From positions 1 to 64,000 of the forward strand of contig JAHHGR010000009.1 in the NCBI GenBank assembly GCA_019359725.1: a DNA stretch of 64,000 nucleotides. The letters run 5' to 3'. The DNA comes from Aphanocapsa lilacina HA4352-LM1 (GTDB lineage Bacteria; Cyanobacteriota; Cyanobacteriia; Gloeobacterales; Gloeobacteraceae). Below, piece after piece: positions 1-64,000 of this stretch. The notes beneath the pieces are model-generated. The model was not told where the DNA came from. It saw nothing but the letters and a program-made list of their open reading frames with translations, and did no database searches. Numbering within the stretch: position 1 is the stretch's first letter; every line of letters starts with the position of its first letter. A program made the position numbers and the translations under genes.

Positions 1-179
1 CTGGTAGGGTAAGCTGGCTGTAGCTCATAGGGGTTCCTGGTTGTCGTAGTAAACGTCAGGATACCTCTATGAGTCCCTCAGCGGAAGGCTCTCAAGCGTT
101 GCACTTCATTTTTGAATCGGCGAGTTAACTAAGAAAATTCTGGAAGCTGCAGGGATACTTTCGATGGCATCCGCTCAAC

Positions 180-1103
180 ATGATTACTGACGTGATACCA
201 AACTCGCCACCGGGCTTTCGCTCGGGTTTTGTTGCCATCGTCGGCCGTCCGAACGTCGGCAAATCGACGCTGGTCAACCGGCTGGTGGGCGAGAAAGTCG
301 CTATCACCTCCCCCACCGCCCAGACGACCCGCAACCGCCTGCGGGGCATTCTGACACTACCCACCGCCCAGATCGTCCTGGTGGACACGCCGGGGATCCA
401 CAAGCCTCAGCACCGCCTGGGCGAAGTGCTTGTCCACAATGCCCGCACCGCGGCGGGCTCCGCCGACGGGATTGTTTTTCTCGTGGACGGCTCGGTGGAA
501 GCCGGGGCGGGCGATCGGTTCATCGCCGAGAGCCTCAAGGGGAATAAAGCGCCCGTCTGGCTGGTGCTCAACAAAGTCGATCGCCGCTCCCGAAATCAAA
601 GCGAACCCGTCCGCGAGAGCTACCGCAGGCTGTTCGACTCGGAGCCGATGCTCTACGAAATCTCGGCCCTCAAAGGTTCTGGGATCGAGTCGCTGCTGGA
701 GAGCATCGTTTCAAGCCTGCCCGAGGGGCCGTACTACTACCCGCCGGATCTATTTACCGACCAGCCCGAGCGGTTCATCATGGGCGAACTCGTCCGCGAA
801 CAGGTGCTGTTTGCCACCCGCGAGGAAGTACCCCATTCGGTGGCGGTGGTGATCGACAAAGTCGAAGAGGGCGAAAGCCTCACCCGCGTGCTCGCCACGA
901 TCCTGGTGGAGCGGGATTCCCAGAAGATTATTCTGATTGGCAAGGCCGGTCAGATGCTCAAGGCGATCGGCACCGGTGCGCGCCACCAAATGCAGAAACT
1001 GGTGGGCCACCAGATTTACTTGCAGCTATTTGTGAAGGTCAAGGAGCGTTGGCGCCAGTCCGATTCGACGCTGCGGGATTTGGGGTACCGCCGGGAGCAG
1101 TGA
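180..1103 (+). CDS. era: GTPase Era
   Basis: ORF 307 aa; GRPNVGKSTL P-loop, DTPGIHKP, NKVD, C-terminal KH-like region. Confidence 0.95.
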   Translation: MITDVIPNSPPGFRSGFVAIVGRPNVGKSTLVNRLVGEKVAITSPTAQTTRNRLRGILTLPTAQIVLVDTPGIHKPQHRLGEVLVHNARTAAGSADGIVFLVDGSVEAGAGDRFIAESLKGNKAPVWLVLNKVDRRSRNQSEPVRESYRRLFDSEPMLYEISALKGSGIESLLESIVSSLPEGPYYYPPDLFTDQPERFIMGELVREQVLFATREEVPHSVAVVIDKVEEGESLTRVLATILVERDSQKIILIGKAGQMLKAIGTGARHQMQKLVGHQIYLQLFVKVKERWRQSDSTLRDLGYRREQ

Positions 1104-2703
1104 GGGCGAAGCGCCTAAAAAAGCTCGTGGCGTTCCACTCGGGACGCTCCGGCTGGTTGGCGACCCGCACCAATAGTCCTTCGATAATCCGGTTGAATTT
1201 GGCCGCCGCTTCGAGGTCCACCGGCTGGTTCATATCGTCCGACGGGGCGTGGTAGCGGGTCGTCAGCCACGTTTTTTGAAGTTTCTCCTCGGCGGAACCC
1301 TTTTCGTAGCCGAATTTGAACGCTAGAGCCGGCACGCCGGTGCGGATGAAACTGTACTGATCGGAGCGCACGAAGCTGTTGCGGTTGGGCTCCGGGTCGC
1401 TGATCACGCTCACGCCGACTTGCCCGGCCGACTCGCGCAAAGGCTGCGCCAGGTTCGATTCTTCGAGGCCCAGCGCCGTCAGGCGCGTGAGCGGGTGGAT
1501 GGGCAGGAACATGTCCATGTTGAAGTTGGCCACAAGCGGCCTCATCGTCGGGCGGTTGGCAAAGAACTTCGAGCCGAGCAGCCCCTTTTCCTCGCCGCAG
1601 ACGGCCAGAAACACGACCGAGCGCTTGAGCTTGAGGTTCTGGGCGCGCATGCTCGCAGCCACGTCGATGAGCGTCGCCACCCCGGCGGCGTTGTCCATCG
1701 CCCCGTTGTAGATGCGGTCGCCGCCGATCGGTTCGCCGATGCCCAGGTGGTCGAGGTGAGCCGAAAGCACGATGTATTCGTCTTTGAGCTTCGGATCGCT
1801 TCCAGGCAGCATCGCGGCGACGTTCGCCGAGGTGAGCGTGTCGCTTTTGACGATCACTTTTGCCTTGAGCACGGCGGGGATCGCAAATTTGGGCAGCGGT
1901 TTTTCGGTGTCGGCGGCAGCCAGGATCTGGGCAAAGGTGATGCCCGAACCGGCAAGCAGCTTGTCCATGCTGGCCGGGTTCATCCCGACGGTCAAAGCCA
2001 GATCGGGCGCGTCCTGGAGGGCGGATTCGGCGAGCACCATCGACGGAAAAAAGCGCAACAGCTTCGAGCGCTCCCAGGGGATGTCCATGATCCTGGGGTT
2101 CTGCACCGTGATCAGCCCCACCGCTCCGGCCTTCTTCAGAAATTTCCAGCGCTCGGCCACCGAACCGTAGTGCGAGCGCAACGCACCGGGGATCGCCGCC
2201 GGGCCGCCGCTGAGGACAACGGCAATCTTGCCTTGAAGGTCCAGCCCCGCCAGGTCGTCGTAATTGTTTTCGGGCACCGTGAGGCCGTAGCCTGCGAAGA
2301 GCAGGGGCGCTTCAAGACTGGGCGCGATACCGTTGCGCACGCCGAGCACCGCGTCGTCGCCAATGGCCAGCGCTTCGAATGTGCCCCCGCGCACCAGCGT
2401 CAGGCTGGAGCGGCCCTCATCGAGCACACGGCTTTGAAACTTGACCGGCTGCAGATAACCTTCGCTCCCGGCGGGCAACGCCCCCGCCCGCTTGAATTGC
2501 TCCGCGACGTAGCGCGCCGCCTGCAGATAGCTCTCGCTGCCGGTGTTGCGGCCTTCAAGGCGGTCGTCGGCTAAAAACCGGACGTGGGACCACCAGTCCT
2601 TGCCCGGCCCGGCGGCGTTGTCCGTCTGGGCAGAAGCGGCCGGACCGAGGGCGGTGGCGCAGATGAGCGCGGTGCAGGCGAGTAGGCGTCGGATTGGGAG
2701 CAT
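1039..2703 (-). CDS. Secreted M28-family metallopeptidase
   Basis: Signal peptide; LSAHLDHLG, DNAAGVATLID and CGEEKGLLGS metal-binding motifs; convergent overlap with era 3' end. Confidence 0.85.
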   Translation of the reverse strand: MLPIRRLLACTALICATALGPAASAQTDNAAGPGKDWWSHVRFLADDRLEGRNTGSESYLQAARYVAEQFKRAGALPAGSEGYLQPVKFQSRVLDEGRSSLTLVRGGTFEALAIGDDAVLGVRNGIAPSLEAPLLFAGYGLTVPENNYDDLAGLDLQGKIAVVLSGGPAAIPGALRSHYGSVAERWKFLKKAGAVGLITVQNPRIMDIPWERSKLLRFFPSMVLAESALQDAPDLALTVGMNPASMDKLLAGSGITFAQILAAADTEKPLPKFAIPAVLKAKVIVKSDTLTSANVAAMLPGSDPKLKDEYIVLSAHLDHLGIGEPIGGDRIYNGAMDNAAGVATLIDVAASMRAQNLKLKRSVVFLAVCGEEKGLLGSKFFANRPTMRPLVANFNMDMFLPIHPLTRLTALGLEESNLAQPLRESAGQVGVSVISDPEPNRNSFVRSDQYSFIRTGVPALAFKFGYEKGSAEEKLQKTWLTTRYHAPSDDMNQPVDLEAAAKFNRIIEGLLVRVANQPERPEWNATSFFRRFALTAPGGTPNPAASNRTGANAP

Positions 2704-2842
2704 GGCGTTAGACAGGATTTCTCAGACCAGTCTACAAGCCGCTGCCGGGGCGGGCTGACAAAAAGTCCGTCGTCCTACAACGGAAAAATATGGGACCGGG
2801 GTTCTAAAATCAAAACTACTTATCCTTAGCAGCGGAGGCCCC

Positions 2843-3772
2843 ATGGCTCAGCGTCCCATCATTCTCGGCATCGTCGGCGACAGCGCGGCGGGCAAGACCA
2901 CCCTGACCCGCGGGATCGCCCAGATCCTCGGCCCCGAGAACGTCACGATCATCTGCACCGACGACTACCATCGCTACGACCGCAAGCAGCGCGCCGAACT
3001 GGGGATCACCGCCCTGCACCCCGACTGCAACCACCTCGACATCATCCAGCAGCACCTCGCTTTACTGCGCACCGGCCAGCCGATCTTAAAGCCCATTTAC
3101 AACCACAAAACCGGCACCTTCGATCCGCCCGAGTACATCAAGCCGCGCAATTTTGTGGTGGTCGAGGGGCTATTGGGTTTCTCGACGCGGGGGATGCGCG
3201 ATTGCTACGACGTCAAAGCCTACCTCGCTCCCCCGGAGTCGCTGCGTACCCGCTGGAAAATCAGGCGCGACACCGCCAAGCGCGGGTACTCCGAGGAGCA
3301 GGTGCTCAACGAAATGGCCAAGCGCGAACCCGACTCGGAGCAGTTCATCCGGCCCCAGCGCAGCACAGCGGACCTGGTGGTGAGCTTCTACCCGGGCCAG
3401 AACGGCCCCGATACCCAGCTCAACGTGCGGCTGGTGCTCAGACCGACCATTCCCCACCCGGACTTCGTGGATGTCATCGAGCGCAGCGGTGCCCACACCC
3501 GTTCGGCGGTGCGCATCGAACTCGATCGCGACATGGGTAAACCCGTCGATGTGCTCGAAGTGGACGGCCACGCCACCGACGAGCAGGTCAAAGAACTGCA
3601 GGAAGTGCTCTGCGAGGAGATGGCCAACGGCTCGCAGCTGTGCAACATCCCGGCCGATCTGGGCAAGGTGACCGGCACCACCGGCGAGACGCTCCAGAGC
3701 CATCCACTCGCCATCTCGCAGTTGCTGATTACCTACCACATGCTCAAAGCCTCGCGGGGCGTCTACGTTTAG
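2843..3772 (+). CDS. Phosphoribulokinase/uridine kinase family protein (divergent Prk)
   Basis: GIVGDSAAGKTT P-loop, TDDYHRYDRKQR, KPIYNHKTGTFDPPE. Confidence 0.85.
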   Translation: MAQRPIILGIVGDSAAGKTTLTRGIAQILGPENVTIICTDDYHRYDRKQRAELGITALHPDCNHLDIIQQHLALLRTGQPILKPIYNHKTGTFDPPEYIKPRNFVVVEGLLGFSTRGMRDCYDVKAYLAPPESLRTRWKIRRDTAKRGYSEEQVLNEMAKREPDSEQFIRPQRSTADLVVSFYPGQNGPDTQLNVRLVLRPTIPHPDFVDVIERSGAHTRSAVRIELDRDMGKPVDVLEVDGHATDEQVKELQEVLCEEMANGSQLCNIPADLGKVTGTTGETLQSHPLAISQLLITYHMLKASRGVYV

Positions 3773-3878
3773 CCACCCGCGACCGGCCCGTGTACAGATT
3801 GATAAACGGCCCGGTGAACCGTTGCGCCCGGTGCGTTAGCCTTGTCTGTGGCCAAAACGGACAGGCAAGGAGCAGCGC

Positions 3879-4988
3879 ATGCAGGTAAAAGCGGCCGTGG
3901 CTATGGAAGCCGGCAAGCCTTTGCGGATAGAAAGCGTCGAACTGGAAGGCCCCAAAGCCGGTGAAGTCCTCGTCGAAATCAAGGCGACCGGCATCTGCCA
4001 CACCGACGCCTTCACACTCTCAGGCGCGGATCCGGAGGGGCTCTTTCCGGCGATCCTGGGCCACGAGGGGGCCGGGGTGGTGGTGGAAGTCGGACCCGGG
4101 GTGACGAGTGTCAAACCGGGCGAGCACGTCATTCCGCTGTATACCCCCGAGTGCCGGCAGTGCGAGTACTGTCTGAGCCGCAAGACCAACCTCTGCCAGG
4201 CCATCCGCACCACCCAGGGCCGGGGGGTGATGCCCGACGGCACCAGCCGCTTCTCGCTCGGTGGTGAGCCGCTCTACCACTACATGGGCACCTCGACCTT
4301 TGCGCACTTCACGGTGCTGCCGGAAATTGCAGTAGCAAAGATCCGCAAGGATGCCCCCTTCGACAAAGTCTGCTACATCGGCTGCGGGGTGACCACCGGC
4401 GTCGGTGCCGTCATTCACACCGCCAAAGTCGAGCCGGGGGCGAACGTGGTGGTCTTCGGCCTGGGCGGCATCGGCCTCAACGTCATCCAGGGCTGCCGGA
4501 TGGTGGGAGCCGATAAGATCATAGGAGTTGATACTAATCCAGCTAAAAAAGTATTGGCTGAGAAATTCGGCATGACCCACTTCGTCAATCCCAAAGAAGT
4601 CGAAGGCGACCTGGTGCCCTACCTGGTGGAACTGACCAAAGGCGGAGCCGATTACAGTTTTGAATGCGTCGGCAACGTCAACGTGATGCGCCAGGCCCTT
4701 GAGTGCTGCCACAAAGGCTGGGGGGTGAGCGTGATTATCGGCGTGGCGGGAGCCGGTCAGGAGATCCGCACCCGGCCGTTCCAGCTGGTGACCGGCAGAG
4801 TCTGGAAGGGCTCCGCCTTTGGGGGAGCGCGCGGGCGCACCGACGTGCCTAAGATTGTCGACTGGTACATGGAAGGCAAGATCAACATCGACGATCTGAT
4901 CACCCATGTCCTGCCGCTCAGTGAGATCAACCAGGCGTTCGACCTGATGCACGCAGGCAAATCCATCCGCACCGTGGTGACTTTTTAA
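3879..4988 (+). CDS. frmA: S-(hydroxymethyl)glutathione dehydrogenase / class III alcohol dehydrogenase
   Basis: [27 protein letters not shown] zinc motif, [12 protein letters not shown] nucleotide-binding motif. Confidence 0.93.
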
Positions 4989-4989
4989 G

Positions 4990-5838
4990 ATGCGCGACGC
5001 ACCCGAACTGCTGTCTTCCCACCGCTCTTTCGGCGGGACGGTAGGCTTCTACCGGCACCACTCCGAAACGTGCGCCGCTCCGATGCGCTTTTCGGTGTTC
5101 ACCCCACCCCAGGCAGCGGCCGGTCCGGTGCCAGTGCTGTACTTTCTGGCGGGCCTCACCTGCACCGAGGAAAATTTCATGGTCAAAGCCGGGGCACAGC
5201 GCGGTGCTGCACAGCACGGGCTAATGCTCGTCGCCCCCGACACCAGCCCCCGCAAAACAGGGATCCCGGGTGAGGACGACGAATGGGACTTCGGCAGCGG
5301 GGCGGGCTTCTACGTCGATGCCACCGAGGCGCCCTGGAGCCGCCACTACCGCACGTACAGCTACGTGGTCGGGGAGTTGCCCTTGGTCGTTGCCGCCCAC
5401 TTTCCGGCGGATCTTGAGCGCACCGGTATTAGCGGCCACTCGATGGGGGGCCACGGCGCCCTGGTGTGTGCCTTTAAAAACCCGACGCGCTACCGCTCGG
5501 TCTCCGCCTTTGCTCCCATTGCCGCCCCGACACACGCGCCCTGGGGCCAAAAAGCCTTCTCGCGCTATCTCGGCGCGGACGAAAAGATCTGGAGAAGCTA
5601 TGACGCGAGCGCATTGGTGGCCATGGGCACCATCGCATCTACGATCCTCATCGATCAGGGCACAGCCGACCCGTACCTGGAGGAGCAGCTGCGCATCGAC
5701 ACCTTCGAGCAGGCCTGCGCCGCTGCTGGTCAGTCGCTGCTGTTGCGCCGCCAGGAAGGCTACGACCACAGCTACTACTTCATCGCCAGCTTCATCGACG
5801 ATCACCTGCGCCACCACGCCGAGGTGCTGATCAGATAA
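4990..5838 (+). CDS. frmB: S-formylglutathione hydrolase
   Basis: Esterase with GHSMGGHGAL nucleophile elbow, directly downstream of frmA. Confidence 0.93.
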   Translation: MRDAPELLSSHRSFGGTVGFYRHHSETCAAPMRFSVFTPPQAAAGPVPVLYFLAGLTCTEENFMVKAGAQRGAAQHGLMLVAPDTSPRKTGIPGEDDEWDFGSGAGFYVDATEAPWSRHYRTYSYVVGELPLVVAAHFPADLERTGISGHSMGGHGALVCAFKNPTRYRSVSAFAPIAAPTHAPWGQKAFSRYLGADEKIWRSYDASALVAMGTIASTILIDQGTADPYLEEQLRIDTFEQACAAAGQSLLLRRQEGYDHSYYFIASFIDDHLRHHAEVLIR

Positions 5839-5866
5839 CAAAAACAGGCCGCCTGGAGACGGCCTG
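5837..5866 (-). terminator. Rho-independent terminator of the 5'-nucleotidase gene
   Basis: On - strand CAGGCCG-N8-CGGCCTG stem followed by TTTTTG. Confidence 0.7.
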
Positions 5867-5895
5867 CAATCTCACTAAGTTGTGGGCTGCCCGCT

Positions 5896-7704
5896 CTAGT
5901 TGAGGCGGGTGATCCGGCCGCTGCCGCCTTCGGGGTACTGGCTGCTGGTCACTACACCGCTCAGGTTGGTGGTGATGTAGCTCAGTAGCGCCTGTTGGTA
6001 GGAGACGGCCAGGTTGGTGAAGGGAGCGCCGTTGAAGGGATACTGATCGCCGTTTCTGGCCAGAAAGTCGATCGTGGCGATGTTGACGGCCGGGGCGCCC
6101 GCCACTACCTGGCCGTTCTGGACGAGCACCGTGCCGCTCGCCAGCACCACTTCTTTGACCCGGGTGCCGGGGGTGGTGATCTGGCCGGTCGTTTCGTCGA
6201 TCACCTGGGCGGTGCCGGTGGCATCCCAGGTGTAGCGGAAGCCCGCGATCTGCGCGAAGCGCCCGTCGATCTCTGCGACGCGCGAGACGGCGTTTTCGAG
6301 GATTGTTTTGAACTGGCTTGCCGAAATCTGCGGCACGATGCACACAAAGTTCGAAAAAGGCAGGATGTCGAAGGTCTTCAATTCGGTGATGTTGCCGGGG
6401 GGGATCACCTCGTCGTCGCGCATGCCGCCGCCGTTTTGCAGCGCGACATCCGCCGTCGGGGCACCAAAACTGGCCGCGAGCTGATTGGCCTGCCACAACA
6501 GCGCATCGCCCACCAGGTTGCCTTCGTTGGTTTCGATCGTGCGCACGTTGGTGCGTAGGCCATCGAGGGCCACTTCGGTCCGTCCGATAATGTTGGCGGC
6601 CAGGTCGTCCACCGCCGCCTGTACCGGTTTGGTCACCAGTTCCTGCACCAGCGGGTCGGGTACCACACCGTCAGGGAAGCTGCGGCTTTTGGCGAGGACG
6701 CGCACCGGGCCGCTCCGGTCGGCATCGAGGCTGACGACGTTGCCCGCCGCATCGAACCAGGCGACCAGTTTGCCTACGTAGCGGTAGCTGCCGGTGGTAG
6801 TGACAATCGGTACCGACTTGCCCTCTTTGTCGGCGGCAGTGAGCGGATAGGAGCCGGCCACCAGTTCTGCGTCGCCCGGCAACAGCGGCGTGTCGGGATT
6901 GGCCAGGAGCTCGTCGCCGCCCCCGGCGATGGCGATATCGATGCCCTTAAGCTGCGGAATCAGGGCGAGATCTTCCTCGACGCTCTGCAGGTGGCTGGTG
7001 AAGATGATCTTGTTGATGCCTTGGGCCAGCAGCGCATCGATTTCCGTCTGCACCGTACCCACCACATCCGGATCGATCTTTACCTCGCGGGGGCTGGAGA
7101 TCGAGCCTAGAAAGGGCGTCGTGGCCCCCACAATCCCAAAGCGTTGCCCACAGACACTCACGACGCTGCTTTTGGAGATGCGCCCGCGCTTGACTAGAGC
7201 GTTGAGCTTCGGCTCGGCGCTAAAGTCAAGATTCGCCGTCACAAAGGCGGGCGGATTTTTGAAGCCGCGGATGAAATCCGCCAGCGTATCCGGCCCGAAG
7301 TCAAATTCGTGGTTGCCGATGGCGCTGGCGTCGTAGCGCAGCAGATCCAGAGCAAGGGTGTCGTAGAACGGAATGCCCTTTTCGAGGCTGGCATTAAACT
7401 GCGGTCCAGCCAGAAAGTTGTCGCCGGAGGAAATCAGCAACACCCCTTTGGCCGGGCAGGCGGAACCTGCACGGCGCAATTTGCGCACCACCCGCGCGAA
7501 GCGGGCGACGCCGCCCACCTCGACGGTCTCGCCGCCTTCTTCGATTTCCACCGGCGAGGATAAAAGCGCTGATTCGCCGTCGTTGTTGTGCAGAAGCGTC
7601 AATTCAAAAGTATCGGCCGCGCGCGCGGCGGGGAGCGGCGCAGCGGCACCGAGCGCCACGGCCGCAAGCAGACCCACGCAAATTAAGCGATAAACTCTCA
7701 CCAC
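5896..7704 (-). CDS. Secreted 5'-nucleotidase / metallophosphatase
   Basis: Signal peptide; LLHNNDGESA, GDNFLAGP, AIGNHEFDFGPD motifs; C-terminal nucleotidase domain. Confidence 0.9.
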   Translation of the reverse strand: MVRVYRLICVGLLAAVALGAAAPLPAARAADTFELTLLHNNDGESALLSSPVEIEEGGETVEVGGVARFARVVRKLRRAGSACPAKGVLLISSGDNFLAGPQFNASLEKGIPFYDTLALDLLRYDASAIGNHEFDFGPDTLADFIRGFKNPPAFVTANLDFSAEPKLNALVKRGRISKSSVVSVCGQRFGIVGATTPFLGSISSPREVKIDPDVVGTVQTEIDALLAQGINKIIFTSHLQSVEEDLALIPQLKGIDIAIAGGGDELLANPDTPLLPGDAELVAGSYPLTAADKEGKSVPIVTTTGSYRYVGKLVAWFDAAGNVVSLDADRSGPVRVLAKSRSFPDGVVPDPLVQELVTKPVQAAVDDLAANIIGRTEVALDGLRTNVRTIETNEGNLVGDALLWQANQLAASFGAPTADVALQNGGGMRDDEVIPPGNITELKTFDILPFSNFVCIVPQISASQFKTILENAVSRVAEIDGRFAQIAGFRYTWDATGTAQVIDETTGQITTPGTRVKEVVLASGTVLVQNGQVVAGAPAVNIATIDFLARNGDQYPFNGAPFTNLAVSYQQALLSYITTNLSGVVTSSQYPEGGSGRITRLN

Positions 7705-7899
7705 ATTTTCCTCGCGTCAAAAGTGCCGGAAGCCGTGCAGCTGGAAGCCTTCGCCCACGGCGCCCCCAGGGTAAGTGAACCAGAACAATATGAAAATTGG
7801 ACCAACGCCAGGTTAAGGAATCCATCGTCGGCCACCGAATCGAAAAGTGCCGCAAACTTTTGATACATTAGGAGACAATCCTGAAGCCCGGCACCCTCC

Positions 7900-8094
7900 A
7901 TGCCCATCAAAGCCTACGCCCTGCTCGGCATCTCCTGTGTAACGGCGATCGCCGCCGTCGGCTCGGTGTTCGAACTGGCCTCCGGCGTGCCGCGCTTTGG
8001 CACGGCGACTACGGCGATCATCCTCACACTGAGCGGGATTGCTACGCCGATTATCTTCTGGCTGGCCATCAAAGAGGGCCGCGCTACGCTTTGA
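7900..8094 (+). CDS. Small two-TM hypothetical protein
   Basis: 64-aa ORF with two hydrophobic segments. Confidence 0.5.
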   Translation: MPIKAYALLGISCVTAIAAVGSVFELASGVPRFGTATTAIILTLSGIATPIIFWLAIKEGRATL

Positions 8095-8127
8095 GAGCAA
8101 TTCTCAGCTGTCGGGATGGAAACCGTT

Positions 8128-8331
8128 CTAGCTTTGGCGATCCCGTGCGGTGCGCAGCCGGTCGATGATGGATTGGATTTGATTTTTGTCGCGGCAATGA
8201 ACATGGCAACTTCTGCCGGCCGCGTCGCGGTAAAAAATCGCGTACTCGACTCCTTCGCGGTCGTAGCGCCGCGACAGGCCAAAGCCGGGATTGTCAAATT
8301 CGATCTGCTCGAGGCTACGTAGTTCGTCCAT
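8128..8331 (-). CDS. Small hypothetical protein
   Basis: 67-aa ORF MDELRSLEQIEFDNPGFGLSRRYDREGVEYAIFYRDAAG..., globular composition. Confidence 0.45.
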   Translation of the reverse strand: MDELRSLEQIEFDNPGFGLSRRYDREGVEYAIFYRDAAGRSCHVHCRDKNQIQSIIDRLRTARDRQS

Positions 8332-8386
8332 GGCTATGCGGATCGGTAAGACAAACCTTTAAGTAAAGATAGCCGTTATCACCGCT

Positions 8387-8428
8387 GTTAATCTTGCGTT
8401 AATCCTATACGCGCTTCAGCCTTAATCT
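8387..8428 (+). promoter_or_regulatory. Pho-box-like tandem repeats upstream of PhoX-like gene
   Basis: GTTAATCT-TGC-GTTAATCC (8-3-8) plus CTTAATCT at 8421. Confidence 0.5.
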
Positions 8429-8613
8429 TGCCGCTTTAGAGTAGCGCTGCATCTTTTGTTACCAAATCGGCGGCAGTGTGCTTTCGATTTTGCCTGCAAG
8501 GCTGCGCAGCTGCTTTGCGGGCTTTGATCTGGCGACCGCCCGGCCGCTGCCTTTGTTCGCCGATTCTTGCCTCTTCTGTCTAGCTACACCGTTTGTACTT
8601 CTTGAGGATGACA

Positions 8614-11130
8614 ATGTCCGAATATTCCCGCAGAGAACTGCTGAAGTTTCTGGGCGTCACCGGTGGTGCGGCCCTGCTGGGCTCGATGCTCCCCGGCCAG
8701 GCGATTGCCCGCCCCGGCTCCTTTTTGGGGAGCGGCCCGCTCACCCCGGTGCGCCTGCCGCACGCGCTGCCGATTTACGCCACGCAAAAAAGCTATCTGC
8801 CCGCCGCCGGCAAAACCGCCTACTACGGCCAGCCTTTGACCAGCTACACGGTGCTCGACGACCTGGTGGTCGCCCCGGAATTTGAGCGCTACGTCATTAT
8901 CGGCTGGGGCGACCGGGTCTTCCCCAACAGCGCCGATTACTTTGGCTTCAACTGTGATTTCACCGCTTTCCGGCCCATTGGCCCAGGCAACACCAGCGAA
9001 GGTTACCTCACAGTCAACCACGAGTACGCCAACTTCCCGATGGCCCTCGGCGTGCCGGAGACCCCCGAGGCCCTGCTCAATTCCAACCCCCGGGTCTCAA
9101 CTTCTTACCCGCAAGTGATCACTGGGACGCCCGCCGCCCAGGGTGTCTCGCTCGACGACGCTTCGATTCCGCAGATCACGCGCTGGGGTGAGCAGCTGTA
9201 CAACCACGGGCTCTCGGTTGTGCGCATCAAAAAAGCCGGCAACGGCCGCTTTGCTCCGGTGGCGGATACCAAGAACCGCCGCTACCACCTGCTGTCGGGC
9301 CTAGCCCTCAACGCCGGCCGCAGCGATCTGCGTGCCGACAGCACCCCCTACAGCGCCGTCACCTCCTGGAAGACCGGCGATATCGGCCAGGACGGCGACG
9401 ATCAATATCTCATCGGCACCGGCCCGGCGGCCACCCAGGTCTTTAACCTGAGCACCGACGGCCTGGGGGCGAAGATCATCGGCACCGGCCACAACTGCTC
9501 CGGCGGCGTCACCCCCTGGGGGACCGTCCTCTCGGCGGAGGAAAACTTCCAGGCCGGCGTGGGTGCCTTCTTCGTGGGCGTCAACGAAGCGGTCCAACCG
9601 GACGGCACCCAGCTTGGGTATCTGGTGGGCGATCCGGCCACGTACACCGACTTGCTTACCGGCCAGGAGTACTTGAACTACACCACCGGCACCCTGTTTG
9701 GGCTGGTGGGCGAGAAGTACGGCTGGATGGTCGAACTCGACCCGGCCGACCCGAGCTTCCGGGCGCGCAAGCACACCTGGCTGGGCCGATTCCGCCACGA
9801 AAACATCGCCTTCCGCGCCGAGGTGGGCAAGAAACTCGTCGCCTACATGGGCGACGATCGCCGCGGCGGCAATACCTGGAAGTACGTGAGCAAAGGCCGC
9901 ATCGCGGATCTAGCCGACCGCGACGCCAACAGCCAGCTCCTCGAAGAGGGCACGCTCTACGTGGCGCGCTTCAACCCGAACGGCACCGGCCGCTGGATCC
10001 CGCTGGTATTGGCCGCGCCAGTGAACCCGATTGCCCCCACGGTGCTGGGCGAGGGCGAAGCGGCCGGTAAAGGGATCACCCCGGCGGAAGTCGCCTCGAA
10101 GTTGCGTCTACCGAGCCGCGCCGGCATCGCCGGGGGCACGGTGGACGGCGGCTTCTACGATGTCACCCCGGCCACCGAAGCCGCGGACCTCGAAAGCTAC
10201 ATCACCAAGGGCGGCACCGTCGCCCGCGCCCGCCTGAAGGACTACTACACCAGCCAGGGCGCGGTGCTGTGCGACGCCTACGCGGCGGCCAACCTGGCGG
10301 GTGCTACCCCCACCGCCCGCCCCGAGGACATCGAGATCAGCCCCCGCAACCCCCGCGAGGTGTTTGTCGCCTACACCGACGGTGCCGCCGGCTCCGACGG
10401 CTACCCCGATTCGCGCATCTTCGTCATCGGCAAGTACACCTCCGACATCAACGACACCCAGGGCTTCGGCGGTCTGTACAAGATCATCGAAAATAGCGCC
10501 GACAGCACCGGCGTCACCTTCCGCTGGGAAGTCTTCAAGCAGTCGGGCGAGGCCGGTGCTGAGGGCGGTGCGGGCTTCGCGGCCCTCGACAACCTCGCCT
10601 TCGATCAAGACGGCAACGTCTGGGGTGTGACCGACATGTCCACCAGCAACCACAATGGTCTGGGGCTGAGCTATGCCACCGGCGCCACCGGCCAGCCGCT
10701 GCAACCCAGCTTCAATACCATCGACCACACCGGCACCTCCAGTGCCCTGACCGGCGTGTTCGGCTGCAACTGGATCTTCTACATCCCACTGAGTGGCCCC
10801 GACGCCGGCAAGCTCGTGCCCTTCGGCTACGGCCCGCCCCGCTGCGAAGTGACCGGCCCCACCTTCGTGGGCGACACATTCATCGCCGCAGTCCAGCACC
10901 CCGGCGAAGATTCGCCCATCAACGGCGATCCCAATGCTGGCGGTGCCGAAGCCTCCCTGGTCACCCGCGACATCGAAATTCTCGATCTCAAAGGCGGCCT
11001 TTTCAACCAGACGCGCACCATCCCGCGCGGCAGCAGCTTCCCGAGCAATGTGCCCACGGCCGACGGCGGCAGCGGCCTCCAGTTCGGACCGCCCCGCCCC
11101 TCGGTGGTAGGCATCCGCAGAAAGCCGTAG
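8614..11130 (+). CDS. phoX: PhoX/DUF839-family alkaline phosphatase, Tat-exported
   Basis: SRRELLKFLGVTGGAALLG Tat-type signal; CSGGVTPWGTVLSAEENF; WKYVSKG; GAxxNCNW-like C-terminal region. Confidence 0.85.
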   Translation: MSEYSRRELLKFLGVTGGAALLGSMLPGQAIARPGSFLGSGPLTPVRLPHALPIYATQKSYLPAAGKTAYYGQPLTSYTVLDDLVVAPEFERYVIIGWGDRVFPNSADYFGFNCDFTAFRPIGPGNTSEGYLTVNHEYANFPMALGVPETPEALLNSNPRVSTSYPQVITGTPAAQGVSLDDASIPQITRWGEQLYNHGLSVVRIKKAGNGRFAPVADTKNRRYHLLSGLALNAGRSDLRADSTPYSAVTSWKTGDIGQDGDDQYLIGTGPAATQVFNLSTDGLGAKIIGTGHNCSGGVTPWGTVLSAEENFQAGVGAFFVGVNEAVQPDGTQLGYLVGDPATYTDLLTGQEYLNYTTGTLFGLVGEKYGWMVELDPADPSFRARKHTWLGRFRHENIAFRAEVGKKLVAYMGDDRRGGNTWKYVSKGRIADLADRDANSQLLEEGTLYVARFNPNGTGRWIPLVLAAPVNPIAPTVLGEGEAAGKGITPAEVASKLRLPSRAGIAGGTVDGGFYDVTPATEAADLESYITKGGTVARARLKDYYTSQGAVLCDAYAAANLAGATPTARPEDIEISPRNPREVFVAYTDGAAGSDGYPDSRIFVIGKYTSDINDTQGFGGLYKIIENSADSTGVTFRWEVFKQSGEAGAEGGAGFAALDNLAFDQDGNVWGVTDMSTSNHNGLGLSYATGATGQPLQPSFNTIDHTGTSSALTGVFGCNWIFYIPLSGPDAGKLVPFGYGPPRCEVTGPTFVGDTFIAAVQHPGEDSPINGDPNAGGAEASLVTRDIEILDLKGGLFNQTRTIPRGSSFPSNVPTADGGSGLQFGPPRPSVVGIRRKP

Positions 11131-11163
11131 CGCGACGGTAATCCGAAGCGATTGAATCTCGAA

Positions 11164-11194
11164 GGCCGGGAGTTTTTACTCCCGGCCGTTTTTT
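11164..11194 (+). terminator. Rho-independent terminator after phoX
   Basis: GGCCGGGAG-N7-CTCCCGGCC followed by GTTTTTT. Confidence 0.85.
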
Positions 11195-11245
11195 GGCGCT
11201 ACAATAGTCAAGAATCAGAATCAATCTCACATTGGACATGCAGCG

Positions 11246-11270
11246 GACCGGCGAGGGCCGGTCTTTTTTT
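11246..11270 (+). terminator. Second Rho-independent terminator
   Basis: GACCGG-CGAGGG-CCGGTC followed by TTTTTTT. Confidence 0.75.
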
Positions 11271-11345
11271 GAGCCGCTTTCCAAGCCGGGCCCTCTCGGC
11301 GCAGAGCAGAATAGATAAGCGCTTCGCAAATTTTCTTTAAGCTAC

Positions 11346-12617
11346 ATGCAATCGGTTCTGGCGGCCCTGCTGTTCGTGGGTGTGATGGTTCCGGTGCTCC
11401 GGCCGCCCTGGGGGTTGCCCATCGCCGTGCCGGCGGTGGCAGGAGCGGTGCTCGCGGTGGCGCTGGGCCTCGCGGATTTCTCCGATGTCGTCCAAGTGCT
11501 GGCGCTGACCTGGAACGCAGTGTTCACCCTCGTGGGCCTGGTGCTCTTTTCGGCGGCCCTGGAGGCGAACGGCTTTTTTCGCTGGGCGGCATTGCACGTC
11601 GTGCGGCTGGCCGGTGGAGACGGACGGGCCTTGCTTGGCTGGCTCGCAGTGCTCACCGCTCTGGTCGCGGCGGTGCTCGCCAACGACGGGGCGGTGCTCA
11701 TCCTTACGCCGTTGGTCTGGCAACTGAGCGAGCAATTGCAATTGCGCCCGGCGAGCCGCTGGGCCTATCTTTTTGCCGTCGGGTTTTTGTGCGACGCGGC
11801 AAGCACGCCGCTTGCCATCAGCAACCTCACCAACATCCTGTTTGCTGACACCTTCGGCCTAGGCTTCGTCGAGTTTGCCCGGACGATGGCTTTGCCGACC
11901 CTGGGCGGGCTCGCCGCCGCTATCGCCGCACTGCTGGTGCTCTTTCGGCGCCCGCTCGGCATCCGTTACCAGCCGCACGACACCCCACCTTCCGCCTCGG
12001 CTATCCGCAGCTACCCGGCCTTTGTGGTGGGCTGGCTTGCCCTGGGGGCCCTTTCGGTGGGCTGCGCCTTTGCTTCCTTTGCGGCGGTTCCGGTGACGGT
12101 CATCGTCCTGCCTTTGAGCCTGCTGCTGCTGGCCCACGCCCGTGCCCTCAAGCTCCTCGCGCTCGGACACGTACTCAGGACGGCTCCCTGGGGCATTCTG
12201 TTTTTTGCCGTCGGCTTGTTCGTGGTTGTCCTCGGTCTGTTCACGAGTGGAACCCTCGCCGGGGTGCAGGCGCTGCTGGTAGATCTTGCCCGCACAGGCA
12301 ACCTGGTGGGGGTAGGGGCTGTGGTGGGCGCCTTGAGCGCCTTGCTCAACAATTTGCCCGCCGCCCTGTTTGGGATCCTGAGCTTGCAATCGATGCCGCT
12401 GGATCCGGTCTCCACCCACGCGGCCGTCTACGCCCAGATCCTGGGCACCAACATCGGCTGCAAACTCACTCCCACCGGTTCGCTCTCGACCCTCTTGTGG
12501 CTTGCGCTGCTGCGCGAGCGGGGCCTGGTAATCAGCTGGCAGACCTATGCGCTGACAAGCCTGCCGGTGACACTTGCTGCCCTATTCGGAGCACTCGTTG
12601 CACTGCAGTGGGGTTGA
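11346..12617 (+). CDS. arsB: ArsB-type arsenite efflux permease
   Basis: Polytopic; NDGAVLILTPLV, ISNLTNILFADTF, LLNNLPAALFG, LGTNIGCKLTPTGSLSTLLWL. Confidence 0.85.
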   Translation: MQSVLAALLFVGVMVPVLRPPWGLPIAVPAVAGAVLAVALGLADFSDVVQVLALTWNAVFTLVGLVLFSAALEANGFFRWAALHVVRLAGGDGRALLGWLAVLTALVAAVLANDGAVLILTPLVWQLSEQLQLRPASRWAYLFAVGFLCDAASTPLAISNLTNILFADTFGLGFVEFARTMALPTLGGLAAAIAALLVLFRRPLGIRYQPHDTPPSASAIRSYPAFVVGWLALGALSVGCAFASFAAVPVTVIVLPLSLLLLAHARALKLLALGHVLRTAPWGILFFAVGLFVVVLGLFTSGTLAGVQALLVDLARTGNLVGVGAVVGALSALLNNLPAALFGILSLQSMPLDPVSTHAAVYAQILGTNIGCKLTPTGSLSTLLWLALLRERGLVISWQTYALTSLPVTLAALFGALVALQWG

Positions 12618-12654
12618 AACATTGACGCGGACAGCCGGGCAAGGCTAAATTTAA

Positions 12655-12670
12655 ATCGTTAATCGTCGAT
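12655..12670 (+). promoter_or_regulatory. Candidate operator, copy 1 (ATCGTTAATCGTCGAT)
   Basis: Same 16-mer with one difference recurs at 13583-13598, both in ars intergenic regions. Confidence 0.45.
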
Positions 12671-12699
12671 TGGCAATTTAATGATTGCGGGAGGCTCCT

Positions 12700-13155
12700 A
12701 TGGAATTTCGACCTCACATCAGCTTGAACGTGGCCGACCTTGAAGCGTCGGTGCACTTTTACCGTGCCGTCTTCGCCGCCGAGCCCACCAAACATTACGC
12801 CGATTACGCCAACTTTCGCCTGGAGGAGCCGGCCTTGCATCTGGCCCTGGTGGTTCAGCCGGGGCATGTGCGCTCGCGCGGCGGCGACGAGCACTTCGGC
12901 ATCGAAATGTTCGATGCCGGGCAACTGGCGCTCTGGCAGTCGCGGGCCAAAGCCGCCGGTTTGCCGATGCGCACCGAGAACGCCGTCACTTGCTGCTACG
13001 CGGTGGGGGACAAATTCTGGCTCACCGACCCGGACGGCAACGACTGGGAATTTTGGGTGCGCATCGATGAAGCGCCGGCCATGCACGGCGAGAGTCGGCC
13101 CCAGGAGCAAACTGGCTGCCCCCCGGCAGCTGCAGCGCAAACCTGCCGTGCTTAG
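12700..13155 (+). CDS. arsI: ArsI-like C-As lyase (vicinal oxygen chelate family)
   Basis: HISLNVADLEASVHFYRAVF; vicinal cysteines in NAVTCCYAVGDKFWLTDPDGNDWEFW. Confidence 0.8.
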   Translation: MEFRPHISLNVADLEASVHFYRAVFAAEPTKHYADYANFRLEEPALHLALVVQPGHVRSRGGDEHFGIEMFDAGQLALWQSRAKAAGLPMRTENAVTCCYAVGDKFWLTDPDGNDWEFWVRIDEAPAMHGESRPQEQTGCPPAAAAQTCRA

Positions 13156-13224
13156 AGCGCCTACCAGCCTGGTGGGCGCGTTGACGCCGGTCGGTATACT
13201 GCTAATACCGGATGTGACCTGTCG

Positions 13225-13557
13225 ATGAGCCTTCACAGTTGTGCTCCCTGTTTGCCCGCCGAAGCGCCCCTCTTCACACCGCAAGACGAGGAAGAAGAGC
13301 GCCAGTTCGCCGCCCTTTGCAAAGCGCTCGGCCACCCGATCCGGGTGCGCATTCTCAAGATTCTTGCCACCCGCGCCACCTGCATCTGCGGCGACCTGGT
13401 CGAGATGTTGCCGGTGTCGCAGTCGACCGTCTCCGAGCACCTGCGCATCCTCAAGCAGGCGGGTCTGGTGCAGGGGGAGGTGGACGGACCGCGCGTCTGC
13501 TATTGCATCGACCCGGCCACCCTCGGGCGCTTCAAAGGCCTGGCCGGGTCGCTGTAG
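13225..13557 (+). CDS. arsR: ArsR-family metalloregulator (copy 1)
   Basis: LATRATCICGDLVEMLPVSQSTVSEHLRILKQAGLVQ winged helix. Confidence 0.9.
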   Translation: MSLHSCAPCLPAEAPLFTPQDEEEERQFAALCKALGHPIRVRILKILATRATCICGDLVEMLPVSQSTVSEHLRILKQAGLVQGEVDGPRVCYCIDPATLGRFKGLAGSL

Positions 13558-13582
13558 AGGCGCTTTGTGCTCTGGCAAACCC

Positions 13583-13598
13583 ATCGTTAATCGACGAT
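13583..13598 (+). promoter_or_regulatory. Candidate operator, copy 2 (ATCGTTAATCGACGAT)
   Basis: ATCGT-N6-ACGAT inverted repeat, near-identical to 12655-12670. Confidence 0.45.
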
Positions 13599-13683
13599 GC
13601 CCTATCATGCCCCCTGTGCTCGCCGAGAAGAGGAGCGATGAACCTATCTCACCCCAGCCAAGCGAGGCAGCCGTGAGCCGTCC

Positions 13684-14160
13684 GTGTGGGCGCTCGGTCG
13701 CTTTCCGGCCCGGCGCGTTTTGCCCTATATGCTGGTACAACTGGCGGGAGCGGCGGCGGCGAGTGTGGCGGTGCTCGCCTGTTTCGGCAACCACTCGAAG
13801 CTCGGGGCGACGTTGCCTTTGGCGGGCAACTGGGCGCAGGCGTTCGCAGTCGAGCTGTTGCTGACGTTTATTTTGATGCTGGTCATCTGCGGCTCGGCCC
13901 TTGATACGCGCGCTCCCCGGGGATTCGCAGGGCTTGCCATCGGCCTCACCGTCGGGCTGGAGGCGGGCTTCGGCGGACCGATCTCCGGGGCGAGCATGAA
14001 CCCGGCCCGCTCCTTTGGCCCAGCGCTGGTGGCGGGAGCCTGGGAGGCACACTGGGTCTACTGGTTGGCACCCATCGCCGGGGCACTGCTAGCCGGCTGG
14101 GTGTGGCATCAGATGCGCGACCCGCTCGAAGAGACATCCTCAAGACTCGATGGAGGCTAG
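13684..14160 (+). pseudogene. 5'-truncated aquaporin (MIP family), second half only
   Basis: WALGRFPARRVLPYMLVQLAGA... GASMNPARSFGPAL (second NPA box) present; first NPA half absent. Confidence 0.75.
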
Positions 14161-14166
14161 ATCGTC

Positions 14167-14583
14167 GTGAAGAAAGTCATGTTTGTGTGCAAGCGCAATT
14201 CCTGCCGCTCACAGATGGCCGAAGGCTACGCCCGCACCCTGGGAGCCGGGGTGATCGAGGTGGTCAGCTCGGGGCTGGAATCGAGCCGCGTCCATCCCAC
14301 GGCTGTCCAGGTGATGGCCGAGGCGGGTGTTGATATTACGAGCCAAACTTCCAAGCCCCTGAGTAATTTTGGTTCGGAAGATTTTGACGTGGTCATTTCG
14401 CTGTGCGGCTGTGGGGTGAATTTGCCGGAGGCGTGGCTGACGCGCGATGTCTTTGAAGACTGGCGCGTCGAGGATCCGGACGGTCAGCCCATCGAGATCT
14501 TTCACCGGGTGCGCGATGAAATCAAAGAGTGCGTGCAGAATCTGGTCGATTCGCTGCAGCAGCAACCCGCGGCTCGGGCTTGA
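14167..14583 (+). CDS. arsC: Arsenate reductase, LMW-PTP-fold cyanobacterial type
   Basis: CKRNSCRSQMAEG (CX5R) and CGCGVNLPEAW. Confidence 0.9.
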   Translation: MKKVMFVCKRNSCRSQMAEGYARTLGAGVIEVVSSGLESSRVHPTAVQVMAEAGVDITSQTSKPLSNFGSEDFDVVISLCGCGVNLPEAWLTRDVFEDWRVEDPDGQPIEIFHRVRDEIKECVQNLVDSLQQQPAARA

Positions 14584-14640
14584 GCGGATGCTCGGAAAAT
14601 CCACCCGTCCCACCTGCTCGCCTGCATTTACATGATGACG

Positions 14641-15276
14641 ATGTCCGACTTCAACCACCCTCCCCGGATTTTGTTTTTGTACGGTTCGCTGCGCGAGCGC
14701 TCCTATAGTCGCCTGCTCGCTGAAGAGGCTGGCCGCATCATCGCCGATATGGAAGCGGAGGTGCGCTTTTACGACCCGCGCACTTTACCTGTCTACGCGA
14801 GCGTCGAACCTGAGCACCCTAAAGTGCAGGAATTGCGCGATTTGAGCCTCTGGTCGGAGGGGCAGGTGTGGTCGAGTCCTGAGATGCACGGGCAAATTAC
14901 CGGCATCCTCAAAAATCAGATCGACTGGATCCCACTCACGCTCGGGTCAGTGCGGCCCACCCAGGGGCGCACCCTCGCCGTCATGCAGGTGAGCGGCGGC
15001 TCCCAGTCGTTCAACGCCGTCAACACCATGCGCCTGCTCGGCCGCTGGATGCGCATGTTTACCATCCCCAACCAGTCGTCGGTGGCCAAGGCCTATAACG
15101 AATTTCACAAGGACGGCACTATGAAGGACTCGCCCGACCGGGACCGGGTGATTGACGTCATGGAAGAACTGTACAAATTCACCATCCTGCTGCGTCCCCA
15201 CACCGCCTACCTGACGGACCGCTACAGCGAGCGCAAAGAAAAAACCGCCCAGGCCGTGCGCATTCAAGCGCCGTGA
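14641..15276 (+). CDS. arsH: ArsH NADPH-dependent flavoprotein
   Basis: [18 protein letters not shown]...[23 protein letters not shown]. Confidence 0.92.
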
Positions 15277-15295
15277 TCTCAATTCGAGCAACCCC

Positions 15296-15742
15296 ATGGA
15301 ACAGTCAATATCAGAAAATTTGTGGTGGGTTATCCCCGGCAAGCTCGCGGGCGTCCGCAAGCCGACCGCAGTTGAGATAGCCGAGTTGCAGGCGGCGGGT
15401 ATCGGCGGGATCGTCTCGGTGATGGACGATCCTGGCAACCTCGATCTCTATGAGCAGGCGGGAGTGGCGTACCGCTGGCTGCCGGTCAAGGGCGGAACGG
15501 CCCCCACCCGCGAGCAGATTGCCCAGTTGCAAAATTTTGTCGCCGAGCAAAATGCCCGCGGTGCGAGCGTCGCTGTGCACTGCACCAGCGGCAGACGGCG
15601 CACTGGCACTTTCCTTGCGGCCTATTTGATCGCTGCGGGCCATTCGAGCGAGGAAGCACTGCAAATTGTCCAGACCGCCAATCCCGACGTCGAACTGCGG
15701 GAAGCGCAAATCGAGTTTCTGCGGAATTTTGCCCGGCCGTGA
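15296..15742 (+). CDS. Dual-specificity/tyrosine phosphatase-like protein
   Basis: HCTSGRRRTGTFLAAYL CX5R signature. Confidence 0.8.
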   Translation: MEQSISENLWWVIPGKLAGVRKPTAVEIAELQAAGIGGIVSVMDDPGNLDLYEQAGVAYRWLPVKGGTAPTREQIAQLQNFVAEQNARGASVAVHCTSGRRRTGTFLAAYLIAAGHSSEEALQIVQTANPDVELREAQIEFLRNFARP

Positions 15743-15839
15743 CTCGGCCTCAAACGATTGTGCATCCGATACGACAAGTCTTGTTCCTACTCCGGTTACA
15801 GTGAGTAAAGCGCACTTGCTGTCTAGCTGAGGTAGACCC

Positions 15840-16187
15840 TTGCTCCAACCGAAATTGATTCATAGCGACTGTCTAAGCGCCGAGCAGTTCGCCGCCCAGT
15901 TTCACGCGCTCTCTGAACCGCTGCGCCTGCAGGTGCTCGAGGTGCTGCGCGCCCAGGAATTGTGCGTCTGCGAACTGGGCGAGAAGCTGGGGGTGGCCCA
16001 GTCTAAGCTTTCATTTCATCTCAAAACGCTTAAAGAAGCTGGTCTGGTGCGCACGCGCCAGGAGAAGCGCTGGGTCTACTACAGTGTCAACTTGCCCGGC
16101 CTGGTCGTCGTTGAGCAGTACCTGGCCGATTACCGGCGCTTCAGCCCGCTGCTTCCGGCGCGCTCCTGCGAAGACAGCCCCAAGTAA
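15840..16187 (+). CDS. arsR: ArsR-family metalloregulator (copy 2)
   Basis: ELCVCELGEKLGVAQSKLSFHLKTLKEAGLVRTRQEKRWVYYSV. Confidence 0.9.
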   Translation: MLQPKLIHSDCLSAEQFAAQFHALSEPLRLQVLEVLRAQELCVCELGEKLGVAQSKLSFHLKTLKEAGLVRTRQEKRWVYYSVNLPGLVVVEQYLADYRRFSPLLPARSCEDSPK

Positions 16188-16188
16188 A

Positions 16189-16233
16189 ATCAAGCTTTAT
16201 TGATATTGACAAAACAAACTATCTTGATACGAT
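16189..16233 (+). promoter_or_regulatory. ArsR-like operator abutting sigma70-like promoter
   Basis: ATCAA-GCTTTA-TTGAT (16189-16204), TTGACA (16206-16211), N16, TACGAT (16228-16233). Confidence 0.55.
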
Positions 16234-16368
16234 GGGGCGTGTCCGGGTCTCAGCAGAGTGTCCCATCGCTCTGATGTGTGGGCTTCTGTGCAATGACCTG
16301 CAGAGCAGGGACATAGAATGTAGGTACCGGATTACAAGGTCCATCAATTTTGATAGAAGAGGACACCC

Positions 16369-17396
16369 ATGTTATCGGTACGCGCAAAAGCAGCGGCGGC
16401 CGGTGTGGCGGCGGCTGGTTTGATTAGCACGTTCTTGAGCATGCCCGCGCACCAGGCGCAGGCCCAGTCCCAACAGACCATCAAGGTCGACGGTTCCAGC
16501 ACGGTCTTCCCGGTTACCGAGGCGGTGGCTGAGGAATTCCAGAAAGCAAAAAGGGTGCAGTCAGGGTGAGCGTCGAGGTCTCGGGCACCGGCGGCGGCTT
16601 CAAGAAATTCTGCAGCGGCGAGATCGATATCTCCGACGCCTCGCGACCCATCTTGCAAAAAGAAATCGACACCTGCCGCAGCAACAACATCGCCTTTATG
16701 GAACTGCCGGTAGCCTTCGACGCGCTCACGGTCGTCGCCCACCCCAAGAACACCTGGGCAAGCGACCTCACCGTCGCCGAACTCAAAAAAATCTGGGAGC
16801 GCTCCGCCCAGGGCAAAGTGACCCGCTGGAATCAGGTGCGCCCCAGCTTTCCCGACCGGCCGCTCAAGCTCTACGGACCCGGGCGCGACTCGGGCACCTA
16901 CGATTACTTTGCTGAAGCCATTCTGGGCTCCGCCAACACCGACACCCGCAGCGACTATGTCGACAGCGAGGACGACGACGTACTGGTCAAAGGGGTCAGC
17001 GAAGATCCCAACGCGCTGGGTTATTTTGGCTACGCCTACTACGAAGCGAACAAAGACAAACTGAAGGCACTCGCCGTCGACAATAGCAAAGGCCCCGTGG
17101 TCCCCACCGACAAGAATGTCGAAAAGGGCACCTACGCCCCGCTCTCGCGGCCGCTGTTTATCTACGTCAACATCGTCTCAGCGCAAAAAAAAGCTGAAGT
17201 GCGAGAGTTCGTGGACTTTTACCTCGAAAACGGCGAGAAACTGGCCGCCTCGGTGGGCTATGTGCCTTTGCCGGCGGAGGGCTATCACATCGCGAGCAAC
17301 CACTTCCATCGCGGTAAGCGCGGTACGGTGTACGGCGGTCGGGCCTACCTGGGGCTGAGTATCCGCGAGGTGCTCCTCAAAACCGCCAGTTTCTAG
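16369..17396 (+). pseudogene. PstS-like substrate-binding protein, frameshifted chimera (copy 1)
   Basis: ORFs 16369-16569 and 16566-17396 are halves of one PstS-like protein; adding one A to the AAA run near 16545 gives [17 protein letters not shown]. Confidence 0.85.
16590..17394 (+). repeat. ~805-bp direct repeat, unit A
   Basis: Identical to 18834-19638 (offset 2244) by line comparison and by identical translations in two frames. Confidence 0.9.
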
Positions 17397-17418
17397 CCCT
17401 TTGCACCGATCCGCCTCA

Positions 17419-17437
17419 ATTAATCTGGCTTTAACCT
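17419..17437 (+). promoter_or_regulatory. Pho-box-like motif upstream of PstS copy 2
   Basis: ATTAATCT-GGC-TTTAACCT, 8-3-8 spacing. Confidence 0.5.
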
Positions 17438-17516
17438 TGCCGCAAAGAATGGTTGGTAGGATGCTGGCTGTCAGCCTGTCTGTCCACTTCCGGTTCGATC
17501 AAAATCAGAGGGCATC

Positions 17517-18524
17517 ATGGTGTCGGTTTGCAACAAGGCAGGGTTTGTCCTGATTGCGGCGGCTTTGCTGGGTACCATTGCCGCCGCCGGTGCCGCTGCA
17601 CAGGCAGTCATCAAAGTCGACGGTTCCAGCACGGTCTTTCCGGTTACCGAGGCGGTGGCTGAGGAATTCCAGAAAAGCACCCAGGGGGCGGTAAGGGTGA
17701 GCGTCGAGGTCTCGGGCACCGGCGGCGGCTTCAAGAAATTCTGCCGCGGTGAGACCGATATCTCCAACGCCTCGCGACCGATTCTCCAAAAAGAAATGGA
17801 TGCCTGCAAAAAAGCGGGCATCCATTACATCGAACTGCCGGTGGCCTACGACGCGCTGACGGTCATGGTGCATCCCACTAATACCTGGGCCGGTGATCTG
17901 ACGGTGGCGGAACTCAAAAAAATCTGGGAACCGGCGGCACAGATCAAGATCACCAACTGGAATCAGGTGCGCTCGTCTTTTCCGAACGCGCCTCTGAAAC
18001 TCTACGGCCCCGGTGCCGACTCCGGCACCTTCGACTACTTCACCGAAGCGGTGGTCGGCAAAGCCAAAGCCAGCCGCGGCGACTTTACCGCTTCTGAAGA
18101 CGACAACGTCCTGGTGCAGGGCATCGCCAACGACAAAAATGCCTTGGGCTACTTCGGCTACGCCTACTACGCCGAAAATAAGAACAAGCTCAAAGCGGTG
18201 GGTATCGACGGCGGCAAAGGACCTGTGCTCCCCTCGGACAAGACGGTCGAGGACGGCACCTACAACCCCCTCTCGCGCCCAATCTTTATCTATGTCAATG
18301 CCGCGGCGGCGGCCGAGAAACCCGAGCTGCGCCAGTTCGTCGAGTACTACCTCAAGAACGCACCGACGCTTGCCAGGCAGGTGAAGTACGTACCGCTTCC
18401 GGCAGCAGCCTATACCGTTTCCTTGGGCCACTTTCAACAGAATCGCATCGGCACTGTCTTCGGTGGGAAAGCGGAGGTGGGCTCGAAGCTCCAAGACCTG
18501 CTTGCCCGCACACCTCAGTATTGA
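17517..18524 (+). CDS. PstS-like phosphate-binding protein (copy 2)
   Basis: Signal peptide; [44 protein letters not shown]. Confidence 0.9.
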
Positions 18525-18569
18525 GTCCGGGAGAAAGTCGGAGGACAGCAAGCACATATTCAGGGACAT

Positions 18570-18585
18570 ATCAAGTAAACTTGAA
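18570..18585 (+). promoter_or_regulatory. ArsR-like operator upstream of PstS copy 3
   Basis: ATCAA-GTAAAC-TTGAA. Confidence 0.4.
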
Positions 18586-18623
18586 CCTGCATTTTCAGTT
18601 CGGCTACAGCAAGAGGCAGACCC

Positions 18624-19640
18624 ATGAATCCGGTAAAAAACCTGGTGGTCGCAACTGCGCTCACAGCGCTCGTGGTGGGTGCGGCACTGGCCCAGAACAC
18701 TTCTGGTGAACAAGTAAAAGTAAAAATTGATGGATCAAGCACGGTCTACCCGATCAGCCGGGCTGCCGTCAAAGCCTTTGAAGAGCAAAATAAGCAGTAC
18801 CAGGGGACGATTGCCGTCGCCTTCTCCGGCACTGGCGGCGGCTTCAAGAAATTCTGCAGCGGCGAGATCGATATCTCCGACGCCTCGCGACCCATCTTGC
18901 AAAAAGAAATCGACACCTGCCGCAGCAACAACATCGCCTTTATGGAACTGCCGGTAGCCTTCGACGCGCTCACGGTCGTCGCCCACCCCAAGAACACCTG
19001 GGCAAGCGACCTCACCGTCGCCGAACTCAAAAAAATCTGGGAGCGCTCCGCCCAGGGCAAAGTGACCCGCTGGAATCAGGTGCGCCCCAGCTTTCCCGAC
19101 CGGCCGCTCAAGCTCTACGGACCCGGGCGCGACTCGGGCACCTACGATTACTTTGCTGAAGCCATTCTGGGCTCCGCCAACACCGACACCCGCAGCGACT
19201 ATGTCGACAGCGAGGACGACGACGTACTGGTCAAAGGGGTCAGCGAAGATCCCAACGCGCTGGGTTATTTTGGCTACGCCTACTACGAAGCGAACAAAGA
19301 CAAACTGAAGGCACTCGCCGTCGACAATAGCAAAGGCCCCGTGGTCCCCACCGACAAGAATGTCGAAAAGGGCACCTACGCCCCGCTCTCGCGGCCGCTG
19401 TTTATCTACGTCAACATCGTCTCAGCGCAAAAAAAAGCTGAAGTGCGAGAGTTCGTGGACTTTTACCTCGAAAACGGCGAGAAACTGGCCGCCTCGGTGG
19501 GCTATGTGCCTTTGCCGGCGGAGGGCTATCACATCGCGAGCAACCACTTCCATCGCGGTAAGCGCGGTACGGTGTACGGCGGTCGGGCCTACCTGGGGCT
19601 GAGTATCCGCGAGGTGCTCCTCAAAACCGCCAGTTTCTGA
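18624..19640 (+). CDS. PstS-like phosphate-binding protein (copy 3)
   Basis: Signal peptide; [46 protein letters not shown]. Confidence 0.9.
   Translation: MNPVKNLVVATALTALVVGAALAQNTSGEQVKVKIDGSSTVYPISRAAVKAFEEQNKQYQGTIAVAFSGTGGGFKKFCSGEIDISDASRPILQKEIDTCRSNNIAFMELPVAFDALTVVAHPKNTWASDLTVAELKKIWERSAQGKVTRWNQVRPSFPDRPLKLYGPGRDSGTYDYFAEAILGSANTDTRSDYVDSEDDDVLVKGVSEDPNALGYFGYAYYEANKDKLKALAVDNSKGPVVPTDKNVEKGTYAPLSRPLFIYVNIVSAQKKAEVREFVDFYLENGEKLAASVGYVPLPAEGYHIASNHFHRGKRGTVYGGRAYLGLSIREVLLKTASF
18834..19638 (+). repeat. ~805-bp direct repeat, unit B
   Basis: Identical to 16590-17394. Confidence 0.9.
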
Positions 19641-19819
19641 TGCCTTCAGCCTGAGCAGCGCAAGCAACAGCCGATAACCATAGCTGTTGCGCCCGATTGC
19701 ATAACCGCCGCCGTCGGTAACTAGGCCAATAGTGGGAGCAGCGGGCGACCGGCGACGAACGCCGTCCGTCGAGCGGGTCGGCGTTCGTCTGCAGCTTGCG
19801 ACCATTGGCGGTATCCAGT

Positions 19820-19939
19820 ATGAAGAAGTCTCTATTGATCGACATTGTGATCGTTTTGCTTGGCATCGCCGGTATCTTGCTTGCCGCCCAGAAGGCGCAG
19901 GCGTGGCTGGCCGTCGCTGCCGCAACGATTGTTCGGTAG
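19820..19939 (+). CDS. 39-aa single-TM micropeptide
   Basis: ATG...TAG: MKKSLLIDIVIVLLGIAGILLAAQKAQAWLAVAAATIVR; read directly, not listed in the ORF track. Confidence 0.4.
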   Translation: MKKSLLIDIVIVLLGIAGILLAAQKAQAWLAVAAATIVR

Positions 19940-20081
19940 CGCACAGCTTACCCCAAATTGTGTAAATTTGTAGCTGTTTTATCCCGAGACTGTAGGGCGT
20001 TCGAGGTTTGTCGCCTACTGCCGGCAGCAGCCAGGGGACAAGCTTCGACCGCGCGTGGGATACCTTCATCAAAGCACCACC

Positions 20082-21206
20082 ATGAACACCCAGAAAGCGG
20101 CCGTTCGTTGCTCCAAATGCGGCTACAACAACAATCCTGGTACTGCTGCCGCCTGTCTGGTGTGCGGCAAACCGTTGCGGGAGAAGGCCGGTGTACCACT
20201 GCGGGTCTGGTTGATAGCGGTGGCGGGATTGCTTGCGGGCGGAGGTATCCTCTTTGCCCTGCGCACGGGCCTCGATGAAGGGGTAAACGCCAGCACGCCC
20301 CTGGCGGCCCAGATCGATCGCTACCCGAGCCGCTTCGAGCGCATCAAACTCTACCGCACCATGGCCGAGGTACCGGATGTGCCGTCAGGTCTATTTAACT
20401 ACGGCGGCTCGACGACGCTTGCGCCTTTGCGCAGCCGGGTCATCCTCAGTGCGCTCGCCGCTGCTCACCCGGGCTTTGGGCTGCGCTACATCGACCCGAT
20501 CGACAGCGATCCTGGATCGGGTGCAGGGATTGCGATGCTGTTGCGCGGAGAGTTGAGCTTCAGCCAGTCTTCCCGGCCGCTCAAAGATTCGGAATTTGTC
20601 CGGGCCGCCGCCCGCGGCTTCAAGCTCGAACAGCTGCCCATCGCCATCGACGGCATCGCCGTGTTTGTCCACCCCGAAGTGGCGGTGGAGGGCCTCAATA
20701 TTGCGCAGTTGCGCGACATCTTCACCGGCAAGATCACCAACTGGCGGCAGGTGGGTGGAGCGGATCTGCCCATCGTGCCTTTTAGTCGCAACCTGCGCGA
20801 CGGGGGGACCGTCGACTTTTTCAACGAGAACGTGCTGCGCAGCCGCGGATTCGGCCCGCGGGTGCGCGCGATTCGCGACACCACCGAAGCGCTGCGCAAC
20901 GTCGCTGCCACCCCCGGCGGCATCGGCTACGCGAGTGCCCCAGAAGTGATCAGCCAGCGCACCGTGCGCACCCTGCCCCTCGCCAAGGGCGGCGGCCGAC
21001 AGTACGTCAAACCATTTAGCGATCTTGGCACCGTCGACGCGGAGGCCTTCCGCAGCGGCACCTACCCGATTACCCGCCGGCTGTTTATTCTGGTGCGCCG
21101 CGACGACGGTCTCGACGAGCAAGCCGGGACCGCCTACACCAATTTGCTGCTGTCGGGTCAAGGGCAGCGCCTCGTCGAACAGGCGGGCTTCGTGGCCATC
21201 CGCTAA
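20082..21206 (+). CDS. Zinc-ribbon + TM + PstS-like substrate-binding protein
   Basis: CSKCGYNNNPGTAAACLVCGK, TM helix, then YGGSTTLAPLRS... and LPIAIDGIAVFVHPE. Confidence 0.85.
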   Translation: MNTQKAAVRCSKCGYNNNPGTAAACLVCGKPLREKAGVPLRVWLIAVAGLLAGGGILFALRTGLDEGVNASTPLAAQIDRYPSRFERIKLYRTMAEVPDVPSGLFNYGGSTTLAPLRSRVILSALAAAHPGFGLRYIDPIDSDPGSGAGIAMLLRGELSFSQSSRPLKDSEFVRAAARGFKLEQLPIAIDGIAVFVHPEVAVEGLNIAQLRDIFTGKITNWRQVGGADLPIVPFSRNLRDGGTVDFFNENVLRSRGFGPRVRAIRDTTEALRNVAATPGGIGYASAPEVISQRTVRTLPLAKGGGRQYVKPFSDLGTVDAEAFRSGTYPITRRLFILVRRDDGLDEQAGTAYTNLLLSGQGQRLVEQAGFVAIR

Positions 21207-21589
21207 TCGGGCGCCGATTTTAGCAATCTCAATCCCAGCTGCGTGCCCTGAAGTGTGCCCAGCAGATTCGGTGATGAAATTGCAAAAAAATATATTGCAA
21301 CAATTGGATGCTTATGCAGCGCAGCATCTGCCAACTCCTGCGCCCATGAAGCGCCAAATCGGTTGGTGAAATCAATACAGACTTTGGTGGTCATATGACC
21401 CTTTTTACTTTATTGATAACTAATTGGATAACAAAAAGCTTTTGTGGTAGGCATTTTAGCTTGACTAAAGATCTTCTGAGAAATGTTGGGTCGAGTACCA
21501 ATAAAAACATGCATACTCTGATATCCTCCTTTGTCGTAGGACTTCGAGCGCCGTTCGCTTGGGTCCGTCTCCTTCTGTGAGGAATCATT

Positions 21590-22195
21590 ATGCGATACGC
21601 TTCCATGTTTGCGGCTGCACTTGCGGCCTTGATGATTGCGGCTCCCAGCCACGCCGGTGTGCTTGAAATTGCCATTCCTGTTTCGGACGCCGATCCGACC
21701 AACGGCTTTACCTACGTCGACAGCATCGGCGGGATCGCAAGCGGTGTTGCCCTCAACAACGGCCCCGGCGACTTCAACGTCTTCGGCAATGTCTTTCAGG
21801 CCGACTATGGTCTACTCGGCGCCGCCGACTCCGGCAGTACCTTCATCGATTACATCGGTTCGTTTACCGCCAGTGCCACCAGCGGCGCCGGTCCGTTTCT
21901 GGATGCGACGCTCATTTCGAGCTTTAAATTTGTGACCCTCGGGGTAAACTTTGTCTCCAGCGGTTCGAGCATCGATGTGATCATCACCAACGTCACCACC
22001 GGCGGTACCAAGGTGATCGGCGACCTTGACCCGACGATGTCGAGAACCTCGCTGACGCGGGTCTTCGACATCACCTCCGCCATTCGCACCCTGGGAGAAG
22101 GCCAGTACACCGTCACCTTCTCCTACAAAGAGTCCGGCACCCGCCGCACCTACTTCGGCTTCAACAATGTGCAGCTGACGATCGTGACGCCCTAA
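21590..22195 (+). CDS. Secreted hypothetical protein
   Basis: Signal peptide MRYASMFAAALAALMIAAPSHAG, beta-rich repetitive composition. Confidence 0.65.
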   Translation: MRYASMFAAALAALMIAAPSHAGVLEIAIPVSDADPTNGFTYVDSIGGIASGVALNNGPGDFNVFGNVFQADYGLLGAADSGSTFIDYIGSFTASATSGAGPFLDATLISSFKFVTLGVNFVSSGSSIDVIITNVTTGGTKVIGDLDPTMSRTSLTRVFDITSAIRTLGEGQYTVTFSYKESGTRRTYFGFNNVQLTIVTP

Positions 22196-22199
22196 GCGT

Positions 22200-22772
22200 C
22201 TAGACGGCGATCCGCCCGCCCTGCCGCCGCCGGTGGGGCGGGCATTTTGCGTCGGCGGGCTGCCGGCGCGCCTCAAGCCAGCACATCCGCTCGAACAGCC
22301 TCCAACAATAGGACTCAGAAAGGCCGCAGGTGAACGCTCCGCGCAAAACGACGCTGCCGTACCATTCGTTGGGAGCCATCTCCTCGCTCAGTTTGTCAAC
22401 GACGGTATAAGTGCGCACCCCCCGGTACACCCGTCCCCGGCAACTGACTTCGACAAAGGCATGGCGGTAGTCACCCTGGCCAACTCCCTCGCGCGCATCG
22501 AGCAGGCCCCCCAGGCGCCACGGCAGCCGGTAGAGTACCCCTTCGACCTCGCCGTGCGGGTCGGGCACGATGTCGAGGGCACCGCAGTTGCGCCGCTCCA
22601 AATAATGAAAAAAACCGAGCCGGTATCCCGACAGGCGCGCCGCCCCGACAACGCGGCCATGCACATCCTCAGCTAGAGAACGTTTAAGATCGACCGGGCA
22701 CATGCACGAGCCGTAGGCAAAGTACAAAAACGTCGGTTCGTCGTCGCCAGGGTCGTAGTCGTACAAGCTCAT
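22200..22772 (-). CDS. Gamma-glutamylcyclotransferase-like protein
   Basis: FLYFAYGSCMCPVDLKRS, VEGVLYRLP. Confidence 0.75.
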   Translation of the reverse strand: MSLYDYDPGDDEPTFLYFAYGSCMCPVDLKRSLAEDVHGRVVGAARLSGYRLGFFHYLERRNCGALDIVPDPHGEVEGVLYRLPWRLGGLLDAREGVGQGDYRHAFVEVSCRGRVYRGVRTYTVVDKLSEEMAPNEWYGSVVLRGAFTCGLSESYCWRLFERMCWLEARRQPADAKCPPHRRRQGGRIAV

Positions 22773-22871
22773 CGCAAGCGCAGGGAGACTGGGACTGCAC
22801 AAATCCTAGCAACTGGGTGCCGAGAATACAACAAAAAATTGGTGGGTTTGCCGTAGATTATTTTGATGGCC

Positions 22872-23342
22872 TTAGAGCTGGCCGGTGACGACGTCGAAGA
22901 AGCGGTTGACCAGCTGCGGCGCGTACTCGTTGAGCAACGCCGACTGGCGGATAAACGGCAAACGCACAGCCAGCCTGAGGGCGATGCGCGCAAAAATGCG
23001 CTGCTGCAGGCGCTCAGCGAGCACCAACTGCATCAGCTTCAGCACCCCGGCGAAGGTCAGACACCCGAGTACCAGCAGCGTCAGGATGACCAGCGGCTGC
23101 ATGTAGACGCCGGTGGCGATGGTGTTGACCAGGGCGGAGGCCGCAGGCGGCACCACCAGCGACAACAGCCCGACCATGACCGTGTAGGCGCCCAGCGCCA
23201 CCAGATCCCGCCAGTCCTCGCGCAACAGCCTGACCAACTTGCCGTAAGGACTGAGGTTGTTCTCAGTCTCCTCGTGCAAAAACTCCGAAGAGGGACCCTG
23301 GGTGGGCGAAACGATGAGCGGCAGCGTCTTGAGCAAGGACAT
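22872..23342 (-). pseudogene. Truncated ABC exporter transmembrane domain, no ATPase domain
   Basis: SEFLHEETENNLSPYGKLVRLLREDWRDLVALGAYTVMVGLLSLVVPPAASALVNTI...NRFFDVVTGQL* stops mid-domain. Confidence 0.65.
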
Positions 23343-23446
23343 CGGGCGGTCTCCAGGGCTGAGAGGTTCTCCTGAGATCGATCTTCAAAAATCGTTTGTA
23401 AAGCAGCGATGAGCGAACCATGAGAAAGCTCACATCCGCCCGCCCC

Positions 23447-24115
23447 TCAGGCGCGCAGGCGGTAGCCCATGCCGCGCACCGTCTCGATGCGGTCGGTGTT
23501 GAGCTTGCGGCGCAAATAACCCACGTAGACATCGACGATGTTGGAGCCCGGATCGTAGTCGTAGCTCCAGACACGGCTCAACAGATGCTCGCGGCTCATC
23601 ACCTGGCCCGGGTGGCGCAAAAACGTCTCCGCCAGCGTAAATTCGCGCGCCGACAACTCGACGGTGCGCCCGCCGGCGCTCGCCTTGCGCGTGCGCAGAT
23701 CGAGGCTGATTTCTCCCGAGCGCAGGACCAGTTGCTCCTGGGTGCGGCCGTTACCGGTGTCGCGCCGGCGGGCGCGCCGGCGGGCGAGCAATTCTTCGAA
23801 GCGAAAGGGTTTGGTCACATAATCGTCCGCCCCCGATTCGAGTCCCGCCACTTTATCGGCAATGTCATCGCGGGCGGTCAGGATAATCACCGGCAGCCGC
23901 TCGCCGCGGCCACGCATCTCCTCGAGCACCACGAGCCCTTCTTTGCCCGGTAGCCCCAGATCAAGAATCATCAGGTCAAAGTCGTCGCAGGAGGCCATCT
24001 GAACCGCTTCGACGCCGTTGCGCACGACGATGGTGGTGTAGCCGTTGGCGCGCAGGCCTTTTTCTAGAAATGCGGCAATGCGCGTCTCGTCCTCGGCAAT
24101 CAAAATCCGGTTCAT
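23447..24115 (-). CDS. OmpR-family response regulator
   Basis: ILIAEDETRIAAFLEKGLRANGY, DLMILDLGLPGKEG, YDPGSNIVDVYVGYLRRKL. Confidence 0.93.
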   Translation of the reverse strand: MNRILIAEDETRIAAFLEKGLRANGYTTIVVRNGVEAVQMASCDDFDLMILDLGLPGKEGLVVLEEMRGRGERLPVIILTARDDIADKVAGLESGADDYVTKPFRFEELLARRRARRRDTGNGRTQEQLVLRSGEISLDLRTRKASAGGRTVELSAREFTLAETFLRHPGQVMSREHLLSRVWSYDYDPGSNIVDVYVGYLRRKLNTDRIETVRGMGYRLRA

Positions 24116-24543
24116 GGCGGTTCTCCAAATTTGAGGGAGTTCAGTGCGAATAGACCGAGAGCACCGTCGAGCAGCTCTGACCTGTGAGTTGATTGTGCAA
24201 TTGCAGTTCCTGGGGCGGGTCGAGGGGGCAGCCCCAGCGTAAAGGTCGCACCGGCACCCGGTGCGCTCGTCAGTTGGATGCTGCCGCCGTGGGTAGTGGC
24301 GATCGCCTGTACGATGGCAAGTCCCAGACCGCTGCCCTCGTAGCGGCTATGGCTGCCGCGCTCGAAGCGCTCGAAGATGCGCCGCTGATCGTCCGGCGCA
24401 ATGCCCGGCCCGCAGTCGCTCACCCACAGATACACCCATGCCCCCCGCAGGGCCGAACCAATGGCGATGCAATCGCCCGGGCCAGTGTGCTGCACGGCGT
24501 TTTGGGCCAGATTGATCACCGCCCGCCGCCGAGCCGGTTGCCC
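24112..24543 (-). pseudogene. Histidine kinase C-terminal fragment (HATPase only)
   Basis: INLAQNAVQHT, VSDCGPGIAPDDQRRIFERFERG, GSGLGLAIVQAI; N-terminal sensor and His box missing; right edge approximate. Confidence 0.75.
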
Positions 24544-24764
24544 AGGCCGCCCAGCCCAAGCAGGACACCAGAACCGCCGAGCTCGACGAACTGGCCACCA
24601 GCGGCAGCATCATCTTCTCGCCCGGTAAGCAGCAGCCCTGCATCGACAACCCGCGCTTCAACCCGGACAACGACGAGAGCGGCCCGCGCGCCTCTGAGCC
24701 CTACTCCGACTCCACGCCCTACGCCGGTACCCCTGCGGTGGTCTCCGGCGCAGCCTGCCGCTAA
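24531..24764 (+). pseudogene. C-terminal fragment of an unidentified protein
   Basis: Open frame EPVAQAAQPKQDTRTAELDELATSGSIIFSPGKQQPCIDNPRFNPDNDESGPRASEPYSDSTPYAGTPAVVSGAACR*, no start, abuts HK fragment. Confidence 0.4.
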
Positions 24765-24774
24765 AGCCTACGTG

Positions 24775-24970
24775 CCGCGGGGGGTGTGGGTTTATCCCAC
24801 CCCGCGGCCGGTATGGATCGTTTCCAAGCGCCACTTCAGGTTTCGGGGAGAGATGCGCTCCCTGGAACCTGAAGCCTATGTACAAGCTTGTCCCGGCAGA
24901 CGGCAAGCCGGGCTTCCGGTGCTGAAAGGAGCGGGTGAGGCTATCCCTGGCGGTCGGCCTCACTTTTTTT
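24775..24970 (+). ncRNA. Candidate structured RNA or 3'UTR: three hairpins plus intrinsic terminator
   Basis: Stems at 24775-24807, 24834-24874 (CTTCAGGTT/AACCTGAAG), 24892-24912 (CCCGGC/GCCGGG), 24935-24970 (GTGAGGC/GCCTCAC + T7). Confidence 0.4.
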
Positions 24971-24974
24971 GTCC

Positions 24975-27404
24975 TTAGAGCAACCGCAGCGGATCGACGT
25001 CCACCGCCACCGTCACGCCCGCGCAGGGCACAAACTGGGCGAGCAAGGCCCGCAGGCTGGCGCGGCCTGCCTCACCGTTCGGATTTTTGATGAGCAGCTG
25101 CCAGCGGTAGCGGCCTGCGACCCGCTCGACGGTGCAGGGGGCCGGACCCAAAAGCCGACCTTCAAAATCCGCCGAGCCGTCGAGGCGGCGAGCGAGGGCT
25201 TCGGCCGCCTCGACGACGCTCTCTTGCTCCGCTGCGCTCAGTTGCAGGGCGACTAGCTGGACAAAAGGCGGATAGCCCAGGGCCTGGCGCTGGGTGAGTT
25301 CGGCGGCGGCGTAGCGGCGAAAATCGTGGATGCTGGCAGCTTCGACCACTGGATGCTCGGGGGCGTAGGTCTGGAGGATCACCCGGCCGGGTTCGCTGCC
25401 GCGCCCGGCGCGCCCGGCCACCTGGGTGAGCAGCTGAAAAGCCCGCTCACCGGCTCGAAAATCCGGCAAATTGAGCAGCCCATCGGCGGCCAGGATCCCC
25501 ACCAGGGTCACCTGGGGCAGATCGAGGCCCTTGGTGAGCATCTGGGTGCCTACTAAGACATCGGCCTCTCCGCGGCCGAACTGCTCAAGAATCTGGCGGT
25601 GGGCGTCCTTGCGGGCGGTGGTGTCGCGGTCGAAGCGCAGCACCCGCAGGGTGGGAAATTGCTCGCCCAGTTGGGCTGCGATGCGCTGGGTGCCGGCCCC
25701 AAAGTAGCGCAGGTTGGGGGAGGTGCAGTGGGGACAGGCGCGCGGCTGGGGGGCTCCGTGGTTGCAGTAGTGGCAGCGCAGGTAGTCGCCCGCTTCGAGG
25801 CGGTGGTAGGTGAGCGAGACGGCGCAGTGGGGACAGCGCAGCGCCTCGCCGCAGTTGCGGCACAGCACAAAGGTACTGTAGCCGCGGCGGTTGATGAACA
25901 AGATGCCCTGGCGGCCCGCCCCATGCATCTCGGCCACCGCCCGCTGCAGCGTGGCGCTAAAGGGAGAGAAGTTGCCCCGGTTCAGTTCCTCGCGCATGTC
26001 GACCACCTCGACGGCGGGCAAAGGCCGCCCGGCCACCCGCTCGGGCATCTCCAGGTGCAGGTAGCGGCCTGCGGTGGCGCAATCGAAACTTTCGAGATCC
26101 GGGGTGGCCGAACCCAACAGCACCGGGCAACCGGCCAGTTCGCCCCGCCACAGCGCCACGGTCCGGGCGTGGTAGCAGGGGGCGGGGCGGTCCTGCTTGT
26201 AGGAGCCGTCGTGCTCCTCATCAAGCACAATCAGCCCCAATTTGGGCAGGGGTGCAAAAACCGCCGAGCGGGTGCCGATGACGACCTGCGCTTCGCCTGT
26301 GAGCATCTGCCGCCAGCAGTCGAAGCGCTCGCCCTCCGAAAGGGCCGAGTGGTAGACCCGCACCCTTGCCCCGAAGCGGGCGGCGAAGCGGTCGGTCAAC
26401 TGCGGGGTGAGGCCAATTTCAGGCACCAGCACCAGGGCCGACTCGCCGCGGTCCAGCACCGGGGCAATCGCCTGCAGGTAGACCTCGGTTTTGCCGGAAC
26501 CGGTCACCCCTTCGAGCAGCACCGGACTGGGAGCCGCTCCCTGCAAGCGGTCCAGCACCCGCTTCTGGGCGTCGGTGAGCGGCTTGGGCCTATCGGCGGT
26601 CGCCGTTGGGGCGGCAAGCCGCAAAATCTGGCGCTCGTAGATGCGCACGTGGCCCCCGGCGTGCAACTTCTGCAGCAGCGCGCGGGTCGTGCGCGCTTCG
26701 GCGAGCAGTTGCGCGACGCTCACCTCCCCCCCGAGCCGCCGCAAACACTGCACCACCGCCGCCGAACGGCCGCAGAGATCTGCATTTGCCCCTGCAAGGA
26801 CGACAAATTGCTGCGTGCGCGGCCGGGCCGTCTCACCGAAGACGTAGTAACTCTCGATCAACCGGCGCGCCTGCAGTTCTCTCAGGGAGGACGCTCCCCC
26901 ACTCAGCCGCTGCACACAAAAGCGCCAGCTGAAATCCGCGTGGGCCTGAGAGCGCAAAAAATCGAACGCGCTTTTGGCTGCCGCACTGAGCCCCCACTGG
27001 GCCATCGGAGCGGCATCGGCCACAAGACGCACCCGCCGCCGGGCACGGCTCAAGATGCCCGGCGGCAAAGCCGTCTCGATCACCCGCGCCAGCGGCACCA
27101 GATAATAGTCGGCCACCCGCACCAGCAGCGGCCAGAAGCCTGGCGCAAAAAGCCCCGTCCCCACGACCGACTCGACGGTTTTGAGCCGCCCAGGATCGAG
27201 GCCCGTCGGCAATTGGTCGAGACAACCGAGGACGATCCCTCCAACCAACTGGCTGCCGAAGGGTACGCACACCACATCGCCCCCGGCGGCGGTCATGCCG
27301 TCGGCCAGTCGGTAGGTGTAGGTGCGCTCCCGGGCCGGTGCGTCGACGAGCACCTGCACCCAGGCCGCGGGCCGCAGCAGGGGACCCGGCAGGAAAGTTT
27401 CCAT
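24975..27404 (-). CDS. priA: Primosomal protein N' (replication restart helicase PriA)
   Basis: LLEGVTGSGKTEVYLQAI, DEEHDGSYKQD, CxxC zinc motifs (CRNCGEALRCPHC). Confidence 0.95.
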   Translation of the reverse strand: METFLPGPLLRPAAWVQVLVDAPARERTYTYRLADGMTAAGGDVVCVPFGSQLVGGIVLGCLDQLPTGLDPGRLKTVESVVGTGLFAPGFWPLLVRVADYYLVPLARVIETALPPGILSRARRRVRLVADAAPMAQWGLSAAAKSAFDFLRSQAHADFSWRFCVQRLSGGASSLRELQARRLIESYYVFGETARPRTQQFVVLAGANADLCGRSAAVVQCLRRLGGEVSVAQLLAEARTTRALLQKLHAGGHVRIYERQILRLAAPTATADRPKPLTDAQKRVLDRLQGAAPSPVLLEGVTGSGKTEVYLQAIAPVLDRGESALVLVPEIGLTPQLTDRFAARFGARVRVYHSALSEGERFDCWRQMLTGEAQVVIGTRSAVFAPLPKLGLIVLDEEHDGSYKQDRPAPCYHARTVALWRGELAGCPVLLGSATPDLESFDCATAGRYLHLEMPERVAGRPLPAVEVVDMREELNRGNFSPFSATLQRAVAEMHGAGRQGILFINRRGYSTFVLCRNCGEALRCPHCAVSLTYHRLEAGDYLRCHYCNHGAPQPRACPHCTSPNLRYFGAGTQRIAAQLGEQFPTLRVLRFDRDTTARKDAHRQILEQFGRGEADVLVGTQMLTKGLDLPQVTLVGILAADGLLNLPDFRAGERAFQLLTQVAGRAGRGSEPGRVILQTYAPEHPVVEAASIHDFRRYAAAELTQRQALGYPPFVQLVALQLSAAEQESVVEAAEALARRLDGSADFEGRLLGPAPCTVERVAGRYRWQLLIKNPNGEAGRASLRALLAQFVPCAGVTVAVDVDPLRLL

Positions 27405-27478
27405 GCTCTCGATCCAGACTTAGCTTATGGTACCTGTCGGCACGCTAAATCTGGAGTGCCGCACACCGCCGGACGGCT

Positions 27479-28039
27479 TTACGCCCGAGTGTGCCGCAGG
27501 TCGAGGCGGTTGATGGCCAGCGCGTAGGGGCCGCCCGCGGCCTCGACGGCGAACACCAGCCGCACCACCGGCACCTGTAAACAGTGAAAGCCGACGAAAA
27601 TGGCCGAGCCGTCACAGGCGGTAGTGCTCAGTCCCGCGCGGCGCACCGAGGCCACTGGGCGGTCCTGGTCGTCGAAAGCTTCGAGCACCCCGGTAAAGGC
27701 GCCCGGATAGTCCGGCTGGATCTGCGCCCCAGCCCCCCAGACGGGTTCTGAGAGCACCAGGACAATCGGGCCGGGGTTTTGCTCCAGACCCGTGAAGAGC
27801 ACCATCTCACCCAGGACGAAGTTGGTGTGGTTGGCGGGGCAGCTTTCGAGCACCAGAGGCGGGGCTTTGTGCCCCGCCACCTGGACCTGCACTGCCATTC
27901 CACCGATCGAGCGCGCGACGAAGCTTCTTTCCAGGCGCGTATAGGGGGCGCCCAGGCCGGCCCAGTCGATGCCGTCGTCGGCCCCCAGTGCGGCGCGCTC
28001 CTCGATGGCGGTGGCCGTAGTCAGGACGGGTGCGCTCAT
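27479..28039 (-). CDS. Hypothetical protein co-operonic with Rieske oxygenase
   Basis: ORF from MSAPVLTT; start overlaps stop of 28036-29055. Confidence 0.65.
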   Translation of the reverse strand: MSAPVLTTATAIEERAALGADDGIDWAGLGAPYTRLERSFVARSIGGMAVQVQVAGHKAPPLVLESCPANHTNFVLGEMVLFTGLEQNPGPIVLVLSEPVWGAGAQIQPDYPGAFTGVLEAFDDQDRPVASVRRAGLSTTACDGSAIFVGFHCLQVPVVRLVFAVEAAGGPYALAINRLDLRHTRA

Positions 28040-29055
28040 GGCGAAGCTCCTTCGGTGATGCGTGGGTTCTGGGTTGGGGAAGCCCACTCCAGCCGCCCGC
28101 ACAGCCTGCGCAGGCGGCGGTAGGCTACCTCCAGGCCGTCGGAGGGGGCGTGGACCTCTGCGTTCAACTGCTCAGGCACCGGGCCGGGCGGTTGCAGGCG
28201 CACGACACTGTCGTCCTGGCGGAAGGTGCGCACGACGTCGCGGTGCATAAACGGGTCCGCCCAGGCGTGGGTGACGAAGTTGCGCAGGTGCAGCCAGCAG
28301 GTGTGGGTGGTGCGGTCGTCCACCGGCACATGGACCAAAAACAGAATGAACTGGATGCGGCCGAAGCGGTGGTGGACTTGGGTGACGTTGGGCAGGTGGA
28401 AGGTGGAGGTGATGCTGCCGTCGGGGGGCGTCTTGCCGAGCACCAACTTCAAGAAGTAGGCCGGTTTGGTTTTGAACTGGATGGAGGCACTGCCGCGCCA
28501 GCGCTCCGACTCGATATGGTAGGTCTGGATGCGGGGCGCCTCTTTGCGGCCGAAGGCGGCGGCGTGCACAAAAGGGGCGTGGGACATATCCACGGTGTTG
28601 GCGATGACGCGCGTGTAGTGCCCACTCCAGGTGAATTCGCCGCGCACCGCCCGCCAGCCGGGGTCCGCGTACTCCGGCAGCGGCGGCAGTTCCGGGCGCT
28701 GGGCCGCGGGCAGCTCTCCCAAAAACACCCACACCAGGCCATGGCGCTCCTGCACCGGGAATGTCTCCACTTTGGCAAGGCGCGAGATGGCCACCCCCGG
28801 TTGGTTGGCCGGAATTTCCGTGCACCCGCCGTCGGGCGCGTAGCGCCAGCCGTGGTACGGACAGCGCAGGCAATTGCCCTCCACCCAGCCGCCGGAAAGG
28901 GCGGTATCCCGGTGGGCACAGCGGTCCTCCAGGGCGACGACCCGCCCCCCGCTCGTGCGGTACAGGACCAGTGGGCGGCCCATCACCACCACCTGCCGGG
29001 GTATCGATGTGATGGCCGGGCTGTGGGCCAGGCCATACCAGAAGTTGTTCAACAC
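28036..29055 (-). CDS. Rieske non-heme iron oxygenase (PaO/chlorophyllide-oxygenase-like family)
   Basis: CAHRDTALSGGWVEGNCLRCPYHGW Rieske motif; NTVDMSHAPFVHA mononuclear iron site; probable GTG start. Confidence 0.88.
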   Translation of the reverse strand: MLNNFWYGLAHSPAITSIPRQVVVMGRPLVLYRTSGGRVVALEDRCAHRDTALSGGWVEGNCLRCPYHGWRYAPDGGCTEIPANQPGVAISRLAKVETFPVQERHGLVWVFLGELPAAQRPELPPLPEYADPGWRAVRGEFTWSGHYTRVIANTVDMSHAPFVHAAAFGRKEAPRIQTYHIESERWRGSASIQFKTKPAYFLKLVLGKTPPDGSITSTFHLPNVTQVHHRFGRIQFILFLVHVPVDDRTTHTCWLHLRNFVTHAWADPFMHRDVVRTFRQDDSVVRLQPPGPVPEQLNAEVHAPSDGLEVAYRRLRRLCGRLEWASPTQNPRITEGASP

Positions 29056-29343
29056 GGCGCAACTCCCCTTCAAAGTAAGACAAAAGCCGCAGCGTTCGCA
29101 GCACAATGCTCCGCGCACCGCAGTGCGACATATCGAACCGTCGTATACACCAAAACCCCGGCGGAGCAAGACTTTCCCCGCAATCACCCCCGAAGCCGAA
29201 ACCCGATTGCCAACTCCAAAAAGCCGGTTTACAGGTGGAGACAGCTTATCGCATGCGAAAGAGCAGTCGATATAAATTCTCGATAAATTTTTGTGAATTG
29301 CGGCCGCGACCTACAATCGCGGTGTTGCTGGTTTGGCAGGCGG

Positions 29344-29820
29344 GTGGTGGAAATTTTTGAGCAGCAGATTCGCATCGCAGCCTCACTGGGTGCCGCTGAG
29401 CGCTGCTTGAGCGAGCCCGGCTTGATGCGCCGCTGGCTCAATCCCCTGCTTGAATGCCGCAGCGTCGGGGAGTGGTCGACGGCGGTGGGCAGCCGCTTTC
29501 GCTTTTATCTGCGCCTGCCGCCGGTGCATCCCCATCTGGAGTGCGAAGTGGTCGAGCGCGCCCTCGGGTTGGTGCAGTGGCAATTTACGGGATTTTTTGA
29601 AGGCACCGACCGTTGGGAAGTCACGGGGTCCGACGGCGATCTGCTCCTGGTCAACCGCTTTTGTTTCGACATTCCCAACCCGTTGGTGCGCTTTGGATTT
29701 GCAATTTTTGCCCAGGCGCTCACCCGTGCCGACATGCAAGCCCAGTTGCACAGGCTCAAGGCGGTGGCGGAGACCCTCGAGCCGCCGGGTGAGTTATCCT
29801 GGAAGTCACAAACTTCATAA
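29344..29820 (+). CDS. SRPBCC-like hypothetical protein
   Basis: START/SRPBCC-like pattern, probable GTG start. Confidence 0.5.
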   Translation: MVEIFEQQIRIAASLGAAERCLSEPGLMRRWLNPLLECRSVGEWSTAVGSRFRFYLRLPPVHPHLECEVVERALGLVQWQFTGFFEGTDRWEVTGSDGDLLLVNRFCFDIPNPLVRFGFAIFAQALTRADMQAQLHRLKAVAETLEPPGELSWKSQTS

Positions 29821-29826
29821 AACGCA

Positions 29827-30366
29827 ATGACCGCCAATACCGGGCTATTGAACCAGCGCTTTGCAAAAAATTTCGTACCCCTACCCGGCTTCAGCGTTCC
29901 CGAAGTCGGACAGAGCGCTCCCGATTTTGTCCTGCCGCGCGTCGGGGGCGAACCGGTGCGCCTGGCGAATTATCGGGGGCGGACGGCGGTGGTGATCGCC
30001 TTTACGCGCATTTTTACTGACAAACTTTTTTGCCCGTTGTGCTATCCGCACATCCAGGAACTCAAAAATCGTTACGGCGAAGTCCGCGAAGCCGGGGCGG
30101 AATTGTTGATGGTCTCGAGCACCGACCCGGTGCAGAGTGCCCAGGTGGTTGCGGCTCTGGCGTTGCCCTATCCGTTTTTGTTTGATCCCGACTGCGGGAT
30201 CTTCCGGATCTACGGCGCGGGTCAGGCCCTCGGCGCCCCGCTGCCGGCCCAGTACATCGTCGATGTAACCGGCAAGATCGTCTACCGCCACCTGTTCTCG
30301 TTTATCGACAGCAACGCCTCGACCGACGAGGTGCTCGCGGTGCTCAAGGCGCTGGAGCGCGCCTGA
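29827..30366 (+). CDS. Peroxiredoxin (AhpC/TSA family)
   Basis: [43 protein letters not shown]. Confidence 0.85.
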
Positions 30367-31036
30367 GCACTTCGACCCCTCCCTCGTCAGCCACGATCAC
30401 CGCGCTGGCCATATCGACAAACAGACCGCTTTCCACCACCCCCGGGATGCGGTCGATGGCCGCTTCGAGCCCGGCCGGATCGGCGATCGGCCCGAAACGA
30501 CAATCAAGGATGTAGTGGCCGCCGTCGGTGAGAAACGCTTGTCCTTGCTGGGCTCGCAGATTCACCTCGGCACCGAGCCGCTCCAGGGCGCGGGCGGTTG
30601 CCTGCCAGCCAAAGGGGGCCACCTCCACCGGCAGCGGGCCGTGGCTACCCAGCCGTTCGACCAGCTTGGTGGCATCGACGACGATAATCAGCCTATCGCT
30701 CGCGGCAGCGACGATCTTTTCGCGCAGCAAAGCGCCGCCCAAGCCCTTGATGAGGGCCAGATCCCCTAGGGCCACCTCGTCTGCGCCATCGATGGTGAGA
30801 TCGACCCTGGATTGCTCCGCCAGTGTCCCCAGAACGATACCCTCCGCCTCGGCTTGGCGGGCGGTGCGCTCCGAGGTGGCAATCCCCACCACCCGCAGCC
30901 CCAGACGTACCCGCTCGGCGAGGGCGCTCACGGCGAAAGCAGCGGTCGAGCCGGTGCCCAGCCCGACCACCATGCCATCTTCGACATATTCGACGGCACG
31001 ACGGGCCGCCGTTTGCTTGAGGGTATCGAGGTCCAC
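30344..31036 (-). CDS. rpiA: Ribose-5-phosphate isomerase A
   Basis: [31 protein letters not shown]. Confidence 0.95.
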
Positions 31037-31058
31037 TGCTCAGTCTGGCTTCGATGCG

Positions 31059-31295
31059 CTAGAAAGGACCGTTGGGAACGATGACGGCGACGATCAGAAA
31101 AGCGGGCAGCCCGCTAGCGCCCAGGAGACTGGCAATTCGACCTTCGTCGCGGCTTTCGAGCGCTTCACGCGTCGCTGCATCAAGGCCTGTTTCCTCTAAT
31201 ATCGTCCGACGCTGTTCAGGATCTTGCCGAAAGCGCTGCGCCAGGAAAGGATCCTGTGTAAGCCGGATAAGAAATGACTTGGCTTTGTGGTTCAT
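31059..31295 (-). CDS. Candidate split-borosin precursor peptide (leader + hydrophobic core)
   Basis: 78 aa; leader SFLIRLTQDPFLAQRFRQDPEQRRTILEETGLDAATREALESRDEGRIASLL, C-terminal GASGLPAFLIVAVIVPNGPF; 51 bp after the methyltransferase. Confidence 0.8.
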   Translation of the reverse strand: MNHKAKSFLIRLTQDPFLAQRFRQDPEQRRTILEETGLDAATREALESRDEGRIASLLGASGLPAFLIVAVIVPNGPF

Positions 31296-31346
31296 AGGTG
31301 GCTACTCACTGTTTAGCTACATCATTACATTGGAGGGACGGTTCCT

Positions 31347-32150
31347 TCAGGCTCCGGTTCCGTGAAACGTCTTAATTTTGAACTTTGCCAGCACTTGCTC
31401 GTCGATTGCCTGCGAGAAAAGCGGAGGAATGTATAACGTCGAAACGGCATTAATGCGGGCTGTAGGTAGGCCCGCTAGAGGTACGCGCTCGACGACGGGA
31501 TCACACAGGGCAAAGTGTGCCGCTTGGTAGACAACCACTTCGTGTTCGGGTGGATAGAATGCCGACAACGCCTCCACAAGCATTGGCATATAGCGCAGAT
31601 CGTAGCCGCTGCCCTGGTAATCGCCGTGACCCACACAACCGATTTGCCACAGCACCACGCCACAGGTCGGGTCAAGGCGACGGCGGCGCAAAAGAAAATC
31701 GGAAGCCTCCAGCATCTGGCACCCTGCAGTGGCGGGGTCTACCCCGAGATCCGCGAATAAACAATCGGCTGCCGAAATCCCTGCAAGCATCTCGGCTGGG
31801 TAGCCCTCTGCGCGGGCTTGGCGGATCGATTCGTGGGAGGGATAGGCAAAAATGCCAGGATGCCCGTAGAAGACTGCAGCCACCTGAAGGTCGGTCCGCA
31901 CCAGTTCAAGGATGCGCTCGACCATCTGAGTGTAAGTCTGCATCCTGGGCTTATCATTTGCGTAAAAGCGGTGCAGGTCCTCAGCAGGGAGTTTACCAGC
32001 TTCTTCGCGAAGCTCGTCGACGAACGAACGACTGAGCGGCTCGGCGATGCAGTAGGCAACAGCGCCTGCAGTCCGAATGGCGGCAATGGCCTCCTGGGAA
32101 AGGTGCCCGGCTCGAATACCTGTGCCTACAACCAAAAGCGAACCCGACAT
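31347..32150 (-). CDS. Borosin-type peptide alpha-N-methyltransferase (tetrapyrrole methylase fold)
   Basis: LLVVGTGIRAGHLSQEAI, FYANDKPRMQTYTQMVERIL, YGHPGIFAYPSHESIRQARAEGYPAEMLAGISAADCLFADLGVDPATAGCQMLEAS. Confidence 0.85.
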   Translation of the reverse strand: MSGSLLVVGTGIRAGHLSQEAIAAIRTAGAVAYCIAEPLSRSFVDELREEAGKLPAEDLHRFYANDKPRMQTYTQMVERILELVRTDLQVAAVFYGHPGIFAYPSHESIRQARAEGYPAEMLAGISAADCLFADLGVDPATAGCQMLEASDFLLRRRRLDPTCGVVLWQIGCVGHGDYQGSGYDLRYMPMLVEALSAFYPPEHEVVVYQAAHFALCDPVVERVPLAGLPTARINAVSTLYIPPLFSQAIDEQVLAKFKIKTFHGTGA

Positions 32151-32180
32151 TTTGACTCCTAAGCAACGGTTAGAGGTGTG

Positions 32181-32229
32181 GTATGGCGATTTAACGGTAT
32201 GCTGCTTTTGTAGAAAATTTCTACCATAC
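32181..32229. promoter_or_regulatory. Inverted repeats in divergent promoter region
   Basis: GTAGAAA-A-TTTCTAC at 32210-32224; outer GTATGG (32181-32186)/CCATAC (32224-32229). Confidence 0.4.
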
Positions 32230-32256
32230 TAAACTTCTATTTTTGGGTTCGAAGCT

Positions 32257-34374
32257 TTGCTGCCCGTAGAATTCGTGGAAAAAATAACGTCACTGGTGCG
32301 CTCAGCCCTAGGCGTATCCGTTGTTCAAATTTGTCTCACCGGTTACCAGGACTTTACTGTTGATCCCTGGTTCAGAAGTCAGGCACCCCTTGGGACAACT
32401 GGCTCGCTGTGCGACGCTGACCTTGATGCCTGTTTCAGCCACTCGCCGTGGCGCTTTGTGGCGGCGGCTCCCATTTTCTCTAACAGTGCGCTGGCGGGTA
32501 ATCTCTGGATCGCCGATAGGCAGCCGCGCTCCCTCGATAGAGCCCATAGTTTGCTCCTGGAACACGCCGCCTCGCTGGTGAGCGAGCGCCTGGAGGCAGA
32601 GGAGCGTTTTGATGAAAGCCAACAGCGCAACTTGATGTACGAAAAGTATATTGATATGGCGCCAGATCAAATTGGGCTTCTAGACCCCGAACTGCGTTCG
32701 ATCATGGTCAATGCAGCCACTTCTCGCTTTTCTGGGCTGCCTAAGGAATGGGTATTGGGCAAAAATCTTTGGGAGATGGGCATACCTGAATCGATCCTTG
32801 CTCAGATGTCCGATTGGGAGCAAATGGTCCGTAAGGTGTTCGAGACGGGAGAGCCAGGCAGCACCAGTTATGCGCATACTGCGGGTGCTGAAGGCTATAT
32901 GCTTTACTGCTACAGTCTGGCGGTGCCCCAGTTCAACTGTCGAGGCGAGGTAGTGGCCGTGCTGAACATCACCTACGATCGCGCCGCCCTCGAGATGCCC
33001 TTCAAACTGGAGGACTGGGCGGGCATGGGGGAGCAGTTGATGCGCGAGGTGGCGGCCCACCGGGTTACCCAGGAGGAACTCGCCAGGTTGAATGCTGAAC
33101 TGGAGGAGCGCGTCAGGGAAAGGACCGTTCGCTACAAGTTGCTCAACCAGAAACTGCGGGCGGAAATTGGCGAGCGGCAGCGCATCGAAGTCGAGTTGCA
33201 GGCGGCCCAGGCGCGGGCGGAGGCCGCCGCCAGGGCCAAAAGCGACTTTCTTGCCGCCGCAAGCCATGAGTTGCGCACGCCGATGCATGGGATCATCAGC
33301 ATGACCGATCTGCTGCTGGAAAGCGAGCTGAGCGCTGAACAGCGGGAACTGACCGCCATCATCAGTTACTGCGGCGAGACGATGCTGAGTTTGATCAACA
33401 ACATTCTTGATTTTTCGAAAATCGAGGCGGGACGCATGGAACTCGACGTTGTGCCCTTCGAGTTGCCCCGGTTGATCGACTCGGTGGTGGCCATGTTTGC
33501 CGAGCAGCTGCGCGGCAAAGAGCTGCAATTGCAGGTGCTCATCGACTCCAGAGTACCGGGGCAACTCGAAGGCGATCCGGTGCGCTTGGCGCAGGTGCTG
33601 ACTAACCTGGTGGGCAACTCTCTGAAATTTACCTCTCGCGGCCAGATAGCTATCCGGGTGCATCCAGTGGCGGAGCAAGAAAACGAGATGCGTCTGCGCT
33701 TTGAAGTCGTCGACACCGGGATCGGCATGAGCGCCGAGACGACCAGCCGCCTGTTCCAGTCGTTTTTTCAAGCCGACACTTCCACCACCCGCAAGTACGG
33801 CGGCACGGGGCTGGGACTTGCCATCTCCAGGCAACTTGTCGAGTTGATGGGTGGGCAGATCGGCGTCGAGAGCCGCCTGGAGGAAGGTTCGACGTTCTGG
33901 TTCGTGTTGCCGCTTAAAGTTTCAGCCCCGGCCGAACCACCGCCGCCGAGCGCACCCGTGGTGGTGCGTCTGCCCCAGTACGGGCCGATTTTGATCGTCG
34001 AAGATAACACCGTCAATCAGAAGGTATTGCTGCGGCACCTGGAGCGGCTCGGCTGCGAGGCGGCGGTGGCGGAGACCGGGGCGGAGGCCCTCACGGTGCT
34101 GGCGAGCCGCTCCTTCACACTGGTGTTGATGGATTGCCAGATGCCGGTCATGGACGGCTTCCAGGCTACCGCCGAGATCCGCAGGCGCGAAGACCCGGCC
34201 CGGCGCACGCCCATCGTGGGCATCACCGCCAACGCCAGCGCCGGGGTCTACGAGCTGTGTCTGGCGGCGGGCATGGACGACTGTTTAATTAAACCGGTGC
34301 GCCGCGAGCAGTTGACCGCCGCCATCGAGCGCTGGGCGCTGCCGGTGGGCACCACTGAGCGGGCCACCGGCTGA
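32257..34374 (+). CDS. Hybrid histidine kinase (GAF/PAS-HisKA-HATPase-REC)
   Basis: [49 protein letters not shown]-terminal receiver [15 protein letters not shown]-like. Confidence 0.93.
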
Positions 34375-34454
34375 CCGGCGGCACACCCCGCCCAGCGATC
34401 AGCCGGTGCCGTTTGCAGCCGGCCTTGCCCCCTAGCCAGGGTGCCGACCAGCCC

Positions 34455-35651
34455 ATGCCTCTAGAATTGGGTGGTGTCCTTTACGGTGCGGCTGCCATGC
34501 GAGACCGGAAGCCGGAAGCCGGCGAAGCGATGGATCCTGAGGAGGATGAGTCCTACGTCGATTACCATTACGACGACCCCGGTACTATGCCGGGAACGCT
34601 CAGCATCGAAAAAAACGCCCCACCGCCCGAAATCCACCTCATCGATTACGATGCCGAACAATCCACCGGCCGGAGGGTGGAACATCCTGAGGAACTGACG
34701 CCTTATCTGGACAACCACTCGATCTCGTGGGTCGACGTGCGCGGTTTCGGCAGCGAGGACATCCTGCGCCGCCTGGGCAAGGTGTTCGGGCTGCATCCGC
34801 TGGTGCTCGAAGACATCGTGAATGTGCCCCAGCGCCCCAAGGTGGAAGAATACAAGGACTACTTGCTGATTATCGCCAGGATGGTCTGTCCCACCTCCGA
34901 AACGGCAGAAGAATTTTTCAGCGAGCAGGTGAGTTTGATCCTGGGTAAAAACTATTTGCTCACAGTCCAAGAAGAAGCCAAATTCGACGTCTTCGGCCCC
35001 GTGCGCGAGCGCATCCGCACCGCCAAGGGCATCATCTGCAATCAGCGCGCCGACTACCTGGCCTACACGCTGCTCGATGCGATCATCGACGGCTTTTACC
35101 CGGTGCTCGAAGACTTCGGCGAACGCATTGAGGCACTCGAAGCGGAGGTGGTGGAAAACCCCACCCGCGCTACCCTCGAGAGAATCTATATGCTCCGGCG
35201 CGAACTGCTGATGCTGCGGCGCGCCATCTGGCCCCAGCGCGATGTGATCAACGCCCTCATCCGCGATGCCAACCCGCTCATCGGCGAGGAGGTGCGCCTC
35301 CACCTGCGCGACTGCTACGACCACGCCATCCAGATCATCGACATGGTGGAGACTTACCGGGAACTGGCTTCGAGCCTGACGGACATCTACATGTCCTCGG
35401 TGAGCAACCGCATGAACGAGGTGATGAAGACCCTCACGGTGATCTCGGCTATTTTTATTCCCCTGACCTTTATTGCCGGGGTTTACGGCATGAACTTCGA
35501 TCCCGAAAAATCCCCCTGGAACATGCCCGAGCTGGAATGGTACTGGGGCTATCCCTACAGCCTGGTGCTGATGTTGTCGGTAGCCGTGGGTCTGGTCATC
35601 TATTTTTGGAAACGGGGCTGGTTTGAGAGCTTCTCGCGGGTGAAAAAGTAG
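34455..35651 (+). CDS. corA: CorA-family Mg2+/Co2+ transporter
   Basis: IFIPLTFIAGVYGMNFD (GMN motif); exact start uncertain. Confidence 0.93.
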   Translation: MPLELGGVLYGAAAMRDRKPEAGEAMDPEEDESYVDYHYDDPGTMPGTLSIEKNAPPPEIHLIDYDAEQSTGRRVEHPEELTPYLDNHSISWVDVRGFGSEDILRRLGKVFGLHPLVLEDIVNVPQRPKVEEYKDYLLIIARMVCPTSETAEEFFSEQVSLILGKNYLLTVQEEAKFDVFGPVRERIRTAKGIICNQRADYLAYTLLDAIIDGFYPVLEDFGERIEALEAEVVENPTRATLERIYMLRRELLMLRRAIWPQRDVINALIRDANPLIGEEVRLHLRDCYDHAIQIIDMVETYRELASSLTDIYMSSVSNRMNEVMKTLTVISAIFIPLTFIAGVYGMNFDPEKSPWNMPELEWYWGYPYSLVLMLSVAVGLVIYFWKRGWFESFSRVKK

Positions 35652-35712
35652 CCTCTCTGGACCGGTGGGCCCCCGGCGGCTTAGACTTGAGGCCGGGTGT
35701 TCACCGAAAGTG

Positions 35713-37671
35713 ATGCGGCTGCTGATTTGCGAGAGTCCGGGCAAGATCAAGACCTTCAAGGGCATCCTCGGCGCGGGCTGGGACGTGCAGGCTTCCTTGG
35801 GTCATGTCATGGAGTTGGCCAACGACGGCGCCGATCACCTCGGTTTCGACGTCGGTTCCGAGGCGGTCACCTGCCGCTACGTGCCCAGGGGCGAGCGGGG
35901 GTCGGCGACCCTCAAGAAATTGCGCGCGGCGGCGGCCAAGGCCCAGGAAGTCTATCTGGCCACCGACCCCGACCGCGAAGGCGAAGCGATCGCCTGGCAC
36001 CTGGCGCGGGAGTTGCGCCTCAAATCCCCCCGGCGCATCCGCTGCACCCAGATTACCGAGGGAGCCGTGCGCACAGCCCTGCAAGCACCCGGCCGCCTGG
36101 ATATGGACCTGGTGAGCGCCCAGCGCGCCCGGCAGTGCCTCGACAAGCTGGTGGGCTACAAAGTTTCGCCTTTGCTGTGGAATGCGACCGGCGGCAAGAG
36201 CGCAGGCCGGGTACAGAGTGCAACGCTGCACTTTGTGTGCGAGCGCGAACGGGAGATTGTCGCCTTTGTGCCCGTCGATTACTGGTCGGTGTGGGTCGAG
36301 TACGCCCCCGGCTGGCGGGCTTACTACCAAGGGGACGTGCCGGAGACGCCCGATCCGACCGAGGCGACCGACGACGCCAAATCGAACCAAGAAGCGCCCC
36401 CCGCCGAATCGACCCGGGTCCTGAGCGAGGCGGAGGCCGACCGGTTGGTCGCCCTGGCGCGCAGCCACCCCCACGCCGTCGAGGGCGTCGAGCGGCGCAC
36501 CGTCACCAAGAATCCGCCCGCGCCCTTCACCACCAGCACCCTCCAACAGGCGGCCGGGGCACTGCTCGGCTACAACCCCGAGCGCACGATGGGTATCGCC
36601 CAGCAGCTCTACGAAGGCATCGACCTGCCCACCGGCCGCATGGGGCTGATCACCTATATGCGCACCGACAGCGTCGAAGTGGCTCCTGAGTTTGTCCAGC
36701 AGGCGCGCACCTACCTGCAGACCAACGATCCGGCTAACCTGCCCGCCCGCAGCACTGCTCACCGCTCCCGCGCAGGCGCCCAGCAGGCCCACGAGGCGAT
36801 CCGCCCCACCGATGTCAGCCTGACGCCGCGCACGATCCGGGCGCACCTGAGCGAGGAGCAACTGCGGCTCTACGATATCGTCTGGCGGCGGGCGGTGGCT
36901 TCGCAGTGCGCCCCGGCCCGCTTGGCCAAGACAAAAATCTTGACCCGCTCCGGCCCGGTGCACTGGCAGGCTCTGGGCATGACCGTCGCCTTCGCGGGCT
37001 ACACCCGCTACTGGAACGATCTGGAGGCGGCCCTGGCCCTACCCGCCCTCGAAGCCGGGCAGCGGCTGGAACTGCTGCGCTCGGCCCACGAAAAAAAGCG
37101 CACCCAACCGCCGCCGCGCTACAGCGAGCCGAAGCTGGTGCAGCTGATGGAGCACAAAGGGATCGGGCGGCCTTCGACCTACGCTTCGACCGTCAAAACC
37201 CTCAAAGAGCGCGCCTACGTCGAACTGCAGGGCCGCGCGCTGGTGCCCACCGAGCTGGGGCTGGCCACCGACGCGCTGCTCGGGCGCACGCTGCCGGAAC
37301 TGGTGGACAGCGCCTTTACCGCCCGCATGGAGGCGGGCCTCGACGCGATTGCCGCCAGCCGCGAGCCCTGGGAGAAATATTTGATCGGCTGGAACGCGGA
37401 GTATCTGGTGCCGGCGGTGGCGCGCGCCCGCGCAACGATTACGGCGGAATTTCCAAAGCGTTCGGCCGCTCCACGCATAGCCCAAGCGCTACAGACTTCG
37501 CGCACCCCCTGTCCCCGTTGCCGCCGGTTGCTCTCGAAGGTGCCCTCCAAAAAAGTCAAGCGGGGCTACTTTCTCAAGTGTCCCGCCTGTGCGGATCTGG
37601 TGATGTTCTGGAATCCCTGGCGCAAAATCTGGGAGCTTCCCAAGCCCACAACGGACCCGCAAACTCCCTGA
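35713..37671 (+). CDS. Type IA DNA topoisomerase
   Basis: MRLLICESPGKIKTFKGILG, LATDPDREGEAIAWHLA, GLITYMRTDS; one C-terminal C4 ribbon. Confidence 0.92.
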   Translation: MRLLICESPGKIKTFKGILGAGWDVQASLGHVMELANDGADHLGFDVGSEAVTCRYVPRGERGSATLKKLRAAAAKAQEVYLATDPDREGEAIAWHLARELRLKSPRRIRCTQITEGAVRTALQAPGRLDMDLVSAQRARQCLDKLVGYKVSPLLWNATGGKSAGRVQSATLHFVCEREREIVAFVPVDYWSVWVEYAPGWRAYYQGDVPETPDPTEATDDAKSNQEAPPAESTRVLSEAEADRLVALARSHPHAVEGVERRTVTKNPPAPFTTSTLQQAAGALLGYNPERTMGIAQQLYEGIDLPTGRMGLITYMRTDSVEVAPEFVQQARTYLQTNDPANLPARSTAHRSRAGAQQAHEAIRPTDVSLTPRTIRAHLSEEQLRLYDIVWRRAVASQCAPARLAKTKILTRSGPVHWQALGMTVAFAGYTRYWNDLEAALALPALEAGQRLELLRSAHEKKRTQPPPRYSEPKLVQLMEHKGIGRPSTYASTVKTLKERAYVELQGRALVPTELGLATDALLGRTLPELVDSAFTARMEAGLDAIAASREPWEKYLIGWNAEYLVPAVARARATITAEFPKRSAAPRIAQALQTSRTPCPRCRRLLSKVPSKKVKRGYFLKCPACADLVMFWNPWRKIWELPKPTTDPQTP

Positions 37672-37692
37672 CTCTGCACCTTGGACCGGTCC

Positions 37693-39456
37693 CTAGGCCG
37701 AGGTCGCTACTGCGAGCGGCAGACTGGCCACCGGAGCCTCCAGCGGCGTCTGCAGGAGCACCTGAATGAGCGGGTGGCTCTGGAGCATCTCGCGGGTCAC
37801 CTGCTTGACGGTGCGCTCCAATAGCTGCTTGATCCCCATCCAGTCGTACTGATAGCCCAAGGCGCCAGCTTCGAGCGGCTGGCGAAATTCGCCGAAGCGG
37901 CTCTGGGTGCGTTCGAGGGCGGTGCGCAGCATGTCTTCGAGGTTGCGCGTCTCGGCGGAGCGGGCGACCGCTTTGATCGAGATCTGGGGCCGGGCGGCAA
38001 AAGTTCCCTGGGCAGTGAGGGCGACCGCGACGGTCACAAAGCCGTCCTCGGCGAGGCGCTGGCGCTCGCGCAGGACGTTGCTGTTGACCATCGTCGAGCG
38101 GCTCGCATCTACCAGGTCCACCCCGGCCGGGATGCGATCGACGACGCGCATCGACTCGGCAGTGAGTTCGACCACGTCGCCATTTTCGGTGAGCAACATA
38201 TTTTCGGCCGGTACGCCCATCTCCTGGGCGGTCTGGGCGTGGCGGCGGATCATCCGGTACTCGCCGTGGCAGGGAAAGAAGAACTTGGGTTTGGTGAGGG
38301 CAAGCATCAGCTTTTGATCTTCGATGGCCCCGTGGCCGCTCACATGGATGCCGCGCTCGCGACCGTAGATGACGTTGGCCCCCAGTTGCATTAGTTTGTC
38401 GATGACGCGCACCACCGAGATCGTGTTGCCGGGGATCGGATTGGACGAGAAGATCACCGTGTCGCCCGTCTGGATTTTGACCTGGCGGTGATCGCCACCC
38501 GCGATGCGGGTAAGGGCCGACATCGGCTCGCCCTGCGAACCGGTGGTGAGCACCAGCACCCGCTCGGCAGGCAGGCTATTGGCGGCCTGAACCGGCTGGA
38601 GGAGCGAGTCTGAAAAGTTGGGAATAAATCCCAACGCCTTGGCCTTGGCGATCATGTTGAGCATCGAGCGGCCCACGACGCACACCGAGCGGCCCGTCTT
38701 CTGGGCGATGTCGAGCAACATGTGGATGCGGTGGACCGAAGAAGCAAAGGTCGTCACAATCACCCGGCCGGGAGCTTCTTTGATGTAGCGCTCGAGGTTG
38801 GGGTAGACCGAGCGCTCGGAGGGTGTGAAGCCCGGTACCTCGGCATTAGTCGAATCGCTGATCAGGCAAAGTACGCCTTTCTCGCCGTGCTCGGCAAGCC
38901 GCTGGTAGTCGAACTTGCGGCCGTCTACGGGCGTATGGTCGAACTTAAAATCACCGGTGTGGATCACCAACCCCGTGGGGGTGTGGATAGCCAGGGTGTA
39001 GGAATCGGCCATCGAGTGGGTGTTTTGCAGGTACTCGACTACAAAGTACTTGCCCACGCGCACGGTGCCGCGCGGCCCGACCGTCTGCAGTTGGGTGCGG
39101 CCCAACAGCTCCGCCTCCCGCAGTTTGTCTTCAAGTAAAGCCAGCGCCAGGCGCGGTCCGTGGATGACCGGGATGCGCAGCCGCTGCAGGTGGTAGGGAA
39201 TGCCGCCGATGTGGTCCTCGTGACCGTGGGTGACCACCATGCCGACGATTTTTTCCTGGTTTTCGATCAGCCAATCGATATTGGGCAGCACCAGGTTGAC
39301 GCCGTGCATCTCCTCGGTCGGAAACGACAACCCCCCATCCAGGAGCATAATCTCGTCGTTGACCTGAAAGATCCAGGTATTCTTGCCGATTTCTCCCAGC
39401 CCACCGAGGGGAGTGATGCGTAAGGGCGAAACAGTCTGGTTCGGGCTTTCAGCCAT
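37693..39456 (-). CDS. rnj: Ribonuclease J
   Basis: LGGLGEIGKNTW, VVTHGHEDHIGGIPY, TTGSQGEPMSAL. Confidence 0.95.
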   Translation of the reverse strand: MAESPNQTVSPLRITPLGGLGEIGKNTWIFQVNDEIMLLDGGLSFPTEEMHGVNLVLPNIDWLIENQEKIVGMVVTHGHEDHIGGIPYHLQRLRIPVIHGPRLALALLEDKLREAELLGRTQLQTVGPRGTVRVGKYFVVEYLQNTHSMADSYTLAIHTPTGLVIHTGDFKFDHTPVDGRKFDYQRLAEHGEKGVLCLISDSTNAEVPGFTPSERSVYPNLERYIKEAPGRVIVTTFASSVHRIHMLLDIAQKTGRSVCVVGRSMLNMIAKAKALGFIPNFSDSLLQPVQAANSLPAERVLVLTTGSQGEPMSALTRIAGGDHRQVKIQTGDTVIFSSNPIPGNTISVVRVIDKLMQLGANVIYGRERGIHVSGHGAIEDQKLMLALTKPKFFFPCHGEYRMIRRHAQTAQEMGVPAENMLLTENGDVVELTAESMRVVDRIPAGVDLVDASRSTMVNSNVLRERQRLAEDGFVTVAVALTAQGTFAARPQISIKAVARSAETRNLEDMLRTALERTQSRFGEFRQPLEAGALGYQYDWMGIKQLLERTVKQVTREMLQSHPLIQVLLQTPLEAPVASLPLAVATSA

Positions 39457-39511
39457 ATAAGGTTCCTTGTGTGCGGTGTTTTCGTGGTAAAGATGCGGTC
39501 CATTCGACCGC

Positions 39512-40393
39512 TCAGACCAGCAGTTCAAGCTGGTGCAAAAGCTTTTCAAGCCGGGTGCCGAGTTCCTTGCCCCCGGCGACGAGCGGCAGGCGCAGGTGAT
39601 TGACATCCCAGCCCTGCAGGGCGAGGGCCAGCTTGACGGGAATCGGATTGGTCTCCCAGAAAAGCCCTCGAAAAAGCGGGAACAGGTGCAGATGAATTCG
39701 GCGGGCTTGGTCGTTGTGGCCGTCCTCAAAGGCCCGGATCATCTGCTGGATGGGCTCTCCCACCAGGTGGGAGGCGATGCTGACCACACCGGTCGCCCCG
39801 ACGGCAAGCATCGGCAAGGTCAGCGAGTCGTCGCCGCAGTAGATCACAAAATCCTCGCCGGTAAGCGCCCGGATGGCACTCACCTGGTCTAGGGAACCAC
39901 TCGCTTCTTTGATGGCGACGATTCCCGGTACCTCGGCAAGGCGGGCGACAGTCTCAGGGGCGAGGTGCACGCCGGTGCGTCCCGGCACATTGTAGAGGAT
40001 CACCGGCAGATCCCCCGCCTGGGCGACGGCGCGAAAGTGCTCAAAAAGCCCGTCCTGGGTAGGTTTGTTGTAGTAGGGGCACACCTGCAGCGTGCCGTCG
40101 AGACCCAGAGCTGCGGCTTTGCGGGTGGCGGCGACCGCTTCGCGGGTGGCGTTGGAGCCGGTGCCCGCCACCACCTTGGCGCGGCCGGCCACCGCCCGGC
40201 GCACCACATCGAACAACGCGTACTCTTCTTCCCAACTCAAGGTCGGCGATTCGCCGGTGGTGCCGCAGACGACCAGAGTATCGCTGCCGTGGGCCGCCAG
40301 ATAGCCGGCCAATTTTTCGGCCTCGGCGTAGTGGACATTGCCCTCGCCGTCGAAGGGCGTGATCATCGCCGTGAGCACCCGACCGAAGCTCAC
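39512..40393 (-). CDS. dapA: 4-hydroxy-tetrahydrodipicolinate synthase
   Basis: [43 protein letters not shown] start overlaps asd stop. Confidence 0.95.
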
Positions 40394-41403
40394 CGCCTCC
40401 CTCCCGCCAACTGTTCGGCAATCTGGACGGCGTTGAGGGCCGCTCCCTTGCGGATCTGATCGCCCGAAAGCCACAGATCTAGAGCCCCCGGACAGGAGAG
40501 ATCCTCGCGCACCCGCCCCACCAGCACCGCGTCCCGGCCGCTCGCCTCGACGGGCATCGGGAAGTGGTTGCGCTCCCAATCTTCGACCACCTGCAATCCC
40601 GGGGCTTCGCGCAACAGCGCCAGTGCCTCCGCCACCGGGAAGGGCTCTTCAAATTCGAGGTTGACCGCCTCGCTGTGGGCGCGCAGGACCGGCACGCGCA
40701 CGCAGGTGACGGCAATGGGCAGGGCCTCGCTGTGAAAGATGCGCCGCGTCTCGCGGCGCATCTTGCGCTCTTCCTCGCAGTAGCGGTCCGGTCCAATAGC
40801 CGAATTGTGCGGGAAAAGATTGAAGGCGATCGGGTGAGGAAAAACCTCGGCTGTGGGCACTTCGCCCGCCAGCACCTGGCGCGTCTGGCGTTCAAGCTCC
40901 ACCATGCCCGCCGCCCCCGCCCCGGAAGCCGCCTGGTAGGTGGAGACGACCAAGCGCTTCAGGGGCCGGCGCCGGTGTAGGGGCCAGACGGCCACCACCA
41001 GCAGGATTGTAGAGCAGTTGGGGTTGGCGACAATTCCGCGGTGGGCAGTCAGATCCGCCAGGTTGACCTCCGGCACCACCAGCGGCACCGCCGGATCCTG
41101 GCGAAAGGCGCTGGAGTTATCGACAAACACTCCTCCTGCCTCGACGATCACCCCGGCATACTGCCGGGCCACATCTGCCTCGGTGGCACCCAGAACAATG
41201 TCCTGGCCTTTGAGAGCCTCGGGCCTCAGCACCTCGACGGGCAGAAATTCACCGGCAAAATCAAGCAACTTGCCCGCAGAACGCTCCGAGGCAAGCAGCT
41301 TGAGACTGGAGAGGGGAAAGTGGCGCTCTTGTAATAACTTGACCATCTCGGTGCCCACTGCTCCGGTGGCTCCCAGAACAGCGACACGGTATGCGTTTGT
41401 CAA
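40390..41403 (-). CDS. asd: Aspartate-semialdehyde dehydrogenase
   Basis: [40 protein letters not shown]. Confidence 0.95.
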
Positions 41404-41649
41404 TCGGCCTCCTTAACGGGTTGGTCAGTGGTGCGTTTGGTCAAAAGAGTGGGGGATAAATTTTGGATTTTAATGTTTTGTTGCACAACTAAGTAGCCAG
41501 AGCCTAGAAAACGTTGCTTGCGAAGGCTGAAAGCCTTCCCTAGCGTACTTCTCTGCCTCCAGCGATCTAACGTTTAATTACCTTCGCTTACTTATACGCC
41601 CATTCTACAGGCTTCGGGTATCCGGTGTCAGCCTCTCTGCTCCGGCCGC

Positions 41650-44600
41650 TCAGGCGGTCTCAAGCTGTCGGCGCAGGGTGTCGTCGAGCAAGCTCAGCAG
41701 CTCGTCGATGCTCTGATCGCCTTTTTTGAGGATCTGTTCGGTCTGCTCGGCAAGCAAGGTTTGGCGCTGCTGTTCGGTCAAATCCATCGCACTCAAAATG
41801 AGCACCGGCAACTGCCTGCCCCCCGGCATCCGGCGCAGGCGCCTGAGCACTTCGAAGCCATCCATCTGCGGCATCATCAGATCGAGGATGACCAGTTGCG
41901 GTCGGTGGCTTTCGAGGTAGGCGAGGGCCTCGGGGCCGGAGGCGGCTGGTTGCACACGGTAGCCTTCGTCGCGCAGGCAGGCGGCCAGGTACTCGCGGTT
42001 GTCGGCGCTGTCGTCGACGATCAAGATCGCATCGCCCTCGGGGGCGACCCGGCGGCGCTTGAGCACCGCGAGCAAACTTTCCTGGCCCACGGGGCGGATC
42101 AGAAAATCCGCCAGTCCAAGTGGGATCGCCAGGCCCCGCTCGCCTGCGACGCTCTGCAACAAGATCGGAATACCGGCGGTAGTGGGGTCGGTCCGCAACT
42201 CGAAGAGCACCCCCCACAGATCGGTGCGCGGCAGGGTCGGATCGAGCACGATCGCATTGGGGCGTTCGGCTTTGGCAATCTGGATGCCCTCGATGCTGTC
42301 GGGGGCAAACAGCAACCGGTAGGAGCGCTCGGCAAGCCGGGTGGCCACCAGTTGCTGCACCTGCAGGTCGTGCTCGATAAACAGCACCTTCGGCGGCTCA
42401 CCCGCCGAGCGCCCGGCAGGGATAACAGCAGGCCCGCAGGGCAGACGGACGGTAAAAGTGCTGCCCACGCCCGGGGTGCTCACCAACGAAATCTCGCCTC
42501 CCATCAGCGTCACCAACCGTTTGCAGATAGCCAGCCCCAATCCGGTGCCGCTGGCCTGGCGCGTCGCGGCCCCTTCCAGGCGGCTAAATTCGTCGAAGAC
42601 TTTTTGTTGTTGGTCCGGATCGATGCCGACGCCGGTATCGCGCACCTCCAACTCGAAGCGGTCGGCCGCCGGGCGTCGGACGCGCACTTCGACTTCACCC
42701 CGCTCGGTGTACTTGAAGGCGTTGCTGAGCAAGTTGATCAAGATCGTGCGCAGTTGCTGCGGATCGGTCTCGACGGCCCCTATGGACGGGTCGACGGCGA
42801 TGCGCACCGACAGATTTTTTTGGAGCGCGAGGCTTTCGAGGGCGGCGTAGACCTCGCGCACGAACGGTTCGAGGGCGACCGGCTGGTAGCGCAACTCAAC
42901 TTTGCCCGCTTTGATCTTGGCGAGATCAAGAATGTCGTTGACCAGCCGCAGCTGGATCTTGCCGTTCTGATAGACGCGGTCGAGTTGCAGCAGTACCTGC
43001 GGTTGCTCCTGCAGGTTTTTGTTGCGCAACAGCAGCTGCGAGAAGCCGATAATCGCGTTGAGAGGTGTGCGCAACTCGTGGCTCATCGAGGCCAAAAAGT
43101 TGTTCTTCTGGCGGTCGGCTTCGACGAGTTCCTGATTCTGGCTTTCGATCTGCAGCCGCTGCTGCTCGAGTTCTGCGTTGATGGCCTCCAGTTCGCTCTG
43201 CTGGGCTTCGAGTTCTGCGTTGGTGGCCTCCAGTTCGGTATTCAGAGCCTCCAGTTCGTGGGCCTGCTGCGCCAGGCGCCGCTCGCGCTCGCGCTCGACC
43301 GTCACATCGCGAAAAACGGCCACCACCCCATAGATGTTGCCACGGCCGTCTTTGAGCGGCGAAGCACTAACCGACAATAGTACCGAGCGTCCCTGGCGGA
43401 TCCGAATTTGCAGGTCGGCGCGCACCGTGGTGCCGAAGCGCACGGCGCGGCGAACCGGCACTTCCTGCGCTTCTAAAGGCTCGCCCTCCAGGGTGAACAC
43501 CTCGAAGCGATGCTGCCAGTCGCTGTCGGTGAGATCTTGATCGGCAGGCAGACCCAGAATGCGCAGTCCCGCCGGGTTGATCAGTTGCGGATTGCCCTGG
43601 GCATCGGCAATCGACACACCGTCGGACATCTGCTCGAACGTGGCTTCCAGGCGCGCCCGCGCTTCTTCGATGGCGCGCACGCTGCGGCTGTTGAGCAGGG
43701 CGATGGCCAGCTGACTTGAAACACTTTCGAGCAGGTTGCGCGCTATGGGAGCCAGGGGCTCCAGACCCGCAACAAAGAGCACGCCCACCAGTTGCTGTTT
43801 GCTCAAAAGCGGCCAGGCGGAGAGGCTGCGCGGCTGCAGCGCGCCCGCGGGAGTCTCAAGGGAGAGCGGCTCCCCCGCGGGGGGGCTCTGCAGCACTACC
43901 GGGGCGCACCGGGATGCCGCCAGACCGACCATGCCTTCGCCCAGGCGAATGGCAGGCGCCGGGGCGCTCAGACCCAGGCTGCTCTGCAACAGCAGCCGCC
44001 CACCTTCGAGCAGATAGAGCGCCCCCAACTGCGACCCGGTCAGTTCCCCCAGGCTCTCAAGCAGCCGCCCGCACAGGCGGTCGAGGTCGATTTCTTCGAC
44101 GATTGCCGCATCGAGGGCGCGCAGGCTGCCCAGAATGTCGCGCTCGCGCAATTCGAGGTTCTGGCGGCCCAGCCGCTCGGCCGTCTGATTGAAGGAGCGG
44201 GCGAGCACCGCCAGCTCGTCGTCGTTTTCGATAACTTCAGCAGGTACCCGCGTCTGAAAATTTCCTTCGCCAAGGGCTACCGCCGCCCCCTCCAGCGCCG
44301 CAAAAGGCCGCCTTAGACTGCGCACCAATCCCAGGGAAATTACCCCAGCCAGCAACCCGGCCATCGCCAGAAGCCCGATACTCAAAATTTCGCTCTGGTT
44401 CTGCCGCTCGCTGATCCGCGCTTCGAGCTGCGCAAAGAGCAGGTCATTGCGCCTGCGCACCTCCGCTGCCGCCCGGCGAAACCGGTCGAAGCGTTCTTTA
44501 CCCTGGCGGCTGCGGCCAAGGTCCAGAGCCGCAGCCACATCGCCGCGCCGGAGCGATTCGATTTCGCCGGCGCGCACAAATTCGTACCAGCGCTCAGCCG

Positions 44601-44997
44601 CTTGTCCTGCGGCGTCGAGGGCGCTGAGCATCTGACTACGCATCTGCGGGTCTTCGATGCGGACGGTGATCAGTTGCACGACCCGCCGGGCTTCTTCGAG
44701 GGAGCTCAGGTACTGGACCCGTCCCTGATAGAAAGGGGCGAGAAACTCCTCCTGGCGGGCCAGCAAAAATCCGCGCACGCCCGTCTCCTGATCGGTCATG
44801 CCTTCTTGCATCCGGTAGACGTTCATATTGAGTTCGCGGCTGAGCCGATAGGACTGCCGGAGGTTTTCGACCTGATGAAATACCAGCCAGTAATTAAATC
44901 CAAAGACCAGCAAAAATACGAGCAGCAGCGAACCCAGAGTCAGCAACAGCCGCCTGGCGATTGAGCCTTTTCGTTGGGATTTGAATTTCGCAATCAC
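41650..44997 (-). CDS. Hybrid sensor histidine kinase with N-terminal sensor, HAMP, GAF, PAS, kinase and two receiver domains
   Basis: [59 protein letters not shown]. Confidence 0.93.
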   Translation of the reverse strand: MIAKFKSQRKGSIARRLLLTLGSLLLVFLLVFGFNYWLVFHQVENLRQSYRLSRELNMNVYRMQEGMTDQETGVRGFLLARQEEFLAPFYQGRVQYLSSLEEARRVVQLITVRIEDPQMRSQMLSALDAAGQAAERWYEFVRAGEIESLRRGDVAAALDLGRSRQGKERFDRFRRAAAEVRRRNDLLFAQLEARISERQNQSEILSIGLLAMAGLLAGVISLGLVRSLRRPFAALEGAAVALGEGNFQTRVPAEVIENDDELAVLARSFNQTAERLGRQNLELRERDILGSLRALDAAIVEEIDLDRLCGRLLESLGELTGSQLGALYLLEGGRLLLQSSLGLSAPAPAIRLGEGMVGLAASRCAPVVLQSPPAGEPLSLETPAGALQPRSLSAWPLLSKQQLVGVLFVAGLEPLAPIARNLLESVSSQLAIALLNSRSVRAIEEARARLEATFEQMSDGVSIADAQGNPQLINPAGLRILGLPADQDLTDSDWQHRFEVFTLEGEPLEAQEVPVRRAVRFGTTVRADLQIRIRQGRSVLLSVSASPLKDGRGNIYGVVAVFRDVTVERERERRLAQQAHELEALNTELEATNAELEAQQSELEAINAELEQQRLQIESQNQELVEADRQKNNFLASMSHELRTPLNAIIGFSQLLLRNKNLQEQPQVLLQLDRVYQNGKIQLRLVNDILDLAKIKAGKVELRYQPVALEPFVREVYAALESLALQKNLSVRIAVDPSIGAVETDPQQLRTILINLLSNAFKYTERGEVEVRVRRPAADRFELEVRDTGVGIDPDQQQKVFDEFSRLEGAATRQASGTGLGLAICKRLVTLMGGEISLVSTPGVGSTFTVRLPCGPAVIPAGRSAGEPPKVLFIEHDLQVQQLVATRLAERSYRLLFAPDSIEGIQIAKAERPNAIVLDPTLPRTDLWGVLFELRTDPTTAGIPILLQSVAGERGLAIPLGLADFLIRPVGQESLLAVLKRRRVAPEGDAILIVDDSADNREYLAACLRDEGYRVQPAASGPEALAYLESHRPQLVILDLMMPQMDGFEVLRRLRRMPGGRQLPVLILSAMDLTEQQRQTLLAEQTEQILKKGDQSIDELLSLLDDTLRRQLETA

Positions 44998-45244
44998 CCG
45001 GTCCTCTCTCGTCCTACGCTTGGTCCATCTACCAAAAGGCAGATGCGGTGCTTGACAGGTTGCAACCCAAGATTGCGGGAAGGCCAGTTCTGTGAAACCC
45101 GCGTGTTAACAGTATGCGCCCGCCGCATCGGCGGGCGCAACAAATGCCCGCCGGTTGGTCCGTCAGGCTTGGCTTCACAAACTGGAACCGCTCCCGAATC
45201 CCTCGGCGTCGCCGGACGGTTGGACGTGCGCTAACATTTGGGTC

Positions 45245-45619
45245 ATGGACTCTACCTGGTGGCCGCTGCTGGTGCTCGTTCCAGCCGGGGTGCTCTACTT
45301 CTACTTCAAGCTCACCGAGAAAAATCTGATGGGCAATTGGGCGGCGCTCATCAAGGACGGCGTCGCCTCGGCAATCGCCTTTGGGGCAGTCGGTCTTACT
45401 TTTTTTGTGGCCTATCCGGACGGCTGGCTTCACTGGCTGGGATTGGTACTTGCACTTTGGAGCCTCACCTACTGGGGGTCCGCCGCCATCAGCTACCGCA
45501 ACTTGCGCACCGAGCGCAGCGGCGGCCGGGTGGATCCCCCCTTCGGCGTGCGCACCCCATCCAACCCCGCCCGACCCAACCGCCGACAGCGCCGCAGCAA
45601 CCGCCAAAAGCGCCCCTGA
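45245..45619 (+). CDS. Small membrane hypothetical protein with basic tail
   Basis: MDSTWWPLLVLVPAGVLYFYFKLTEKNL...; C-terminal NPARPNRRQRRSNRQKRP. Confidence 0.55.
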   Translation: MDSTWWPLLVLVPAGVLYFYFKLTEKNLMGNWAALIKDGVASAIAFGAVGLTFFVAYPDGWLHWLGLVLALWSLTYWGSAAISYRNLRTERSGGRVDPPFGVRTPSNPARPNRRQRRSNRQKRP

Positions 45620-45628
45620 GCAGCACAA

Positions 45629-45657
45629 TTGACAATTAATTGCAGCAAGATTATAGT
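45629..45657 (+). promoter_or_regulatory. Sigma70-type promoter for iron-transport operon
   Basis: TTGACA-N17-TATAGT. Confidence 0.65.
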
Positions 45658-45744
45658 TTCACAGGCTACAGGAACGCCCCTTGCAACGCCCGTAGTCGCG
45701 GCGGTTGCGGGAGGTGTCTTCGTGCGAATGTCCTGGAGGTTGCT

Positions 45745-46755
45745 GTGTTCACACGTCGACAAGTGTTGGGAGTGCTCGCCGTCGGTGGCCTGTTTACCGC
45801 GGTACCGTCGGTCGGTCTTGCCCAGGGGGGTGAGGAGTTGGTCGTCTATTCCGGGCGCAAGGAACCGCTCATCCAGCCGGTGCTCGAGCGGTTCCAGAAG
45901 GAGACGGGTGTTCGGGTGGTGCTCAAAAGCGGGGATGCGAGCGCCCTGGCCAACCAGCTGCTCGAGGAGCAGAAGAACCCGCAGGCGGACGTGTTTGTCG
46001 CCAACGACGCCGGGGTGCTGGGTCGGCTGGGCAATCTCGGGGTGTTACAGCCCTACCTATCCGCTTCGATCGAGAAGATCCCGGCGCGCTATCGGGGTGC
46101 GGGCTGGGTGGGAGTCACCGGCCGTGCCCGCGTGATCATGTACAACAAATCGTTGATCAAAGAAGCCGACTTGCCCAAGTCGCTGCTGGATCTGAGCGAT
46201 CCCAAATACAAGGGCAAAATCGCCGCCGCCGGCACCGCCAACGAATCGATGCTGGGCCAACTGAGCGAGATGCGCCAGGTGATGGGCGACGAGAAGACCC
46301 GCGAGTTCGTCAGGAGCCTGGTGGCCAACCAGACGATCTTTCTCAAGGGTCACACCGATGTGCGCAAGGCGGTCGGTCGCGGCGAGTTTCCTTTGGGCAT
46401 CGTCAATCACTACTACTACCACCTGCAACGGGCGGAAGGTTCGCCCGTGGGCGTCATCTACCCCGACCAGGGTGCAGGACAGATGGGGACGATGATCAAC
46501 GTCAGCGGCGTGGGCATCGTCAAAGGGGCGAAGCACACCGCCGCCGCCCAGCGCTTCGTGGATTTTCTGGCCACCGCCCCGGCCCAGGAAATCTTTGCCC
46601 AGGCCAATTACGAATTTCCGCTGCTGCCGGGGGTGCAAGCCCAGGCAGGGGTGCGCTCGCTAGGCGATTTTAAAGTCACCCAGGTGCCCCTGTCGGCCCT
46701 GGCCAAAGAGGTGGACGGTTCATTGAAGCTGGCCAACGGTGCCGGTATGCCGTAA
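45745..46755 (+). CDS. futA: Fe3+ ABC transporter substrate-binding protein (FutA-like)
   Basis: FTRRQVLGVLAVGGLF signal, ELVVYSGRKEPLIQPVLERFQKETG; GTG start. Confidence 0.9.
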   Translation: MFTRRQVLGVLAVGGLFTAVPSVGLAQGGEELVVYSGRKEPLIQPVLERFQKETGVRVVLKSGDASALANQLLEEQKNPQADVFVANDAGVLGRLGNLGVLQPYLSASIEKIPARYRGAGWVGVTGRARVIMYNKSLIKEADLPKSLLDLSDPKYKGKIAAAGTANESMLGQLSEMRQVMGDEKTREFVRSLVANQTIFLKGHTDVRKAVGRGEFPLGIVNHYYYHLQRAEGSPVGVIYPDQGAGQMGTMINVSGVGIVKGAKHTAAAQRFVDFLATAPAQEIFAQANYEFPLLPGVQAQAGVRSLGDFKVTQVPLSALAKEVDGSLKLANGAGMP

Positions 46756-46761
46756 GCATCG

Positions 46762-48393
46762 ATGCGCAATCTGCAAGCGGGTGAACCCGCCCTTCGCCGC
46801 GCCCCGGCTCCGCTTCTCTGGCTTGCGGGGACGGTGGCGTGCGCCCTGGCTGTGCCGCTGGTGTATCTATTGGTGCGCAGCGTTGAGGTCGATGGGGCCA
46901 CCTGGAGCAGCCTGCTTGCGACGCAATTGGGGCCGCTCTTGGCCACGACGCTCGCGTTGGCCCTCGCAGTCACCGTCCTGGCTGCCGGTGTGGGCACGGG
47001 GCTGGCCTTTTTGGTCGAGCGCACCGATTTGCCGGCGCGCTCGCTGTGGCGGGTGCTCTGTGCCATGCCGCTGGTGATCCCTCCCTACGTGGGTGCTTTT
47101 TGCTATTTGACCCTGGCAGGACCGCAGGGACTCATCGAGCAGTGGCTTGCAGCCCGGCTCGGGGTGGCGTCGGTGCCGCAGGTGCGGCTCATCGGCTTTC
47201 CGGCCGGAGCGCTGGTCTTGGTACTGACGACCTATCCGTTCGTCTATCTGCTCGCCGGGGCGCAACTGCGCAGCACCGACCGCGGGCTGATCGAGGCGGC
47301 GCACGCCTGTGGCCAGGGGCCGTGGCAGACCTTTCGCCGCGTCACCCTGCCGCTTTTGGCCCCTGCCCTCGGGGCGGGCAGCCTGCTGGTGGCCCTCTAT
47401 GCCATCTCCGACTTTGGGGTGGTGAGCTTGCTGCGGGTCGAAACCTTTACTGCCGCGATTTATCTGCAACTGACCACCCGCTTTGACCGGGCCGGGGCGG
47501 CGGTGCTGAGCGCGGTGCTGGTGGTGATTGCCCTCGGGGTGCTCTGGGCGGAGCAGCGTGCCCAGGGCAGTGGGCGGGTGGCCCAGATGAAAAGCGGCTG
47601 GCGGCCCCCGGCACCCGTGCTGCTCGGTCCCTGGCGCCTACCGGCTCTGCTGGCGGTGGGCACGGTGGTGGGTCTGGCGCTGGTGCTGCCCTTTGCGCTG
47701 TTGGCCGCCTGGACCGTGCAGAGCCTCACCGACCGAAGCGCCCTGGCGGCGGTCTGGACTTCCGCTTATAACAACGTCTGGCAGGCCCTGGCCCACTCGC
47801 TCGCCAGTGCCGCCGCCGCCGCCACCATCGCCACGGTCGCCGCCTTTCCGGTGGCCCTGCTGTGGGTGCGCTATCCGTCGCGGCCGGCCGGCGTGTTCTA
47901 TCGCCTCTCCCAACTCGGTTATGCCCTGCCGGGATTGGTGGTCGCCCTCAGCCTGGTGTTCGTGGGCACCCAGTTTGCCCCCTGGCTCTACGGCACCGTC
48001 GCGATGGTGCTGGTGGCCTATGTGGTCCGCTTTTTGCCCGAGGCGCTGCAGGGGTTGCGCACGGCCCTCGCCCAGCTTTCGCCCACGCTCGAAGAGGCCA
48101 GCCGCTCCCTGGGCTGCTCCCCGATGGCGACCCTGGTGCGGGTGAGCTTTCCGCTGTTGTGGCCGAGTCTCGTCGCCGCCTGGGCGCTGGTGTTTCTGTC
48201 GAGTCTGCGGGAATTGCCCGCCACGCTGCTGCTGCGCCCGGCCGGTTTTGACACGCTGCCCATCCGCATCTGGATTCCGGCCAGCGAATCGGTCTATACC
48301 CACGCCGCCCCGGCGGCCCTGTTGCTGGTGCTCTGCTCGCTCATCCCGCTCGCCTTTTTGTTCGTGCGCGCCCGGACGGAGATGCCCCGGTGA
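46762..48393 (+). CDS. futB: Fe3+ ABC transporter permease (FutB-like)
   Basis: Two-domain permease with duplicated EAA loops. Confidence 0.9.
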   Translation: MRNLQAGEPALRRAPAPLLWLAGTVACALAVPLVYLLVRSVEVDGATWSSLLATQLGPLLATTLALALAVTVLAAGVGTGLAFLVERTDLPARSLWRVLCAMPLVIPPYVGAFCYLTLAGPQGLIEQWLAARLGVASVPQVRLIGFPAGALVLVLTTYPFVYLLAGAQLRSTDRGLIEAAHACGQGPWQTFRRVTLPLLAPALGAGSLLVALYAISDFGVVSLLRVETFTAAIYLQLTTRFDRAGAAVLSAVLVVIALGVLWAEQRAQGSGRVAQMKSGWRPPAPVLLGPWRLPALLAVGTVVGLALVLPFALLAAWTVQSLTDRSALAAVWTSAYNNVWQALAHSLASAAAAATIATVAAFPVALLWVRYPSRPAGVFYRLSQLGYALPGLVVALSLVFVGTQFAPWLYGTVAMVLVAYVVRFLPEALQGLRTALAQLSPTLEEASRSLGCSPMATLVRVSFPLLWPSLVAAWALVFLSSLRELPATLLLRPAGFDTLPIRIWIPASESVYTHAAPAALLLVLCSLIPLAFLFVRARTEMPR

Positions 48394-49424
48394 GCGAACC
48401 GTTGCTGGTGCTCGACCATCTCACCAAAGGCTATACCCGGGGCCAGAGCGCCCTCGCGGGGGTGTCTTTGGCGCTCGAAGCGGGCGAAATTCTGGCGGTG
48501 CTGGGGCCGAGCGGCTGCGGCAAGACGACCTTGCTCAGGCTGGTGGCGGGTTTCGAGGTGCCCGACGCCGGTTCGATTCGCTTTGCGGGGCAGACAATTG
48601 CTGCTGCGGGGTATTGCCTGAACCCTGAGCGGCGCGGCCTCGGCATGGTCTTTCAAGATTTTGCGCTCTTTCCGCATCTGAGTGTCGCTCAAAATATCGG
48701 CTTCGGCCTCAAAAACCCTGCCCCCAAGCGCATCGCCGAGTTGCTCGATCTGGTGGGTTTGTCGGGTGAGCGCGAGCGCTATCCCCACCAGATCTCGGGC
48801 GGCCAACAGCAGCGCGTCGCCCTTGCCCGCGCCCTCGCCCCCGAGCCGCGCCTGGTGTTGCTCGACGAACCGTTCAGCAACCTTGACTACAGCGTGCGCG
48901 TCGCCCTGCGCGAGGAAGTGCGCGCCATCCTCCAGAAGACCCGCACCGCCGCGATTTTTGTTACCCACGACTGCTCGGAGGCGTTGAGCCTCGGGGACCG
49001 CATCGCCGTGCTCAACGGCGGCGCCCTGGAGCAGTGGGACACCCCCGAGCGCCTCTACCGCGCCCCGCGCTCGCGCTTTGTCGCCCGCTTCGTCGGGCGC
49101 GCCAATGTGCTGGCAGCCCGGCGCACCCCCGCAGGCTGGCGGAGCGAACTGGGGATGTTACCCTTCGAACCGGAGGCTGGTGCGGCCGAGGTGGAGATCG
49201 CCGTATACCCGGAGGCGGTGCGCTGCGAACCGGCAGCGGACGGCGCAGCGGTGATCGTGGCGGCCACTTTTTTGGGTCGCGAGTACGGCTACACCCTCAA
49301 GCTGCCCACGGGCGACATCTGGCAGGCCTATCAGGCGGACGCGCATCCTTTGCCGCCAGGCACGCCTGTCCATCTGCACTTCGGCCCACAGGACGCCCAT
49401 GTGCTTCCGCCGCGCCCGATTTGA
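48390..49424 (+). CDS. futC: Fe3+ ABC transporter ATP-binding protein (FutC-like)
   Basis: [42 protein letters not shown]-like tail. Confidence 0.92.
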
Positions 49425-49600
49425 AAAATGGCTGTAGGCGCATTCACGACGGCAACCAATTTCCCTACTGAGAGAGGACGTTCTGAAATCGAGTGCGCCC
49501 CGGCTTTGCGGTCCATGCAACGACCAATAAACCAATGCTCAGAACACTTGTGGGTTGCCTGCGCCGCTGACCGGTCGCCTCGATTCGGGGAGACCAAGCC

Positions 49601-50293
49601 ATGGAAGAAGAGCAAGGGTTCTTGGAGTCCGTCGGTGGCTGGCTCGGCGATCGAGCTGAGGATGCCACCGACTGGATGGGCGATGCTGCCGAGGAGGTCG
49701 CCGACGTTGCCGGGGATGCCGTCGAGCAAGTCTCCGACTGGACCGGAGATCGCGTCGAAGGTCTGGCGCAATTGGGCGGCGATGTCTACGGCGGTACCCT
49801 GGAGGCCGGTGGCGAACTGGTGTCGGAGGCGGGCGATCTGTTCGGTTCGGAGGGCCTCGGTGCGTTCGGCGAGGATATGACGGGTGCCGGCCAATCGCTC
49901 GAAGCCGGCTTCGACCAGGTGGGCGAATGGGCCGACAACCGATACGACCGGGGTGGCGAGTTGGCCGACATGGGCCTTGACGCGGTCGGCGAGTGGACCG
50001 ATCAGCGCTACGACCAGGCCGGTGTGGCTACCAATGCGGCTCTGGAGACGGCCGGTGCGCTCGGGGACGACGCGGTGGATACGGCTGGCGAGTACACCGA
50101 CACCGATGATGACGGATACTCCTGGGACGATATTGCCGGCTGGGGGATGAAGGGAGGCTTTGCCGCCGCCGGGGCTGCTCTCGGCGGGCCGGGCGGTGCT
50201 GCCGCCGGGACCGTCGTCGGCCACTACGCTGCGTCGGTGGCCGACGAATTGATCGACGATGTCTTCTACAGCGGCGAGGAGACCACCGGCTAG
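49601..50293 (+). CDS. Acidic repeat-containing hypothetical protein with Gly/Ala-rich C-terminus
   Basis: Recurring DWxGDxxE/AGDxxE-type units; GWGMKGGFAAAGAALGGPGGAAAGTVVGHY. Confidence 0.65.
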   Translation: MEEEQGFLESVGGWLGDRAEDATDWMGDAAEEVADVAGDAVEQVSDWTGDRVEGLAQLGGDVYGGTLEAGGELVSEAGDLFGSEGLGAFGEDMTGAGQSLEAGFDQVGEWADNRYDRGGELADMGLDAVGEWTDQRYDQAGVATNAALETAGALGDDAVDTAGEYTDTDDDGYSWDDIAGWGMKGGFAAAGAALGGPGGAAAGTVVGHYAASVADELIDDVFYSGEETTG

Positions 50294-50301
50294 ACCCTGC
50301 C

Positions 50302-50339
50302 GGTGCCCAGGATGGGGGGCCGACCCCATCCTGGGCACC
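50302..50339. terminator. Perfect 16-bp hairpin between convergent genes
   Basis: GGTGCCCAGGATGGGG-GGCCGA-CCCCATCCTGGGCACC; no U tract. Confidence 0.5.
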
Positions 50340-50363
50340 GAGTCTCTTTAGCGGGAGCAGCGA

Positions 50364-50837
50364 TTATTTGACGAGCGGAATCGTGCCAGTTAAATCGAAG
50401 CGGTTGATCGCATCCAATTGGTCCTCCAGCTGAAAGTAGCGGGCGACGACAGGGGCGGGCAGCGCTGCCCGGAACTTCTGGACGTAGGTCTTTTTGAGCT
50501 TGAGTTCGTCTTCGCGAATTTGCAGAACTTCGTCGATCAACTGTTGGGCTTGTTGCTCGCTGAGGTTTTTGTTTTCGGAGACGGTGTCGAGGATGGGAAT
50601 AAAGCGGTCGTTGAGTTTGAGTACCTCCACCTGGTATTCCCGATACAACGGCCAGAAAACTTCATTGTCTTTCGCGCTGAGCTGCATCGCTTTGATGACC
50701 ACTTGCTGGCGGTCCGTCCTCAGCAGCGAACGGGTCAAAGCGAGATCCGCCTTCATCTGGGCAGCTACAGAACTGCCCAGGACAAAAACCAACCCGAGGG
50801 CCGCCGACAGGGATGCCCATTTTTGCATCTGCATCAT
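50364..50837 (-). CDS. Secreted helical hypothetical protein, tandem paralogue A
   Basis: Signal peptide; VFWPLYREYQVEVLKLNDRF; RYFQLEDQLDAINRFDLTGTIPLVK. Confidence 0.7.
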   Translation of the reverse strand: MMQMQKWASLSAALGLVFVLGSSVAAQMKADLALTRSLLRTDRQQVVIKAMQLSAKDNEVFWPLYREYQVEVLKLNDRFIPILDTVSENKNLSEQQAQQLIDEVLQIREDELKLKKTYVQKFRAALPAPVVARYFQLEDQLDAINRFDLTGTIPLVK

Positions 50838-50862
50838 GTCTCTCCGTTTCGCCTTCGCAGAT

Positions 50863-51345
50863 TTATTTGGCAAGCGGGATCACCGCAGCCAAATAATAAT
50901 TGACGATGGCATCCATTTTGTTTTCGACCTGTGTGATCCTGGCGACTTTCTTGAGGGGCAAGATCTTCTTGAGCTGGGCGACATAGCTGTTGAGCAGCTC
51001 CAATTTCGCCTTCCTGATACTCAAACTGGTGTCGAGCAGTTCCCCGGCTTTCTTATCGGTGAGGCTGTCGCTGTTGTAGAACTTTGCGTACTCTTCGATC
51101 GTTTTTTCAAGCCTTTCTTCGAGGGAATACACACCCGTTTGATACTTTTCGTAGACTGGTAGAAAGGCTTTTTTCTCCGTATCGTTCAATTCAACGTTGG
51201 CCAGGACAATTTGTTGCCGGTTTTTCTGGATTTCTTCGCGGGTCGGCTGCGGCGGCGCGGACTGTTCGCTGAGTTGGGCAGCTAAAGGTGGTGCACCTAC
51301 GGCACCCATCAAGCACAAAGCAAGTATTACCATCTGTTTTTTCAT
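50863..51345 (-). CDS. Secreted helical hypothetical protein, tandem paralogue B
   Basis: Signal peptide; AFLPVYEKYQTGVYSLEERL; ITQVENKMDAIVNYYLAAVIPLAK. Confidence 0.7.
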   Translation of the reverse strand: MKKQMVILALCLMGAVGAPPLAAQLSEQSAPPQPTREEIQKNRQQIVLANVELNDTEKKAFLPVYEKYQTGVYSLEERLEKTIEEYAKFYNSDSLTDKKAGELLDTSLSIRKAKLELLNSYVAQLKKILPLKKVARITQVENKMDAIVNYYLAAVIPLAK

Positions 51346-51465
51346 CGGCCTACATGGCACTCCTTCTGCAAACCGTTACAAAGAATACTCCCTGCTGAAG
51401 GACTGCGCAATACGGACAGGGAGTTATCGGGCGCACTATGATCGAAGGAGTGTTTTTGAGCGGTC

Positions 51466-52512
51466 ATGACCACCCCTTTGCTTGGCCAGAGCGCCGAGGA
51501 ACTGCGCATCTGGGTTGAATCCCAGGGCCAGCCAGCCTACCGCGCCCAACAGTTGCACCGCTGGCTCTACCAGCGGGGGGTGCGCTCGTTGATGGAGATT
51601 ACCGACTGGCCTAAGGCGTGGCGTGAACAGGTGCACTCGGTGCCGGTGGGCCGCTCGCAGGTCGTGCGCGAAAGCTCTGCCCCCGACGGCACGATCAAGT
51701 ACCTGCTGGCCGGGGCCGACGGCGAAACCGTCGAGACCGTGGGTATTCCGTCCGCCGAGCGGCTGACGGTCTGCGTTTCGTCGCAGGTGGGCTGTCCCAT
51801 GGCCTGCCGCTTCTGCGCCACCGGCCAATCCGGTTTTGCCCGCAACCTGGGTGTGCACGAGATCGTCGATCAGGTGCTCACGGTGCAGGAGGGTTTTGGT
51901 CGCCGGGTAAGCCACGTCGTCTTCATGGGCATGGGTGAGCCGCTGTCGAACCTGGGGGCGGTCGTGCAGGCCCTCCGGGTGCTCAATGGCGACATTGGCA
52001 TCGGCCAGCGGCAGATCACCGTCTCAACGGTGGGAGTACCGGGTCAGATCCGGCGGCTTGCGACCCACAAACTGCAGATCACCCTGGCGGTGAGCCTGCA
52101 CGCCCCCAATCAGGCTTTGCGTTTCAAACTCATCCCGACTGCCCAGCACTATCCGATCGAAGAGCTGCTGGAAGACTGCCGCGACTATGTCGAGACGACC
52201 CACCGCCGGGTCAGCTTCGAGTACACGCTACTGGCCAATGTCAACGACGAGCCCCGTCACGCCCGGGAACTGGCGGCGATTTTGCGTGGCTTCCAGTCCC
52301 ATGTCAATTTGATTCCTTACAATCCGATCGAAGGGGCCGAGTACGAGCGGCCGGGCGAGGAACGGGTGCGTGCTTTTGAGCGCGAACTTATCCGCCACAA
52401 AATAGCCGCGAGCGTACGGCAAACCCGCGGTCTAGAGGAAGCAGCGGCCTGCGGCCAACTCAGGCGGCGCAGCCCAACCGGTGTGGTGCGTACCGAAAGT
52501 GCCCGCATCTGA
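51466..52512 (+). CDS. rlmN: 23S rRNA (adenine2503-C2)-methyltransferase RlmN
   Basis: [19 protein letters not shown] radical-SAM CX3CX2[11 protein letters not shown]. Confidence 0.95.
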
Positions 52513-52661
52513 GGTGCGCCTTGGGCTTGTTGCTCGCAGATGTAGCCGCGGATGGCCTCTTTGAGCACCCAGGAGCGGTCGCGCTCAAATAGCCGCGCCA
52601 GTTCGTCCACCGAGGCGAGCAATCCAGCCTCCACTCTGAAGGTCACCGATTCTTTGGCCAT
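52317..52661 (-). pseudogene. CopG/RHH-type antitoxin-like ORF reading antisense into rlmN
   Basis: MAKESVTFRVEAGLLASVDELARLFERDRSWVLKEAIRGYICEQQ, then C-terminus derived from the rlmN antisense strand. Confidence 0.45.
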
Positions 52662-52691
52662 CGTCCCTGATTGACCGTGACGTGCTTTCAC

Positions 52692-52773
52692 TAGACCTCT
52701 TGCGCGAATGCCAAGATAAACAGCTCAAACCATTGGAAACTCGTTCCGTGATCCAGTTCATGCAAGAGGTCTA
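52692..52773. mobile_element. MITE-like 82-bp element
   Basis: Terminal inverted repeats TAGACCTCTTGC / GCAAGAGGTCTA, extending to 17 bp with two mismatches. Confidence 0.5.
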
Positions 52774-52854
52774 ATAATCCCCGAGAATGGTCTGCGGCTC
52801 GGTGCCGTCGTAGTCTTTGAGCAGTTCGTCGAGGATCTCTTTGCGGATAGTCAT
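52771..52854 (-). mobile_element. N-terminal remnant of an IS256-like transposase
   Basis: MTIRKEILDELLKDYDGTEPQTILGDY* preceded by AGGAGG; truncated exactly at the MITE edge. Confidence 0.45.
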
Positions 52855-52894
52855 CAGCTCCTCCTGTCTGAGAGAGTATGGTATTTTCTTTGCT

Positions 52895-53038
52895 GAGACC
52901 ACTTACACAATTGACTTTACAGACCCGCTGATGGACCGGCTCGGCCGACACGAACAGTTCGAGGATTGGCTTGCACACCTGCGCAAAACCTACAAAGCCA
53001 AGGGCAACTTCATCAAGTTGGTGAACACCAGTTTCTGA
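52895..53038 (+). pseudogene. C-terminal gene remnant (possibly SWIM-zinc-finger protein tail)
   Basis: DPLMDRLGRHEQFEDWLAHLRKTYKAKGNFIKLVNTSF*. Confidence 0.3.
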
Positions 53039-53107
53039 CTGCATCATAAAAATAACCCCGCCCTGGAAGCCAGAACGGGGTTGGATTGAGACTGCGGATT
53101 TACCGGG

Positions 53108-56446
<3,339 letters not shown>

Positions 56447-56598
56447 AGGACAGCAGGGACGCCAAAGGCGCCCGACAGGTTTTCCATCATACTTCAGACG
56501 GAGGACGAACTGCCAGCATTTCGTCCTCGCGGCACTCCCGGGTCCGCGGCCGAGCGGCGACGATCGTTGCGTATAGGACGAGACGAGAGGACACCCGT

Positions 56599-57654
56599 AT
56601 GGTACCTACCATTGCCGACGACAAACGCCTGGCGATTGCCGTCAAACTGGCCGACATCAAGGCCCTTCAGGAGTTGCTGGTCACCATCGAGCAGCGCCTG
56701 GTTACTCTGTCCGAAGACCCGGACATCCGCAAGCGGCTGGGGGACATGCTCGCAGACGACCAGAAAAATCTCACCATCATCGACAACACGATCATCCAGT
56801 ACGGCGTCAAGGGCGAACCGCGCGACACCGTCGTCGAGATGACCGACAAGCTGAACGACCTGATGCAAAGCAGCAAGCTGAGCCTCTATGACAAGTTCAG
56901 CCAACTTGAACTGCTCAAGCACCAGGCGGCGATGGCCGGCATCCTGGTCCACAAAGCGGCCCAGCTGGTCGGCGCCGACATCGATGCGGCCATCGCCCCG
57001 CTCAACACGGTCAACTTCGAGAACCGCGCCCACCAGGAACAGCTCAAGGGCATTCTGGAGGTAATCGGCACGCGCGAACTGACCGGCAAAGAAGCCGACC
57101 AGGGGCTGTGGGCACGGGTGCAAGATTCGCTGGCGGCCCTTTCCGGCGTCTTCGGCTCGGTCATCTCCCACGGCGAGGGCGGTGCGGACATGAAAGTGAC
57201 CGACATTGTGCGCATGGACCACCAGAAGGTCCATATACTGTTCGGCCAGATCCAGGGCACGAACGATCCGGCCAAGAAGTTGGAATTTTTTAAACAGCTC
57301 TACGGCGATCTAAGCGCCCACGCCGAGGCCGAAGACCAGACCTGGTACGCCGACCTCAAGCGCTTCGACGACAGCATCGACAAAGCTGAGTTCGCCTACA
57401 AAGATCAAGACGAACTGGTGGCCCTTCTCGAACAAGTCAAAACCAGCGGCATCGGTTCCGCCGAATTTGACTCGCGCCTGGCCCAGTTGCAGCAGAAGGT
57501 GACCAGCCACGTCAACTACGAGGAGGCCGAGCTTTTTGCCAAGCTGCGCCAGCACTTCAGCGATGAGCAGCTGCGCGAGATGGGCAAACAGTTCCAGATG
57601 GCCAAAAGCCGTTACCAGGACATCCGGCAGCAGCAGATGACCGGCCGTTCGTAA
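56599..57654 (+). CDS. Hemerythrin-domain protein with N-terminal ferritin-like helical domain
   Basis: C-terminal [36 protein letters not shown]. Confidence 0.75.
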
Positions 57655-57677
57655 AACGTCCGAAACGTTGAACGATA

Positions 57678-57705
57678 GGGGAGGCAGACGGCCTCCCTTT
57701 TTTTA
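57678..57705 (+). terminator. Rho-independent terminator
   Basis: GGGAGGC-AGACG-GCCTCCC followed by T-run. Confidence 0.8.
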
Positions 57706-58623
57706 TTCTTGCGAACTGACCTCGCGCTCGGAGCGCAGTTGCTCAACCAGGGTCTCAAGCTCGCTCGCTTTGACCTGGTAGACCTGGTTGCAGAAGTGGC
57801 AGGTGGCCTCAGCCCCGCCGTCTTTTTCGATCATATCGAGCAGTTCGGCTTCGCCCATCATTTTGAGTGCCCCCAGAACCCGCTGCGGCGAGCAGTGACA
57901 GTGGAAGCGCACCAACTGCACCTCCGGAAAAATTTCGAGGCTCATATCTCCCAGCAGTTCTTCGAGAATCTGGGGGATGCGCTTGCCCGAACGCACCAAG
58001 GGCGTAAAACCTTCTACACTCGCCAGTCGCCGCTCAAGCGTAGCGGCCAGTTCCTCGTCCTCTTGGCCATCGGCACTGGGCATCACCTGCAACAGCAGCC
58101 CGCCGGCCGCGTCCACCCCGTCGGCGCCCACGAACACCCCGAGCATCAGGGCCGAGGCCACCTGCTCGGAGGTGACCAGGTAATGGGTGACATCGTCGCC
58201 GATTTCGCCCGTTACCAGTTCGGTCGTGCCCGAAAACGGGTAGCCATAGCCCAGATCTTTGACCACATAGAGAAAACCGTTCGCTCCCACCGCCCGGCCG
58301 ACGTCGAGCTTGCCCTTGGGGGAAGGGGGCAGTTCCACCTGGGGGTTTTTGACGTAGCCGCGCACGGTGCCGTCGGCCCCGGCGTCCACCAGAATGCCGC
58401 CCAAGGGTCCATCTCCCTGGAGGCGCAGGTTCACCCGCGCCTCGGTCTGTTTGAGGTTGGAGGCAATCAGCAAACCGGCCGCCATCGTTCGCCCCAAAGC
58501 CGCCGTCGCCACATACGAGAGCTTGTGCCGGCCGCGCGCTTCCTCCGTCAGGCGCGTCGAGAGCACGCCCACGGCCCGGATCCTGCCCTCTGCCGCCGTC
58601 GCCCGTACCAGTTGATCCGCCAT
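57703..58623 (-). CDS. hslO: Hsp33 redox-regulated chaperonin
   Basis: CHCSPQRVLGALKMMGEAEL...ATCHFCNQVYQV. Confidence 0.94.
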   Translation of the reverse strand: MADQLVRATAAEGRIRAVGVLSTRLTEEARGRHKLSYVATAALGRTMAAGLLIASNLKQTEARVNLRLQGDGPLGGILVDAGADGTVRGYVKNPQVELPPSPKGKLDVGRAVGANGFLYVVKDLGYGYPFSGTTELVTGEIGDDVTHYLVTSEQVASALMLGVFVGADGVDAAGGLLLQVMPSADGQEDEELAATLERRLASVEGFTPLVRSGKRIPQILEELLGDMSLEIFPEVQLVRFHCHCSPQRVLGALKMMGEAELLDMIEKDGGAEATCHFCNQVYQVKASELETLVEQLRSEREVSSQE

Positions 58624-58676
58624 GAAAATCCTTTACGGAAAGTTACACACTTTCTCTATTGTGCCCTGCCGGGGTA

Positions 58677-59438
58677 TCAAACCGTGCCGCCCAGGTAGGC
58701 GGCGATCACCTGCGGATCCGAGCGCACCTGGGCGGGCTTGCCGTCGGCAATTTTCTGGCCGAAGTTCATGACGACGATGCGGTTGGACAGGCTCATCACC
58801 AGGTTCATATCGTGTTCGATGAGTACCACCGTGACACCGCGGCTCTGAATTTTGCGGATAAGGCCTACCAGCGCACCGGTCTCCCGGGGATTCATGCCGG
58901 CGGCGGGTTCGTCCAGCAGCACCATTCGCGGATCGGTGGCCAGGGCGCGGGCTACCTCCAACCGGCGCTGATCGCCGTAGGGCAGGCGATCGGCGCTCTG
59001 GGAGGCGCAGGCGGTAAGACCCACGAAAGCAAGTTCTGCGTAGGCGCGCTCGGCAATTTGCCGCTCTTCTTCGACTCCTGCTTTGCCCGGGAGGAGGGCG
59101 GACCAGAAGCCGCCGCGGGTGCGACTGTGGCGGCCGATCATCACATTTTCGAGCGCCGTCATGCTGCCAAAAAGGCGGATGTTTTGAAATGTGCGCGCCA
59201 GACCGACCTCGGCAATCTGGTGGGGCTTGAGACCGGTGATTGGCCTGCCTGCGAGGCTTGCATTGCCCTCGCTCGCCTGGTAGATGCCCGTGAGCATGTT
59301 GAAGAGTGTCGTCTTGCCCGCGCCGTTCGGTCCGATCACACTCAAAATTTCGGCAGGCTCGACGCTGAAAGAAACGTTGCTAACGGCCACCAAACCGCCG
59401 AAGCGCTTGGTGAGGTTCTCGACGACAAGCAGAGGCAT
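58677..59438 (-). CDS. LivG-type branched-chain amino acid ABC transporter ATPase
   Basis: LTKRFGGLVAVSNVSF, IGPNGAGKTTLFNMLTG, LARTFQNIRLF. Confidence 0.9.
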   Translation of the reverse strand: MPLLVVENLTKRFGGLVAVSNVSFSVEPAEILSVIGPNGAGKTTLFNMLTGIYQASEGNASLAGRPITGLKPHQIAEVGLARTFQNIRLFGSMTALENVMIGRHSRTRGGFWSALLPGKAGVEEERQIAERAYAELAFVGLTACASQSADRLPYGDQRRLEVARALATDPRMVLLDEPAAGMNPRETGALVGLIRKIQSRGVTVVLIEHDMNLVMSLSNRIVVMNFGQKIADGKPAQVRSDPQVIAAYLGGTV

Positions 59439-59642
59439 GGAGCGGGTATCAGGTGTCAGAGCGTACTGGCACCCGACACCTTATCACTCCTTAGGGGTAC
59501 GGCCGAGGTGCGATACTGTTGGCGAAATATTTTGCAACGCCGCGCTCCTGCCGAACCGTGCCATGCTTGCTGCGAGGGCGGCCTGGATCGATTGCCGCAT
59601 CCGTCACGTCGAGCCTGTGATCAGGTATTGTCGAGGGTAGGA

Positions 59643-59960
59643 TTAAGCGGATGCACTTTCGCTTGGCTTTGCCCAATCGTGGTCGCGCAAATAGGCTTCC
59701 AAGTCGGTTGGTTCAGGAAAATCGCGTTTCAACTTCACCAAATCCGCTCCGTAGCCGACCTTCTCAAACCAGCGATACATCGTGGTCATTGCCTCACCGG
59801 CTTGCTGCTCGAACGCTTCAAAAGGAATTTGTTGGTATGCGACCTGTTTTCCCATAACGCGCCTGAACGCGGCAGCGACTTCCGTCATCGTCAGATCCAC
59901 GCTTGCCACTTCCTCTGTAAACTGGTTAGCTAACCAAGGTTGCGAGTTTGCATGACGGTC
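59643..59960 (-). pseudogene. C-terminal fragment of NmrA-like NAD(P)-binding protein
   Basis: VDLTMTEVAAAFRRVMGKQVAYQQIPFEAFEQQAGEAMTTMYRWFEKVGYGADLVKLK; no Rossmann N-terminus in the window. Confidence 0.55.
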
Positions 59961-60166
59961 GTGAAGCAGGTGATGTGCTGCGCTCACGGTGACTCTCTGC
60001 TGTCGTTGTACCAAAAATCTCAGCCTCAACCGTCGCACTAAGGTTCGATGTTGAGGTTGAGGTGAAACGCATTGGCCGGGTCGAACCGGCCTCTGATCTC
60101 CCCCTGGGTGCCCATATAGAAAGAGATGACTCCTGAAACTAATCACTCACTCCAGGAGTCCGAACG

Positions 60167-60352
60167 ATGCCTATGCCTTCTTCAGATTCTCCGACCGCCA
60201 ACGGTTTTGGCAAGCCCAGCACGGAAGTCCGACCCAAACCCGAACGCCGTCACTTCAGCGCCGAGTACAAGCTCAAGATTCTCGAAGAAACCGACAAAGC
60301 CACAGAACCCGGACCGATCGGCTCCATCCTCCGGCGCGGCGGCGATGACTAG
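60167..60352 (+). mobile_element. Truncated IS3-like transposase orfA remnant
   Basis: RRHFSAEYKLKILEETDKATEPGPIGSILRRGGDD*. Confidence 0.6.
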
Positions 60353-60402
60353 TCGAACGGTGGCGCAGCGGGTAAGGCACTTTGTTCTCAAAACCCTTCG
60401 GC

Positions 60403-61347
60403 TCAAGCCATCTCCAGTTCGCCCACCACCTCGAGGCGCTGGTGTTCGCCCAGCACGGCGAAGCGGTCGCCCAGGGCGTCGGCTACCGCCGGATCGATCC
60501 AGCCCAACTGGCGCAACAGATGAATGACCACCGGGTATTTGGCACGATCGGAGCCGTCGTAGACCTTGATGGCCAGTCCCATGCCCTGGCCCATGCGGCC
60601 GATGCACTGCACCCCCTCAGCACCGGCTTTGCTGACCAGCTCGCCGCCGCTCAACTGCATCAAGACCGTGTCGAAGCGGCCCTCGCCCGCCACCATCGCC
60701 GGCTCGCGGATCATCGCGCGCGCCAGGCATTCGAGTTCTGCCGATTCGCCCGAGGACAGTTGGGCGTAAAGCCAGGCCATCTGGGCCAGGGAGAACTGGT
60801 AGGTGGGCACACCGCAGTCGTCGCGCGCCTGGACCAGTTCGTCGAGCGGCATCGCGAGCAATTCGCACAGGGTCTTGGCGATGAGCAACTGCACCGGGTG
60901 ACGCCTATCCGCGTAGCGCTCGGTGGTCCAGGCGCGCCGCAGGCAAACGGCCAGCATGCCGGCGTGCTTGCCCGAACAGTTGTACTCAAGCGGGCTGGTG
61001 CGGCCCGGGGGCACCGGGCAGACAAGTAGCGCAGGGTCGAGTCCCATGCGCCACAGCACGTTGAAGGCGCGCCGGGCGTGGACGAGTTCGCCGCTGTGGG
61101 AGGAGCACAGCAGCGCCAAGTCGGCGTCGTCCATGGCGAAGGCCTGGTGGGCGCCGCTGCGCAGGACGGGTAGAGCCTGAAAGGGTTTGAGCGCCGAGCG
61201 GATGAAGGTGGTGGGCAGCTGGGCGTTGCCGCCGTGGGCGAGGGTGCGGCCGCGGTGATCGGCGACGACCGCTTCGCAGTAGTGGACGGATTCGATGAGG
61301 CCTTCGCGCAGCAGGCGCACCTCGATGCTGGGAATGTACAAGTTCAA
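60403..61347 (-). CDS. L-asparaginase II-type protein
   Basis: RLLREGLIESVHYCEAVVADHRGRTLAHGG, IRSALKPFQALP, LLCSSHSGE; start approximate. Confidence 0.8.
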   Translation of the reverse strand: MNLYIPSIEVRLLREGLIESVHYCEAVVADHRGRTLAHGGNAQLPTTFIRSALKPFQALPVLRSGAHQAFAMDDADLALLCSSHSGELVHARRAFNVLWRMGLDPALLVCPVPPGRTSPLEYNCSGKHAGMLAVCLRRAWTTERYADRRHPVQLLIAKTLCELLAMPLDELVQARDDCGVPTYQFSLAQMAWLYAQLSSGESAELECLARAMIREPAMVAGEGRFDTVLMQLSGGELVSKAGAEGVQCIGRMGQGMGLAIKVYDGSDRAKYPVVIHLLRQLGWIDPAVADALGDRFAVLGEHQRLEVVGELEMA

Positions 61348-61455
61348 CGTTCTCGCTCGGCTTGTCCAGTTTAGCGCGGCGCCAGCGGCGACCGACAGGC
61401 GGCTACAATATGCACCAGTAGCGGCGTCGGACCTGCCGAGGCATCGGAAATACAC

Positions 61456-62607
61456 GTGTCGAAGAAGCGGTTGTTGTGCTTGAGCAACGGTCACGGTGAA
61501 GATCTGATCGCCACCCGGATCGCCGAGGCTCTACTCGTCTACGACGTCGAGGTGCTCGCCCTGCCCATCGTCGGCGAAGGGCAGGCCTACCGCGCTCTAG
61601 ATATCGAGATTGTCGGTCCGACGCGCACGATGCCCTCGGGGGGGTTCATCTACATGGATGTGCGCGAGTTCTGGAAGGATCTGCGCGGCGGTCTCGGCAG
61701 GCTCACCCTCGAACAGTGGCGGACGTTGCGCAGACTGGCCCCCGGCTGCGATCTGGTCCTGGCGGTGGGCGACATCGTCGTCCTGGCCCTGGCCTATCTC
61801 ACGGGAGCGCCCTACGCCTTCGTGGGCACCGCCAAGTCCGACTACTACCTGCTGGGGTGGCCGAGCGACTACACGCCGCTGGAGCGCTGGCTGATGACCC
61901 GACGCACCTGTCTGGCCTCCTACGTGCGCGACCGGCTCACCGCTGAGAACCTCGCCCGCTGGGTGCCGCGGGCGACCTATCTGGGCAATCCGATGATGGA
62001 CCGGCTGGAGCCGACTACCACCCTGGCGGTACCCGAAGGAGCACTTGTGGTACTGCTGTTGCCGGGATCGCGCCCGCCGGAGGCCTATCGCAACCTGGCG
62101 CGCATGCTCGAAGTGGTCGAACGGCTGGGGGAGAGGCTGGATCGACCCATGCATGTGCTGTGCGCCCGGGCTGGCAGCCTGGAGGATGCGGGCATCGGCG
62201 TCCATCTGCCGGCGGGCTGGCAGATGGAAGGAGCGTTGTTGCGCCGGGCGGATCTGGCGGTGCACCTGGAGCGCGGGCGCTTCGCCGAGTGCCTGCACCG
62301 CGCCCATCTGGCCGTCGCCATGGCCGGGACAGCCACCGAGCAGTGCGTGGGGCTCGGCAAACCTGTCTTCACGATGCCCGGCGAGGGGCCGCAGTTTACC
62401 TATCGCTTTGCCGAGGCGCAAACGCGGCTTCTGGGCGAATCGGTACAGCTGGTGAGCGGTGGCCCCGAGCCGCTCGCCCGGCGCATCGGGCAGGTCATGG
62501 GCGACGCCAGGCTGTGCGAGCGCATCCGCCGCAACGGCATCGAGCGCATGGGCACTCCCGGAGCGGCGGATCGAATCGCCGAACACCTGATTAAACGCAT
62601 CGGCTGA
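61456..62607 (+). CDS. Lipid-A-disaccharide synthase-related protein
   Basis: LLCLSNGHGEDLIATRIAEAL, FVGTAKSDYYL, LPGSRPPEAYRNL; GTG start. Confidence 0.85.
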   Translation: MSKKRLLCLSNGHGEDLIATRIAEALLVYDVEVLALPIVGEGQAYRALDIEIVGPTRTMPSGGFIYMDVREFWKDLRGGLGRLTLEQWRTLRRLAPGCDLVLAVGDIVVLALAYLTGAPYAFVGTAKSDYYLLGWPSDYTPLERWLMTRRTCLASYVRDRLTAENLARWVPRATYLGNPMMDRLEPTTTLAVPEGALVVLLLPGSRPPEAYRNLARMLEVVERLGERLDRPMHVLCARAGSLEDAGIGVHLPAGWQMEGALLRRADLAVHLERGRFAECLHRAHLAVAMAGTATEQCVGLGKPVFTMPGEGPQFTYRFAEAQTRLLGESVQLVSGGPEPLARRIGQVMGDARLCERIRRNGIERMGTPGAADRIAEHLIKRIG

Positions 62608-62689
62608 GACCGCGGTTCCCTCCGAATGGAGGTGAACAATTGCGGCCCTTCCCTTAGACTGAAGCTTAACTTTTCTTTGGGTTGGGCTG

Positions 62690-64000
62690 GTGAAATTCCG
62701 GCGGCTGTTGTTCGTGGGCAGTGCTCTGCTGCTGCTTGTGGTCGTCTTGGGGTGGCTGGGAACCCTCTGGCTGGGGCCCGCGGCCCTTGCCCAGGCGGAA
62801 GTACAGCTCAGCCGCACCCTGCAGACTCCGGTGCGCCTGGGTCGATTGCAGACGCTTTTGCCCTGGCGGATCGCCGTGGGTCCGGTGAGCGTCGCCTCAT
62901 CCAAGCAGCCGGACTTGCTCGAAGCGCCGAGCGCCAGCGTCGGGTTCAATTTATTGCGCTTTGCCTTCGGCCAGGGTCTCGATGCGCGCATCCGCTTCGA
63001 GAAGCCGGTGCTGCGGCTCAGGCGCGACGCGCAGGGCCGCTTCAACCTGCCCCCCTTTGCCGCAAGCGAGAACCAGAGCGGCGGCACCATCGACAAGCTG
63101 CTGAGCCGGGTGGAAATCGACGATGCGACGTTCGTCTACGACGACCGGGTGCTGGGGGGCAAGAGCCTCACGCTCACAGGCATCGACGTGCTGGCCGATA
63201 TTGGCCCCACAGGAGCCGCCTACACGCTCAATGCGCCCTTTGGGCGCGGCGAGGTGCAAGCCGAGGGCAATAGCGATCTCGACGACTTCGACACCACGAT
63301 CGACGCCCGGCTGCGCAATATCCCGGTGGCGACGGCGGCGGTGCCGCTCAACCTGGGCGATCTGTCGGTGCGCCGGGGAACCGCCGAAGGGTCGGTGCAA
63401 CTGCAGCTCAAAAACGGAGTCTTCGCCGCGAGCGGACCGCTCAGGCTCACCGGAGGCGAACTGCTGTTGAGGCCCTATCGCGCGCCCCTCACCAACCTCG
63501 ATGTCGCAGCAAAGCTCGCCTGGCCGAAGCTCAACCTGGAGCGCATCGAGGGGCGGCTCGCCGGATCGCGCGTGAGCGGCACCGGGGCGTTCAACCTCCC
63601 CGAAGAGCTGGGCCTCGATCTCATTGTCGCCGGTCCGCTGGAGCAACTGGTGCCGGCCTTGACCTCACCGCCGGTGCCAGTGCGCGGAGTGACGCGCACC
63701 GCGCTGCAGGCGCGCATTCCGCTGGCAAGACCCGACAGGCTCACAGCCACCGCCCGGGTGCGCGCCCAGACCCCTGTGCAGGTCGATCGATTGTTGGTGA
63801 ATAACTTACAGACCGAGCAGCGTCTCGCGAATTTGCGGCTGAGTGGCCCCTTTCGCTTCGAGATCGCCCGTGGGCAGGTGACGGGCCGCACGGATCTGAA
63901 CTTTGCTCCCGGGGTGCAGGCGCAGGTCAATATCGCGGCCGATGGCCAAGCGGTGGTGCCGGAGGAGATTCTGGCGCGCTACGACGCCCAGCTGCCGGTG
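62690..64000 (+). CDS. TamB/DUF490-like large envelope protein (runs off the window)
   Basis: GTG start; VKFRRLLFVGSALLLLVVVLGWLGTLWLGP TM anchor then repetitive beta-rich AsmA/TamB-like sequence; missing as one ORF from the supplied track. Confidence 0.7.
   Translation, partial: MKFRRLLFVGSALLLLVVVLGWLGTLWLGPAALAQAEVQLSRTLQTPVRLGRLQTLLPWRIAVGPVSVASSKQPDLLEAPSASVGFNLLRFAFGQGLDARIRFEKPVLRLRRDAQGRFNLPPFAASENQSGGTIDKLLSRVEIDDATFVYDDRVLGGKSLTLTGIDVLADIGPTGAAYTLNAPFGRGEVQAEGNSDLDDFDTTIDARLRNIPVATAAVPLNLGDLSVRRGTAEGSVQLQLKNGVFAASGPLRLTGGELLLRPYRAPLTNLDVAAKLAWPKLNLERIEGRLAGSRVSGTGAFNLPEELGLDLIVAGPLEQLVPALTSPPVPVRGVTRTALQARIPLARPDRLTATARVRAQTPVQVDRLLVNNLQTEQRLANLRLSGPFRFEIARGQVTGRTDLNFAPGVQAQVNIAADGQAVVPEEILARYDAQLPV

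Follow-up and report, generated by a model that had tools for sequence, protein, structure and literature searches.

Two adjacent open reading frames on the minus strand of Aphanocapsa lilacina HA4352-LM1 very probably form a split borosin RiPP cassette, in which the enzyme and its precursor are separate proteins. They lie within the window, i.e. the whole 64,000 nt stretch of DNA analyzed here. This reading follows from the homology of both the enzyme and the precursor to borosin proteins, the conserved order of the two genes and the purifying selection acting on them. The initial annotation called the pair an uncharacterized split borosin system. Both homologies bear this out, with the qualification that split borosins have already been described and are widespread in bacteria as types IV to X (PMC11395268; PMC11285071), those with a precursor consisting of a borosin-binding domain (BBD) and core being class 3 (PMC11395268). 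Among the papers covered, which do not include the 2022 surveys by Imani et al. and by Cho et al., none names both borosin and Gloeobacter. As far as this literature shows, the pair adds to the known split borosins.

Ribosomal peptides are rarely N-methylated on the backbone, and the modification is useful; only a few split borosin pairs have been characterized to our knowledge. The present pair is compact and conserved and occurs in species of the deepest cyanobacterial order. Its enzyme seems to stand closer than SonM to the fused, fungal-type enzymes, and the pair is therefore a good test of the relation between split and fused borosins.

The gene pair and the adjoining histidine kinase

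The predicted borosin-type peptide backbone N-methyltransferase (267 aa) is encoded at positions 31347..32150, minus strand, and is assigned from PDB, Pfam and AF2 comparisons. The predicted precursor (78 aa), with an N-terminal borosin-binding domain and a C-terminal core, is encoded at 31059..31295, minus strand, and is assigned from profile matches. Both open reading frames start with ATG. The intergenic region between them (31296..31346, minus strand) is 51 bp long. In the window the two open reading frames share one frame, with one TGA and two TAG codons between them; in congeners the gap measures 53 bp and the frame is not shared. The order of enzyme, binding domain and core is that of the fused borosins, split here only by the in-frame stops and the 51 bp. 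The strand, coordinates, spacing and peptides given in the initial annotation were all confirmed.

The two open reading frames are not chance occurrences because orthologs adjoin each other in two further genomes of the genus, probably G. violaceus PCC 7421 and G. morelensis (enzyme 82–83%, small protein 79–81%), and again in a MAG of the same family (enzyme 58%, small protein ~45%). In this MAG, Gloeobacterales cyanobacterium ES-bin-313, the enzyme is situated at a contig end and a second contig carries the 3′ end of the enzyme followed by the precursor. The name of this genome fits the earlier description of the host as a deep-branching cyanobacterium. The order of the pair is kept in four Gloeobacterales lineages, and neither enzyme nor precursor was found in a third congener. 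Substitutions between the window and a congener are mostly synonymous, with dS ~1.0–1.2 and dN ~0.11–0.12 for the enzyme and dS ~0.7 and dN ~0.10–0.13 for the small protein. Both genes are under purifying selection.

On the 5′ side of the enzyme, a divergent intergenic region (32151..32256) includes AGGAG preceding the enzyme start. Beyond it is a divergent hybrid histidine kinase (GAF-PAS-HisKA-HATPase-REC; 32257..34374, plus strand), a candidate regulator recognized by Pfam and by neighbor conservation. The kinase adjoins the pair in 4/4 of the Gloeobacterales that have the pair, and nothing in the congener without the pair matches its N-terminal part. Its gene is the most likely candidate for a regulator. 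Kinases are also found within ~550 bp of the borosin enzyme in Ignavibacteria, Acidobacteria and SonM-like gammaproteobacterial loci. Adjacency of kinase and borosin genes across phyla, counted without a background rate, is only suggestive of an association.

Pfam assigns the checked neighbors, none of them a cobalamin or siroheme gene, to a Rieske oxygenase, a polyketide-cyclase-like protein, AhpC/TSA, rpiA, histidine kinase, CorA and topoisomerase. The genome's other eight TP-methylase matches are on other contigs, and the earlier statement that no cobalamin or siroheme genes are nearby agrees with this. The rpiA gene is 22 bp 3′ of the 78 aa open reading frame. It was considered as an operon partner of the pair and rejected as a member of the system, as it is on another contig in the same-family MAG and is still present in the congener without the pair. 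A PHROGs search gave nothing useful.

No protease or exporter dedicated to the pair was found among the genes adjoining it, nor is there one downstream of the MAG precursor, where a convergent aspartyl-tRNA-synthetase-like gene (identified by eye from the sequence) is present. An alternative for the fate of the product is that the methylated protein is neither cut nor exported, and acts in the cell as a signaling partner of the neighboring kinase. The position of the kinase next to the pair in each of the four Gloeobacterales, its absence along with the pair in one congener, the kinases near borosin enzymes in the other phyla, and the lack of a nearby protease or exporter would all fit; kinases are common genes, however, and most borosin loci are without one, a kinase or receiver being present in the fetched flanks of 14/88. 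Signaling by the methylated protein is conceivable but rather unlikely. For the split borosin cassette itself, the co-inherited kinase is a handle on the role of bacterial borosins.

The methyltransferase and its place among split and fused enzymes

The enzyme is a homolog of borosin methyltransferases as judged by sequence comparison. In a phmmer search of the PDB it matches dbOphMA (E-value = 1.9e-62), OphMA (~1e-59), SonM (7.7e-50) and MroMA (~2e-44), and borosin methyltransferases are its only matches at E <0.1; no tetrapyrrole methylase of known structure was matched. The aa sequence identity is 43% to dbOphM and 41% to SonM. The AF2 model of the enzyme, compared with known structures, gives OphA at 7e-32 and SonM at 1.5e-26 (TM 0.88 on SonM, rmsd 2.4), and the enzyme part of a read-through model described below has pLDDT mostly >85.

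Four residues were compared in an alignment of 75 methyltransferases. Y63 (codon at 31962..31964, minus strand) corresponds to SonM Y58 and OphMA Y66, R69 (31944..31946, minus strand) to SonM R67 and OphMA R72, Y73 (31932..31934, minus strand) to SonM Y71 and OphMA Y76, and Y95 (31866..31868, minus strand) to SonM Y93 and OphMA Y98. R69 and Y73 are each conserved in 74/75 rows. Thus the equivalents of SonM Y58, R67, Y71 and Y93 are all present in the enzyme. In SonM, Y58 is an active-site residue with a described role, R67A leaves trace activity only, Y71F lowers efficiency about 100-fold and Y93 touches the cofactor (PMC8429565). The Y-x5-R-x3-Y spacing noted at first is found at Y63, R69 and Y73. 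The OphMA residues Y66, R72 and Y76 named at first are correct, as PDB titles name the OphA mutants Y66F, R72A, Y76F and Y98A and the four residues align with Y63, R69, Y73 and Y95 of the window enzyme.

A reading of the enzyme as an ordinary methylase of tetrapyrroles (cobalamin or siroheme), with the 78 aa open reading frame as an unrelated neighbor, is already contradicted by these comparisons and is highly improbable. The Pfam TP_methylase match (8e-18) and NCBIfam matches to cobI_cbiL and YabN, which are weak and all far under cut-off, would agree with it, but no solved tetrapyrrole methylase matches whereas an OphMA-type enzyme does at 1e-62, R69, Y73 and Y95 are conserved, and the neighboring protein has a borosin-binding domain. 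In addition, a tree that includes the other TP-methylases of this genome separates them from the borosin set (support 98/99, branch of 4.1 changes per column) and places the enzyme together with OphMA and SonM, as had been anticipated.

In the 75-row tree, the Gloeobacterales enzymes group with 18 others, nearly all of which are fused MT-BBD proteins including the fungal OphM (support 100/94). The same grouping has support 94/92 when the outgroup is in the tree. The Gloeobacterales enzymes are the only members on the fused side of the tree with a demonstrated separate precursor. The Gloeobacterales enzyme is likely a split relative of the fused borosins, and only likely because the AU test does not reject placement with other cyanobacterial enzymes (p = 0.199) or among C-terminal fusions (p = 0.447). 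A further proposal is that the cassette is a split form basal to the fused (fungal-type) borosins, representing either a pre-fusion state or a later fission, with a product tied to the co-inherited kinase; this is tentative, and on balance doubtful. The initial annotation mentions neither the conserved kinase nor the relation of the enzyme to the fused ones.

The probable precursor, its binding domain and its core

The 78 aa protein carries a borosin-binding domain that profile comparison indicates is homologous to SonA. The domain comprises residues ~1–60 (31116..31295, minus strand) and is a predicted helical bundle based on AF2 helices and the profile match. When the single sequence is searched against the PDB, SonA appears at E = 0.75, which is not significant, and it is only the profile search that settles the relation to SonA. 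An iterated search covered ~6,900 open reading frames of the fetched loci together with SonA, which was kept outside the profile. Starting from the four Gloeobacterales orthologs, the held-out SonA was retrieved at 0.0063, then 2.9e-7, then ~1e-13 over rounds. Profile A3, built on 31 aligned precursors that are separate proteins, places SonA chains on top in the PDB (2e-14) and also matches OphMA segment 321–375 at 1e-4. In the organism's own genome the binding-domain profile gives the 78 aa open reading frame at 1.5e-21 and the next match at 0.08, with no other convincing match. A binding domain is present inside the enzyme or nearby at 76/94 methyltransferase loci, some of which overlap.

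Helices are predicted by AF2 at residues 3–14, 16–24, 26–36, 40–48 and 51–58. Structural comparison of the precursor model alone with Foldseek gives E >1, although SonA or OphA chains constitute 8/10 of the top matches. The read-through model, in which TGA and TAG are decoded so that enzyme, linker and precursor form one chain, is a prediction device, with no sign that read-through occurs in the cell. Its alignment excluded distant precursors, which were misplaced when added. The model has pLDDT 86 and pTM 0.83, and again displays the five helices. Enzyme and helical domain are confident; linker and core are low-confidence, and the core shows no secondary structure. The separate precursor with a helical leader proposed at first is thus seen as a SonA-like binding domain followed by a C-terminal core.

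The 78 aa protein may also be read as a Nif11-like leader precursor for another RiPP enzyme, on the basis of matches to Pfam Nif11 (0.0045) and TIGR03798 (0.0019), but this can hardly be credited: the scores are under the curated cut-offs (17.7 vs 23.8 bits in Pfam, 18.4 vs 32.3 in NCBIfam), the precursor profile retrieves SonA and no Nif11 leaders from the PDB, and relatives of the protein adjoin borosin methyltransferases.

The core region, residues 61–78 (SGLPAFLIVAVIVPNGPF; 31062..31115, minus strand), is delimited by the ortholog alignment and by low model confidence. Identical residues are found at 14/18 of its positions across three Gloeobacter species, and all three share the C-terminal end IVPNGPF. 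Residues L67 (31095..31097, minus strand) and V69 (31089..31091, minus strand) face Leu63 and Ile65 of SonA in an ungapped stretch of the HMMER alignment to 7lts_B; Leu63 and Ile65 are the SonA methylation sites (PMC11285071).

By homology with the known systems, the enzyme would methylate the backbone of its small partner protein. The helical N-terminal domain of the precursor would dock on the SAM-dependent methyltransferase, and the C-terminal core of the docked precursor (LPAFLIVAVIVPNGPF) would be threaded into the active site. Residues Y63, R69 and Y73 may then position the target amide, with SAM methylating nitrogens of the backbone; alignment with SonA points to L67 and V69, or positions close to them, as the most likely sites. 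Release and use of the product are presumed later steps.

Comparison with known systems

SonM and SonA of Shewanella oneidensis (type IV, PMC8429565) resemble the window pair in having a separate enzyme and precursor, the latter with a borosin-binding domain followed by a short C-terminal core. However, SonM is in a separate clade of the tree from the window enzyme, which groups with the fused enzymes, the window core sequence differs from that of SonA, and the divergent histidine kinase is a feature of the window. The SonM-SonA complex is 2:2. The fused fungal OphMA and dbOphMA are the nearest solved enzymes and share the Tyr/Arg/Tyr spacing, but in the window the enzyme and precursor are separate and there is no nearby cyclizing peptidase.

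Loci of Microcoleus, Moorena, Symploca and others (L026–L050), a second cyanobacterial borosin-type group, also combine a methyltransferase, 44–48% related, with a binding-domain protein. Unlike the window, the precursor in these is 1–3 kb downstream, past TPR proteins in the loci examined, and has an acidic/proline tail (DPDPLPDPDP). Their enzymes form a separate clade of the tree, and the first catalytic Tyr is replaced by Asn in 11 enzymes of the alignment.

Several other loci were observed among those fetched. Histidine kinases directly adjoin borosin methyltransferases of unrelated phyla at L055, L070, L056, L058, L083 and L098. A Methanomassiliicoccus MAG (L049) and a Thermoplasmata MAG (L097) have a borosin-type methyltransferase with an adjoining binding-domain open reading frame, possibly by contamination. 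Cyanobacterial methyltransferases with a C-terminal extension adjoin TEVTTEV or DVDTDV repeat proteins (L015, L016), which are likely repeat-core borosins. At L081 and L092, myxobacterial/deltaproteobacterial binding-domain precursors directly upstream of the methyltransferase carry many VVYAAG or MVYGAG repeats and are possibly multi-core.

Follow-up and report, generated by a model that had tools for sequence, protein, structure and literature searches.

We found that two adjoining genes in the window, a 64,000-nucleotide stretch of contig JAHHGR010000009.1 from Aphanocapsa lilacina HA4352-LM1, very likely constitute a split (trans) borosin system. The core and the enzyme lie on separate proteins, which makes the system a split one, unlike fused omphalotin; at odds with the fused borosins (types I-III), the methyltransferase ended at residue 267 and the core was carried by a separate ORF. 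Homology of the enzyme to OphMA and SonM, its conserved Arg and Tyr residues and an adjacent, separate precursor with a borosin-binding domain (BBD) are the features of split borosins, and judged from the sequences an N-methylated peptide of this kind is very probably what the pair makes. Counted against this assignment were a histidine (H60) at the position of SonM Tyr58, a weak homology of the precursor to SonA without the rhizobial rows, Foldseek matches of the precursor model short of significance, and no adjoining protease, transporter or other tailoring gene. The Gloeobacter pair belongs to the known split borosin family, for which Imani et al. and Cho et al., cited in PMC11285071 and PMC11395268, set the subtype criteria (IV versus V-X). 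A literature search retrieved no paper pairing borosins with Gloeobacter; the surveys that define the bacterial borosins lay outside this search, and an earlier cataloguing of the pair is possible. Through split borosins, N-methylation of a peptide backbone can be encoded genetically, and such methylation raises the stability and membrane permeability of peptides. The minimal pair described here, with just two genes and a core that is purely aliphatic, comes from the earliest-branching cyanobacterial lineage and supplies an enzyme that could be tried on aliphatic sequences; the conserved Gloeobacter product is a test case for a physiological role.

The enzyme gene (31347..32150, minus strand) encodes an alpha-N-methyltransferase of 267 aa that was placed in the borosin/TP-methylase family, as SonM/OphMA-like, by its Pfam and PDB matches, its key residues and its position in a tree. 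Pfam identified TP_methylase (E=8e-18), and nearly full-length PDB matches were obtained with dbOphMA (E=2e-62), OphA (~1e-58) and SonM (E=8e-50). The TP_methylase match, along with a weak match to the NCBIfam YabN model, would also suit a tetrapyrrole or corrin methylase with the small ORF as an unrelated neighbour. However, the NCBIfam precorrin models scored far under their cut-off (18 vs 163 bits), while OphMA and SonM were matched over nearly the full length with 173-214 bits and the borosin substrate-binding residues were kept; the partner gene, moreover, is co-inherited and SonA-like. We consider this explanation extremely improbable and return to the borosin assignment. R69, Y73 and Y95 of the enzyme correspond to OphA Arg72, Tyr76 and Tyr98 and were invariant across 8 aligned borosin methyltransferases, and OphA mutants at R72, Y76 and Y98 had lost methylation (PMC6108569). 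H60 stands at SonM Tyr58, whose equivalence to OphA Tyr63 follows from their distances to the conserved Arg and Tyr residues. The position of SonM Tyr58 also varies in other bacterial borosin methyltransferases, and Phe mutants at SonM Y58 and OphA Y63 kept a reduced activity in both enzymes (for OphA, PMC6108569). In a 16-row tree, the Gloeobacterales methyltransferases grouped in a single clade (99/98), with the other split enzymes on their side of the tree, and the fused enzymes, the fungal one included, clustered apart from the split ones; the finer placement is unsure because of the long rhizobial and Streptomyces branches. At E<=1e-25, such a methyltransferase was detected in 8 of 390 genomes of the class, and a search in phages gave no match.

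The precursor gene (31059..31295, minus strand) encodes a leader and a core in 78 aa, with the full translation MNHKAKSFLIRLTQDPFLAQRFRQDPEQRRTILEETGLDAATREALESRDEGRIASLLGASGLPAFLIVAVIVPNGPF, and was assigned as a split borosin precursor from its conservation in genomes G001, G003 and G004, its dN/dS and its profile match to SonA. Homologues of identical length were present in two congeners (G001 and G003), and the differences from these at codon positions 1/2/3 were 13/5/25 and 15/6/26, with a dN/dS of ~0.15-0.24. The full-length conservation in both congeners and the bias of changes towards the third position indicate that the ORF is a real gene. An overlapping ORF on the opposite strand (31072-31365, plus) is cut down to 51 aa in each of the two congeners and was rejected as a gene. 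A terminator-like site at 31101-31115, within the precursor gene, was discarded, as it did not exceed what shuffles give.

Direct reading showed that the precursor ends in GASGLPAFLIVAVIVPNGPF, and that positions 31059-31124 on the minus strand encode its residues from L58 onwards, stop codon included. The last 20 residues contain no D, E, K, R or H; of the 349 window ORFs of at least 60 aa, only 3 have such an end, the precursor among them. The preliminary description had reported an abrupt change from a charged leader to a charge-free tail; the charge-free tail was confirmed, but the sequence quoted there dropped IASLL between ...DEGR and GASG, and the change is slightly less abrupt. That description had also named a transmembrane helix as one finding that would speak against a core. 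The hydrophobic run is AFLIVAVIV; with its 9 residues it falls short of the length of an ordinary transmembrane helix.

Residues 1-58 (31122..31295, minus strand) form the leader, which carries a motif common to SonA and the rhizobial precursors and for which helices were predicted; the N-terminal part is assigned as a BBD by its profile match to SonA. The precursor of the window searched alone against the PDB matched SonA weakly (E=0.75), and a Gloeobacterales-only profile (A3) ranked SonA first, but at E=0.09. When the profile comprised the Gloeobacter rows, the rhizobial rows and the sister-genus row, with SonA itself left out (A4), SonA chains were the top matches (E=4e-9 to 2e-8), with no other match below 0.1; all seven significant matches were SonA constructs. 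A Gloeobacter-only precursor profile matched small ORFs adjoining borosin methyltransferases, in S. meliloti at E=8e-7 and in Bradyrhizobium at E=5e-6; a region of two fused borosins was also matched, weakly. Profile A2 alone, searched in 386 genomes from the phylum at E<=1e-4, found no match outside the window genome. A single-sequence AlphaFold2 model (pLDDT 69) contained five helices across residues 3-61 and a low-confidence tail, and in Foldseek LigAB and SonA chains ranked at the top of its matches, short of significance (E>0.7). This agrees with the SonA BBD, described as a five-helix domain structurally homologous to dioxygenase-associated domains (PMC8429565), although the predicted model proves nothing alone. 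Sub-threshold matches to Nif11 models (Pfam, 17.7 bits against a cut-off of 23.8; TIGR03798, 18.4 against 32.3) might instead point to a Nif11-type leader for another RiPP class, or the small protein might be an unmodified small membrane peptide. Both scores lie under the curated cut-offs, the gene has no lanthipeptide enzyme or other modifying enzyme beside it, SonA is the only significant solved relative and the hydrophobic run is just 9 residues, so that we consider these alternatives very improbable and retain the BBD.

The methyltransferase lies directly upstream of the precursor on the same strand, and the 51-bp spacer between them (31296..31346, minus strand) is free of terminator-like sites. 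Adjacent methyltransferase and precursor genes were identified in three Gloeobacter genomes (G000, G001 and G003) and in the sister-genus genome G004, whereas neither gene was found in the congener G002 or the family member G005. In G004, the two genes lie on different contigs; the end of the one with the methyltransferase and the start of the one with the precursor are nearly identical in sequence, indicating that the two genes are adjacent, and the G004 precursor reads MEVFTQFLN...GCSAASYFFVVVVIDSQQPVEVAA. Two contig ends of one MAG (L034:1-260 and L035:5900-6087) overlap with a few mismatches, showing that the break in the assembly fell between the gene for the methyltransferase and that for the precursor; strain variation is its probable cause.

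Upstream of the pair, a hybrid histidine kinase gene (32257-34374) is divergent from the methyltransferase, and a histidine-kinase-like ORF still stands beside the methyltransferase in the sister genus. Downstream of the precursor follow rpiA and an AhpC/TSA-family gene (29827-30366), and farther on Pfam identified a gene of the polyketide-cyclase fold at 29293-29820 and one for a Rieske oxygenase at 28036-29187. In G004, rpiA is on another contig and the precursor is followed by an opposite-strand ORF of 590 aa (aspS-like, read by eye). The precursor thus stays with the methyltransferase and not with rpiA; this arrangement speaks against an operon with rpiA, which is probably a chance neighbour. 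Elsewhere in the window, a 230-aa ORF (49601-50293, plus strand) begins with acidic repeats (GDRAEDATDWMGDAAEEVADVAGDAVEQVSDWTGDRVEG) and had no Pfam match.

The predicted core LPAFLIVAVIVPNGPF (residues 63-78) occupies, together with the stop codon, 31059..31109 on the minus strand, by direct reading, and its position matches that of the SonA core. The alignment to SonA was ungapped through the core and placed L67 on SonA L63 and V69 on SonA I65, which are the two residues methylated by SonM (PMC8429565). The predicted first two methylation sites in this alignment are L67 (31095-31097) and V69 (31089-31091), both within 31089..31097 on the minus strand, and we give an even chance to their being exactly these two. 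A continuous I/V/A block between F and P had been proposed earlier as the methylated positions; the SonA register does not bear this out, and predicts every second residue from L67 and V69. By analogy with SonM/SonA, the N-terminal helical bundle of the precursor (the BBD, residues ~1-58) would dock on the methyltransferase homodimer and feed LPAFLIVAVIVPNGPF, the flexible core at the C-terminus, into the SAM-bound active site. The backbone amides of the core would then be methylated from N to C at alternate residues, probably L67, then V69, and possibly V71 and V73. Backbone methylation of the core, its sites and its order are all drawn from that system.

Within the genus, identity was 16/20 for the tail and 46-47/58 for the leader; against the sister genus, it was 7/20 and 28/58, respectively. 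The sister-genus core keeps F66, V69, V71 and I72 in a hydrophobic FFVVVVI tract but replaces P64 and P74, and the core tract was hydrophobic in all four genomes carrying the pair. A tail that varies among homologues had been expected; the tail diverges in the sister genus relative to the leader, but is not hypervariable within the genus. As read from these sequences, it is a hydrophobic core under constraint on its character. The prolines had been suggested as cleavage sites, and the replacement of P64 and P74, together with the lack of an adjoining protease gene, leaves proline-directed cleavage unsupported.

No protease, transporter or second tailoring gene was found adjoining the pair at the locus. 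A borosin-type enzyme might act on a small protein that binds via a LigA/BBD-like domain, and the tail-methylated 78-aa protein might itself be the functional product, perhaps as a small regulator or a protein that touches the membrane. For type IV split borosins, no end product was known (PMC8429565), and the absence of a protease or exporter gene beside the pair and the strong conservation of the tail within the genus, PNGPF included, would fit such a protein. Prolyl oligopeptidase was rejected as an informative candidate for the maturation protease, since the family occurs in 6/6 Gloeobacteraceae whether the pair is present or absent, and the lack of such a marker is likewise compatible with a full-length product. 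Against this, the leader is kept in the sister genus but the tail there is very different. The cores of fused borosins, that of omphalotin among them, are cleaved off and released, and RiPP pathways commonly rely on unlinked proteases. On balance, we regard a full-length working product as unlikely, and it is decidedly unlikely that an N-methylated, protease-resistant hydrophobic tail is never released and that the 78-aa protein is a house-keeping or signalling product rather than a secreted natural product.

As in OphMA/dbOphMA of the omphalotin pathway (PMC6108569), whose methyltransferase domain is the best PDB match, Arg72, Tyr76 and Tyr98 are kept and the core is hydrophobic and C-terminal. 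Unlike in OphMA, the core is on a separate protein, there is no fused clasp/core region and no prolyl oligopeptidase gene adjoins. The proposal of an omphalotin-like borosin precursor therefore held for the hydrophobic C-terminal core beside a matching N-methyltransferase, but the layout is the split one of SonM/SonA and not a fused one.

In two rhizobial plasmids, S. meliloti KH35c pSymA (L015) and Bradyrhizobium sp. 155 p155_2 (L012), a small BBD protein likewise adjoins a borosin methyltransferase, but the cores differ from that of Gloeobacter (AFGVSVNVTITLGISIP and RVIRIRNIRIRFGV, respectively). The S. meliloti locus (3608-4792), on a symbiosis plasmid, has the precursor upstream of the methyltransferase. 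The Bradyrhizobium locus (3980-8765), on a conjugative plasmid, carries a precursor with an Arg-alternating core and, unlike the Gloeobacter pair, a TauD-like dioxygenase, a prolyl oligopeptidase (the type of protease that omphalotin employs) and a second borosin methyltransferase. Two cyanobacterial genomes from separate families of the same class (L018:1237-4809 in G276 and L019:1379-4857 in G282) showed another split borosin layout, in which one strand carries, in order, a methyltransferase, two repeat-rich proteins (TPR-like, by eye), a BBD-like small protein whose tail is rich in Asp-Pro (FAITVFDPGPDPLPDPDPFPPSPPPDPKPDSE) and a protein-kinase-like gene.

The type IV split borosin SonM/SonA of Shewanella oneidensis (PMC8429565; PDB 7LTC and others) shares with the Gloeobacter pair a separate methyltransferase of ~265 aa (SonM 263, here 267), precursors of 71-78 aa with a BBD leader, a core that aligns gap-free around the methylated residues, and the key Arg and Tyr residues. 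The Gloeobacter pair differs in having His60 for SonM Tyr58 and a cyanobacterial host, and it took a profile to make the homology between the precursors significant. Unlike SonA, the Gloeobacter core has a longer aliphatic tract and ends in PNGPF.
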